Shown here: positions 1 through 64,000 of the stretch, one piece after another
How the letters are laid out: each line of letters starts with the position of its first letter
Numbering within the stretch: the first letter of the stretch is position 1
NCBI GenBank assembly: GCA_029959195.1
Contig: CP114125.1
Coordinates: 62,001 to 126,000, forward strand
Source: Dictyophora rubrovolvata
Taxonomy: Eukaryota > Basidiomycota > Agaricomycetes > Phallales > Phallaceae
Reading direction: 5' to 3'
Length of the DNA stretch: 64,000 bases
Notes under the pieces: generated by a model
What the model was told of the DNA's origin: nothing
The model's input: only the letters and a program-made list of their open reading frames with translations
The model's database searches: none
Translations under genes and position numbers: made by a program

Positions 1-347
1 TCTGCTCCCTTCGTTCTGACACATCAAACGCCAGTCTCAGTTTTCGTCATCTTCCATGGCCCATTATGGATATTTTCATCACCATTCCGATCGCTTGTGC
101 AATCGGTGACAATGTCATTGATGCTGCATTCTCAGCCGAATCCATTTCATCGTTCTTATTTTCGTCATATCATTCAAATGAGAAGTCAGAGAGACGGAGA
201 CTCCATGAAGCTTTACTTCGTTACCATCCTGATAGATTTGAACATCGGATACTGCATCTTGTTGTTGAGAAGGAACGGGTTGCGGCGAAACAAGCCGCCA
301 GACGAATTACCGATGTTCTTAATTCACTTCTGGGTGACACTTGTTGA
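1..347 (+). CDS. 3' end of a conserved fungal protein with an HPD-type J-like motif (partial)
   Basis: The open frame that ends with TGA at 345-347 carries the segment LHEALLRYHPDRFEHRIL followed by a basic helix and RRITDVLNSLLGD. This is the usual C-terminus of a family of basidiomycete proteins in which a leucine-rich helix, an RYHPDKFE-like motif and a final helix ending in LN.LL are conserved; the HPD tripeptide resembles J-domains, but helix I and the rest of a J-domain are not visible here. The 5' part, including the start codon, must lie left of the window, and the exact exon border within 1-150 cannot be fixed. Function unknown. Confidence 0.5.
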   Translation, partial: CSLRSDTSNASLSFRHLPWPIMDIFITIPIACAIGDNVIDAAFSAESISSFLFSSYHSNEKSERRRLHEALLRYHPDRFEHRILHLVVEKERVAAKQAARRITDVLNSLLGDTC

Positions 348-1436
348 CCTATTTCATAGCCTATCCAATTAGTGACTTTTTAACTATCAATGTACTTCAT
401 ACCACAATTGAACACTGTTGACTTACTACATGAAAATCTCAATTGGGTGTACGTTTAGCTTGCTTGTGATACGAGCGATTGAATCACAAATTTGAAGTTC
501 AAATTCAAGCTCCAGTAAGAGCGGCATCATTCTGTTATCTTTATTACTGAAAAAAAATAGAGTTCACGTCGATTAATCAGTTTTGACCATCCGTATCTCT
601 TGTCCCTGCGCAAACCATTTTATACATATATCTATAACCGACGGTACCGTATAATGGTGTAGATTAGATGTCCATGACTGGAGAATTAAGGGTAAGCAGC
701 GGGATTCCTGGAGAGGCCACAACATTTGCTGGAGGCGTGACGCGAGTAGGTGAACAGCGCGCCGCCTGTTGAGGTCGCGGGCCATTATCCAGTAATGTTG
801 CCGAGACGGTGCGGTTCCATCAATACTTTCGATGCGGTCATAACGGCTTGAGAGACAGAATATAGCGACGTTCCCGTGTTGCAACTTTGTGCTTCGTGTG
901 GTAATCTGCCTTCGATGTGGGTACACTGCTAGGAAAGGGTTAACGCAAGAAGTGAGGTAGGCTTACCTCTGCTTACTAGTAGTTAATTAATCCGTTCACG
1001 ACTATGCTCGCGTGGCCTGGTAGTTTGTTAGTTCAGCTTCAAAGACTGCGTTTCGTCTTAAACAATAGCTGAGCTCCGATTTGCAGTGACGCCGACAACT
1101 TCAAGCATTGCTGATCCGTCGCAATGGAATCGGAAAATTGTTATGCAAGGTCGGTAAAGTCAGCAGATTGTTTGCATCTTCCTGGTTTGTGCGATTAGGC
1201 GTATTGTTTGCCAGTGGCATATCTGGTTGGGTGACGACTGGCAAGAGCCGTCGGAGCTTCAAAGTTTGTACTCCCTTCCGAAATGGACGTGTCGAATGCA
1301 GGTAGAGTTCTGAGTATTTTCTATTGCTACTACTTTTCACAATTACACGACATTCTCAATCTCCAATCTGAACATACGTTCGCAACGAATTGAGATTAAA
1401 TCGCGTCGAACTGCAAGATTTTCGCTTCGCTAGAGT
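348..1436. other. Intergenic stretch without recognisable gene
   Basis: Short open frames exist on both strands (for example 573-926 on the minus strand) but none shows a recognisable domain, a sensible splice structure or biased composition. Nothing else identified. Confidence 0.5.
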
Positions 1437-1573
1437 AACAACGGCTAGAGTAATACAGCAGAATATAGCTAAAGAGTTCAAGGCGAGGCCTTGAACCTTT
1501 AGGCGAGTGTGTGACTAAGCTAAAACTAACTACACAAGCGCTCACACTTAGTGGCGCTGTCTATCTTCAACAT
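1437..1573 (+). repeat. Dispersed repeat, copy 1 (solo-LTR-like or MITE-like)
   Basis: This segment is nearly identical, in the same orientation, to 59279-59501. Shared landmarks are the short palindrome TTCAAGGC-GA-GCCTTGAA, the block CGAGTGTGTGACTAAGCTAA, and the end GTGGCGCTGTCTATCTTCAA. It carries no coding capacity. The terminal CTTCAACA would suit the end of an LTR, but no matching TG start or target duplication could be assigned, so the family is open. It overlaps the 3' end of the O-methyltransferase relic. Confidence 0.75.
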
Positions 1574-3094
1574 AGAGTCTAGAACTTTTTTCGTACTTGA
1601 ATCCCGCTTGCTCGCTACGAGTTTCATTTTGTCAAGCAACCCATACGCAGTATACCCAAGGAAAAAAGTTACTAACGCAAGTGAAATGAACTCCTGAAGC
1701 TTTCGTTCTTGACTGTTTTGTAGTGTCAACATCAGTATGTCTTGTTGATATGCTCGGATACCGCCGAAACCATAGTTGCTGAGTGCATCGGTTCCGGAGC
1801 CTCAAACCTTGTACATGCTTTCCTTATTTACCTGACCACTATCCTTTGGGGTCGATTTTTTCTGAGGAGGCATGCTGCAGAACGAACTCGTCTATAAAGT
1901 ACGTTCATTGGCATTGTGACTTAATTTAAGAGTTTGTCTGGAAGTATCAAACTTACTGATGAATAACTTGAAGTCAGGGGACGTCACCTTGCGAATAGAA
2001 AGTATTTTCAGGCAATCAGTGTTCGGCCAGTCGTGTCTGATACAAAAAAATTAAGGTAAGAAACAAATGTCATATCGACAGTGGCTGTTTTATCTCACAA
2101 TACATGTCTGATCTTTCGACAATGTCTAAACTTTTTTTGAAGATAATTCACAAGCATTTGAACACTCACAAAATAGAACTGATTCTTTGAAAAAAGTTAT
2201 ATGCGATGAATTGGACACGTTGTGTTTGAATAGCCTCGGGAGGGTTTTCGTTCCAAAACTAAACCAAGTCTCTGTTAATGAAACTATAAGGTTGGGAAAT
2301 TGTTTCGCCAAGTCAAGACTTATACTTATATGACCGTTACCACCTCCCATAGTGGAACCTTCCGACGCCGAGCTCCAAGGGATAGCTGTAAATACGATAT
2401 GTATTAAGTAAACTATTTCGCATTTACTGATTTACCTTGGGATATAGAAAATTTCCCAGTTACTTCGGCGAAACCAACCATAGCTTGAGCGAACCGCTAG
2501 GTTATTTTGTTGAGCACGGTAAGAACTGAATACACCATTGCCAACGTCAAAAAATTACCTTCTCTAAAGCAATGCGTAGTTGGAAGCCGACGCAGGGCCC
2601 ACCCCAGTTTTTTTGCGTCCAATCCGCTCTTCTTGGCTAGTTCATCGATGCGCATGATGCCATCAGGTTTATCAAGTAAATGATCAGCAACCTTAGCATC
2701 AAGAGCAACATTGAGGCAAGAGACTTCTATAAACTTTCAAATACATTAATATTGCATATTGTCAGCATATTGTTAGTGTAATCGCAACTTTATACTGACG
2801 TTATAGCCTTTCTAGATGTACATTTGAGAGTCCATCTTACATGTAGATCATGGAAGAAACTCGCGTTAGTGACAACATGGCTAGGTCTACTGACCATAAT
2901 GCTAAGTTGAGCACAAGCTCCTTCAATTATCCGCATGCTCCGACCAATATCAGCAGAAACCTTTCCTGAAGCATCGAAGGGACCAGGGTCTGTAGAATCT
3001 AGAGACGGAACAGAATGCCCCACGGAATTGGACAATCTTTTTCGTAGATCATTTTTGCCAAGGCGAGGACTTGAGCATCTCCTGAGGAAGTCAT
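1526..3094 (-). pseudogene. O-methyltransferase pseudogene (SAM-dependent, plant/fungal COMT-like)
   Basis: All landmarks of a SAM-dependent O-methyltransferase occur in order on the minus strand, but in different frames. Near 3040-2870: start MTSSGDAQVLALAKMI, then SVGHSVPSLDSTDPGPFD. Near 2735-2570: NVALDAKVADHLLDKPDG and IDELAKKSGLDAKKLGWALRR. Near 2495: RFAQAMVGFAEVTG. Near 2350-2280: the SAM motif GGGNGHISI and LAKQFPNL. Near 2030-1955: the catalytic-His region HDWPNTDCLKILS. Near 1890: IDEFVLQHASSEKIDP. Near 1778-1690: NYGFGGIRAYQQDILML then TLQNSQERKLQEFI. Frames break after the first 16 residues (about 3045), within the post-SAM segment (about 2280), and twice between 1880 and 1790 (an in-frame stop, then a shift). 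The last 16 codons lie in the dispersed repeat at 1437-1573. It is a dead methyltransferase gene. Confidence 0.85.
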
Positions 3095-3776
3095 TGTGGT
3101 AGTACTGGCACTGAATGAACTATAATATTCAACACAAATTTTCGTTTTATATTAGCAAAATGCCTGGATTACACCGCAAGTTCCCGTTTTATCTCCATGG
3201 AGCTCCAATCATTATCATCTGAAGGGACATCGGACATTATACCGGAACTACGATGGACTACGATGCGCTTCAAATATGGGAATGCTTTAATTTGTTACCC
3301 CAAGAGATCGCCCTGTAATAAAACATTCGAATAAGATGAAACAGTAGATTAAATAGCGTCAGTTGTTCTCTAAATAACGATGATCCTTATTTCTCTAATA
3401 TATAACGGACTACATGCATAGTAGTGAGTACATACTCCATCATAGTGCCTGATCTGGGTACGTCTCCTACGCTCGTTGTTACTAACGTGGTACTATATGC
3501 CTACACGGTGATGAGATACATATCTCCAGATATTCTCCATGTATTAATTGGGGCAGGGCCAGTCCATTGCCTTTGTATCATACATCGATAAAATTTCCTC
3601 ATCTCCAATCGCACAAAATGTTGAGCTCACAGCGGGCGCGTTGGTCAGATCCAAATTGATAGTAATGTCAAACAATGTCTTAACTGGGCATTTCTTTGTG
3701 TTCTCTAAAGTACATCCCAGTATGTTTCAAAACAGAAATAAAAAAAACAGTACAGCTTCTAGACCGACATAATCAC

Positions 3777-4672
3777 TCATTCCACCAACGGTATGGCGAA
3801 ATTGATTCTGGCAAGGTATTTGTTGAAGTCACGACCTTGAATTTTCGCCATGTCGAGCTCCAATTTTGTGGGTTTGCGACTACCATCAGCCCCCTATTAA
3901 ACGAAATCAATCAAGACATTTTGCACAGATTGTCGAAAATCTAACACTTACTACAAAAGTACCAGCGCCCCAGGGACTTCCGCCATGAGCTTCGTCGAAT
4001 CGAGTGATGAGTGGCATCGTCGTTTTGTAACCCAACGGGATATATGAAATACCGTGATGAACCAATGTGCTGATCAGTTTCAGACAGGTCGTTTCTTGGC
4101 TTCCACCCTGAAGACCAGTGGAAACAAAGATGCCACAGCACTTGCCGTGTGAATCACCCTTCGCCCAAAGCCACCCCCGTGGCGTCCAGGAATGCTTTCC
4201 ATTGAGTGGGCATGTTACTATAATGAGTCGGAATACCAAGTAAGAAGCCATTGTAGTTTTTCAAGTCATCCGGAGCGATGATGGGATAGGGTGGTTTGGG
4301 AGGTGCATGCCTGCTTGCCAGAAGTTCTCCAGACAATGTTTCAGGTACTCTGGAGTAAAAAACATTAGTCCCTTTATGCCCCCCAAAGAAAATAAATGTG
4401 TCGCATATAAATTTACACTCACCGATAGATCGTGACTTGACCACCAGTGGATTCAACACCAGTTTTCACAGCTTCCGCCACTAGCTGCAAAAGTGCTCGT
4501 ATATCTTGGTCTTATGCTGAAAAAAAAAGAAGGACAAACCCAAACCAGGACAAACTGGTGGCAATATGGCTATACATGATATAAACGATAACCGCAACCT
4601 AGAAAAATAAAACATCAGGATTGAAATTCAAGCATCCGTTTAGTTTACTCTTGAATTTACTTTCGGTGCCAT
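3777..4672 (-). pseudogene. WrbA/Pst2-family flavodoxin-like NAD(P)H:quinone oxidoreductase, probably inactivated
   Basis: The family reduces quinones by two electrons with FMN, in fungi protecting against quinone stress and aiding lignin-derived quinone turnover. Start ATG at 4672 gives MAPK, spliced to VAVIVYIMYSHIA (exon from 4598), the FMN phosphate-binding region. Then LVAEAVKTGVESTGG, VPETLSGELLASRHAPPKP, YNGFLLGIPTHYSNMPTQWK, FVSTGLQGGSQETT, VHHGISYIPLGYKTT, HGGSPWGAGTF and a last exon 3893-3777 (GADGSRKPTKLELDMAKIQG). The final intron (3951-3894) keeps phase. Two problems: an extra base near 4180 shifts the frame between the DATG and LWAKGDSHGK segments, and no GT-AG pair restores phase between the exons around 4557 and 4480. 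Either a recent pseudogene or sequencing errors; family assignment is secure. Confidence 0.8.
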
Positions 4673-4771
4673 TGGGAGGCCATAATCTACAGTGAAAGGA
4701 AACTGGGTGATAAATGCAAGGACTATGAACCTGAGTAGGGGTCGACACCATACTGTAACGGCGTAATCCGT

Positions 4772-4887
4772 ATACTGGGTTCACAGTGCCTTGTGCACAC
4801 TCGACAATTGGGCATGTAAGATTTGATGGGACCGGTGCAGGGTTATCCCAAATAAGAAGGAAAGTCTGTCACACAAAGCTGGAGGCT
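4772..4887 (+). repeat. Left arm of a diverged inverted repeat
   Basis: The blocks GTGCCTTGTGCACACTCG, TGATGGGACCGGTGCAGGG, CCCAAATAAGAAGGA and GTCTGTCACACAAA recur as reverse complements, in the expected order, at 5428-5513 with about one mismatch in eight. About 540 bases separate the arms. Such a layout fits a decayed foldback or TIR element. Confidence 0.7.
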
Positions 4888-5427
4888 GTATGTGTCTTGA
4901 AAGGTTTTCGTGTTGGATTCCTGTATATAAATAGTTTAAGAAGCTTATGATGAATTCTGAGAGCCTGGGTTTGGCACAAGCCCCGGAAAGCTCTGCTTTA
5001 TTCTACAAAGGGGGAGCTCGAGTCGGAATGTGAAGGGAGTAGAGCTGCCATCCCACAAGTGCTCAATATGATGCAAGCAACACCCGATAAAGAATGCAGG
5101 ACAAGTCCTAGGCATAGAAACAAAAAATTAGAATATACCTAAATATATTGTGCAATTTCTTTACTTGAAATTTCATTGGAGCTCACTCATAAAATTCTAC
5201 AATAAACATTCTGTTCCCTGGCTCAGAGTTCAGTGGTAGGCCGAGTGGAGCCATGTTTTATTGGCTGCCAGCCGAATGGCTGGATGGTTAACCAGCCATT
5301 CATGGGCAACACTAATGTCAGTCAATGACACTTTCATCCAGCTTTCATCCAGCCTCGAATTTATTCCCTAAGTACGTAATAATCGCTACATCATAATTAT
5401 CACTACTCTGTATTTATTCTTTGTTTT

Positions 5428-5513
5428 TGTGTGACAGACTCTCCTTCTTATTTGGGACGCCCCTGCACCAGTCCCATCAGTCTTTTTACCGAGTGTGCAC
5501 AAGGCACTAATCT
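5428..5513 (-). repeat. Right arm of the inverted repeat
   Basis: Reverse-complement partner of 4772-4887 (TTTGTGTGACAGACT, TCCTTCTTATTTGGG, CCCCTGCACCAGTCCCATCA, CGAGTGTGCACAAGGCACTA). No open frame between the arms encodes a recognisable transposase. Confidence 0.7.
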
Positions 5514-5789
5514 CCCTCCGCATACTGTATCTGTACTGTATTTTGACCAACCCGAGTCCTTTACAGTACTGTGCAGTCCGTAATACAGCCGTATGCAGAC
5601 AAATACATGTACGGATGTTGTATTTCGCAAGATAAAGAAAATGTGGATGTGCAGAGCATGAAATAAACATTCTTTTGAGTAAATTCCATGCACAATATCA
5701 CAAAAACTCACATTGGGTACGATGGCGCTGGTACTGGGGCTGGGTCGACATGGGTGGTTCCGGCGCTTAACGTGAGACAAAGTTGAACA

Positions 5790-5885
5790 AAGCATTCAAA
5801 CATCGCGACCATGGACCCACAACCTCCCACAACGCGAGATAACGCGTCGATTTCAGTGCTCGACCAATACTCGACAGTCCAGAGA
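5790..5885 (-). other. Weak tRNA-like stretch
   Basis: Read on the minus strand it has an A-box-like TATTGGTCGAGCACTG, a perfect CGCG-TTATCT-CGCG hairpin where an anticodon arm would be, and GGGAGGTTGTGGGTCC where a T arm would be. No acceptor stem pairs and the B box is poor, so it is at best a tRNA relic or a tRNA-derived SINE head. Confidence 0.2.
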
Positions 5886-6830
5886 CAGCGTCCATAGGTC
5901 CAAGGTGGGAGGGAAGCAGAAAGGACCGATGAAAAAGTAAGGTGAAGGCGAAAAAGAACACGTTTAGATAATAAAATTTGCTTAATAATCTGTATCCGTA
6001 ATACAGACGTAACGGCCGTATTTTTGCCTCTCGAAACTCGTTACGGTACGTAAATACGGGTGCCGTGTCGAGCCCTAAACCTGAGTACTATATATATAAG
6101 ATAAATTTGTATCAGTTAATAAACCGGGTCCGTAAGCCCGAAATTAGTTGGTGTCCAAACACATATCCGCCGTTCACCGTCCGTCACATAATAAGGGCCT
6201 AAGGCCGCGGCCGTTTTCAGAGAGGGCCCTGTCTCAATCTCAATCGTTGTCAGCGATGTCTCAGACTGTCAGCACGCTGACATTCACTCTTTAATTGTTT
6301 TTTGAGCTTTCTACTTGGTCTTTTTTTAGTTACCCTTCCTTTCTGATTGGATTCGTACATGTTTACTATTCATTAGCGTCTGCATATGAATTTCTGCCGG
6401 AGCGATGTTCCAACTTGAACTTCCGGCAGCGGGCGCCGGGCTCAGATTGATAAGCTGATTATGTAAGGTTGCTAAAAGGTCACATAAATCCGAGGGACGA
6501 GGATCCCCGTCGCAGCCCTTAAAATTGTGTGGATACATACGTACATATCAAATGTACTCCTCGGAAACGTGTGGTTATCCATTACCTAAATTTGTTCATC
6601 TATTCATTTTCTTTTGTTCCTAGGTACCATCTGAGAATCACCTGGTCCATCTGGTGCTATTTTGGTCTAGAGCGCCGTTTTTCCCCTTAGAGTTGGCGTT
6701 CACAGAGGCCTACAGAAGGCACACTCTTTACATACGGGGACTTAAGACCGAGTCCTATTGATACTTAATGAGGATGAGACTTCATTCGGAGGTTTACTGA
6801 TTTTGTATCGTTCACCACCAACATAAGGAT

Positions 6831-8082
6831 ATGCCTGCGATTGAGATCGACGAGAAGGGAACAAAACTCTACTATTTTGATAGTGGTGTTCCTACGCTTA
6901 CCGACACGTCCTATACGACTTTAGTTTGTGTTCATGGTTATATATTCAATGCTAGTGAGTAATTTTCGGTATGGCGTGTCCTAAAGACTTAGTTAAATAT
7001 CCTCAGACATATTCCATAAATTGCTTCCAATTGCCCCTTCAACCCATATACGTCTTATCGTGTTGAACCGTCGAGGTTATCACGGCTCCACGCCCCTTTC
7101 CGAATCAGAAACCAATGTCGACCTCGCAACTAGTCGTACTGATTTCTACAAGAATTTTCTTCAATCTCGCGCTGAAGAAGTAGCCAAGTTCTTAGTCAAA
7201 TTGATTGAGATTGAAGGCATTCCGGTTAAAGTTGAAACCCCAGGAAGAGCTTCTGGCGGCATCGCTCTACTGGGGTGGTCGTTGGGAAATGTCTTTACGG
7301 TATCATTGCTGGCTCTCGCAAATAATTTTGATCCGGCCATTCAAGCCCGATTGCAGCCATACTTGAGGAAGCTTATTATACTTGGTATGCTACATCTCTC
7401 AAATTATTCAGTTGTTTTTCATACCGTCTCGTCAGATGCTCCATACCATGCATGGGGTTATCCTCCCGAAAAAGATGTCTATGATCCTTATTACGACCCT
7501 ACAATTCCAGACGCACAACGAGAACAGATATTTGCCGGGTGGGTCTCGTCTTATTACACTCACTCTTCGGGACCCCTCGATCCCAAGGCATCCCTCATGC
7601 AAGGCCTTGAACAGAAACACCCCAACCCCGCGAAACCCAACACTATGTCTCGTTTCACCCCCTCTGAGTTTTCGACAATTATTGAACAGACAACGAACGC
7701 ACACGGTGATCATTTCGTACTTCTTGACCAACACCGCCATGTTCATCGAGAAAATCTCTACAAAGTCCTCTTTGGGAATCGTAATGAGCCTAATGCAGTC
7801 GAGGCATTCCCCGACGTCAACATTTCCTATATATGGTGCACCGAGGCCCATTGGCATCCAATCTTGGGTATGCGTTTGGTGAAAGCTGACGTAGAATCCC
7901 CGCCGACGGGTCTTCACCTTCAGCGAAAAATAAAATTCGTCGCACTCGAGGGAGGAAATCACTATGTAAGCCTATATTTGTTTATGAATTTTAAACACAA
8001 TTGATTTATTCATTACACGAAGCCCCACTATGACGATCCCCTCAAGTCAATTGCAGCGTTTGCACAAGCAATGGAATTCTGA
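6831..8082 (+). CDS. Alpha/beta hydrolase, 363 aa
   Basis: Four exons join in phase: 6831-6954, 7007-7384, 7436-7965, 8023-8082, giving 363 residues; introns are 52, 51 and 57 nt. Introns begin GTGAGT, GTATGC, GTAAGC. The product has the oxyanion-region HG (LVCVHGYIFN), the nucleophile elbow GWSLG inside IALLGWSLGN, and a C-terminal EGGNHY that supplies the likely catalytic histidine. The second intron is a multiple of three and would read through, but splicing it produces the family-typical LIILDAPYHAWGYPP. No signal peptide, so probably cytosolic. Substrate cannot be predicted; closest in pattern are fungal hydrolases of unknown substrate. It faces away from the quinone reductase relic and converges on the P450. 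Confidence 0.88.
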
Positions 8083-8326
8083 ATTTCATTGATAAGGTAC
8101 AAGTATTGATTATCAATTGAGGGCGAAGGCTACTATTCTGTAACTTAACCCTTATGCGGATAGCACTTGCATGTATAATAATAGAAATATATAACGAACG
8201 ATTTTATCCGTTACTGAATCGAATTCGCCTACAATGATTTTTGGAACGAAAGGGATGAAGCCACCGTCCACCAAACAGTATATCCATCTTAATATATTTC
8301 ACGGCGTACTTGAAGCCAAAAGCCTA

Positions 8327-10924
8327 TCACTGACCTATATGCTCAAGCATGACTGCGTTTCTTGAAAACCAGAGGCTCGTGAAGCGGTCTAGCAAGGCTT
8401 CAGTTGTATCCTTTCCGTTCTATTCAAGATTTACGCTTACGTAGATGTCATGAGAGTTATAGATTTAAGCAATTTTGCCCGTATTTCCATCTTGTTGAAA
8501 CCTGCGTACTGTTCGGGATCCTTTAATTCGACTTGGTAATGCTGTATTATCATCACTAGTAAAGCAACTGCCTAAAGCGGAACGCAAGTAAGACGATTAT
8601 GTTTCTACTTTTGTTTAGTTCGGACGTACCTCGATTTCCGCAAAGCTTGAGTAAAAGGACGATGTTTGTGAAACCTTTTGATAGTTATTTAACCAATGCC
8701 TTACCGGCGCCCAATGCAACTTCTCATTCCTTTATATAAGTAAAGGTTTTAAAAACGATATGTCGTTCCAGTCAACGTTGTATACGCACCGCCAGAGAAT
8801 GGAATATAAGCATCCTTATTCCACTCTCCCATGAAGCGAGATGGATCGAATTTTTCGGGTTCGTGCCAATATTTGGCTGAGGAAAAGAATGGTATGAAGC
8901 TACCGAGATAAGGAGGTATCAGTAAGACGATCTTACGATTGTAGTGTATTGCAAATACGTCGATAAGGAGACAGCTATCTTTGGCGACGGGAATGTGTTC
9001 AATATTGCCATCACCTTTTTGCATTGGGAGTGAAGTATTCTCTGCCGATTGTTTAGATATGACTGAAACCTATCCAAATGCTAAGATCCACAACCGCAAA
9101 GCATTGAAAGGCGCTCTCACCGAAGGAAAGAGCCGCATGGCTTCATAAAACGTAGCTAGGACGTATGAGAAAGAATTCATCTGATCATATACCTAAACCC
9201 ATCTATTAATGCACCATTAGAAAACGGTGTTTTACAGGCTCACTGGGACTTCTTTTCCGGCTAATTTTTCAATAATGTGTTTGTACAACTTCTCTTGCTC
9301 GTCCTGATAAATCGCCAGAAGGCCCAAAACAAATGAAAGTGAATGCGCGACCGTCTAATAGGCACAGTTAAGCTGGAGCATCGTGCGCGGCTACATCAAG
9401 AGCTCTACCGAACCTCATGTCCTGCGAAAAGGAAGAGAAACATATTCGCTAGGGAAATCCATTTGAATTATGGGAGCAAAAGTCTGTGAAAAATACTAAC
9501 CAAAAACCTCTTCATTAGTGAACCTATCACTCGCATCATACCATTCATCTTTGCTGGCAAGAATAGCACTGAACAGATCGTGTCGTGATACTTCCAATCC
9601 AGTATCTTTTAATCGTTTGCGTTCATGAACCATCTCTTTCATATAAAGCTAAAAAAATTAGTACTGCAAAACGTCGAGTCTCGAAAAAAAAAAACAAGCC
9701 CTCGTGCCTGTAAATCCCGAAAAGAGTCGTGGGTTTCGCGTACGGTGGATGATAAGAGGGACATCCATTCTGGGGTCATGATTTTGTACGGCAACCTTTT
9801 CAAGAAAATATGCAATGCTTTGTGAAATGGGAATTTGTGACCAGGTGGTATTTTATGGTCGTCTTCGTCCCAGCTGATAGACCGACCGAATCCTAAAGGG
9901 TTAAGCAAGTTTTCAATGAAAAAGGCTAGAAAACAAGACAAAATCGCAAGTCTAACCTGCTGCTGATATAACCCTCAGAGCAAGCTTATGGGGAGTCTCT
10001 GTTAGTCAACCAAATTGACTGTTAGATGATCTAGCGACCCAACTTGAACGGTTACTTCTGGGATGTGTTTGATTGCGATACACCTTTTATCGTTCCCCCA
10101 TTTCTCCATCAGGCCCAACATCGCATTGACTGCTTCTTCCCAAACCATTCTATTATTTTTCTGGAACGGGCATTAACATATTCGGGCACCACGTTTATAG
10201 ACGTACCTCTGATAGACTTGGCGCAATGGCCTTTCTATGTCTTTTCCACTCATCTCCTTCGGCGACAAGGAGATTCATTCCGAATACTTTCATATTGCCA
10301 TAAATTTCCTCATATTTTGGGAACCTAATTCGATCAGAAAAGATCTCCTGTACTGAAATTAGATCTCAAGAGTAGATGCGTAGAAAAAATTGAAGACTTT
10401 GATCGTCAGTGGGTCCGCGACAAGAAGTCCGGGCTGTATTGAGGGAAAACAAGTAATCTGCAGACATTTTTTCAGCTAAAAACGGGGCACGCAAGAGCCA
10501 GCGGTCCCCTTACGAAATTTATGACATCTTCATTTCCTCTAGAGCTGAAACCTATGAAACAAGGTTTTTATATGATTAAATGAACGGAGAAGGAGAAAAG
10601 CCTTTATGTTTCATTTCACGTGCCCATTCACGTCCGAGCGAAATGTACGGTATTGAGGGTAAGAACTTGAATGGGCCCAGAGTTAAAATCAGTCACGCAA
10701 GATGCAAAAAAGTCTCCGTTTACCATGGAAGGTCCTGTCGATTGTAATCTAAAAAAGGTCCTGATGCCTCTTTTATATCTAAAAAAACCTTCGACATGAA
10801 ACAATCCTGGGAGAATGAAAAATATTTGAGCATACCGCAGGCCATAAAGAGTTTTGCGATACTTAGAGACTATGGAGATCACCCATAATAGGGCTAAAAG
10901 AACTGACATCGTAGTCCAAATCAT
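8327..10924 (-). CDS. Cytochrome P450 monooxygenase (complete)
   Basis: Start at 10924 with a membrane anchor (MIWTTMSVLLALLWVISIV), then LVADPLTIKEIFSDRIRFPK, the C-helix MNLLVAEGDEWKRHRKAI, HKLALRVISAAGFGRSISWD, an I-helix FLFAGHETVAHSL (exon near 9430 spliced to one near 9355), the ExxR pair in YEAMRLFPS (near 9135), PKYWHEPEKFDPSRF, and the heme loop FSGGMRSCIGRRFAEIE assembled from three exons, with the heme cysteine at 8716-8718. The C-terminus is AVALLVMIIQHYQVELKDP...EHIGQ with stop at 8327-8329. More than ten short introns. All diagnostic motifs survive splicing, so the gene looks functional, anchored in the ER and dependent on a CPR reductase. Exact boundaries of the N-terminal exons (10380-10640) and of the intron after FRDLQ (near 9700) are uncertain. 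Substrate unknown. Confidence 0.85.
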
Positions 10925-13495
10925 CTTGTATGGGAACGCCTGGCCGATTTTACGCAATATGTCCAGCTTTAATATGCGTTTGCTCCGGCGGAAGAAATCA
11001 GCTGTGGAATTCCCACCAATACGACGGGAAAAGAATTAGTGTTTAAGCGCGAGCGTTTACTACGGTCTAATCGGCGAATCAGGGCGCCTGTTTTTTCCTC
11101 GTTGCAGAGTCAGCAATGTCTCAAGATCTCAACCATCGGCGACTTCGTCTCCCTCTAGCCGTTCTTTCACGCTCTTCTACCTAACTACAGCTCAACGCTA
11201 TTGTCTCTGTGCACCAATTTGCTTATCGGAGGTTGGGGCGCTCGGGCAACCCAGCCTCTTTTTTCACGGTACCCCGGCTCAGACTGACAAATCATAAACC
11301 ACCCGGAAAAGCAGAGAACACGAATATGTGTATCGCTTCGTGCTGTCCCAGATAATCTGCGAATGGCTTTAGTTCCCTACACACTCGACTGGGTTGTTAT
11401 TATCACGTGAATTTAGGCTTCTAATACCTTCCACTAGTATTGAGTTCAGCGTCTAATATCGAGCGGCGTTAAACGGAGTGTTGTGATTGGGTGATTTCAC
11501 GTTGGGATAGCAGACCAAAACCCTGCACGGGCTGCTCAGTCGGGCGTGTAGGCATTATGTTGAGGGAAAAAGCAAGAAAACACTGCAATGTGCACAAAAC
11601 GTGCATGTCATTCCACACCTTCTTCGAGTTGAGCTGTTGGTCCTCGGAGCCGTCACCTGTTATTTTCAGTTGCAGTTTGGTTGCAGTGATATCGCTGTCT
11701 ATCCTAAACAAAAAAGTAAACGAGGTGCTTAGAACAGTTCTTTAGTCGCAGTGCAAATCTCAATTACCGTCACTGAGATAGGCAACTAGACTCATAGGCT
11801 GAGCTCAAACAGGCCTTTACCCGGCCTTTGACCATCCTCCAACGTCGCTCATTCGCTCAATTGTAAAAATATCCGAACAACAGGATATGACGCTTTTGAA
11901 AACTTAATCAGTTAGCTTGAAGGATCCTCCTGCAAGAAGGCATGCCAGTGAGTCAGTGACGCGGGCTGTCCTCAGAATGATTCCATGCTTCTTGCTTGCT
12001 GGCTCAGGTACGTTTATACACGTATGTACATAATTGTGAAACACATTTGTCGCCCGAGTCTTAAAATCTTTTCTTCCAGCTTCGAAAATGATCGCTTGTA
12101 TAGTTAGGCTTGTAGCTTGAAGGGTCGCTTGGTCCCCGTCGAACGAATATGGACACGGCCGTACGCGCCGTGATTTGAGTTGGTAGATGCGCAAAAACAT
12201 TATTCCGGTGCAGATATGGCAGTGGGTTAAGCTTCAAGGGCAAATGGGAAGCGAACGAACCACCCGTATGACGCAGAGAGGTCTTCTTGGTAAAGATGGT
12301 TTGTTTCCTTACTAAGAAGAAAGCAAGGGAAAAAGATATTGAAAGAGCCATCACTAACCCGAGATGAGCTTGAACTCGACTTCTAGTCTAATTTAAACAT
12401 GTATTTCGAATTCTAGCCTTCTGCAGAACTAACCCTTAGTCACTGTAAATTATTATGAGATGAGACAATCGATTGCACTTCCATACGCTGATCAAAGGCG
12501 GCTTAGCTCGCCGAGATTTTCCATTACATCATAAGTATGAAGTGGGGAAAAACATTTTCCTGAACGCTAGTTTAGTTGTCAAGGTTTTATTACAAATCGT
12601 CGAGGAAACAACCTGGAATTTAAGCTTCAGTTTTTCAACAGTTCAGCCCGACTTCCTCCTGATTCGGGTGGTTCCGGTCATATGTAATTCCATGGCCGGG
12701 GTTTAAGCAGTGTGGACCTCATCAGGCATCTTCATTTTGTAGCGTTTGTTTGAAATATTGAAGTGGAGCAGAACTTGAAATGAAACGGAACTTCGGGGGG
12801 TACCAAGTTTCGCGGTATGTATGTGTGTACTGGGAAATATATCTCCTGCCTCTCCGGATCCAGGACTCGTGGGAAAGTCCAAAATTTATCCAGTCAGGCG
12901 CACCTCGATCAATATGGCAATTCTTGCCGTTGTTGCCATGGATTTGTTATAACGAAGGTATCGGAATCGGTGCCCTCATAGTATTGACAGCCAATGAAAA
13001 AAGCCTTTTGTGGATATGTAACACCGCAAGAGGTCAGAGCTCTTCATCTGGTTTAGATTTCGATAACGAACAAAGTTCTATATTTGAATTCAGAAAAAAA
13101 AATTCCATCATGAACCTAAATTGATGGTCGCCTTGATCGTTAGACCATGTGGCGGGACTGTGGGGAAGATATGCCTTACTAAATATACTGCCGAAAAAGA
13201 TCTAGAATCCAAAAAAGCTAAACGCAATTGAAATCCCGAAGGGGTTGGGAACCAATCGCATTATTCCCCTAGTTCCCAACGAAAAATCCAAATTTAAATA
13301 CGACATTCGGCCACGGAGACGCTGATTTGGGCAGCTTGAAAGGGCTTTTCTCTTGTCCTTGATCCATCCTTCGTTCCCCTTTCACCTTTGAAACTTTCGT
13401 TCTTGCTACAACATCCTTCGTTTGTTGTATTTTTTAACCAGATTATAAATTCCTTCTTTTCTTTTTCCCTCCTTTTCGCTTCTATTTCCTTTACG
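10925..13495. other. Gene-poor stretch
   Basis: Open frames such as 11491-11745, 11904-12354 (minus) and 12780-13124 show no domain, no plausible introns and no family resemblance. Nothing supportable found apart from the C/T-rich leader just before 13496. Confidence 0.45.
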
Positions 13496-16159
13496 ATGCA
13501 CTTTCTCGCTGAAGGCCGTAACGATAGGATCCAGCGCTGGATTGCTGAGCAAACCCAATCTTCAAAATCCGAGGAATCGTCTGAAGTACTCGATACTACA
13601 AGCTCGAACGTTGCCATGACTGTACAGAAAAGCTCCACAGAGGGAAAGGGGGAGGATGGTGTCTATTGGCAAATGGAGGAATTGGAAAGAGAAATGGCTC
13701 TTACGGCCTATGCCTTTGGACGTAAAAACTGGCCTGTTAGTACAGGTTCAATCGACACCAGCATTCTAGATCTCGCAGACATAAAGCGACTGTCTCAGCT
13801 GGCTATTGAACAAGACATGCTCGAGGCCGATAATTCCAGTCTAGCTCCTCCACGCCTGCACGATAAACGAAGAGATGCTCGAATCGTATCACAGGTAGGT
13901 AATCGACTCTAAAAAATAGTAATTAAATTTTAGTTTTCTTTTTTTTTCTCTTTTGACTTTTCTAGCCCCCTGAGCTGCCTCCCACCCCTCATACTTTTGA
14001 TTTACCGTCTCCAATCATCCATCGCGCCGTCCCTGCTCCAGCTCCTATCGAAACTACATCGCGTATTTCTGACATTCCTCCGATCGCATTCGTGCTACAG
14101 GAGACAGCCTCACCCGGTTCGAGTTCCATTCACTTCACGCCTATTGTCCCAGACAATCTTGAGGCCTTTCCTTCAACACCGCGATCTTTCACGTCCTTCC
14201 TCAAACACTTGTCGGATAACAACGGTCAAAATCAAATCAAATTTCAAGAGCTGTTCCTTAGTCCCAGATTGATCACCCCCAGGGTTCCCACCAACGCGCA
14301 GAATACGCTCTTAAGCGGCGTAGTCCCTTCTCCAGCGACGCTTTATTCTTTGGAGTCCGACTCTTGTCAATCTACACCATCACTTAGCGCGTTTCCCCCA
14401 ACCCCTGCCTCAATCTTCCCGCAAAATGTTTACAGACTCGGCCTTATGAAACACGAAACGGAGACGATGCCCTCTGTTCCTGAAGCGCCACCTGGTCCGC
14501 CGATCGTAGCTGACCAAATTGTTGAGTCGCCGACCGTCGACGAAAAAGTCCTTCCCCCAGTACCCTTCCCAACCCCCGAATTCCCTAAATTCCCTACAAC
14601 CGACATCGAAACTGGTTCAGCCATAAACACCGAAAAACCCGCTCAACTGGAACGGCGAGACGCCGAGTTACTCTCGGACTCGGCCTCGGCCTCATTCACA
14701 GCTTCTGATATATTTTCCGGCCAGCTCTCTTCGCGTTTTAGCGTATTTTCATCCAAGTTTTCTAACTCATCATTAGAAGATTTAGACAAGTCAGCGAATG
14801 ATTCTAAGGGCAAGTGGACCCCGACTAGAGGGAAAGGGTACAGTCACTCGCGTTCTCGTGCTGCGTCCGTGTCGACTAGTCGTACGGGGGCAAGCAAGAA
14901 AGCTGTTCACAATCTGACCAGTGCTTCTCACTCCCGGGCTGGATCGCGCAACGAAATGGGACAACTCTTCAATGCGCGTGGTCATCATTCTAGAAATGCT
15001 TCAAAAGCAGGTTCTCGCAGCGGATCTCTCGCCACAGCAGATTTATCCCCCGGTCTCAATTCTCTCGATGCATCAATAAGTGAAGAATTATCGCTAGGCT
15101 CAGAGTCTCAGACAGACTTGGCACCCAACCATCCTATCCCGCGAACTTCCGTATCCGCCGCAGACAGCGGCGCCGTGGGCGAGTCACCAACCCACAAAAC
15201 AACGAATTTTAAGGGGCGTACATTGATTTCTCGCATAAGTATGGGTCTTAGACGTAGTCGAAGTTTTGGATCAAATAATAACGCGCGTCCCGGAATACGG
15301 AGGAACAAAACGCACGCGGCTACGCTTTCAGGGTCAAACGTTTCAGAGCACGTATACTTCAATACCAATACCGATTCCTCTACTGTTACTACAACTGCAA
15401 TCAAAAAGTCTATTCCACTTCCTGACAACGTCTCCGTGGCGACTTCTCCTACACTTCAAGGCTCTGCCGCGTTGGCGTTCTCGAACGTTTCCCTTCCTTT
15501 GAAGCAGCCCCCCCGTCTCACGTTGACCACCCAGTTCGGTTCAACAACAAGTACCCCAGTCATCCGCCATCCCCTGACTCCAAAGACACCGGCTTCTTCA
15601 ATTTCTACTTCCTTTTCGAAACTAGATTCGACACCTGCTGAGCCGCTTCCATTCATCAAATGGCTGGAGTGTCTTATTTTGCGTGGAGTCAATCAAGACA
15701 ACAAATATGATGAACCAGTAATCAAATGGTGTCAAGTAGGAATCTGTCTTAATTCAATTGGTTCGACAAAATTTGTGATGAATTATTTTTAGCAACTTGG
15801 AGAAGTTGACGATATCCTTCGTGTACGAGGGTCGGGAACTATCGTTGTATATTTCAAAGAAGAAGATGTGATGAAAAAAGTAGGTTCCTCTCCCTTTCCC
15901 AACAACATTTCACTTTCATGCGGAATACCCATGAAAAATCACATGGTTCCCAACAAACCTATTTAAGAAACCTACTTCCCTGGAACCAAATCTTCCTTCT
16001 TCTATGATATGTGATATTTGTTCTGATCACCTCTTAACACCTTTTTAGAATCGCGGCGTATTTGAGCCGCGGGAAGTAAATATTGCTGGAGTCGGCATAG
16101 TGACCATCAACTGGAGTCGCACCATGTTACCTCCCGAAAGGAAGCCGTCTTCGTCATAA
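13496..16159 (+). CDS. Ser/Pro-rich protein with C-terminal globular domain, 788 aa
   Basis: Four exons close in phase 0: 13496-13894, 13966-15735, 15793-15879, 16049-16159. The start is the ATG after a long C/T tract (13400-13490). Residues 1-133 are acidic and helical with WIAEQTQSS and LEREMALTAYAFGRKNW. Residues about 134-665 are low-complexity Ser/Pro/Thr with repeated SRAGS, SRNAS and RSRSFG motifs, likely phosphorylation sites. The last 120 residues look folded: LPFIKWLECLILRGV, VIKWCQQLGEVDDIL, GSGTIVVYFKEEDVM and NIAGVGIVTINW, an alternating strand/helix order that recalls an RRM-like fold, though RNP motifs are not evident. I do not recognise the family. It could be a cytoplasmic scaffold or RNA-associated protein; no function assigned. 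Confidence 0.8.
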
Positions 16160-19100
16160 TCTGAAGCTGTCGATTCATGACTGTATCTTGCTGAGATAAC
16201 GTCGAATGTTTTTCATGGAAAAAGTCTCTGTTCATTTTCTTCATACCTGGCCCAATGTATTTTATAGACATTCGGCTTTTCTTTTCGTATTCTGGGTAGA
16301 GGTTGCCTACCGCTTTTGCTTAAGATCTGTCCTTTTTTTCTTACGCTTACTTGTATCATTATTATGATTCTACCTATTCATTTATTTTTGAAGTTTCGTC
16401 GAGCTCGGGCGCCTTCGTTTGATTGTCCTGTTATCCTGTCACCGCCGCTCATCTGCGTTACGGTGATGGTGCCTAAATCGATAGCAGAGATTTGACGGAT
16501 GTGCGTAGTCTCGTTTCAATTTTTCCCAGGATTCCTCACATGTTTGATTTCTTTTGCCAACGACCGATTTATGTTACACAACATTACGGCAAACTCTGAT
16601 GAATACGTGTATTCTCCGAACTTCAAAGGACTATTCCGAAGCGAGATGTTTGATGTGATGCACCAGAACAGTGTTTCCCTGAGAAGTTATCTCATTAAGA
16701 ACCTATACTACAACCAATAGATGTAAGAGGATGACATTGTATTTCTAAGGGATAATTCATTATCTAGCCGAAAACACTGATAAACGCTTAGATCGTACTA
16801 AGCCTGGGAGCCACACGAAACCACAGACTACAGGCATTTCACGTCGACATGCATTTCTCAGCTTTATTGTCATCACTATCAAGTTGGTTGTTTTGTTTCT
16901 ATATTACCGCACCATCTGTCAAAACGCGTACAAGGAAGTAATGTGAGATAATAAACATGAAGTGTTCACTGTATTCACGTCCAAGTTAGTGCTAATGGAC
17001 TAGAATTCAGTTGCAAGTTGATCGCGACCGATGTGAGTTTATATTAAATATATTAAATTAATGACAGATCTTTGATCGTATGTTCATCTGATTATTACGA
17101 CCTATCTATCTCACTTTTATACATCGGGGAATGCTACGATTCTATAATTGCTGAAGATGGCCGTCGGTCGCGACTTCTAAGCTGCGCTTACGCGACACGC
17201 CACAGACCTTGAGATCTTGAGAGACAAGTGGTTCTTTCATTATACGCATGTAAAGTGGGGAGTTCCATATCAAAAGTTCACCGTAAAAGTATTGTCCTCA
17301 GGCTGGGAGAATGAACCTTTCTTGGTGCCCACATCACCGAGATATCTTGTACTTCTGTGGTGAACCAGGATAATAAACAGTGATGCTTTTATAATGGACT
17401 ATCACTGGTATCGCATTGGGGTTCTGCTGGCAATGATTATGTGCCAATGGGGTTCATCAATCATTCCTTGGACAGATACTGACCTTGGTCCCCCCCGTCG
17501 AACTGTGTCTTGTACCATCATGGCACAATATTGGGTGTCGACAACATACTCGTCCCATGTTTTACAATGCCCCTTGGTGTTCCAAGAGAGAAAAGAACAG
17601 TATCATCACAAGCCACGTTTTCTCAGTTGGCTCGCTGAATCCGCGATCCGCACATGTCGGCGGACACAAAATTGCATGATGATCGCAGCTCCATTCGAAG
17701 GTCAGGCAAACATCTTGCGACGACTGGGAAAAAGTCTGCTGGGATCTCAGCGATCAACCATTGATGTATGTATATGGATCAAGTTGATGAGTGTGCTGTT
17801 GTATTCCATTCACATGATAACCTTGTACGGCATTCAGTTAAGGATCTAACAGCCTGGATCTGGAAGGAACAAACTCGATTGTACTAGTTCAGGTCAACTC
17901 AGTAGACACACCCTCCATTCCTTATTAACCGAGAGCTTTCTGTTATTGGTCATGTGCCCTAGTGAAGCGATTAGTTTCGGGTTGGGAATGGAATAGTGCC
18001 GAGTCAATAAACCTGATAGATTAGAAGCAGCCTAGGTCGGCAGTGAATGCCGGACCTAAAAGGATACGCTTCCGCGAACATGGCACTACAACTGTGATTG
18101 CAGGGTCCGAACCAAGTTGCACCGATTAAAGAAGGTTAGATAGCAATACCAAGCCCTGCTACTGAACCGGAAACTTAATGAAGGACGAAAGGATGAGTCC
18201 AGCGATACCAATGTCCTCATAGCTTCACTGTCTAGGTAAATCAGCACACCGTCTATAACCACGAAGAATAAGTCATACCCTGTTGGGGTGAACCTCCTAT
18301 CACCTACTACCCAAACTTAAGACCACATGAATTATGCAGGAAATCCATTTCGGCCTAGCCAGCGCAAAGACAGGTTCGAGAGAAACAAGATTCGGGTGAA
18401 GCAGAGGTCTCAGTATCTCCGGGAGAGGACTTTGTGGTTGGAGTAGCATTATGGGAGGTGGGGTGATGTAGGGCTTTTAGCCGGGATCGAGAAAGGCCTT
18501 TGGTCAAAGTCAAGATGAGAGACTTGCTCGGCTTGTTGTTTTACTTCTGTGGTGGTTTAAAAGATGGATTCGACAGAAAAGAGGATAAACGCCACGTGAA
18601 TACGCGAATAACGGCCCAATGTTATAGATAGAGAGAACACGTACAGCCAAGGATCTCCATAGCCCTATAAATCAACCCAACATAATCTACAATCTCATTT
18701 AAACATCTTGCTTGCACTGAGGCATAATGCATGGCTGTAGTAGTCTTGACACAGTCAGTAGTTGAGCAAGGAATGCGCTTGAAGGCAGATTCTTGGGTTA
18801 TTAAGGTCATTGAGTTTTCCGATAGCTAGGTCCTGAGGACAGAAATGAACGACTGATCAGGCTTGCAAGTGTATAAAGTAGCTCAGCCGATCATACCATT
18901 AACTAGCTTTCCAATCCAACTCTTTTTCATAAACTCCAGCCAGGACTACTCGCGTCCTCCGCCAAACCAGCCTTTCCGTAATTGTGAACGTGCCTATTAC
19001 GCTACTTTCCTGCCAAGTGCACCGGACATTGTAAGGGATTTGAATGGCCGCCTTGTTGGGTGACAACAGCAGCATCGCGTATCGGTGCACTATTTGGGCG

Positions 19101-21310
19101 CTTTTAACGCCATCATGCTCTGATAAAGCCCAGAAGGATAATGTATGATTTGGATGTCTGAAGTGGATGGCCTTGAGTTGACGATTCCAGTTGATACTGT
19201 TGGGAGGTGTTTGGCGGTTCCGACTACAAATGCCGGACTGGCACCGACCAGGATTGGAGGTGGTTAAGAGTAAAAAGAGAATACAGGGAAAGCTCGTGGA
19301 GGATGGGTTAAAAGCGTTTCGCTATTCGTCGGGTATCACGTTTCTTGGTATAATAGACTGTGGCGGCGATGATACAAAGACTCGTTCAGCGCCCGTTGCT
19401 GTGTGAATTGTCAGGTTGAACTTGATAATAAAAACAATCCTTCCACACACCATGTCACAATCAAGCGCAAGAACATCTAGTTATCCCTCCCCTATCTCTC
19501 TCTCGGCCTCCGTATTCTACGCCCACCCAACCTCAGCTCTAACCTGAGTCTGAACCTCATATTGGCAAAATAACTTGATACCAGGATCTTTTTAACACAT
19601 GAGCTCCGTATAAGGTCCTTTTCTATCTTTTCGCCTTGTCCAGCCTTCTGCTTTTCCCTTTCTGAAACCGGGAAGAGTATTCTGCATCGCCTTCGTAGGG
19701 GTGAAGAAATGTTTGAAAGATGAGGAAGAACCTGAAAGGATGACAAGCTGAGTATGAAGGAGCCAAAACGCTAGGGAGGAAGAAAAGGAGGGGCTGGTGT
19801 TTGAAATTGGGATGCGTGGGCTGATGCTTCATGGTCGGGTTTGTTACGAGAGGAAAGGAATTGTGAAGCGAGTTACTTTGGCTGTATATTGGAACTGCTA
19901 CAGTTTCCGAATGAAGGTACTAATCTAAGAATATACTTAGATCAGGCGAGACACGGGCACAGACACAAGTATCAACGTTACCCCGGTTTGCGACAGTGCT
20001 AAGAGTTCATGACACTTCAAATGAATAACGACGTCTTTCGAAGGCTATAGAATACAAATATTAATCTATATAATAAAGAAAGACATGATTTTTAAGAAAT
20101 ACCGAAATGCTCCCGCGATCCTCTCAACAGCCAACGTGGGTGATTCTTTGAAGGCGATAGGCAAAGTAGACTGCAAATAGCAAATAGCCTATGATGTTGA
20201 CGTAGATATAGCATTAAATATCAAGACTGTTGAAACACATACCAGGGTATTGCTCTCTAACTACCTGGCTTTCTCCTTTCCAATTTCCACCTGCAGTAAG
20301 ATGACCAAACACACCGCAGTAGCTGTGATATCGTCGATGTAAATACTGCAGCCTGCAAGGAGGCAGAATGCGAGTTCTGAGTGAAATTCTGGTTCAAATG
20401 CTAAGGTTGTACTGGCCTACGTCGATCATGATGCACCTCCGACGGATGACCTTTGCGTTATTGTCCTCGAACTCATTGTAGCTTGTCGTAATAGTATTTA
20501 AAAATCAACTATTCAAGTGTTGATATTCAATGCCGCCCACTTCGTTTGTCAGTCCGCGTTTGCTATCAAGCCGACACGAACCCAACGCCACCTGTTCTTG
20601 CGTCAGGCAAGAATTTCAAGATGAAACGCTTCAACATGTCACATCCTTTGACCAGGCGACTAGTCGATTAAATTATCCGAAGAAAGAGGAATAAATAGTA
20701 GAAAAGAGGGGGGAGACAAGTTGGAGAGAAGAGTAAGCATCCGTTGTCGTTACGTAAGTAGTGAAAGATCGGTCCGAAAATATGATCTTTGTGCGATGTG
20801 AACGCTTCCTCCAATGCCGATCATTTGGACACTAAAGTGCTAATTATCCTGGTACAATTAATATAGTAACGTAAGTCCAACGACTTATTTTCAAGCGTCT
20901 TTTAACATCACCGTTCCATACGCTACCTAGCGGCAGCACCTGCTTTTCGTTGTCGCGAAGGCATCGCCGCGTATTAAGTTTTGGACGACGAACCGCTCCC
21001 AGATTCCATGGTTAGCTTTATATCGTTTTCAGCATTATATAACTAAATGACTTACTAGTTCGGAATCATTCTAGTGTAAAACCATTCGATATTACCGTCC
21101 AGGGTCTTCGAAAGTCAGGAGCCTCAACACTATAGGCTGGAAGCTTGCATTAGCTTCTGTCAAAAATGACCTCTTAGATGCATACTTAGCTTTAATCTTA
21201 TCATGGATCAATGACCACGGAGATTAAGATATGGTATGCACCAGCGGAACTAGACATTCATACGTTCAAGCGTTTAATCTTTACTTGAAATACTCCAAGA
21301 GTTAATAACC
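16160..21310. other. Long gene-poor region
   Basis: About 5 kb without a defensible gene. The longest frame (17394-17849) has no recognisable domain. Polypurine runs occur near 20700. Short unexplained frames are also present at 18622-19090 and 19492-19832. No terminal repeats or element-coding segments were recognised. Confidence 0.45.
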
Positions 21311-22336
21311 ATGCTAGTGATTGTACCGTCTTCTACTGGGGGCGCGACAGCCTACGTCGCTTTGACGTTATTCATAATCTATACACTCTTCAGCTGGCAC
21401 AGAAAACGGTAGCCTTACCTCAGGAAGATTATGACAGCTAACTTTTAGCTCTCCCAAGTTCGACTATGCCAGTCAGGTCTAAAACTCCCGCCAGGTCCCC
21501 CACGACATTTTCTCATTGGCAATCTCTGCGACACAGGCCCCGACAGGAAGAATGGTTGACTTATCATCGTTGGGCCAAAGAATACGGTATTTATGAGAGA
21601 TTTCCCCTCACGATTTGCGCAGGAGACTTGGTATATGTGTCTACACTAGCCACATCAATCCTCTATGTAAACTCGCATGAAATGGTGCAAGAAATATTTT
21701 GATAAAAGGGGGAATATCTATTCATACAAATATAGATCAGCTGTACTGAATGATTTGTGAGGCCCCTTTATAAGATCTTTCTTTCCTTTCGCTGAATCAG
21801 ACTTGAATATGTCAGACTCGAATTGGATTGGGTCTTTATACTATTTGAATCACCCGACGAAAGGTGGCGTCGTTATAAAGCCTGTTTCAAATCAGAATGC
21901 TGTACAAAATTCATCAGGACGTTACGTTGGAATGTGGATATCAGCCTCACGTGCTCTCCGTGGATGATCTTGGTGGTGGATATTTCGTTCCAGAATCCAA
22001 AGGGTACCCTTGTTATTCCGAATTCTTGGTAAGGTGTAGCCGTGCTGCCGTCTTAAGTCATATCATATCGTGATTTACCTCACGTTTCTTTCTCTTGTAT
22101 ATATAGGACGTTACTCCGGAATGCGTCAATCTACGGAGATAAATTCAGACCAGAGAGATTTCTTCAAGATGGTGAGAACGTCGGAGTGCCTGCACTTAAT
22201 CATGCTTTTGGTTACGGACGAAGGTTTGTTTTTGTTTCACGCTTTGCTCTATTATATTTGCATAGACGACCGAAATCTTTCAAATGCCGGATTGTCCCAA
22301 GGTCCAAGAAGGTCTCAAAGCTTTTGGAAGAGCTAA
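21311..22336 (+). pseudogene. Cytochrome P450 relic (internally deleted)
   Basis: Remnant of a second P450 of a different family from that at 8327-10924. Starts with MLVIVPSSTGGATAYVALT and a hydrophobic anchor; after an intron come LKLPPGPPRHFLIGNL, EEWLTYHRWAKEYG, DLVYVSTLATSILYVNSHEM and, in other frames, a worn C-helix DERWRRYKACF. Then the protein jumps to KGTLVIPNSWTLLRNASIYG, DKFRPERFLQDGENVGVPAL and NHAFGYGRRF, missing everything between the C-helix and the segment after ExxR (I-helix and ExxR absent). The heme cysteine region after FGYGRR is not recoverable. Frame changes occur at about 21500, 21700 and 22200. Dead gene. Confidence 0.85.
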
Positions 22337-22623
22337 ATCGCGAGATTAACCGTGCATTCAAATAATACATATTTATCGATTCAATGCACTGCTAGTGGGC
22401 TATTATATTTTCGCGTTTTGCTTGTACTTGTCGCTGCTAGCTGTTGAACGAGCTCCAAGGAATTCACATAATGATAGTCAATAAACTTCAATATATATGA
22501 TGTGCAACAAAATCGAGCGCAATGACGAATAACTAATGACAAAATGATAAATGCATATTTAACCAGGAACCGCAATCGATCACTGAAGAAATTTTGACAG
22601 TAATTTTCGAAACCACATCAGGC

Positions 22624-24931
22624 CTATGATTGACGATGATGATGATGCCTCTTAGTCGTAACCTCATGCACGACCCTCCAGTTCTTGACCAAAGTCCTCC
22701 TAATAGGATCAACACCACTCCCACTGGTGCTATCGCCACTATTACTCGAATTCCAAGTATGATACTCGTGTGTTACATCATCTAAAATCTCACGCGCCGT
22801 TCTTTCGTCGCTCGGTGCGAAAGGTTTGTTGAAATCTGTGAAGATGTAGGAGTGGGGGCCTGGCGTTGGGTGCTGAGAAGAGCGTGTTAGATTGGTGGAT
22901 TATAAGAAACATTTCTGGCTTACGGCTGTTACTTCGTGCAGTTCGCGCTGGATTGCTAGGCAGAATTTGTCTAGGTCTAAACGTAAAAGTGGAGGGGATG
23001 AGTATATCGTGCAAAGTTGGAAAGAGGGACGTTTTTAGACGTACCTAGATCGTTTTCGTCGTAATTGAAGGGGTTTTCGCTGAGAAAAAAAAAAAAAGTT
23101 AGATTGGAATAGGACGCGGTATGTTGATACTAGGAACGGAACGTACATCTCTTGACCTATTTCAAGGAATCCGAGAAGGAGGAACGAGGCGAAGCATGTA
23201 CCACTGCGGAAAGGAAAATTGACTGTTAGTCGTCGGAAAGTGATATGGCTGGGCTTACGGTATAGTCCACCATTCAAGAGTCGATACAATTTGGAACTAC
23301 CACATGGTGACATGTGAGTGCGAGTTTGGATCAAAGCCACTAGGTACGTACGGGGAGAAAAGCGAGATAAAGCCATAACGACATTCTTAAATGTGCCTAC
23401 ATGTCTAAAGTCAGCTCTCAATCCCATGAAATTCACCACAACGCGCACGCACCTGATAAGCGAATGGAATAGGTGTATTCTGCACCCTCTCCAAGTTATT
23501 AACCGTATCTTGCAACGTCCCCAAATTGTTAATGAAACCAGTAGCAATCGCAGGTTGAACGACACCGGGTTTGGCGAGTAAGAACTGGACATAGGAATGG
23601 AGGTATAGCGTGATTTGAAGTGGGATGTTGGATGATATGGGAGGTGGAGTTTTCTTGTGGCCTGATAAAGTTCGGGAACCCAACTCCGCGTCAATCTCGG
23701 CATCGGCCGTAGCGTTGGTGGCTTGATTCGGGGAAAGGTACCGTTTGTAGAGCCATTTTGGGAAAAGGATAAAGGGTTTGAAGATTAGGAGGATTGGGAG
23801 ATGGTCGTAGATTGTCGGTTGGGGTGGGTTTCGTGCCGGTTTGAGGGGCACCTCGCATACAACCCGTGGAAGGGCCTTTTCGGGGTCGTACTGGTGGTGG
23901 TGTTTGTGGTGGGAATGACGTTTTTGGTGGGCGTGGTTGAGGGTTAGTGTGGACGTCGGAGTGGACCGTGCTGAGTCTGCTAGTTTTTCGTGTTCCGTCC
24001 ACATTGGGAGAATGTCGTGATCTGTGAGCGATTGTGAGAGATCGCTGGACCCGGAAGACTCCGAGATGCTGTGGTGTCGTGGCAGGAAAGCGATTAGAGG
24101 GTAGAGGTCTTGGTAGTATATTCCGGCTTCGCCGCGGAGGGCGTGCTACGTATTGAGTGAGATCGGGTGCGACTCAGAGATGAGTTGCGAACTTACTTTG
24201 ACTGCGACGGCGAAAGCTTGAATCTAGAATAAAATTTAAAGGATAAATATAGATATGCGCATTGGGTAACCGAATGGTCTACGTGCCAAGTTAATCATAG
24301 AGCGTTTCTCAATGATGGCCTTTAAACGATCCCTTCTGACCTCATCTGGGTCTGGGTCTGTATCGTTTGCCGTTTTTATTCTTTCCGTTGGGATGTGGAT
24401 CCAAATCTGAAGTGGAGCAATGAACTGAGCACAAGAGAGCTGCCAGTAGCGGAACCTACTAATTGTGCCAGATTTCTAGACGCAATGGCAATATTCGTCC
24501 ACAACCTCCGGCCATCTTGATACCGCTCGTATGCTGACGATGTCCGGAAGCTTATCTAGAAATGAATGCATAGGGCTGCAATGAATAAATAAAACTAGGC
24601 CGGGTAATCGACTTACCACCAAACCCAACACGGTACCCAACACTGTTATGAGTGAATTGGATATGCCCAGTTTATGTCGTGTGAGCTGTGTTATGCTTGC
24701 AACCACTGAATCATAAAATTAAATCATCTCGTTCCAGGGAGTCATTAGAATGTACACATACTGGTAGATATCAGCGTGAAGAACAATGTCTCTGGCCAAA
24801 TGTCTAACGACACAAAATGGTTACATCCAGCTGCATCGGAATGAGGACTACACATTCATACCATTGAGAACAGTAGCATTGAACTTCTTCAAGGACCATC
24901 TCCCTTGTACAAAGGGACTAGCAACAACCAT
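22624..24931 (-). CDS. Bestrophin-family (RFP-TM) anion channel-like membrane protein
   Basis: Start MVVASPFVQGRWSLKKFNAT at 24931, spliced to IWPETLFFTLIST, then SITQLTRHKLGISNSLITVL, GTVLGLVISFRTSSAYERYQ, DGRRLWTNIAIASRNLAQL, TERIKTANDTDPDPDEVRRD, IQAFAVAVKHALRGEAGIYY and a His-rich loop (HAHQKRHSHHKHHHQYD near 23900). Later come PIPFAYQ, TFASFLLLGFLEIGQEIENP-like sequence near 23160, PFNYDEND, FCLAIQRELHEVTA and the tail SYIFTDFNKPFAPSDERTAR, stop at 22624-22626. The TSSAYERYxxGRRLW, FLEIGQE and PFxYDxND motifs define fungal bestrophin-like chloride channels. Around nine short introns; I did not verify every junction between 23580 and 23050. Probably a plasma-membrane or organellar anion channel. 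Two long loops (His-rich and Pro-rich) are lineage features. Confidence 0.85.
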
Positions 24932-25981
24932 TAGTGCAGTGATGGGACGGTGGGTTAGGAAGGAGCAAGTAAAAAAGGATCCGATGCGTGTGGGGGTATT
25001 TATACTCTGCTGGAGAGAACTGGTTCAGCCAGGGCTCGTTGCCTTGCCAAGAAACCTCTATTTTTAATCAATATAAGTCCAGATGCACTGTGGCTGCCAC
25101 CGGGAGTGTTTTTTTTTTTTCGTGATGGTTGCGCTGAGCTGAACTGGATTCTAAGCGGTGATTCCGGAATTGGTTGGCCGTAGAATTACCACCCCAAAAG
25201 CCGTTGATTATACACACGTCGAACGAAAACTGCAGAAACTCAGACGTTTGACAAGTGTCTGCAAAGACTCCCTCAACGCATACCGGCACATGTACATGTC
25301 AAGGACCTTTTTGCGTACGAAGACATCAAGTCATGTGAATGGATAGGTACACATTCCTTGATGGCCTCACCAATCAGGCGCTGTGCTGATACCATTTAAT
25401 TCGCTAATTAATCTGATGATATGCAAGGGTTTGCGGCCAAATCAATCACTTGCGGCGGGCTCCAGCTCACATGCGCAAGCAGAGTTGACGAGGTCAAAAG
25501 CCCATGGATAAATACACGGAGTTATACACCACTAACTAAAAGGCTAAGGCACATTCAACAATACAAAGAAGAGAAGCCGGAAAGGTCAGGGGAGTCAAAA
25601 GAAGTAGTGTCGCATTTTTATTAAACCACGTGATTATTTCGTCCTATCCTGGAGTTCCTAGTTAACTGGTCCGATGCGACGATGAAATCTGAGATTTGAT
25701 CTCGGTAATTGGAGAGGACACCGGCCACCATCGCCTAAGAAAATAGTACAAAAATAGTATTAAATAACATCAAATTACAAAGGGCTCTGCCCAATCATAA
25801 AGCGTGATGACTGATGAAGCTCCACTGAAACTTCGTACTTAGGAATGAGTAATATACTGGGCAATAAAAAAGGCTTCCTGACATGAGGAAACAATTGTGA
25901 ATATAAGAGTAAAAAAAGCAGGAAGGATAAGATAGACAGAGGAGCATTAGCCGGAGAAGGAAGAAAAGACTGAAAAAAATG

Positions 25982-26075
25982 TAAGGTAGAGAAGGAGTCG
26001 AACCGACGACACAATATCCGGGTGGGATACACTGTACCGCTCAGACACGACGTACTTTGCGTACTTGCTCCTATC
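25982..26075 (-). other. tRNA-like sequence (pseudo-tRNA or SINE head)
   Basis: On the minus strand it has a good A box (GTGTCTGAGCGGTA), a perfect TATCC/GGATA hairpin and a consensus B box GGTTCGACTCC, correctly spaced for RNA polymerase III. The acceptor stem does not pair, the loop lacks the usual U33, and the T stem is poor, so it is not a working tRNA. Confidence 0.35.
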
Positions 26076-29000
26076 AACTGTATGATAATGCACTCACGCT
26101 GTTGGAACATTGAAGGCCCCATGTGATATATTCATTCGTATTTTCCTGTTCTCAACCTCAGAAAACAAATCAATATATCAGTTACTTTTTTCGAAATGAT
26201 GTCTAGCCAGCGCTTTCACAATCTGTGGCAGCACGAAATGTTTGCACAGTCTTATGGCTTTCTCATAGGGTGCAGACCTGTTCAGTGGACAATCTTAATC
26301 ATGACTCATCGACGTCGTAGGGCTTTGCATCGCGGGTTCGTCTCCCTGTTATGTCACTTTTCTGTGACTTTTCAGTCACATTACTTTTTTTTTCGGCTAA
26401 AAAACCATCGTTATCGAGTGGATCCTATTGGTTTGTGATGCTCTAGTTCTCCCGCTTAATTATTTGTTACCTTTTCTAAGTTCAGATTTGTATATTTAGA
26501 ACGTCGCCTATTTACAACAATTTTTTAGGTTACTGGGGTCCTCCATCCCAAACAGGCAATCGATCTCATTTCACTAAGCGGGATCGGACCAATCGACTGA
26601 ACACTGCTATCGTGGAAGTAAATACATATCGACTTCCCCAAGTTCGAAGCTGGTTCCTAGACTAGAACCCCATCCTTGGCTGGACCGCAATTCAAAAAAG
26701 TATTGATTGAACGTTTTCCATGTTCGTTCTATCTTTCCTTTTGGATGGTTTTGGTAATTACGAACCCGGTTTTACAATTTTCCCGCAATAATAGGCAACT
26801 ATTCAGCTTGTCAAAACACGCACCGTCCTGAAGATTCATCGCTTACAGGTAGCCACAGACAGCGACACACATCGGAGTCGGTCAAATCAGCAAATTGTAA
26901 GGGTCTTGTCATCTGTGTCAGAATATGTTAAAAGCAGACGTATCGTAACTTACGGCATAAACCAAAGTCGCGATAATCGCAGCATATCCAATATCGGTGG
27001 TATTCTGAGCAGAGCTGAGTCCGCTGATAAGGCCATTACAGCCATGCCTTCTTGAAGATGCCGGGAGATGTATTGGTTGCAGTTCCATGTCCAAACGTCG
27101 ACTACAAATGCTCGTAGCCGTTGGAACTTGGCATATGAATGTATAAAACCGACTTCAATGAAGAAGAACAGAAAAGGCTGCACTCATATATCAAGTGACG
27201 ATATGCTCAACCATCAATCATAGTTAACAAAAGTCAGTGAACAGGCCGCAGCTGAGCTAAAACGATCGTCAGCGAAGGAGCGAAGGGGAAACAAAATAGT
27301 GAATGTGTGACAGTGACAGTGACATGCTGCGTTTCAGGGACCGACCGTGTCCACTGTCAATGATCCTGAGCTTTGTTTTGGCTTTGTTTGTCCTCTGTAA
27401 AGACGATTTACCTAAACAAGGCTTCGGACTGACAAAAAGGTCACCTAGATTCATACGAGTAGACATGAGGCGCTCGAGGGCGAGATTCGCTCTTAGAAAT
27501 TGCCGTTTGAGCTGGTTATCTGCAATGCAAGTGGTTGGATTTGGATGTGATGTAGCGTTGTGTGTCTGTGTGGGAATGTTAGGTTTGTTGAAACGTGTGG
27601 GATGCTGGAGGAGGCATTAATGTCAAACGTTCAGCCCCCCGTGCTAATACGACGCTTTCATCCACCCTTTATCCAAATCCCCAAGTCTTTCACGGCATGT
27701 CTACGCCTTGTGTAATATATGTTCCTTGTTTGATGTGTGTCCAACAGACGCATTTGCTCATTCCGTCCCTTTCCACCTGCTCCTCCAGGTCTTCTAAGTT
27801 CTCCCGCCTCTTTATGTGGGCGCGACTCAGCCCAGTCCCACTGCCTCTTATAGAATAGCGATCGACGACACGCCATTAGACTTTGCAGGGAGTGGGAAGT
27901 GATTAATTGATTTTTCAGATGGCAGTTGAAAGCCCGTCCACTTTGACGTTCAGCTTGCGCACGTGGTCGTCGAAAATTGTTGACGAGTTCAGTATCGATA
28001 TCCATTAGTTCTTTTATCCATAGATTTCGAACATTGAGTTTAGCGGGCAGATGCGTGGTACTAATTATAGACCGCCCAACAAAGGAAATGGTTAGCAAGT
28101 TTTCTCCTTGCTAAACCCCGAGCCCTTCATGAACCTTTTTAGCTCCTTTAGATCCCGAATCTGAAGTTCAGCATATATCATGCGAATTGACAGCGAAAAC
28201 TCTGCCGCTGCGGTGGCTAATCACACCAAGCCGAAAACTCTAACCCCTACCCGTGTACATAGGAACAACCTCGGACTAGTCTTTGGCTTCCGCGGTAGTC
28301 CATCCATTGTTACTCATTGGCTCCAGTGGTTTGATTGTTAGATCTAAACGACTGACGTGTCATATCACCTCCAGACCTCTATTATTGTAACAAATAAATT
28401 ACTATTATGGATGTTGTCTTTTATGAACCGTTCCTGATATTGTGGACGCAGAGTTCTTCGTTGGACAATGAATGTTAAGGGAAATATGGACTTCCCGTAT
28501 TTACATCCACCATCTACTCGCCGTTCAACACGCAGATTTTGGATCCCTCCGAATTCATTCAATACTATTGTCTCAACAGAAGGACAAGGGTCAATTAACC
28601 GCCTCGTCGACCTTCTCTCAGACAGAAGTACAAGCCCGTAAAAGTACAGCAACGGCGCTGCTGCACTGATTCTTTGCGTGGCTGAAGTTTATCTCTACCG
28701 CCGTGTACTCTTCCCGGGATGCATCTGTCAGACTGTCCCAGCCTCGTGGAGTTCCGGTCAACTTTTTCAAGCAAGCACCTTTCGGCACGCGTTATTGAAG
28801 TACTTTTAGGATGGAACCCCAGGAAGCACGTCCTTTTATACGTTGTCCCCTAACATAACCGAATAAACAGCCTCGTGCTTTCAGGAGAGAGGCCCGAACG
28901 CGCGCTCTACCGTATGCGTATCTCGAGTACCTGATAGCGTAAATGTAAGTTGAATCTTGTGATTAAACAACACGCTGCCCAGTGCTCAGAGACATGCACC

Positions 29001-30778
29001 AACGTAGATTTGAGAAACGTCGCCAAATGATTTTGTCCGAGTCCTATCTCCCCCCCCCCCCCTTCGCTTAGCGACAGACCAATTTCAGTCATTCTTGAGG
29101 GGAAAAAAACCGATGGAGGAAGCAGGCAGGAGAATTCGATAATGCAATGGAAAACCCCCTGTGGTATGTTATATATTTCTTTCTCGAACAAAGGGATCTG
29201 ACTTTGGGGTCCGGAGACGGCTAATAATCTAATTGTACAAAGCAGAGGGAAAAGCCGTGGAACCCGAATTCGGTTTTGGAAAGTTTCTTTCTTCTCTTCC
29301 TTTATCGTTCTTAGGAATACTTTGTGGGGCTTCCTTTGTATTTTGAATCCTCTTTATCGGATTTTCTTTCTTGAAGAGAAACAGCAGGAACGAAATTGAA
29401 CGTCGGACTTATTTAAGCAAAATATATAAATGATAGGACATGCTTGCTTTGAACATCAAACCATAAGGAGATACAATCCGCACCACGTGGCAATCTATGA
29501 ATGGGTTTTCTTCCAAGTCAGTCGAAGTTTCTTCTCCCACCAAGTTCCAGAAGATGCCGTAGTTCTTGACATAAACACGCGCACTCTACAAGAGAAACAG
29601 TCTCAGCTAAACATATCTGAGCCTATTCTGGCTATACACGCAACAAAGTGCCTTAATAACCTCCTTTTATACGTCTTGTGATACTACTCAGGTTTAATAG
29701 TATTACGTTACGAAATGGACATTGGAAATCGCACCTCAATTTGCATAGAACATAAAGTATCCACGCAAGTATGCGTATCCAGAATTTGCAGTTAATACCA
29801 ACGTTAATTGTTAGAAAAAGGCTCCACTGCTCTCATTGGTTTGCCATCTGCCGAGAATCTCACGGCAATGTCCGGGCAACCAACAGCGCCCAACCTCTTT
29901 CCACAGAAAGTCGTTTTTGATCACCTTCGTAAACCATACATAAACGAATCCGTCTGTTCACACACCGCTTTCAATGCTTTGTGCGTCACGAGGTCTCGGA
30001 TGAACGTTTGAGATACGGTATTACAAATCAGCCGGGTGAAACCTCGTTCAAAAAAGGGTACATCAGATTTCGCTGCTGGAAGAACCGATTTAGACCATGA
30101 AAAGAGTATTTTTTTCTACTTTGCCGGGGATATCTATGTTATTCGTTTTTTTCTAATAAAATTTAGAAAGTTATTCTGTGAATACTGGTCGAATTTTTCC
30201 TCAGACCAGGGCTAGTCTTTAGTCGTTAATGCTGGTTATGAACTTGGTGCTGACTTTTGAAGATGGAGACACGAAGTCTCGCTCGTAATCAGCACTGTTT
30301 AGAAGGGATTTCGTCTTATCGCTCCATTGTACGTGAATTACCAACTGTTTCCCTATGTCAGGCTTACCTTTGTCGATTTTCGTTTATAGAAGTCTACTAT
30401 CCATCCATCGGAATACAACCTGGATTCAGTGGCATTGCCTAATCGGACGCGTACCGCGGCCGACGGCAAGCGGGTGGCCTTTTCGGAGGCAGCCCCAGAG
30501 GCCATGGCCCACTACCGTGGTGATACACATTGGGACACACATGCTACCTGAACTACTTGCTGCTACTAGATTCTTTACTCAAATACTACTCCAGATGGCT
30601 TTCTTACAGCCTTTCTCTTCATTATCCTAGGGTCCGAATCTTGAACGAATCCCTCAAATACTGATACCCGCCTCGACCGTTCTCCCAAATTCGGAACCCG
30701 ACCACTGATGTCACCTCTTGCCTAACAGCACTAATAATCTATGTCCCCGGGCTCACGTCAGATTTTACGTGTCCTTGA

Positions 30779-30784
30779 TATAAA
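30779..30784 (+). promoter_or_regulatory. Putative TATA box of the rhodopsin gene
   Basis: TATAAA lies about 150 bases before the rhodopsin start and is followed by a pyrimidine-rich tract (30832-30865) of the kind found near transcription starts in filamentous fungi. Assignment rests on position only. Confidence 0.4.
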
Positions 30785-30930
30785 GAATCTTTTCAGCAGT
30801 TTCGTTTTCGAGACAAATATTTCATCCGTCCTTTTTTTTCCCTTCGTCTCCTCGACAAGAAGAAATATTCTTTAGAAGTTTATCTCTAATCCTTCCACTT
30901 CTCTCCTTCAAGGCTATATCTTGATTCAAA

Positions 30931-32494
30931 ATGGTGAACAAGGTGCGCATTCTTATCTTTCACATAAAGTCGAAGCTTTCAACCAACATGTTTCCAATAT
31001 CTAGGCTATACACTCTAACCCGCCAACGGCCGACCTGCATCTGACCAATTCTGGGTCAAATTGGGACTGGGCCATATTCGCAATCATGCTCTTCTCGGAT
31101 CTCTGTCTCATTATCTACACATTTACTGTGGTAAGCGTCATCTCTCTTAACACCCTCTCCATCTGATGATGTTCCTTTTTCGCTTTTGAAAAGAGACCTA
31201 GAGCATCCAGACTGTTCAATTATTTAGGCATTCTCGTGCTGACGACGACGGCTATCGCGTATTATACTATGGCCTCTAATTTAGGAAACACACCGTAAGA
31301 CAATTATATTATGGCGATTCTTCTCACTGACTTTTGAATGTTTCCTTACAATAGAATTCAGGTCCAATATTTGCGTGGAAGACCAGCCGGAACTACACGT
31401 GCTGTTTGGGTACGTCCACGACCTGTAATCAAACTTTTAGTATCGCTAACGCTATCACACTTGATAGTATGCACGCTATATTGACTGGGTCTGTTCTGCC
31501 AACCCCTTAACATAAACTGACTGAAGTTAATGATAAACTTGACTTTTTTCTCGTTCAAACAGTTTATAACAACCCCTGCTCTGCTCTTGATGCTGCTCTT
31601 GGCCACGGGGCTAAATCTCTCCTCCATTCTCATGATAATTTTCTTCGACCTCGTCATGGTCGTCGCGGGTCTTGTCGGCGCGCTCACCCACTCTGCGTAC
31701 AAGTGGGGTTATTACGCTTTCGGACTTGCCGCGCTCGTTTACATCTGGTATGTTGCGAATATCCAAATCATTTCATCAAGACGCCAACATAACTTTTTTC
31801 TTTTCAGGATATCATTGTTCACGCAAGGTCTAGGAAGCGCTGGCTTTATCGGTACAGATGCCAGGCTCCACTTTTTTCGTCTCGCTGGATATTTGTCTTT
31901 CTTGTGGATGCTTTACCCGGTTTGTTGGGCACTCTCAGAAGGTGCTAATGTTATAAGTCCTACCAGTGAAATGATATTTTATGGAGGCGAGTTGTAACCA
32001 TCATCTTTAAAGTGCAAGAACCTTTGTTTATCCTAACGTCCTGCTTTTTAGTCCTGGATTTCTTCACCAAACCTATATTCATATTTCTCCTTTTCTTCTC
32101 CATGCGGAATATTGAGTATAATCGGTTCGGTCTTATGCCTTTGAAGGCTAGTGCAACCGCCGAAGACGCTGCTGTAAGAAATTTCAGAAAACAAATTCGT
32201 TTTTACTTATTGTTTTATTAATTTCTATTATTTTTTTTTATTTAGCTTATGGGAGGCAGTGGAACGGGCGTTGGCCGTCATTCTGCGATGGCTAGCACGG
32301 GTCCTGGTGTGACCACGGGAAATAAGGCAGCAAATACGGGTGCGACGGGTACAGCTGGCGCGTCGGGTGCTAATGCGAACACGAACACGGGTACGGCGGG
32401 TACAGCAGGTACAGGTGCTGAAAATGTATGTTCTTTGGCGCTATTTCCCCCCAAAAAAAGTTCTAATTTTCTTTCTGGCGTACAGCGTGCGTAA
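30931..32494 (+). CDS. Microbial-type rhodopsin (fungal opsin), 329 aa
   Basis: Ten exons join exactly in phase: 30931-30942, 31005-31130, 31194-31294, 31355-31409, 31468-31488, 31563-31747, 31808-31986, 32052-32173, 32246-32425, 32486-32494. Seven membrane helices. Retinal is bound by Lys233 in VLDFFTKPIF (helix G), with Asp229 beside it. Helix C has Arg101, Asp104 and Trp105 (ARYIDW, then FITTPALLLM); Asp104 is the Schiff-base proton acceptor, but the position of the bacteriorhodopsin donor Asp96 is Met115. Asp134 (D115 equivalent), Trp200, Tyr203, Pro204, Trp207 and the release-group glutamates Glu211 and Glu221 are kept. Retained lysine separates it from the opsin-related HSP30/YRO2 type. 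Exon 5 is only 21 nt and encodes YARYIDW. Intron 7 starts with GC. The C-terminus (about 60 residues) is Gly/Thr/Ala/Asn-rich. Plasma-membrane light sensor or slow pump; no retinal-pathway gene is nearby. Confidence 0.95.
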
Positions 32495-32966
32495 TTTTTA
32501 GATGATAGATGACTCAGAACCTTTTTCCTGCTTTCTGTCTGTGGAAGGCCGGCAATGCTAGTAACGAGTTATTGGTATTAAAAGCTCTTGCGTTTTTCTT
32601 TCTACTTCCTTCTTGTTTTAGATTTGAATTTTATATATAATAATATTTCATGGTGTATACAATTTCTAGAATTGATTGTAGTCGTGATACGTACGTTACG
32701 GGTACATGCAAAGCTGGTAAAAATCAGACATACGCCGACCTTCACCATTTGTCGACGGACTTCACTCATCAGTATTTTTCGCGGTATGCAACAAGGGATG
32801 AATAAAAGAGATTGTTTATTGTTCATATAAGCATAGAACTCATAGAGAATACGAACATGGGGTGAATACATGTATAATACAAAAATGAACAGTCTGGACC
32901 ACGACCCGGGTCTTGCAAAACCCAAGTCAACTCGGTATAATCCATCTTAATGTTTGAGGTTCCGAT
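32495..32966. other. Intergenic, convergent 3' ends
   Basis: Separates the 3' ends of the rhodopsin (+) and the zinc-finger gene (-). AT-rich; no gene, no clear terminator motif beyond AT-rich runs. Confidence 0.5.
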
Positions 32967-34919
32967 TCAACGGTTATTATGATCAGATGCAACATGCTGT
33001 TTCACAAGATACTCCGGACGAAGCAACGTAGGCATCTTCCACCGATAGCCGTTTTGGCGATAATACCTGCAACCGGGCAAACCGGCATCGTCGAGCGGAC
33101 AGGAAGCCGTCATCCATCTTAATTCGTCAGGCAATCCGTTGTAAGCGACTCTGGACTCTTCAGGGAGACCCATTTCGACTTCCCGTCGAGAATGAGTTCG
33201 CATGTGGCGTGCCAAGTTGCGGGATGTGGTGGCCACGCTTGTGCACCCCTCGGGTTGGGCGGGTCCTTTGTATCTGCAGCGCCATTGAGTTGGTCCAAGA
33301 CAGGTCCATAATTCGGGTATAGGGAGAGGTTGTTGTTTCCTACGTTTACGCTTAGAAGGGCCTGAGCGCTGGGAGCGAGAGCTTGCGTTGGAACGACGGT
33401 CTTGTTGGGCGGATGAGGAGCCCCCTGTTGAGGATGATTGATGATCGTCGACGGTCGGAGCATTGGGAATGCAGGCTAGAGATGTTTGAGTGGAAGTGGG
33501 ACGACTGGGTGTTCCGTCGTAATTGTCAAGTTTGGTCAATGGACCGGGGTTGTCTGTGCCGTCCTGTGGGGCGATAAAGACGGACTCAGGGGCGTAATAC
33601 AGACTTTGACCCGTTGTGGCTGAATTGGACGACGATGGTGCGGAATATAAGTAGCTCAGGTTAGAAGACACGGAATTAAGACTTTGTGCCCCCGAGGCTG
33701 GTGACATCCCGTCAGCCCAGCACTCTGCATCTGATACAGACATCTACTCGTTATTGCCATTCACATTTTTTGAATAACGTAGAACTCACCGTTGTTACCG
33801 AAATATGTGATGGGTGGCGGTAACAGGATTTGATGTCTCGTTGCTTCGTTGGGTTGAATGGGCATGAACATTTGCCATTGTTGTTCGAGAGTAGGAGGTG
33901 CAGAAAAATCGGGTAGGAAAGCATGGTGGTTTGAAGGTGGTGGTGGTGGTTGGGGTGCTGTGGTAGACAACGTCAGGGTACGAAATATTTTGTCAAGAAA
34001 GCGGAGACACTTGCGAGCAAGGTTGAGTAAGTCTTGGGGACCTGGAAGACTAGTTGCCAGTTCGCTCGGATGGTTCTGAATGGGCGGAAGGAAGACATTA
34101 TTATGTCCCAGAGGAGGGTCTAATAAGGATTAGAGAAAATGCAATACAGTGGAAAGAGGAACGCTAACCAAGCATATAGGGATTCAAACAGGCGTTACCA
34201 TTCATCCTTTCCCAGGTGTCGTGGTTATATTGGGTCGGCAGCACGTCATGAGGAGGAACAACAGCATTACTCGGTAGGGGAAAAGGTAAACCAACTAGAT
34301 ATGCATCAATGATTACAACGATAGCGCGCGCGCAGTGGGTTCAAACACCGTACCGGGATGATTATGAAGATCACTTTGATAGAATCTGGGGCGCGGTCTT
34401 TCGGAAGACGCGACATTGAACGCATCGCCGCTGGGAGGTTCAGATCCTGCATGGATGTTTGGCTTGTTGTCCGGGATATTACCGTCCAATATGTCAAACA
34501 CAACTGTTGCAGGTGGAAAAACCAGTTAGAAGATGATTGTTTCACATAACTTGGTGGGACATACCGTTGGCGGGGTTGAGACCATTTAGGGAAGGGGCAG
34601 AGTTTCCAGGTGGAGGCATATTTTCGTTTCCGGTTGGGAGTCCGGAGGGAAGAAAAGACGTGTTTTGAGACGTATTCACTGAGCTGATGTTCGGGTTCAG
34701 AGACGACGTGCCAAAACCGTAGGAGCGGGTGAAGACAGGTGGAGCAGATGGATTAGGAAAGGGATCAGTACGTTTGCGTTGTGCTTCTATGTATCGTAAG
34801 CAGCGTTGAAGTTGCTCATTTGGGAGATTTTGAAGAATGTTGGCTATGTGAAAAGGATTAGGATTGTTGCTGCTGTTGTTGTTGCTGTTGTTGTTGTTGC
34901 TGTTGTTGTTCTGAAACAT
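32967..34919 (-). CDS. Asn-rich zinc-finger-like regulator, 574 aa
   Basis: Five exons close in phase: 34919-34565, 34503-34354, 34294-34169, 34119-33790, 33730-32967. Intron 4 (33789-33731) ends at an AG inside what would otherwise look like a new start, MSVSDAEC. The N-terminus is an Asn/Ser tract (MFQNNNSNNNNSNNN) followed by helical QNLPNEQLQRCLRYIEAQRK. The middle is Pro/Asn/Ser-rich. A basic patch RSGPSKRKRRKQQP near residue 465 is a likely nuclear signal. It precedes a C-x10-C-x12-H-x3-H motif (WRCRYKG...EGCTS...RHMRTH) and a second, looser C-x9-C-x24-H-x4-H cluster ending KQHVASDH. This suggests a DNA-binding regulator with atypical C2H2 fingers. Family not recognised by name; homologues of this C-terminus are expected in other Agaricomycetes. 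Confidence 0.82.
34861..34914 (-). repeat. AAC/AGC trinucleotide microsatellite in coding sequence
   Basis: Repeated GTT/GCT units on the plus strand encode the poly-Asn/Ser start of the zinc-finger protein; on another minus-strand frame they would give poly-Gln. Length is likely variable between strains. Confidence 0.8.
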
Positions 34920-34969
34920 GGCGAAACAGTGGCCGTAGTAAATGAAAGCTCCCTCTAGTTGGACTGAGG

Positions 34970-34994
34970 AAGCACCCTTTTATAGAGGGTGCTT
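34970..34994 (-). promoter_or_regulatory. TATA box within an inverted repeat, zinc-finger gene promoter
   Basis: On the minus strand TATAAAA (34984-34978) lies about 60 bases before the ATG at 34919. It is bracketed by an 8-bp perfect inverted repeat (AAGCACCC at 34970-34977, GGGTGCTT at 34987-34994), so a dimeric factor could bind across the TATA element. Confidence 0.5.
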
Positions 34995-37311
34995 TTTTGG
35001 AGGACAGTGGACACGTACATTCATGCTTATTGACTCTGCCGATGGGCAAAGTCCCTTCGGCTTGGTTTTGGACCGATGTAGGACATGTTGTAAACGGTCG
35101 AGAATAGTATATCGAGCAGAGACGAGAGATTGGCGAATGGCTGAAGAGAGATTACAAGTGTGGACAAGACGACGCTTATAAGAAAAGTGTCCATGATGGC
35201 ACTCTGAGTGCAGGGTAGCAAGTCAAGTTGTCCACAGATCCCTTGTCCTTGAGCCATGCCTCAATTCGAGTCCCATCAATACCCAGCATAATCACATCAA
35301 GTTAGTCGTTGACACAAGTCCTCGTTCTGCTTCGCGTTGGGTTTGTCGGTTATATCAACCACGTATAAAGAAAGGTTAGTAGAAAGCCTGTCACGGGCAT
35401 TAGTTGAGAGCGGAGTTTGAAATTCCCTTCACAGTTCGCTTTCAAATAGTTCTATTACTTTTCAGCTCCATAACTTGCATCCTTTCATATTACATCGAGT
35501 CTAAACACAAAGACCTCGGAGTTCCATCTTGAGCCCGACCACAACCAGCCTATACCCTTATTACCAAATAATCCCTGGAATACGCAACGTTCACGGAACA
35601 GAAGGGTTGTGAGGATTCAAGCGAGGTCATTAAGGGGTTAGCGTCATGTACGAACAGCGGGCAGATATGTAATTGTCCCAGTGTCGCAGTAGTAGATACC
35701 CGACTTCGGCTATACCTGTCAAAGTCCAATATATTTTATCCCGATATTGTTGAGGTTAAAGGTTTTGTTGGCAGTTAGTCGGCAAACAAAGAACGACAGA
35801 AAGCGATTAGACATGTCTTATACCGCTGAAGATTAGGTTTTGGAACAGACAGGATATTTCTTCTTGGCGTTTCGGCCGGGTGCATGCGGCCTTACATTGG
35901 CCAACTGCAGAGATAATCCGCGACCATGGAGCCCAATTGGAACGACAGAAACTCTCCGCGTAAGCAGCGCCCCTCGGTTGAAAGTCGTGGCTGTTTACAC
36001 GGCGAAGCCTCAGGCCTCAGTACTCAGCGCTGGCATCGACAGGGGACCCTCGCAGTCCGAACGTTCAAGGGGAGATACTGGGTTAAGTTTTCCATTAGGG
36101 ACAGCTTTATTCCCAAACATAGGTCTTATAGATAATAGATAACTCACACGCTCAAGTCTTTTTTGTTCATTGGTACCGGAGACTCCAGGAGAATCGATTT
36201 TAAGCAAGCATCCTGTGTATATCATGTTCGTGGTATGGAACAATTGGAAGCGCGGTGGGTCTTTCGACAAACCCGGTTACATCACTAAGGACTATGCCAA
36301 GATAGCCATTGTAGTCAAGAGTGTCGTACTGGTTATGAGCAGTGTCCATACTACTCTTCGAGATTATCGCAAGGTAGAAATTCGAAAACTACGGAGAGTT
36401 TGGAGGTGGTGTTTTTGAGATGAAGATATAGAACAAGGAAATGGAGGGGGAATTGAATGAGATAATCGTGATAGACGGCGAAACATAAGACCAAAGAATG
36501 ATGTATACCTCGGAGGGATTGCGGCATCACCCCCAAATTCTTTAAACAACTCGTTTTCAATACCACTTTACCACTAGTTTAGTATAAACGGTCAAATAAC
36601 ACAGAAAGAAACACACAGGGTCACAGACTTCAACACTTGTCGAATTGGCTTAAATACTTCAGACCACCATATAGGACTCTGTCGGAGGACAAGGATATAT
36701 TTAAGGGAGATAATAAATGAGGTTCCTACTTGGAGAACTCGCGATGTCAGTTAGATTGCAACTTCAGAATTCGAGAAATAGCGTATGCTTATACGGTCTG
36801 ATACCCATGGCAATTAAGTAAATTGGCGTCGAAAAGACGGATTATTCCGCCCCAAAAGTGAGCATTGAACCGAGGACAGTATGGTGCCCGGCAGTCGCCG
36901 CATTAGGTAACCCAAGGTTCGTAATCAACACGGCTACAGCCGTATTGTACCAGCTCACTAGCGCTCACTGGGCCATGGCAAGACCCGGTCCTGTACGGTC
37001 GTCCTATCCAAACAAAAACAGGGCAAACCCTAATACGATGGAATATTTATTATTAGCCTATTCCTTTGTCTGTCTCTTCCTTCCCGCTCGTAAAATTTGG
37101 ATATGATTCATGTTCAGTGTCGAAAACTTCGGACATCTCCATAGATGCAGCCCCTCTCTTCCATATGCTTTTTCTCCGGCACTTTTAAAAGCGCATTGGG
37201 TCCTGAATGTGTGGCAAGTTCAGTTTCAAAGGTAAGAAAAAAACCTTTCTTTTCCTTCCAACGCTTTTTTGCTGAAATCACGGGTAGTGCGTGTGTTTGA
37301 CAGTATTCAGC
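34995..37311. other. Intergenic, no recognised gene
   Basis: Short frames at 35027-35257 (minus), 35840-36142, 36170-36418 and 36858-37106 lack domain signals or supporting introns. A pyrimidine-rich stretch before 37312 suits a fungal 5' leader. Confidence 0.45.
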
Positions 37312-38544
37312 ATGCCTCGTCCAACCGATGTCGTATTTCGAAATTTCGATGAGCTTACTTATATTGCTTCAGAGGACATTATTCCCCGTCTCCCTTTCAT
37401 CCCAACATATCCGACGAAACTTTTAGTCAATTTGGTCGTCAGCAGTCCTGAGGGTTCATGCGAGTACTGGCTCTTAGAGTCCGGAAAGACTCTTCGTATT
37501 TCTACACCTTCAACCCAATCAATGCGTATGCCATCACGAACCCCGCAGAAAACCCATCCTTCGCATCGATTTAAAAGGAAGACACTCAGCCCCATTAAAT
37601 CATTCAAGAGTGGAATTCCATCCAGATCTCTTCCGACGACGGCACCAATCTCCCCGTGTCAATCATTTTGCTACCCACCATTACGCCCACCTTACTCGTC
37701 ATTTTCGTCCCGCTTGAAGTTCTGGAAGAGAACCAAAAGTGAGGAGACGTCAGAAGAAGCGGAGAGTAATACTGGAATGGAAGACCAGGGTAGTGAGTTT
37801 GAGCGTATGATGTGGAAGGCGGAACGTGACTTGTCTGCTAGTTCGCGTTCGTCGTCCTCAAGACAGCTTATAGATCCAGAAGATAGACCTGCCATCACGT
37901 ACAAAACGACTGAAGATCGGTTCTTCAAGAATTTTGTGCCATCGAGTAAAAGGACGGTGTCGTCATCTTCCTCTTCTTTCCTCAAATACTGCCATTCGAG
38001 ATCCCGTTCATCGTCAACCCTTCCACCTATTATGGAAAGTATTGAACCACTCGAACAATGTTACCGTCCCCATACCGTTCCTCCGCACGATATGATTCTA
38101 GAAATAGCGTTTAACAATAAACACGAGCATAAGCGGTACTCGTCTGAGTACATCCAATGCCCGATATTCGACTACCAAGGGAACCCAGACTGGGACAAAA
38201 ACCCATTCATTGAGCAAGTGTTGGTCCGTTACTTCTCCATCCCGTTCTGCGCACCGTGGGTTGTTGTAGCAACAATAAAACTGGTATTCGGTTGGATCCC
38301 TTTCTTCAGTCGACTTGTAGATTTCATCACCAGTGACGGAGGGGGGACGGTGCTTTTCCTGTTGTCGCATTTAGGTTTGGGGCTTGCCGCTCTTCCGCTA
38401 TTCATTCTTGTTCCTTTTGTTGGCGCGCCGGTTTGTCTCATACATAGGCTTGTGGTTTTTGTTTTTCGTAACATGCCTTGGTACAGGTTCAAGTATTCGT
38501 TGGGATGTCCAGGTGTACTAGAAGATGATGAATGCAGGACGTAA
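37312..38544 (+). CDS. Conserved-looking integral membrane protein, 410 aa
   Basis: A single uninterrupted frame. The first ATG in frame is at 37312 (MPRPTDVVFRNFDELTYIAS); the frame is open seven codons further upstream but without ATG. Residues about 60-240 are Ser/Arg/Pro-rich and probably disordered (SRLKFWKRTKSEETSEEAES). The C-terminal third is hydrophobic with two or three membrane segments: PFCAPWVVVATIKLVFGWIP, then TVLFLLSHLGLGLAALPLFI running into LVPFVGAPVCLIHRLVVFVF. It ends with a short polar tail (CPGVLEDDECRT). No family recognised. Lack of introns is unusual here, where neighbours have many. Topology suggests a cytosolic Ser-rich N-terminus and a membrane-embedded C-terminus. 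Confidence 0.75.
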   Translation: MPRPTDVVFRNFDELTYIASEDIIPRLPFIPTYPTKLLVNLVVSSPEGSCEYWLLESGKTLRISTPSTQSMRMPSRTPQKTHPSHRFKRKTLSPIKSFKSGIPSRSLPTTAPISPCQSFCYPPLRPPYSSFSSRLKFWKRTKSEETSEEAESNTGMEDQGSEFERMMWKAERDLSASSRSSSSRQLIDPEDRPAITYKTTEDRFFKNFVPSSKRTVSSSSSSFLKYCHSRSRSSSTLPPIMESIEPLEQCYRPHTVPPHDMILEIAFNNKHEHKRYSSEYIQCPIFDYQGNPDWDKNPFIEQVLVRYFSIPFCAPWVVVATIKLVFGWIPFFSRLVDFITSDGGGTVLFLLSHLGLGLAALPLFILVPFVGAPVCLIHRLVVFVFRNMPWYRFKYSLGCPGVLEDDECRT

Positions 38545-38972
38545 ATACAACACGATTTTCAGATATATTTACCATTACAGAATGGAAATACATAAAAACG
38601 TCTCGCTGACATGCCAAATTCAAACTAACCGGACGAATACACAGTGGAGAAGAACTTAGAACTGGAAGATTGAAGTAGAAACATCATTTAAAGACACAGA
38701 CGAATCCCGAATCACGACCAGGTTGGCTAGCCCATAAGACATCCGAGAAAAATTCATAGCTTATGTATGTCGATTGAGCTTTTTAAATTTATTTTTGCCA
38801 TTTCCGAAAAGAACCTTACGAAGACCTGTAATTATGTCTTTGAAACACAGGATTATATCACTATAAAAAACTCAAAAACTCTATATATTTCTATGAGGGG
38901 AAAATGCCCGAATGCTCTAGAGATGATGCCCATTGTCGATATGATGTTTTGCATGATGTGCTCCGAGTCCCA
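38545..38972. other. Short intergenic region between convergent genes
   Basis: AT-rich; one small frame (38767-38976) without support. Nothing else seen. Confidence 0.5.
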
Positions 38973-39606
38973 CTAAGCCTCAACCCATCTTCCTTGTGAA
39001 TCTTGTTCTACATCTATTTGCCAATCCTCGTTTTCCACCCACGCATCTTGTAAAAACCCATCCCAGAATTGGATGTGGACATTTCCGTCGTGTCCCAATT
39101 GGTATCCAGCTACGCGAGGAGCGGGACCAAGGTATTCGTGTCTATTGAGCAAGTTCAAAAAGATTTCTTAGTAATGTCCTTAGTCAAACACCATACCGCT
39201 TTGGCTGAACCCCATCATTAGTAACATAGTTAATCCACTTTGGATTATTCGTAGGCATATGATCGTTCGGAACGGCCTCAGCATACCAGTTATACACGAC
39301 CCTATGGAGATCTTCATCACCCCAAACCATTTTAGTATCGTTCCCCAATTCGGAGTGAAAATTCCTAGGAAGAACGATTTTTCCTTTCTTTTTGGATTTG
39401 CTGCCGCCTGATATATACTTTGACGCAAAACATTTCTGCAAAGTTGGTGCACGATCTACAGGCCATGCGAATGCTCGACGTAAATCAGTGAATTTGGCAA
39501 CTGCTTCTTTTCGTTCTGTTTCGAGTTCAGAGGCTGTTTTTGGAGGTAGCGTTGAGAGGGGAGTGTCTGTTGGCTCGCTTTTAACAGTCATTTTTTCTTC
39601 CCTCAT
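38973..39606 (-). CDS. Hypothetical protein, 192 aa
   Basis: Two exons, 39606-39197 and 39141-38973, joined by a 55-nt intron (GTATGG...TAG) with phase closing exactly. Start MREEKMTVKSEPTDT; an ATG five codons later is an alternative. The first third is charged and helical (ELETERKEAVAKFTDLRRAF). The rest is Trp/Tyr/Asn-rich: KMVWGDEDLHRVVYNWYAEA, PKWINYVTNDG, and after the intron HEYLGPAPRVAGYQLGHDG, FWDGFLQDAWVENEDWQI, which could be a compact beta-rich domain. No signal peptide or membrane segment. Not recognised; no function proposed. Confidence 0.72.
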
Positions 39607-39885
39607 ACTTGTACCAGCGCTTATCCTATGCAGTTACGCGTACGCTGTTTGAAAAAAAAACTTTCTCATCGGGCTGGAATCTCTTCATTTTGAATCTATA
39701 GATTTGATAATTTGACACGTGCCGCTTAATTTTGCCGAAAGACTCAGAGTTTGATATCGATAAACTTTATCATTGATTACAGCGTTCCGTCATTGGGTCA
39801 AAGACTCCTGTTTGGGCTGTCGGAAGAAAAAGTACATGTAAAATTACCAATACAAAACTCAGAAAGGAAATCATAAGCTTCTTGT

Positions 39886-41112
39886 TCAGGGTAGCTCTCT
39901 CCCTGCATTAATAGCATTCGCGACTTGACTCGTATTAGGCCGATTAAATGCGTATCTGAAAAAGTTTGAAATTCAACCCGGATTGAGACCATCACTGCAC
40001 ACCGCTTTGAGTGGATAGATACAACGAACCTTTCGTAACTATCCAAATATAATTGAAGATCGCTGCATGTTTTCTTCACGGCTGGGTGACTCAGCAGTCT
40101 TTGGAGGTACTCCTGGAACTTCGTGGAGGGCGGAAATAAAAAGCCTCGGTAATGTTTGAGAGCGTTCGTGGCACGGAAAAGCCCTGTCAAAACAAGTACA
40201 GTCAGACAAATTCCAGGGATATTGCCTTTTTCTAAGAAGAACATACATGGAGCGACCATGACGTCTGCTAGATTCAATCTTTGAGGCTGACTTTTGCCTA
40301 ATGCGCCCCACAAACCGGGTGATTTGGCATTCATGAGAGTCTCCTCCGCGGATTCGTACATGCAAATGAGCTGAATGATACTTTCAAGGAATGCTTTTCC
40401 ATTTTCAATCTGGTCAGCTGGGTTCTGTGCTTGCAAGTATCGGTAAAATGCGGGTACTACAGCACGATTGATGTGATACGTCTGATTCCGAAGTAAATAC
40501 CGGGCATCTAAAGAGAGGTTATAAATGGGAAGATGTTAAGGATGTGGTAGCGATTTACATGTTTCTGAAAGCGGTGGAAGGAGATGCTTAGCCGAGGTAG
40601 GATGCTCCAGATAGCTAAGAGCCGAGATAAGATATCGTCAAATGGGTGAATTGGAAATTTGAACGGTAACGGTAACGGACCTCAAATCTTCGAGATATTC
40701 CAAAATGATAGTACTTTCGGACAGGGCTCTTGGTGGATTTGTGTTGTTTAGTTTGAGGGCAGGAACAAGTCCTTTAGGAGAAACCGAGAGAAGATCGGCT
40801 GGTTTCTTGTAGGGGTCAACCTCGTCTGCCGAAAGGGGAAAATTAAGCATGACACAACAAAGCTTATGATGACGACAGCATACAGTACTAAAGTAAAGTT
40901 CGAGTGATATTGAAAAATCGATTGAGTGGAAATGACAGTACGTGATAATTTATCTCAAGGTATTCCAGTGCTATCCAAACGCGCTGGACGTAAGGGCAAA
41001 AACACCCGGAGAATAATGTTATATCTGCTGGAGCTTGATGTGCATTGACAGTGTTCAGTGCTTCACCACTTGCCGTAGTATGATACGACTTTCCAGTGTC
41101 GACGGAGGGCAT
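39886..41112 (-). CDS. Omega-class glutathione S-transferase, 286 aa
   Basis: Seven exons close in phase: 41112-40942, 40887-40884, 40825-40681, 40614-40559, 40507-40247, 40183-40030, 39955-39886. The N-terminal thioredoxin-fold domain has SGCFCPYVQRVWIALEYLE; the cysteine of CPY is the omega-class catalytic residue. Next come EVDPYKKPADLLSVSPKGLV with the cis-Pro region LVPAL and the SESTIILEYLED glutathione gamma-glutamyl site. The C-terminal helical domain includes HINRAVVPAFYRYLQAQNP, LNLADVMVAPWLFRATNALK, SYERYAFNRPNTSQVANAIN and ends AGRELP. The second exon is only 4 nt; without it the phases of its neighbours do not match, and with it the family-typical NYHYYEVDPYKKP is made. Cytosolic; omega GSTs catalyse thiol-dependent reductions and deglutathionylation, in wood-decay fungi often of phenolic compounds. 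Confidence 0.9.
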
Positions 41113-41549
41113 TTGCAATTGGCGTGGAGGTAAGATCTGAAGTTGGCACAGCAGTTAAAACTTAGCCTTAAATTAAAGGCTCATCACGGGACGAGTATTA
41201 CTCATTAGACGCCCGTAAAACCCATATGGACGTCGAAGTCCGTGAGTCAGTGACGTAAGGTGGATTAGTGAGATTTCACTTGAGTGTGGGAGTACTGTGC
41301 CTGAGAAAAGGAGGAGTACGAAAATAAATCGCAAGTGGAAAAGTGCTTTCTATGTGCGAGAATTATGTACGAGAATTGGATGAGATCTAGAAATACGATG
41401 AGGAGATCTAGTCGAGCAGTCAAGAAGCGGGATGACTTTTTTTCAGAATCTTTACCGGTTCTTCTTTAGCAGGTTTGAGGTGCGCAGCATCCGATTAGGA
41501 AGTCCTTTTGTTCCTTACTCGGTGTTAGAAAGCAGTCGCATGACAAATA
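41113..41549. other. Intergenic between GST start and the next gene's 3' end
   Basis: GST promoter region. No clear TATA; no gene or repeat recognised. Confidence 0.4.
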
Positions 41550-42598
41550 TTATCCATTCATTGACAAGCTATCTCGAACATCATGACATATGCTCAACAA
41601 AACGTCCCACAGTAGTCCACCAAGTGTCAGAGGAACTGAGCGATGATCGTTATCAGAAAGAAGGATAATATCGTAAGGACTGTGGTGATCCATATATGAA
41701 TCTCGAAAGAGTTCGATAACTTTTGAATCGTTTCTATCTGTTAGAACGCAGTATCTGACTTGATATTCACGACAGCTTTGATAGATCTCGGATAGGATCG
41801 CTTCAAATTCGCTATTGTGTGGAGTAAAAATTGTCTCCTGGGCTTTATGTGGATGAGAAACTTCGAAAGTTCGACGTCGCATGGCATCCAGGCTTCCCAA
41901 AGGCTGAATAGATATAGAGATAAGATTATGACTTATTTGAAAGGGGAAATTTAAAGGCCCTACTAAGTAGAAGATGGAGCAAAGGCCAATCACTCCGCTA
42001 GATGGCTCGCGACTGCTTTCTGGCAAGGTTTCGTGAAATGCCGTCTTTCCGCAAAAATCCGTGGTCAGCCAGGCTAGCGAGAATCCAGAAACTGAGAAAG
42101 TTTGATTGACAATGTGATAGCCAAAGGGTTTCTGAGAGCCATTACCTGTTTTACTTGTATGAGGGACCAACTTTATAGGTGGAAACCGGAAATTGCCCAT
42201 GGAAAAATAGTTGCTATTGATGAGGTATAGAATTTCTTGTGTATATGGCGGCACAGAATCCGATGAAATTCTATATGTATACCCAAAGTTACACGGATGA
42301 GCGAATAAAAGGGGTTGACAACTTGCTGGATCAACATATCATTGATATTAACAGAACGGTGACGAATACGTTCAAGTGTTTGTAAAAATGCAGAAATATC
42401 GTAGGGGGAAGCATGATATACACGTATCGGACGTCGTCGAGAAGGAGCATCATCTTCCGACGTTCGTGTAGTATGATTCGCGTTGGGTTTATCGATGACG
42501 TATCGACTGTTGTATACGAGGGCTTGCTCTGGTAGTGGCCATGATAAATTGCATGATTGAGAGCGAGATAATAACGCTTCTGGGTAATAGTTCATCAT
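41550..42598 (-). CDS. Hypothetical protein, possibly frame-broken
   Basis: Two long overlapping minus-strand frames belong together. The first (42598 to about 42190) reads MMNYYPEALLSRSQSCNLSW, RPIRVYHASPYDISAFLQTL and NPFYSLIRVTLGIHIEFHRI. The second continues with RFPPIKLVPHTSKTGNGSQK, VSGFSLAWLTTDFCGKTAFH and, after a 60-nt in-phase intron (41963-41904), GSLDAMRRRTFEVSHPHKAQ, YQVRYCVLTDRNDSKVIELF, YDIILLSDNDHRSVPLTLGG, ending SLSMNG. The join near 42190-42210 needs a one-base shift between IFPWAISG and FRFPPI; a longer intron joining CAA (about 42323) to TTG (about 42175) is the alternative. No domain recognised. The tail looks like a nucleic-acid-free globular domain with no catalytic signature I can name. 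Confidence 0.6.
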
Positions 42599-43388
42599 CT
42601 GGCATGAGAAAACAAAGAGAGACCCGAATCGTTGAATCCAAGAGACGTTATATATATATATGCGGAAACGAGAACCTCGTAACCTAATGTATCCATCGCC
42701 AAGGCCGTTGAGGGCGCAAAACTGGCCTGAGTTGCAGGAGTATTATGACATGAAGCGAATGAGGTGGAATGGGCTGGCTCCGGTCCGCGTCTTGCATTGA
42801 ATTGGTATATCCAATCGGAGAAGGATTCGCAGTATTTCGGCCGATCTCAGTTGAGAAGAGCGGATAACGGAACCTGGATAGTCCAATTGAAACGTTGATT
42901 TGGAAATGGCGTTAAAGGCACATTCCCGTCTGAGCGGGGCATTGTGACATGGGAGGCCGATCGAATCGCATTTACTGTTATCGGCAAAGATGACGTTCCC
43001 CCTTTCGGTGAATGCCCAGAATGAACAAATTAGCGAAGGTAGTCTGGCTCCGTTTTATCCAGAAGCCAAAGAAATCCGTAAGTGGATCGGAATGATCTTT
43101 CGTATATTGTTATAGGGTAGTGAGAACTCATTGATTATTACACGTGCATCCGCGAGGATCAGTCCGTAATTTTCAAGGTCGAAAGACTTCGAGTCTTATA
43201 ATGCTTCTGATATGAGAAGGAGGACATGAAAGAGAGCAGACCAAGAAGAAACAATTCGTTTTCTTTTTGATATATGACTGATAACTTTTGAATAGCACCG
43301 ATAAAAAAATATGGCAGTTCAAAGTTTGTGTTCCCACGAAATGGCAACCCACCTGCTCAATGATTGCTCAAAATGAAACCCTCCGTTG
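42599..43388. other. Intergenic, no recognised gene
   Basis: Holds a short TA-dinucleotide run (about 42650-42662) just upstream of the preceding minus-strand gene, possibly part of its promoter. No gene seen. Confidence 0.45.
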
Positions 43389-43439
43389 TCATGGCGGAGA
43401 TACGCTAAAGAATGGACTGTTGTAGACAAGGCAAATGAA

Positions 43440-44280
43440 CCTAGCGACGTGTCGGAAATACCGGGATTCCAGATCCATCTTTAAATTTGAAGGCCATCTT
43501 CGCCAAACTGCTGGAAGAGATCGAAAGAAGTGAGAGACGTCGTTGGGCAATGAAGTGCAGTGCATTAAGGAACAGGTAATCGTGGGTCTTAGATATGAAC
43601 ATAAGATGTTGAGGATATGAAGGCACGGTGATGAATGAAGAATGTCGAGCAGGCCCGGGATATCACCGTCGATGACCGTGTTAGAGACAAAGTGAAGCTG
43701 AAGTGTTGACAGATTCTTGAATGTAGAAACAGATTGAAGTTCTTTGAGACCGACAAAAATTTGGAGATGTGCATGTTTGAGATTGGGTGCATTTCCAAGA
43801 AACAGGTTTTGATACGCTTCTTGGAGTGCAACCCAATCTTGTTCGTTTGAGTGGGGCGTTTCGAGATAGAGTTTTTGTAACATAGGGACAGGCTGTCTGA
43901 GGAGGCGAAAGACAGTGTTGGCATGTGTTGTTGGAATCATTGTTGGAATCCGCATGTAGATTTTTTGAAATCTGTGAACATGAGGAAGTATTTTCATTAG
44001 ATTAACCAATTGAGACGGGTGGGATGAATATTTGAATAGCCAGGCTGTTCAATGAACACATCCAACGGGGCCGAACCAGATCGCGAAAGCATTTCTCTCA
44101 GTTCACCTGATGCAAGTCCACATTGTTGGGTGGGAGAGAAGTGCAGTCCTCCACGAACGACAAACACGCGTCGCCTCAATCGGGGGTAGCCTTGTCTCGT
44201 CAACATCAAAAAGAATAGTAATGTGTGAGAAATGCCTGTATGATTTTGCTGAATATCTCATATGGAACGCGATCGAGCAT
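43440..44280 (-). pseudogene. F-box protein copy A, truncated pseudogene
   Basis: Starts at 44280 with MLDRVPYEIFSKI-type F-box sequence and continues FDVDETRLPPIEATRVCRSW, RTALLSHPTMWTCIR, EMLSRSGSAPLDVFIEQPG, HRFQKIYMRIPTMIP, LRQPVPMLQKLYLETPHSNE and FKNLSTLQLHFVSNTVIDGD. Compared with copy B (49754-51394) frames change at about 44110 and 44000. The block between the ITCS and LHFIAQRRLSLLSIS segments (about 60 residues) is deleted, and everything after the GSGIP segment is missing. Head-to-head with aminopeptidase 1, 655 bases apart. Confidence 0.85.
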
Positions 44281-44887
44281 GGTATGTTTGATGTCAGATG
44301 GTAGGCGCAAACACCGCTGCCACCCACGGTGATCCACACAACACACGAACGCAGCGACTCCAACGTTCTCCCTTCTGCATCTTTATATCAGCCCTTTGAA
44401 GGACAGTTTGCTTAAAAAAAGATTTGTTTTGTGCAGGTTTATGAACCACTAATCTCGAGCGGAACCCAGCAAGTGTTCACAAAAACAACTATTTACTCAA
44501 TTCAGGCCATACTAAGAGGGACCGCAGATATACAATACGCAAGAGAGCCGAAGCAAGTGTGGTCAATTATTCATTTGCGTAGGCTGCAGCAGACGTGCCT
44601 ACCACACCGTAGGTTGTCTCGCTCAGAAACCGATCTAATACGCTTTTACTTAAGATGCTTTTTAGGAGCTTTCGGCCCGCGTGCAAAGCTATCGTGGGTC
44701 TGACGAACTGCGATTCTATTATTACGAGTCTTCTCAGTGGATCATCGAATCTAGTACAATTGGTCACATGGTGGAAATCCAGAGCAGAAAGAATTGAATG
44801 ATGATCGCTATTGACTGGCGCGGCAACAGCGTTGCGCTGGTATTCGTTCTTTCACAGGTTCAAAATCTTGAATGACATACCCGTGAG

Positions 44888-44894
44888 TATATAA
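44888..44894 (+). promoter_or_regulatory. TATA box of aminopeptidase 1
   Basis: TATATAA, 41 bases before the ATG at 44935, inside GTGAGTATATAA that is repeated before copy 2 at 52126-52132. Conservation of the element and its spacing after duplication supports it. Confidence 0.6.
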
Positions 44895-44934
44895 TACAAA
44901 CCACGCACAAATTACGCCCATCTCCACTTCTTCG

Positions 44935-47900
44935 ATGTCTAATCCCTCATCCGAGTCTTCGACACAATATAGGCTTCCTTCCGACGTTAGGCCGGTCCAT
45001 TATGAGCTCGTACTCAAAACCGATCTTGACAAACTAGAGTACCGAGGATTTGTTACTATTGAGTGCGGTCCACGCGTTCTCTTCCGTATGGTCCAGCTGA
45101 CTCATTTCAAGCCTCGAGGTCGATGTTGACACGAAATCATTCACATTCAACTCTTCTAAACTTACTATCGAAAAAATATATGCATCCCACTACGATGCTA
45201 AACCTGAGCCAATCGACCGAGCCAATCTTACTCTCGACGAAGGATCGGAGAGAGCGACCATTACTCTTCCAACCGCCTTCGAGAAAGGCAGTCGGGTTAC
45301 ACTATCCATTCTTTATAAACTCCAGTTAGCCAATAACCTGAAAGGTAAATATGTGATCTCGACGTTTAATAGCACCTTTATTTTTGAAACGATTGACAGG
45401 ATATTACTACTCTACATATGGGATCCAGGGAAAGAAACGTTATTACGCGCTTACACAATTCGAGGTGAACCGTCTCTTCGTTCAAGTATTCCACTTGCGC
45501 TAAACTTCACAAGGCGATATCTGCTCGTGCTGCTTTTCCTTGCTGGGACGAACCCGCTCTGAAAGCTAAATTCACTATCACCATGATATCCAAAACCAAT
45601 ACCGTCAATTTATCAAATATGCCAGCCATGTCAGAAACCGCAATTACTCCAGGTCATCATGCTGGCTTGTTTGAAGATGGAGACTATGAAGGATGGAAAA
45701 TCACCCGATTTGAAACGACTCCGAAGGTATTCTCCTTTTGAACTGCGATAGCTGAACTGTCGAGTCGATTATAGTAACAACCGCAGATGTCCACGTATGT
45801 TGTGGCTTTTGCTAATGGCGAATTCAAATATCTAGAAAGTTCTTATATAAGTCCGTTGAGCAGGAAGTTACGCCCCTTGAGGATATACGGTAATCAATTT
45901 CTTTTTTTTAAAAATTCAAAGTCATTTGTTGACAAGGGAAACAGCAACCGAGGACGTTATCCATCAAGGTCAGGTATGGCTGTTCGGGTCTTGAACTGAA
46001 GATAAATGCCTCAGCATGAATTATGTGTAGTTTGCTTTAGACGTCAAAGCTAAAGCGCTGGTTCAATACGAAAAGGTCTTCAATATTGAATTTGCCCTCC
46101 CAAAGTTGGACACGCTCGTGGTATGTCCAACTAAATCATTTCACGTCTTTCATTCGTTTGAGATATTCCTAGGCACATGACTTCGGTGCCGGCGCTATGG
46201 AGAATTGGGTAAGACAATAAAGCGAACCTCTGCATTCCTCTGTTTTTCATTTTTCACTTTCCCTATATTAGGGTTTGATTACAGGACGAACGACAGTGTA
46301 TCTCGTAGATCCTGAACGAGCGGACCTGGTTTCTAAACAGAGTATTGCGGTTACCCAAAGTCATGAGGTGAGGTTCAGTCTTCCAGTTCGGCGTGCTATG
46401 CTTGAGTGAAAAATAAACACGACAGGTAGCACACATGTGTATGCTTTTTGTTGTTCGATGTCGCGGTCTCTCGTGATTAAAACTCAAGGGTTTGGGAATA
46501 TCGCTACGATGAAATGGTGGGATAATCTTTGGTTAAATGAAGGTTAGCGGAATACCGTCATTGTTATTGTTATTGTTATTGATGGTCTGGCATAGGCTTC
46601 GCGACTCTCATGGGCGAAGTGGTCATTCTCAACAAGTTCGAGTTTTTTCGAAGTGTTACTATTAATTCTGAATACAATATCGTAGATTATTTCCCGAATG
46701 GAAGGTTTACTCAAGTTTCTACAATCGTCATACATCGAGTGCTTTGTCTCTGGATGCTCGACCATCTTCTCATCCTGTTCAAGTGCCCGTTCCCAATGCT
46801 GATGACATTGGTCAGGCATGTGCTTCGTTCTTCATGTATCCTCCACACCCTAATTGATCTCAAGATCTTCGATTCTTTGTCCTATTCCAAAGCAGCATCT
46901 AGTTCGTATTTCATTTATTGATCCGAGTCTCAGCCATGGTGCTAACCCTTCTTTCATTAGTCCTCCGTATGCTCTCAGTATACACCGGAGAAGAAAGATT
47001 TCTGAAAGGCGTGTCGATTTATCTGAAGAATCATCTGTATGGTAATACCGTCGCGGAGGATCTGTGGGCTGGGATACAAGAGGCTACAGGTATATACATA
47101 CGCTTTTACTCAAATGTGCATGCCGCGTTAGCCTAATAATGACGTCTACGAGATGCAGGAATGGACATAATCACTTTAATGCATGACTGGACATCAAAAG
47201 CATGTACAGTGTTCCAATTTTACGACGGTGTTTGTCTAATGGTCGATTAAACCAGACCGGTTATCCGGTTTTAACTGTTACCGAAGCGAAAGATGGTATC
47301 CATATCCGCCAGGATAGGTTCTTTATCAGTGGGAAGGCGGAAGAGAAGGATAATCAAACAATTTGGTTTGTCACTTTATCTCACGTTTTGCTTTTGGTTC
47401 ATGAATTGTATTTAAATCCAGGCACGTTCCTTTGGCTATTCTCACCGTCGACTCGGAAGGCAAAACATCCATTGATAATCACGCGTTACTTAAAACAAGA
47501 GAAACGACTCACAAGCTCGATACCAACCGTTTATGGAAGCTGAACGCAGGTTCAACTGGGTTCTGTATGCATCTTCGGCTGCCAAACTGTTTGCGTAGCC
47601 AGGGATTACTGATTTTGTCATAGATCGAGTCTTTTATTCTCCAGAGCATATGATCAAGCTCGGTCAAGAAGCTGCTTCTCCAAATTCTAATCTAACAGTG
47701 GTGGACCGCCTGGGGATATTGAACGATGCGATGGCTCTCGCTACGTCCGGCTATTCGACCACGAGTAGTGTCTTGAGTTTCATAGATAAATTGAGATCTG
47801 AAAATGATTGTACGCCGTCTCTTCACTCCCATGTATATATTTCAAACGTACTAACCTTTTCTTCCAAAGACCTTGTATGGCAAAGCATGTTAAGCCAAGT

Positions 47901-49122
47901 TTCGCTTGTCAGTGAGACTCGTCTTGATGAAGTAGACGAAGACGGTTTGCGAGATTTTCGCAGGGTAATTTACATGCATCGCCAGCTCCAGTTTTCACGT
48001 TCATGATCATGGTTTCTTTGACGATAGACCCTGATAACCCCACTTTCGAGAAAACTAGGATATGAATATCCGCACGACGAGCATTTTGAGACGAATAAGT
48101 TACGTACTACTGCGATTGGTGCAGCAGCCCGTGGCGGTTTACCCGAGTAAGTCGCGCGTGCGTGCTTCACCGCATTTTGCAATTATCATCATCAGGGTCG
48201 TCCAAAAATTACAGGAGTGGTTTGAAATTTATCTGAAGACGGGTTCGGATTCTCATATACCGCCGGATCTTGTCAGAATCACTTTCATCATTGTATGTGA
48301 ATTTCCTGAATTGAAGTGCATGCCTCTCATCATATCCCACGGTACTAGGCGAATAAACATGGAGGTAGACGGGAGTGGGAGGAATCGAAGAAAGTATTCC
48401 TCAATCCTGCAAACCCCACTATTCAGATTGCAGCCATTTTCGGCATGACTAACACTCGCGATCCCGCTTTAATCGAGGAAACTTTGGATTTCATTCTTAA
48501 TTCCGCACCAGTTCATGTAAGTTTTCCCTTTAATTTGTCATTATTTCGATGAACGGCACACTGACTGTTTTTATTTTGGTGTAGGTCATCATTTATTTCG
48601 CGATTGGGGCTTCGACGAACAGGAATATCGGAAGGGTATGTGATAAATATTGATAATCGGCCGCATTTGCATATTGGCATTGACGCTTTCCATTACTTTA
48701 TCCTTCCAGAAACTATTCACGTTTTTCACCTCAAATTATGATGAAGTAAATAAGTTCCTTCAGAGGAAGTCCTGCATGATTTTAACGATAATTCGAAACT
48801 TTCGATTTCTAGCTCGCGAAGAAACTAGAAGGGACAAAGTTATCCCACCTTCTTCGATCAGTTTCCGACGTATTGACAACTTTGGAAGACGCCCAAGAAC
48901 TCGAAGATCATTTCAATGATAAAGATACGTCCAAGATCAATCGATCACTTGCTCAGGCGTTAGATATCATTCGTGCTAAAGCAGCGTGGGCAGAAGTAAG
49001 TCGAGAACTAAAGTGACACGTTCTGTTTCCTGACTCTTTCTTCTCAGAGAAGTAAGGATGAAGTCAAGGATTGGCTTGAAGAGTGGAAGAAGAACAACAC
49101 AATTGAAGCGGGAATTCCTTAA
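44935..49122 (+). CDS. M1-family zinc aminopeptidase, copy 1 (AAP1/APE2/puromycin-sensitive type)
   Basis: Removes N-terminal residues from peptides in the cytosol, completing proteasomal protein breakdown. More than twenty short introns. Start [20 protein letters not shown], then [36 protein letters not shown] (exopeptidase motif, exon near 46180-46209), the zinc site HE (46365) spliced to VAHMW spliced to [19 protein letters not shown], giving HExxH-x18-E. The ERAP1-like C-terminal domain includes [55 protein letters not shown] and [17 protein letters not shown], stop at 49120-49122. A GC-AG intron lies at 46816-46864. One junction, after RPLRIY (about 45898), cannot be put in phase with canonical sites, so activity is uncertain. 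Otherwise frames close. Confidence 0.85.
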
Positions 49123-49753
49123 GTCCGCATGCGATTTTGTTCGCGGCCTGTGAATCATCAATGAGGCGATAACTGTGGTTGTACCGATGTTTTTGTTGTA
49201 AAGTCTAAATTCGAGCGTTTGATATTTTCTGAATCCAGCTCGCTTGGTTTAAGCATCTGTCTGATTGAAACAAGACTTTTTCCCATGCCAGCAAGTATCA
49301 TTTCACTACGCGTACAATAACTTGAACCTTCATGTTTCATATCAATGTTTCTTCAATGTATCAGTCAATTCGAAAATTATAATTACCACCAAAAGCCGAA
49401 ATAGCGTCAAGTTCACAAGGAGCATGGTGGCACACAAGGTCTGATGAAGGAGGATATACGTTAACAGTTGGCGCAGACACTAATATTGGAGCAGCTTGAT
49501 CTCGAGCACCTACAGTAATGCGCACATAAATAGGATCATCTATCCACTGGGCCTGAACGTACGCTTGATCCCGGCGTGGCATTGAAAGTTGCGGTTTCTT
49601 TGTTTGTCGACATGTCCAACGTGTCCTAAATTTACTCAAGTTCTTCGAAAGTCATTTATAAATCCATAGTCATATTATTCATCGCATTGAACATCTACAA
49701 AAAGGAATTATGCATAGGCTAGTTTTGAATAGTCGCATCTAATAATCCATGCT
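49123..49753. other. 3' flank of aminopeptidase 1, partly duplicated
   Basis: About 49140-49260 matches the flank of copy 2 (56390-56510) and, inverted, of copy 3 (about 61020-61110), for example TGTAAAGTCT-AATTCGAGCGTTT. The rest holds a minus-strand frame 49639-49361 (IYVRITVGARDQAAPILVSA, ending GGNYNFRID), of which only the last part survives near copy 2; its identity is unknown. Confidence 0.6.
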
Positions 49754-51394
49754 TCACGATGCAATTATCCGAACTTCAACGTGCGAACATGAAAGTTCGT
49801 GAGCCTGTAGCCATATTTTCGCACTTTCCGCAAGGGCTGGATGTTCACAAAAGAGAGATATGGATTTGAATGGGTATCCGGTCTGTTCTCGAGTCTTGCA
49901 ACACTGGGCGAGCTCTTGGAAATAGGGTTCCTCAAATTCCTCAGACTTGTGAGAAAAGACTAGTTCCAGTGTACGCAAAGACGGGCAAGGGAGCAGGTGT
50001 CCTTGGCCAGCGTCGTTATTCGGTCCGAGGTCCGCTATTTCCGATTCCGAACCTGCTTGGGTAAGTTGTGTTTGGACGTTTGAGTGCCGTAGCTGAGGCA
50101 CTAATGCCTCCAAGTATGATCTCGGAATTGAAGAGCCATCTACAAGGGTATCTCCGTTCCAACTTTCCCCATGATGAGCACGCAAATGTTGTAAATTTTC
50201 TTGTAAAGGGAAAATACTTCTGAGGGCCGCAGATTTAAATTCCGCTGGAATGATTTCCAAGTACATGTGCGTAATATCCGACATTTTGAATTTTCGTAGT
50301 AAATTAGACAGTGCGTCCAAGGGCGCGTAGTGGTCGTACAGTATTCTCAATACTGAACTTTCTTTGGAATGAAGACCGGATGTTGGGGATCCCAGGTCTA
50401 TCTCTTCAAAGAATTCGATGGTCATTGCCATTGAAACGCTGGGAGAGATGGAGAGAAGTGGTAGACGGCGTTGGGCAAGGAAGTGTAATAAGAGAGTTGA
50501 GTCAGATATTTTGGGGTAGGAATCGTCACAGGTAATGTCAAAGTCAACCTTGTCGACCGGAAAATCTAGACGTCCCAAAACGAAATTCACGTTATCGACT
50601 CTACATCTGCCTCGAAGCTTGAGTTTTTGTAAATACGGCAGGACGACACGATGGGTAGGAGGCGTGGAACAGGTAATCATGGGTCTTAGATATGACCATA
50701 AGATGTTGAGGATATGAAGGCATGGTGATGAATGAAGAATGTCGAGCAGAATATCACCGTCGATGTCCGTGCTAGAGACGAAGGAAAGATGAAGTGTTGA
50801 CAGATTCTGGAATAATAGAGAAATAGGTTCAAGTTCTTTAAGACCGGCGGAAACTTGGAGATGTACATGTTTGAGATTGGGTGCATTTCCAAGAAACAGG
50901 TCTTGATAGGCTTCTCGGAGAGTATCCCATTCTTGTTCACTTGAATCATGCATGTCAAGATAGAATTTTTGTAACATAGGAGCAGGCTTCCTGAGGAGGC
51001 GAAAGGCCACACGAGCAAGTGTTTTTGGAATAAACATTTGAAGTTTTCGAAATCTGTGCATTTCTCGGAAAACATAAGGAAGTATGTTGATTCTATCAAA
51101 TTGAGACGGGTCGAAGCCAAACGGTTCAATGAACACGTCCAATGGGCAAGAACCAGACCGGGAAAGCATCTCTCTCAGTTCCCGTGACTCCCTGCGGGTG
51201 AACTTGAGCCTGATGCAAGTCCACATTGTTGGGTCGGAGAGAAGTGCAGTCCTCCACGAACGACAAACATGTGTGGCCTCAATCGGGGGTAAGCTTGTCT
51301 CGTCAACGTCGAAAAGGAAAGTAATGAATGAAAAATAGATGTATGAGGTCCTGATGATTTTGCTGAATATCTCGTATGGAACACGATCGAGCAT
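49754..51394 (-). CDS. F-box protein copy B, 546 aa, intact
   Basis: One uninterrupted frame. ATG at 51394 is chosen because MLDRVPYEIFSKIIRTSYI aligns with the starts of copies A and C; the frame is open 23 codons further upstream. The N-terminus is an F-box-like segment (VPYEIFSKII...PIEATHVCRSWRTALLSDPT, MWTCIRL), the Skp1-binding motif of SCF ubiquitin ligase adaptors. The remaining 480 residues are leucine-rich with repeated patterns (LQKFYLDM, LKHVHLQV, LSTLHLSFV, LHILNILWSYLRP, LQKLKLRGRC, LRTLELVF), consistent with an irregular LRR target-binding domain of the type common in Agaricomycetes. Tail-to-tail with aminopeptidase 1 and head-to-head with aminopeptidase 2 (778 bases). Target unknown. 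Confidence 0.87.
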   Translation of the reverse strand: MLDRVPYEIFSKIIRTSYIYFSFITFLFDVDETSLPPIEATHVCRSWRTALLSDPTMWTCIRLKFTRRESRELREMLSRSGSCPLDVFIEPFGFDPSQFDRINILPYVFREMHRFRKLQMFIPKTLARVAFRLLRKPAPMLQKFYLDMHDSSEQEWDTLREAYQDLFLGNAPNLKHVHLQVSAGLKELEPISLLFQNLSTLHLSFVSSTDIDGDILLDILHSSPCLHILNILWSYLRPMITCSTPPTHRVVLPYLQKLKLRGRCRVDNVNFVLGRLDFPVDKVDFDITCDDSYPKISDSTLLLHFLAQRRLPLLSISPSVSMAMTIEFFEEIDLGSPTSGLHSKESSVLRILYDHYAPLDALSNLLRKFKMSDITHMYLEIIPAEFKSAALRSIFPLQENLQHLRAHHGESWNGDTLVDGSSIPRSYLEALVPQLRHSNVQTQLTQAGSESEIADLGPNNDAGQGHLLPCPSLRTLELVFSHKSEEFEEPYFQELAQCCKTREQTGYPFKSISLFCEHPALAESAKIWLQAHELSCSHVEVRIIAS

Positions 51395-52172
51395 GGTGTA
51401 AGGACCTAATAGGCGCAGCCACCACTGCCACCCACACAACACGCGAACGCAACCTCGGAGCACTGCACATTCTTTGCATCTTCATGTCAGCCCTCTAGAT
51501 GACGGGTTACTTCAATTCCCAACAAATAATGGGGGAATGTGTTAAGTATTGATTCCGGGACTCAACGACAGGTAGTGGAACCCAGCAAAAACACACTATT
51601 TACGCTCGGTTCAAGCCACCCCGTAGGGGCTATACTAGGAGGAACCGTAGATATGCAATAAGCAAGAAAATTTAAGCACACATGTGGCCAATCACACAAT
51701 CAAACCTTGGAGTCATTTGCGTAGGCTGCAGCAGACGTGCCTGCCACGCCGTAGGTTGTCCCACCCAAAAACTGATCAACAAGCTAATACGCTTTCAGGG
51801 CTATAGCTAAAGACCCCTTTTAGGAGCTTTTGGTCTGCTTGAAAAGCTGTCATCGGGTCCGACGAACTCTGAAGAACTGCGATTCTATTATTATGAGTCT
51901 TCTCAGTGAGTCAGTGAATCATCGCATCAACAATCAGTCACATGGTGGAAATCCACAGCGCGCAGAATTTACCAAACTAGGGCTATCGGAAGGACATCTT
52001 TTTCGATTGCCGCATTTGAGATGCTGAATTGCGTGATTATCGCTTTTGATTGGCTTGGCGGCAACAATGCGCTCCTTCATGAGTTCAGGAAGTGTACACG
52101 CTTCTTGAATATAAGTACCTGTGAGTATATAACACAAGCCACGCACAGACCAGTCCCATCTCCGCTCCCTTG
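51395..52172. promoter_or_regulatory. Duplicated divergent promoter region of F-box B and aminopeptidase 2
   Basis: Homologous to 44281-44934 between F-box A and aminopeptidase 1: shared blocks include GCGTAGGCTGCAGCAGACGT, CGATTCTATTATTA and CACATGGTGGAAATCCA. The TATATAA of copy 2 is at 52126-52132. The region is a candidate bidirectional promoter. Confidence 0.6.
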
Positions 52173-55100
52173 ATGTCTAATCCTTCATCTGAATCATCGA
52201 CACAGTATAGACTTCCTACGGAAGCTAGACCAGTCCATTATGATCTCGTACTCAAGACCGATCTTGACAAACTAGAGTACCGAGGATTTGTTACTATTGA
52301 GTGCGGTCCACGCGTTTTTTTCCGTACGATCCAGCTGACTCATTCCAAGCCTCGATGTCGATATTGACACGAAAACATTCACATTCAACTCGTCCAAACT
52401 TACTATAGAAAAGATATTCGTGTCCCAGTCTAACGCTAAAGCTGAGCCAATTGATCTAGCCAATCTTACCCTCGACGAAGGATCTGAGAGAGCGACCATT
52501 ACTCTTCCAACCGCGTTTAAGAAAGGAGACAAGGCTAGAATATCCATCCGTTATAAACTCCAGTTAGCCAATAACCTGAAAGGTACGTATGGGGTCCTGA
52601 CATTTTAAATGAACTTTTCTTTTTTTCTGAAAATGAGTACCAGGATATTACTACTCTACATATGAGATCCAAGGGAAGAAACGTTATTACACGCTTACAC
52701 AATTCGAGGTGAATCATCTCTTCGTTCAAATACTGCACCTAAGCTAACCTCTACCAGGCGACATCTGCTCGCGCTGCTTTTCCTTGCTGGGACGAACCCG
52801 CTCTGAAAGCTACATTCGCTATCACCATGATATCCAAAACTAATACCGTCAATTTATCCAATATGCCAGCCACATCAGAATCCGGAATTACTCCAGGTCA
52901 TCATCCTGACTTGTTCGAAAACGAAGGCTATGAAGGATGGAAAATCACCCAATTTGAAACGACCCCCAAGGTATTATTCTTTTGGCTTACTGTTGTTAAA
53001 GTGTCGAGTTGATCATGGGATCGATGGCAGATGTCCACCTATATTGTGGCCTTCGCCAATGGCGAATTCAAATATTTGGAAAGTTCTTATACAAGTCCTT
53101 TAAGTGGCAAGATACGCCCTTTGAGAATATACGGTAATCAATTTTTTTTCGTCCGGAGTCATTTATTGACAAAGGAAACAGCGACAGAGGACGTTATCCA
53201 TCAAGGTCAGGTATGGCTGTTCGGGTCCTGAATTGAAGATAAATGCCTCAGGATGAATTATGTGTAGTTTGCTTTAGACGTCAAAGCTAAAGCGCTGGTT
53301 CAATACGAAAAGGTCTTCGATATTGAATTTGCCCTCCCAAAGTTGGACACTCTCGTGGTATTTCCAACCCAATCAATTCATGTCTTTCATTCATTTGAGA
53401 TATTCCTAGGTACATGACTTCGATGCCGGCGCTATGGAGAATTGGGTAAGACAATAAAAGCGAACCTATGCATTCCTCATTCCTCTGTTTATGACTTCCC
53501 CTATATTAGGGTTTGATTACAGGACGAACGACAGCGTATCTCGTAGATCCTGAACGAGCTGACCTGGCTTCAAAGCAGGATATCGCTGATTCCCAAAGTC
53601 ATGAGGTGAGTTTCAGTCTTCGGGTTCGCCGTGCCATGCCTGAGCTGAAAGGAACACGACAGGTAGCACATATGTGTATGGCTTTCGTTATTTGATGTCG
53701 CGATCTCTCGTGAATAAAATTAAAGGGTTTGGGAATATCGCTACAATGAAGTGGTGGGACAACCTTTGGTTAAATGAAGGTCAGCGGAATACCGTCATTA
53801 TTGTTGTGATTGTTATTGATGGTCTGGCATAGGCTTCGCGACTCTCATGGGCGAAGTGGTCATTCTAAACAAGTTGGAGTTTTTTTCGAAGTGTTACTCA
53901 GGTTACTTCTGAACACAACATCGTAGATTATTCCCCGAATGGAAGGTTTATTCAAGTTTCTACAATCGTCATACATCGAGTGCTTTGTCTCTGGATGGTA
54001 GACCGTCTTCCCATCCTGTTCAGGTACCCGTTCCCAATGCCGATGACATTGGCCAGGCATGTGCTTCGTTCTTCATGTATCCCCCACACCCTATTAATTG
54101 ATCTCAAGATCTTCGATTCTTTGTCCTATTCCAAAGCAGCATCTAGTCCGTATTTCTTTAATTCATCCGAGTCATGACACTAGCCCTTTTGCACTCTCAT
54201 TAGTCCTCCGTATGCTTTCAGTATACACCGGAGAAGAAAAATTCCTCAAAGGCGTGTCGATTTACTTGAAGAATCATTTGTATAGTAATACCGTTGCGGA
54301 GGACCTTTGGGCTGGGATACAAGAGGCTACAGGTATTTACACTTCTACTCAAATGTACACGCCGCGTTACCCTAATGGGATGTAGGACTGGACATAATCA
54401 CGTTAATGCATAACTGGACATCGAAGGTATGATAGTGTTCTAACTAACCGCTGCATTGTTTGTCTAATGGTTGATTAAACCAGACCGGTTATCCAGTCTT
54501 AACTGTTACGGAAACGAAAGATGGTATCCATATTCGCCAGGATAGGTTCTTCATCAGCGGCAGGGCGGAAGAGAAAGATAATCAAACAATTTGGTTTGTA
54601 TTGGTTCATTATGATCCATCTTACCTTTTGAATTCGGCTCATGAATCATTAATCCAGGCACGTTCCTTTGGGTGTACTAACCGTCAACTCGGAAGGCGAA
54701 ACGTCCATTGATAACCACGCATTACTTACTGCAAGAGAAACGACTTACAAACTTGATACCGGCCGTTTATGGAAGTTGAACGCGGGTTCAACTGGATTCT
54801 GTATGCTATGGTTGCTAAACTGAATGTGTAGCTGGGGATTACTGATCTTGTCGTAGATCGGGTCTTCTATTCTCCAGAGCATTTGATTAAGCTCGGTCGA
54901 GAAGCTGCTTCTCCAAATTCTACTTTAACGGTAGTGGACCGCCTGGGGATATTGAATGATGCGATGGCTCTCGCTTCCTCCGGGTATTCGACCACGAGTA
55001 GTGTCCTGAGTTTCATAGACAAACTGAGATCTGAAAATGAATGTACGCAGTTTCTTTATCTCCATGTATGTCAGTCTTAGTAACTTTTTCTTCCAAGATC

Positions 55101-56368
55101 TTGTATGGCAAACCCTGTTAACCCAAGTTTCACTTGTCGGGGAGAGTCGTCTTGACGAAGCAGACAAAGATGGTTTGCGCGATTTTTTAAGGGTGATTCG
55201 TGTACCGCTAGCTCCAACCCCCACTTCTATACTCATAGTTTCTTGATCATAGACCCTAATAGCCCCACATTTTAGACGACTAGGATATGAGTATCCGCCT
55301 GGCGAACATTTTGAGACGATAAAGTTACGAACTATTGCGATTGGTGCAGCAGCAAGTTGTGGGTTACCCGAGTAAGTCGCGCGTGCTCACTTTTGCCGTA
55401 TTTACCATTTGAATTTTGCAATTCATCGCCATCAGGGTCGTCCAGAAGTTACAGGAGTGGTTTGAAATATATCTGAAGACGGGGTCGGATTCTCATATAC
55501 CGCCGGATCTTGTCAGAATCACTTTTTCCATTGTATGTGAATTTCCTAGATTGAAGTGCATGCACATCATCATATCCCGTACAATAGGCGAATAAACATG
55601 GAGGTAGACGGGAGTGGGAAGAATCGAAGAAAGTATTCCTCAATCCTGCAAACCCTACTATCCAGATTGCAGCCATTTTCGGCATGACTAACACTCGCGA
55701 TCCCGCTTTAATTGAGGAAACTTTGGATTTTATCCTTAATTCCGCACCAGCTCATGTAAGATTCTCCCTTTATTCTGCCGTTATCACAATGAACGGCACA
55801 TTGACGGTTTTTCCATTCTGGTTTAGGTTATCCTCTATTTCATGTATGGGTGTTCGACGAACAGGAAGATTGGAAGGGTACGTGATTAATATTGTTAATC
55901 GGCCGCATTTGCATATTGGTATTGACGCTTTCCATTATTTCATTCTTCAAGAAACTATTCACGTTTTTCATCACGAATTATGATCAAGTAAATGAGCTCC
56001 TTTATGAGAGGAAGTCCTGCATGATTTTAACGATAATTCGAAACTTTCGATTTCTAGCTCGCGAAGAAACTAGAAGGGACATTCAATCTACCTTATCTTC
56101 TTCAATCAATATCTGACGTGCTGACAACTCTGAAAGACGCCCAAGAACTTGAAGATTATTTCAAGGATAAAGATACATCCAAGATCAATCAGTCGCTTGC
56201 TCAGGCATTGGATATTATTCGTGCTAAGGCAGCGTGGGCAGAAGTAAGTCGAGAACTAAAGTAATACGTTTTGTTACCTGACGCTCTCTTCAGAGAAGTA
56301 AGGATGAAGTCAAGGATTGGCTTGAAGAGTGGAAGAAGAACAACATAATCGAAGCAGGAGTTGCTTAA
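52173..56368 (+). CDS. M1-family zinc aminopeptidase, copy 2
   Basis: Tandem paralogue of copy 1 with the same intron positions. Start [20 protein letters not shown] (the codon before ATG is TTG). Motifs: [37 protein letters not shown] near 53440, the zinc site HE (near 53605) spliced to VAHMW and [96 protein letters not shown] and the C-terminal [20 protein letters not shown], stop at 56366-56368. The GC-AG intron corresponds to 54057-54108. The same splice problem after RPLRIY (about 53132) occurs here. Head-to-head with F-box B. The family is a cytosolic or vacuolar peptide-trimming enzyme; specificity unknown. Confidence 0.85.
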
Positions 56369-56706
56369 GAAGTCAAATCCATATATAATTTCGGTGGTGG
56401 TACGTGAATTATCAATGAATCGATAGCTGTAATTGTCCCGATGTTCTTTCTGTAAAGTCTCAATTCGAGCGTTTCATCTTTTTTCTGAATCCAGAGCATC
56501 TGTTGGGTTGAAACAAGGCATGAGTATTATTTCACGCGACACTCTTGTGGGGAATAATTTGTCATTAATTCTTCAATGCGTCAGTCAGTTTGAAAATTAC
56601 CACCAAAGTCTAGCTCGCAAGGTCTGATTCCATAATCTCATCGGAGTTAAATTTGGTAATCAGTATTAGGAAGACATACCGCTTTCTCTCCTTCACCAAC
56701 GTTCTC

Positions 56707-58047
56707 ATGTTCCCGACACGATATTTCGTTGTCTCTTTCTATTTCTTTGTTGCTTTGATCATTCAGATTCAGGTCGGCGTAGCCCAAGACGACGGCATAG
56801 TACCCCTCGCTGATAGGCGCATACCATACGATGAAATAGTACGCTCTCTGTTTTTGAACTAGCACCTCTGACAATATTCTCAAACTTGCAACATCATTAA
56901 AGCCCGATAAAGTAGACACCAGCGACGGCCCACGTGGAATTCAAGTCGGCTACAACCGCTGTAACGCCACGACCGAAGGCCAGTCTTCTCTATGTCAAAC
57001 GGCATATGTAAACTCTTTGGACGATTTCTGCATTTGGGGTCCCCGCGAACCCAATTCGACAATTGCTGTTGAAGAAGGTGCTCTCGTGGCGTGGTGTACC
57101 AAACCCGGGCGTGGAACGCGTATCATCCCTCCAAACGCGCTGCTCGGTGTCCAGTTTATGCGGACGCCGGATTATGTGCAGATTACTGGACGAATTGACC
57201 AATCCATGATTAATATTGCGTCGAATGACACCGGTGGAGGTGGGTATATGCTAGCTGATTTTCATGTAGTTTTCTTCTGGACACCCTTTTCCTAACAGAG
57301 GAAGACCCACATGGTGCCGACGGGCGAGGTAATCCTCTTGGATCGCTCGTGTACAGCAATGGCTTCCCTTCCAATGGCGGAAATTCGAGCAACTTTGAGC
57401 AGATTATTGAATGGCACAAGTCTGTATAATCCTAGTTCGACTACAGATTGTCGTTTTACTGTGAATTCTTTTCAGCTTTCTCGGTGGGAACGTATTCTGC
57501 TTTAAAATCTGCGATCCTGCTGGAGCAAACGCTGCGAACTACTGTCAACATATCTACGATCGCATTGGATGTGCATATAACGCACCTGCGGGGTATCAAG
57601 AGGGCGTATTTGAAAAGTGTCTTGGAGACAATCAAGATTTCCCGGGAGTTTACACCGGGCCAGACGGTCAAGGCGAGTGATGTCTTTCAAAAGTTGAATG
57701 CTTAGACTGAACATCGGGTAGTCTCTACTTTCTTCCAACCTCCCGAGTCTTTGGGTCCAATTACCAGCATTCCGTATCAACCTCGAATTCCTCCCTCGTC
57801 CAATTGCGTTCAGTACAGCAGTGAAGACCTTTATTCCTCTGCAGCTAATTTTTTCCCAAAACCAACAACTTCAAATAACCTCACTACGTCAACTTCTTCC
57901 CCAGGACCAAACGAGATTCCCTTGGCTACAGCGTCCATGAATAACAATGCGAGCCCTAGTCACGTTTCGTATTCATGGTCCGAGTCTTATTCGAACTTCT
58001 ATAATCCTCTAGGAACGTTCCTCGTTTTGTGCGTGATGTTTCTTTAA
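56707..58047 (+). CDS. Secreted GPI-anchored protein of the macrofage-activating-glycoprotein-like family, 368 aa
   Basis: Five exons close in phase: 56707-56838, 56903-57239, 57299-57419, 57476-57666, 57722-58047. Start MFPTRYFVVSFYFFVALIIQ is a signal peptide with cleavage likely after GVAQ. The body holds the family pattern: GIQVGYNRCNATTEG, SLCQTAYVNSLDDFCIWGP, VAWCTKPGRGTRIIP, VQITGRIDQSMINIASND, DPHGADGRGNPLGSLVYSN, CFKICDPAGANAANYCQHIY, DRIGCAYNAPAGYQEGVFEK and DFPGVYTGPDG, then QPPESLGPITSIPYQPRIPP. A Ser/Thr/Asn-rich stem leads to a C-terminal hydrophobic tail (PLGTFLVLCVMFL), a GPI-anchor signal. Ten or so cysteines suggest disulphides. Family members are abundant extracellular basidiomycete proteins of unknown biochemical role. 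It lies 339 bases behind aminopeptidase 2 and breaks the F-box/aminopeptidase array. Confidence 0.88.
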
Positions 58048-59000
58048 GCTTTTCAAATACTTGTTAGTAGTGAAAAGGTCTAGTAATCAGTACTCTCAAC
58101 GTTTGTAACTATGGCAATATCGCTTCGCTTATAAGTTTAAAAATACTCAGCCGCGGCAAGCGCCCGCTGCCAACGTTTACAGTGCGACCTGGGGCTTCGG
58201 AATGATCATGGAATTTAAGCTGTGTCGTGACACTTCAAACAAATTTCCTCCGGGGAACCCGAGTAAATAAGATCTTCAAATGTACGAGATGATAAGTTTT
58301 CTTCTCTCTTCGGGGTCATTGTAAAGCCATTCGAAAAAAGATCGGAAATAAGGGCAAATTGGCATGAGGTAAACTAAACCGAACTCTTATCAAGAAGCTT
58401 CGAGAATTCGTAAGCGACACAAATTCGAGGCGGGAAATATTGGATTGGGACTGTGAAGTGATAAGCTCTGAGGCACTGGCACTGATAAGTAATATTTCCA
58501 GTTGACTAGCTAATGACAACTGAAAGACTACCAACACAGAACTGAAAGGTTATTCAAGCCAGTTATACAATGCTGACGCGCTACGAAGTCGTATAAAATT
58601 AAGTCGTTCTACCCACGATTTTACCTCAACTGTAAAGAACACCAATCTAGAACCACAAATTCCTACTCGCGCCTATGAAACCTTACAAGACTCGACCTCA
58701 TCTATGAACTAGTCGCCCCCATACACATATAATGTGTGCAGGTTGCATGTATGGACGATGGACCGTGGACATTATGGATGGTTGTCAAAGGGCTCGGCCC
58801 TCCGAGAATTAATTGATTCACACACATGCACACACGGATTGTTGTAGGTAGTCAACTAAGCTCTGTCTTAGGAATCGTAACAGTCAACTAAGGGCAGAAC
58901 GTGGTGATGAGCGTGACGTCGGCGTTCGTTCTTTCAACAGGGGTAGTGCCAGTGGTGGCCACATACCAATTTTCACTTCTTATATTGACCGACCCCAGCG
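58048..59000. other. Intergenic before F-box C
   Basis: No gene recognised. A CA-rich stretch (about 58820-58836) and a short G/T-rich segment precede the F-box C start. A small minus-strand frame (58316-58537) has no support. Confidence 0.45.
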
Positions 59001-60817
59001 ATGCTTGACCGTGTTCCATACGAAATCTTCAGGAAGATAATTAAGTCCTCATACACCCAATGTTCACTCGCTACTTCTTTCAACTCTGAGGCGACGCATG
59101 TTTGTCGTTCGTGGAGGGCCGCACTTCTATCTGATTCAATTATGTGGTCTTGCATCAAGCTCAGGACCACTCGAGCGTACTCGGATGAATTGAAAGGAAA
59201 CACTGCCCTGATCTGGCGCTGCTCCATTGAACGTGCTTATTGAACAGAGGGACAATTTGCGCAACTCATCTCTCATTTAACAACAGCTAGGGTAATATAG
59301 CTTATATTACAAGCAGCAGAATATAGTTAAAGAGTTCAAGGCGAAGCCTTAAACGTTAGATATGTACAGAAAAGAATGAAAAAGGAATAGCTCACCTAAA
59401 GAGTTCAAGGCGAAGCCTTGAACCTTTAGGCGAGTGTGTGACTAAGCTAAAACTATCTACACAAGCGCCCACACTTAGTGGCGCTGTCTATCTTCAACAT
59501 CATTGTTGACCTTAACAGCATACTTTCTATCGTTTCCTATGAAATGCACAGATGTCGACAACTCCAAATAATTATCCCAGGGCATTTGGCACCCTTTATC
59601 TCCCACTCCTTCAATCGACCTGCTCCTATGTTGCGGAAGTTCTATCTCGAAGTTGTCGGGAGTGAAGGCAATTTAACACAAAGGGGTATGCTTAGGGGAA
59701 TCCATGGAGTCTTGTTTTCCGGTGACGCACCCCGTCTTCAACATGTGCATCTCCAAATTGTCGCCGGTTTAGACGACCTTCAATCGTCCCTATTCAAGAA
59801 TTTGTCAACCCTTCATCTTCAATTTGTCTCCAAGACGACCGTCGACGGGAACATACTGCTAGGAATTTTCCGATCATCGCCGCACCTTCGTATACTTGAC
59901 ATCATGTGGTCACGTCTAAGACCAAAAATTGTTCGTCCAATATATAACCATCGGATTCCTTTGCCGTGTTTACAAGAGCTGTCTCTTCGAGGTAGTTGCG
60001 GGGTCGATATCATAAATCTTATTCTGGGACATCTCGAGTTTTCGATGGAGAAAGTCAATCAATATTATGTACGACGATTCTCATCCCAGAATCTCGGATT
60101 CAGCATCTCTATTACACCTTGCTCAACGACATCTCACATTTTTATCAATCTCATTCGACTCTTTTCAGTTGATCCTCGAATTCTCTGAAAATATGATCAT
60201 AAAGGACTTAACAGCTTGGTATTTAAAACCGCATACAATTACACTCGTGACGGGCCCTTGAACCGTCTTCCAAACTTCCTTCGAACTGGAACATTCAATT
60301 TATCAGATATCACGCACATATGTCTGGGGGATATTTCGTTGAAACCGGTATTGCTCAGGAGTATTTTGGGTTTGTCGGAAAATTTACAATTCATCATGGG
60401 AATTGGGACGAGGATCCTCCTTTACCTGGTTCTTCACTTCCGAGATTATCGTACTTAAAGGCGTTAATGCCTCCGTCGAGCATTTTTAACCTTCAAACAC
60501 AAGAAAGTTCAGAATCGGAAACAGATGACAGGAATATGGACCCGGAATCAAATGTCGAGGCTGGCCAAGAACACTTGTTTCCTTGCCCTTCGTTGCGTAC
60601 ACTCGAAGCACTTTTCCGTTCCGATCATTTGCCAGTAGGATTGGATGAAGCCTATCTCAGAGCGTTCGTCCGGTGTTCCAGGATTCGAGGACAGGCGGGA
60701 CACCCATTCAAATATATAGCCAACTGTTGTGGCAGTTTGAGCTTCGCGGAAAATATTGCGGCATGGTTGCAAGTTCATGATGGTTTTCCCGCTGAGGTCA
60801 TTCGGTCAGTTGGATAA
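59001..60817 (+). pseudogene. F-box protein copy C, pseudogene interrupted by a repeat
   Basis: Begins MLDRVPYEIFRKIIKSSYT, then ATHVCRSWRAALLSDSIMWS and continues, compared with copy B, in several frames. A one-base shift and a stop occur in the SRSG segment (about 59195-59210), and a repeat (59279-59501) sits between the IEQ and YEMHRCRQLQ segments. A shift follows near 60060 (EKVN to MYDDSHPRISDS), another near 60190-60240, and one near 60380 between the SILGLSENLQF and HHGNWDEDPPLPGSS segments. The C-terminal part AGQEHLFPCPSLRTLEAL to VIRSVG is open. Clearly inactive. Tail-to-tail with aminopeptidase 3 (303 bases), the mirror image of the aminopeptidase 1/F-box B junction. Confidence 0.88.
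59279..59501 (+). repeat. Dispersed repeat, copy 2, inside F-box C
   Basis: Matches 1437-1573 in the same orientation. This copy is longer because a segment of about 68 bases around the palindrome TTCAAGGC-GA-GCCTTGAA is present twice. It interrupts the F-box C reading frame and explains why this gene lacks the sequence that copy B has between VFIEP and REMHRFRK. Noncoding. Family unresolved (solo-LTR-like or MITE-like). Confidence 0.8.
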
Positions 60818-61119
60818 GAATGTGTTAGATGATTCAAAATTACAATGTACATTACATTTCATTGATGTCTGAACTATGATCGATCTTAACAAATATATGG
60901 CTATTATTTTGTTTTGTTTTCCATTGAAGGACGCTCGGCGTGTGAGGCCTTCGAGGCTGAAAGGCTCAATATCAATTTGATTAATAAATGTTGATGCCCA
61001 ATATCAACCGTGATTAGGTGATTCAGATAATACACAAACATTTGAATATCTACTTTACGGCAAATACATCGGTGTAATCACAGCGATCATTTCATTGATA
61101 ATTCACAGATTTTACCTTC

Positions 61120-64000
61120 TTAAGGAACTCCTGCTTCGATTGTATTATTGTTCTTCCACTCCTCAAGCCAATCCTTGACTTCATCATTACTTCTCTAAGA
61201 AGCGAAGGAGTCAGACGACAAAACGTATCTCTTCTAATCATAGACTTACTTCTGACCACCCTGCTTTAGCGCGAATGATATCCAACACTTGGGCGAGCGA
61301 CTGATTGATCTTGGACGTATCTTTATCCTTGAAATAATCTTCAAGTTCTTGGGCGTCTTGCAAAGTTGTCAATACGCTGGATATTGATCGAGGAAGAAAG
61401 GAGAAACTGAGTGTCTCTTCTAGTTTTTTTGCGAGCTAGAGATGAAAGGTTTCGGATTATCGTTAGATAATGCAGGACCTCTCATGGGGAACCACTTTAC
61501 TTCATCATAATTTGTGATGAAAAACGTAAACAGTTTCTGCCAAAATAAAATGATGGAAATGATATATAAATACGACCGATTATCACATACCCTTCCAATC
61601 TTCCTGTTCGTCGAAGCCCCAGTCATGAAATTAAGGAGAACCTAAACCATAAAAAACGTCAGTGTGTCGTTCATTAAAATGATGCCAATATAGAGAGAGA
61701 ATTACATGGGCTGGTGCAGAATTAAGAACGAAATCAAAAGTTTCCTCAATTAAAGCGGGATCGCGAGTGCTAGTCATGCCGAAAATGGCTGCAATTTGAA
61801 CAGTAGGATTCACAGGATTGAGGAATACTTTCTTTGAGTTTTCCCACTCCCGTCTACCTCCATGTTTGTTTGCCTAGGTTATAATGATGAACATGCGCTA
61901 TAATCTAAGAAGTTCACATACAATGATAAAAGTGATTCTGACAAGATCCGGCGGGACATGAGAATCCGAACCCGTCTCCAGATAAATCTCAAACCACTCC
62001 TGTAATTTCTGGACGACTCTGATGATAATAATTGCAAAGTTCGATGAAGCAGAGTGCGCGCCACTTACTCGGGTAAACCACTATCTGCTGCTGCACTAGT
62101 CACGGTGGTTCGTAACTTTATCGTGTCAGAATGCTCTCCAGGCGGATACTCAAATCCTAGTCGTCTCGAAAGTGGAGCTAGCAGGGTCTATGATCAAGAA
62201 ACTGTGAGCATAGAAGTGAAAGCTGGAGTCAGCAGTACACGCGAATCACCCTTAAGAAATCTCGCAAGCCATCTTTGTCTGCTTCGTCAAGACGACTCTC
62301 GCTTACAAGCGACACTTGGGCTAACATGCTTTCCCATACAAGGTCTTTGAAAAAAACGTAGTAAGTTTGATGTGCATGGAGATAAAAAGACAGCGTACAT
62401 TCATTTCCAGATCCCAGCTTCTCTATGGAACTCAAGACACTACTCGTGGTCGAATAGCCGGACGTAGCGAGAGCCATTGCATCATTCAATATTCCCAGGC
62501 GATCGACCACTGTGAGAATAGAATTTGGAGATGCAGCTTCCTGACCGAGTTTGATCATATGCTCTGGAGAATAGAAAACTCGATCTATGACAAAATGAGT
62601 AATCCCTGCGCAAACAGTTTGGCAATCGAAGAAGCGTACAGAATCCAGTTGAACCGGCGTTCAGCTTCCATAAACGGTTGGTATCAAGTTTGTACGTCAT
62701 TTCTCTTGTGGTGAGCAACGCGTGATTATCGATGGATGTTTTGCCTTCCGAGTCGACGGTGAGAATAGCCAAAGGAACGTGCCTGGATTTAAATACAATC
62801 CATGAGCCAAGGGCAAAACGTGAGATAAAGTGACAAACCAAATTGTTTGATTATCCTTCTCTTCCGCCTTGCCACTAATAAAGAATCTATCCTGGCAGAT
62901 ATGGATACCATCTTTCCCCTCCGTAACGGTTAAGACAGGATAACCGGTCTGGTTTTGGCTATTAGACAAACAACGCATCAATTAGCTAGGACGCTATATT
63001 TACCTTTGATGTCCAGTCATGCATTAACGTGATTATGTCCAGTCCTACATCCCATTAGGGTAACGCGGCGTGTACATTTGAGTAGAAGTGTAAATACCTG
63101 TAGCCTCTTGTATCCCAGCCCAAAGGTCCTCCGCAACGGTATTACTATACAAATGATTCTTTAGATAAATCGATACGCCTTTGAGAAATCTTTCTTCTCC
63201 GGTGTATACTGAAAGCATACGGAGGACTAATGAAAACAGGGTCACTGTCATGACTGAGACTCGGATCAATCAATGGAACACGAACTAGATGCTGCTTTAG
63301 AATAGGACAAAGAATCGAAGATCTTACAAAAAAAGTAAGGTATCAAACGAAAACACCAAAAATGAAGTACGTGCCTGACCAATATCGTTGGCATTGGGAA
63401 CGGGTACTTGAACAGGATGGGAAGACGGTCTACCATCCAATGATAACGCATTCGTTGTATGACGATTGTAAAAACTTGAATAAACCTTCCATTCGGGAAA
63501 TAATCTACGATGTTATGTTCAGAGCTTGATTTCCGGCAATACTTTGGTAAAAATTGAACTTGTTCAGGACGACCACTTCGCCCATAATAGTCGCGAAACC
63601 TATGAACCATCAAGGGTAAGGTATAGCAACAACAGCAAGGACAGTATTCTTCTAACCTTCATTTAACCAGAGATTGTCCCACCATTTCATTGTAGCGATA
63701 TTACCGAACCCTTGAGTTTCATTCATAAGCTGAGTGATCGCAACACTAAATAACACAAAGCATACACATATGTGCTATCTGTGGTGATACTTTTAATTTA
63801 AGCGTAGCACGGCGAACTCGAAGACACAAACTGACCTCGTGACTTTGGACATTAGCGATAGTCTGTTTTGAAACCAGGTCAATTCGTTCAGGATCTACGA
63901 GGAACACGTTTGTTCTTCCTGTGATCAAACCCTAATATAGTGAAAATTAACAACCTGAAAGGGGAGAGAAGAATGGACATATTCGCTGCATTGTCGTACC
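61120..64000 (-). CDS. M1-family zinc aminopeptidase, copy 3 (5' end beyond the window)
   Basis: Inverted third paralogue. From the right edge: GLITGRTNVFLVDPERIDLV, the zinc site HE (about 63840) spliced to IAHMW, then [144 protein letters not shown] and [20 protein letters not shown], stop 61120-61122. The first glutamate helix and catalytic motifs are present; GAMENW and the N-terminal 300 residues lie right of 64000. Intron positions match copies 1 and 2, including the GC-AG intron (63374-63323). No frame break found in the part seen. Its 3' flank is also homologous to those of copies 1 and 2. Confidence 0.85.

What the first reader, a model, noticed from the sequence alone, without database searches (positions are those of the whole stretch)
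43440..64000. Repeated F-box / M1 aminopeptidase pairs forming a segmental-duplication array
Three F-box copies and three M1 aminopeptidase copies alternate: A(-) 1(+) B(-) 2(+) C(+) 3(-). Homology covers coding exons, introns, the divergent promoter (44281-44934 versus 51395-52172) and 3' flanks (49140, 56390, 61100), so the unit was copied as a block, and the last pair is inverted. Only F-box B is intact, while the aminopeptidase copies keep their catalytic exons. SCF adaptors feed the proteasome and M1 aminopeptidases trim proteasome products, so a functional pair under one bidirectional promoter is conceivable; co-duplication by chance linkage is the null.
Basis: partly seen in the sequence, partly recalled or inferred. 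Interest (0 to 1): 0.8.

Follow-up and report, generated by a model that had tools for sequence, protein, structure and literature searches.

The report
Copied gene pair near chromosome ends
Near one end of a fungal chromosome a peptide-trimming enzyme gene and its back-to-back F-box-like neighbour were copied together several times, after which the enzyme genes stayed intact while most of the neighbours decayed, which looks like ordinary copying and decay rather than a working partnership.

Summary
Two tandem units lie at 43.5-56.5 kb: F-box-like A(-)/M1-1(+) and B(-)/M1-2(+), alike through exons, introns, divergent promoter and flanks. M1-3(-) is a third, inverted copy, but its partner is not C, which belongs to another F-box lineage (AU p 6.5e-5 against C with B). 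The likely partner is D, 9.6 kb beyond the window; a 7.5-kb insert split their promoter, and a relic near another contig end (C5: F-box, unsplit promoter, M1 exon 1) keeps the unsplit site. All three M1 genes are complete: 27 exons, no stops or frameshifts, 26 of 26 introns shared with the C3 paralogue, dN/dS 0.18-0.21, with mosaic identity suggesting gene conversion. Of four partner F-boxes only B is intact. Of 66 F-box-family loci found, only this clade adjoins M1 head-to-head. Other fungi and expression could not be checked.

The parts
43505..44280 (-). F-box-like A (unit 1), pseudogene: N-terminal ~246 residues recognisable with 3 frameshifts in them, the rest lost or decayed
   Evidence: clade with B, D, C5 at 100/99
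44281..44934 (.). Divergent intergenic (promoter) region of unit 1
   Evidence: aligned with unit 2, the unit 3/D flanks and C5
44935..49122 (+). M1-1, Ape2/PSA-like M1 aminopeptidase, 27 exons, 899 aa, intact; GAMEN exon 46173-46208; 13-nt micro-exon carrying VAHM of HEVAHMW 46426-46438
49754..51394 (-). F-box-like B (unit 2), intact single-exon frame of 546 aa
   Evidence: weak F-box-like and LRR signals only
51395..52172 (.). Divergent intergenic (promoter) region of unit 2
52173..56368 (+). M1-2, 27 exons, 900 aa, intact; GAMEN exon 53410-53445; HEXXH micro-exon 53663-53675
   Evidence: Pfam PF17900, PF01433, PF11838 all far over cut-off
59001..60808 (+). F-box-like C, broken; NOT part of the duplicated unit; its frame is interrupted around 59259-59518, where a short genome-wide repeat lies (59380-59500)
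61120..64000 (-). M1-3, window part (exon 9 to the stop; exon 8 only by one base), inverted third copy; exons 1-8 lie at C9:126000-127265, beyond the window but for that base; HEXXH micro-exon 63766-63778; whole gene 27 exons, 899 aa, intact
   Evidence: PF01433 match

Best explanation
A two-gene block (6.8 kb in unit 2), made of an F-box-like/LRR-like gene and a 27-exon Ape2/PSA-type M1 aminopeptidase head-to-head across a shared 0.65-0.8 kb intergenic region, was multiplied near a telomere as DNA. Shown: two tandem copies (A-1, B-2); an inverted M1 copy (3) whose upstream region stops where a 7.5-kb segment with 83-88% copies elsewhere on the same contig begins, with F-box-like D beyond it; and a truncated copy on contig C5 that keeps the unsplit arrangement. 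Shown: all three full M1 genes are intact, under purifying selection and mosaic with each other, while A, D and the C5 F-box are broken. Inferred: D was M1-3's partner; ectopic recombination and gene conversion made the copies; selection keeps the aminopeptidase (dosage or specialised peptide trimming), and the F-box-like neighbour is a hitch-hiker in the birth-and-death turnover of its large family. The M1 products most likely act as zinc aminopeptidases on peptides.
For: Homology across exons, introns, promoter and flanks. 26 of 26 introns at the same column and phase in the C3 gene and the three copies, so DNA-level copying. Fourth unit on C5: F-box 48944-47449, promoter 48945-49613, M1 exon 1 relic from 49614, nothing further of M1 found to C5:53000. 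Unsplit C5 site: C5 49034 pairs with C9 128056 and C5 49018 with C9 135522; the segment between is independently homologous to C9:1640847-1647459 and 1558274-1559614 at 83-88%, its left edge within 2-3 bases of the promoter breakpoint, its right edge 34 bases short. F-box clade A, B, D, C5 at 100/99. M1 dN/dS 0.18-0.21 at dS 0.33-0.38; simulated neutral drift of half that depth per copy gives about 14 stops per gene and 0 of 1000 runs per copy without a stop. Mosaic runs of informative sites, reached by 0, 3 and 0 of 5000 permutations. 3 of 66 F-box-family loci lie within 1.5 kb head-to-head of M1 (A, B, C5), plus D split off at 8.4 kb, all one clade (with 31, 33, 34). Telomere repeats at C9 base 1 and C5 base 1.
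Against: B and M1-2 are both intact, so a functional pair in that one unit is not excluded. D's own upstream match is short: about 38 bp to B2 (score 61 against a shuffle maximum of 44), 34-41 bp to C5, and not above shuffles against A1 (40 against 45). F-box dN/dS in the unit clade is 0.34-0.50, so these genes were constrained for part of their history. Branching orders differ: the F-box tree gives D,(C5,(A,B)) (D+C5 as a clade p-AU 0.034, B+D 0.0035), promoter identities pair D3 with C5 (77.5%) and A1 with B2, and M1 identity is mosaic, so one simple order of block duplications does not explain all parts. M1 gene models come from my own aligner, steered by a C3 model stitched by hand, without RNA evidence. 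F-box locus counts are lower bounds (79 of 102 candidates scored).
Confidence: 0.83

Rival explanations
1. Functional module: the F-box protein (SCF adaptor) and the M1 enzyme (trimming proteasome products) are co-regulated from one bidirectional promoter and were duplicated because the pair is useful.
For: Head-to-head geometry with 654 and 778 bp between start codons; B and M1-2 both intact; short blocks next to each gene are recognisable in all four promoter copies (141 invariant of 1102 alignment columns); in a pairwise alignment the promoter of units 1 and 2 is nearly as similar as introns (80.6% against 82.1% of ungapped columns).
Against: No B-family match on C3, where the related single M1 lies (capped), and all but one F-box clade found have no M1 head-to-head. 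Three of four partner F-boxes are broken while M1-1 and M1-3 persist without an intact one. The promoter shows no constraint above introns.
Confidence: 0.08
2. The third inverted unit is C + M1-3: a block carrying M1 and its tail-to-tail F-box was inverted.
For: C and M1-3 are tail-to-tail 0.3 kb apart, as B and M1-1 are at 0.6 kb.
Against: C with B as a clade: p-AU 6.5e-5; C inside the unit clade: p-AU 0.004. D and the C5 copy account for the missing partner and the promoter. Between the two tail-to-tail spacers only M1 3' flank is shared (89 bp).
Confidence: 0.03
3. Assembly artefact: false duplicates.
For: None found.
Against: M1 copies differ by 13-16% over the gene, far beyond read error; C9 has telomere repeats at both ends; the fourth copy lies on another contig.
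Confidence: 0.02

Closest known systems
Puromycin-sensitive aminopeptidase / fungal Ape2 (M1 family; PDB 8sw0 the best match of the C3 paralogue's exons)
   Same: N-terminal, catalytic and ERAP1-C domains, GAMEN, HEXXH-x18-E
   Different: Three diverged extra copies (about 61% identical to the C3 gene) in a subtelomeric array. The fungal name Ape2 is recalled, not from a call.
Large F-box-like/LRR-like families of basidiomycetes (general knowledge, recalled)
   Same: 66 loci found; 16 neighbouring pairs within 2 kb, of which 10 tandem, 5 head-to-head, 1 tail-to-tail; stops inside 16 of 80 matches
   Different: Here one clade shares its block with an M1 gene. The domain match is below Pfam's cut-off.
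Subtelomeric segmental duplication with birth-and-death and gene conversion (general concept, recalled)
   Same: Tandem and inverted copies, a relic on another chromosome, mosaic identity
   Different: Nothing in kind; the preserved unsplit promoter on another chromosome is an unusually clear record.

Membership tests
M1 aminopeptidase | Pfam M1_N, Peptidase_M1 and ERAP1_C domains over cut-off | tested here: met
   M1-2: 156, 234 and 252 bits (the only copy scanned whole); M1-1 and M1-3 matched exon-wise by PF01433
M1 aminopeptidase | GAMEN and HEXXH-x18-E motifs | tested here: met
   all three copies in the spliced translations; motif definition recalled
M1 aminopeptidase | aminopeptidase activity | not testable with these tools
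   none
F-box protein | F-box domain over the curated cut-off | tested here: not met
   B: PF12937 12.7 bits against 24.3
F-box protein | F-box-like signal at one place across the family | tested here: inconclusive
   7 of 8 family members scanned, B among them, hit PF12937 within residues 37-68 (one hit from residue 3), E 0.0098-0.11, none over cut-off; the eighth is a D fragment without its N-terminus. Three loci matched by B (C5:255k, C7:298k, C6:1.27M) overlap PF12937 matches over cut-off on the same strand
F-box protein | Skp1 binding / SCF assembly | not testable with these tools
Segmental duplication | homology beyond coding exons | tested here: met
   introns 77-82%, promoter, 3' flanks
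Functional bidirectional gene pair | divergent start codons under 1 kb apart | tested here: met
   654 bp and 778 bp
Functional bidirectional gene pair | both members retained together after duplication | tested here: not met
   1 of 4 units has both members intact
Functional bidirectional gene pair | co-expression; conserved pairing in other species | not testable with these tools
   no RNA data; no fungal relatives held (one search states that the genome has no relatives here)

The most novel reading that the evidence does not exclude
Unit 2 (F-box-like B and M1-2) is a working bidirectional degradation-and-trimming pair, the last intact one, and the other units are its decaying copies whose M1 genes were kept for dosage.
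Probability: 0.07. Interest if true: 0.5.

Novelty: new member of a known kind. Interest (0 to 1): 0.25.

Why it matters
It is a well-resolved example of how a gene pair can look like a functional module only because it was copied as a block. The C5 relic with the unsplit promoter lets part of the order of events be read, and the opposite fates of the two genes (enzyme kept, F-box-like gene mostly lost) show which member selection favoured. If the B/M1-2 pair did prove functional, it would link an SCF-type adaptor to a peptide-trimming enzyme by gene order.

Tried and rejected
F-box C as partner of M1-3: rejected by tree and AU test. Retrocopy origin: rejected, introns kept. Mobile-element origin of the 7.5-kb insert: no repeats of 40 bp or more within L010 (C9:126001-136000) and no obvious target-site duplication at the breakpoints (by eye); it matches other stretches of C9 at 83-88% and stretches of C11, C4 and C1 more weakly; the direction of copying was not tested. 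Promoter constraint as evidence against a pair: I first compared 72.9% with introns at 82.1%; on recheck the pairwise alignment gives 80.6% of ungapped columns, so only 'not above introns' stands, and I moved the odds slightly (best 0.85 to 0.83, functional pair 0.07 to 0.08, novel case 0.06 to 0.07). Naming the species: not attempted, contigs are unnamed. A PDB search with a profile of eight family members gave 2 chance-level matches (E 0.85 and 5.7). dS between the C3 M1 and the copies is saturated, so no dN/dS there. Literature: nine searches of the open PMC library; no title on F-box/M1 pairing stood in the listings (1 paper; 12 of 51 shown), and one search found none. Passages of two papers were seen (PMC10100673; PMC8893723); all other papers only as search listings. 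A first gene-model program mis-split several exons and was replaced.

Full report
Place. The window is C9:62001-126000 of a 28.24-Mb genome in 11 contigs; window position + 62000 gives the C9 position. C9 begins and ends with telomere repeats, so the array, at 105-137 kb of 1.94 Mb, is near a chromosome end.

Observation. Self-comparison confirms the alternation and block homology. Unit A-1 (C9:105505-111238) and unit B-2 (111653-118494) are tandem direct copies; M1-3 is inverted. The intergenic regions 44281-44934 and 51395-52172 align over nearly their whole length, and M1 3' flanks are shared for about 90-260 bp beyond the stop codon.

M1 genes. The family search found one related M1 gene on C3 (about 2399.5-2403.7 kb) and, by my reading of the open frames, a TAF2-like gene on C4 and LTA4H-like genes on C3 and C1 (those labels are recalled). 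Spliced alignment to the C3 protein gives 27 exons, no frameshift and no stop in M1-1, M1-2 and M1-3, 899, 900 and 899 aa, with 26 of 26 introns at the same column and phase in all four genes. GAMEN and HEXXH-x18-E are kept; the HEXXH motif is divided by a 13-nt micro-exon. dN/dS between copies is 0.18-0.21 at dS 0.33-0.38. Simulated neutral drift of 0.165 per site gave about 14 stops per gene, and none of 1000 runs for each copy was free of stops. Informative sites are patchy: 340 group 1 with 2, 269 group 2 with 3, 208 group 1 with 3, in runs longer than shuffles give (0, 0 and 3 of 5000). M1-2 52744-53352 is 96.5% identical to M1-3 although the genes are 85.4% identical overall. This suggests gene conversion.

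F-box-like genes. Searching the genome with B gave 80 matches (79 of 102 candidates scored, so a lower bound), which I merged to 66 loci. B is a single open frame of 546 aa. A is broken and has lost most of its second half; C is broken and interrupted where a short repeat lies that has 37 places of at least 97 bases genome-wide, itself included; D has one frameshift and ACG where the start codon should be, although an in-frame ATG lies upstream. The F-box domain is only a sub-threshold Pfam match, so 'F-box-like' is the safe name. A tree of 15 family members joins A, B, D and the C5 copy (100/99) and puts C with E, F, H and I (100/99); A fills only 42% of columns. C with B is rejected (p-AU 6.5e-5), as is C inside the unit clade (p 0.004).

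The real third and fourth units. An M1 search found exon 1 alone on C5 beside an F-box of the same clade. C5 carries F-box 48944-47449 (two frameshifts, internal deletion), a 669-bp intergenic region and an M1 exon-1 relic from 49614 without ATG in the expected place; no further M1 homology was found to C5:53000. Its promoter matches M1-3's upstream region to C9:128056 over about 0.5 kb, and D's upstream region from C9:135522 over 34-41 bp. So M1-3(-) and D(+) were most likely head-to-head, and about C9:128057-135521 came between them. The D-side match is short: against B2 it scores 61 (shuffle maximum 44), against A1 only 40 (maximum 45). The inserted segment has 83-88% copies in pieces at C9:1640847-1647459 and 1558274-1559614, the left edge agreeing within 2-3 bases and the right edge 34 bases short of the breakpoint. 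It holds a fungal-type protein kinase frame (PF17667) and a sulfotransferase-like match just below cut-off.

Function. If the pair were selected as a pair, both members should survive together. They do so in 1 of 4 units. M1-1 and M1-3 are intact next to a broken or displaced F-box. Among the other F-box-family loci found none lies head-to-head with M1 (C lies tail-to-tail with M1-3), and B found no relative on C3. Promoter identity for units 1 and 2 is 72.9% in the four-way alignment and 80.6% of ungapped columns in the pairwise one, against introns at 82.1%: no sign of constraint above introns. F-box dN/dS is 0.34-0.50 for the six pairs of the unit clade and 0.34-0.79 over all 12 pairs computed, so past constraint, weaker than in M1. 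The null of co-duplication by linkage, with selection on M1, fits best.

Results against a simple story. The branching order differs among F-box tree, promoter identities and M1 mosaic, so later exchange between units must have happened or one tree is wrong. Gene models lack RNA support. No other fungal genome could be searched. Structure prediction failed.

Verdict. A real, cleanly dissected segmental-duplication array; ordinary in kind.

Noticed in passing
C1, C2, C4-C9, C11 left ends; C5 and C9 right ends: Telomere repeats are TTTAGGG (plant type) at 9 of 11 left contig ends and 2 of 5 right ends read. Passages of PMC10100673 say most of 21 Basidiomycota surveyed there have TTAGGG, so this is unusual for a basidiomycete-like genome.
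   Followed up: partly
window 59380-59500 and 1469-1573: Short repeat (about 120 bp), 37 places of at least 97 bases, 81-100% identical, on all 11 contigs (40 of 48 candidates scored); MITE-like; one copy lies inside F-box C.
   Followed up: partly
C9:140278-146289 and 191443-197412: A second inverted segmental duplication (91.5% and 83.7%) carrying head-to-head F-box-like pairs E/F and H/I.
   Followed up: partly
C9:128057-135521: 7.5-kb segment between M1-3 and F-box-like D, shared with C9:1.56-1.65 Mb at 83-88%.
   Followed up: yes
window 46426-46438, 53663-53675, 63766-63778: The zinc-binding HEXXH motif of these M1 genes is split by a 13-nt micro-exon, also in the C3 gene.
   Followed up: yes
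C4:224-561 kb: Largest cluster of the same F-box-like family: 27 of the 31 loci on C4 (of 66 in all) lie in this stretch, many in tandem.
   Followed up: no
C9:158209-159392 and 161916-163099: Direct repeat pair of 1.2 kb, 87% identical.
   Followed up: no
window 56858-58047: Open frames between unit 2 and F-box C; the first (56858-57295) has no Pfam match at E 0.01.
   Followed up: no
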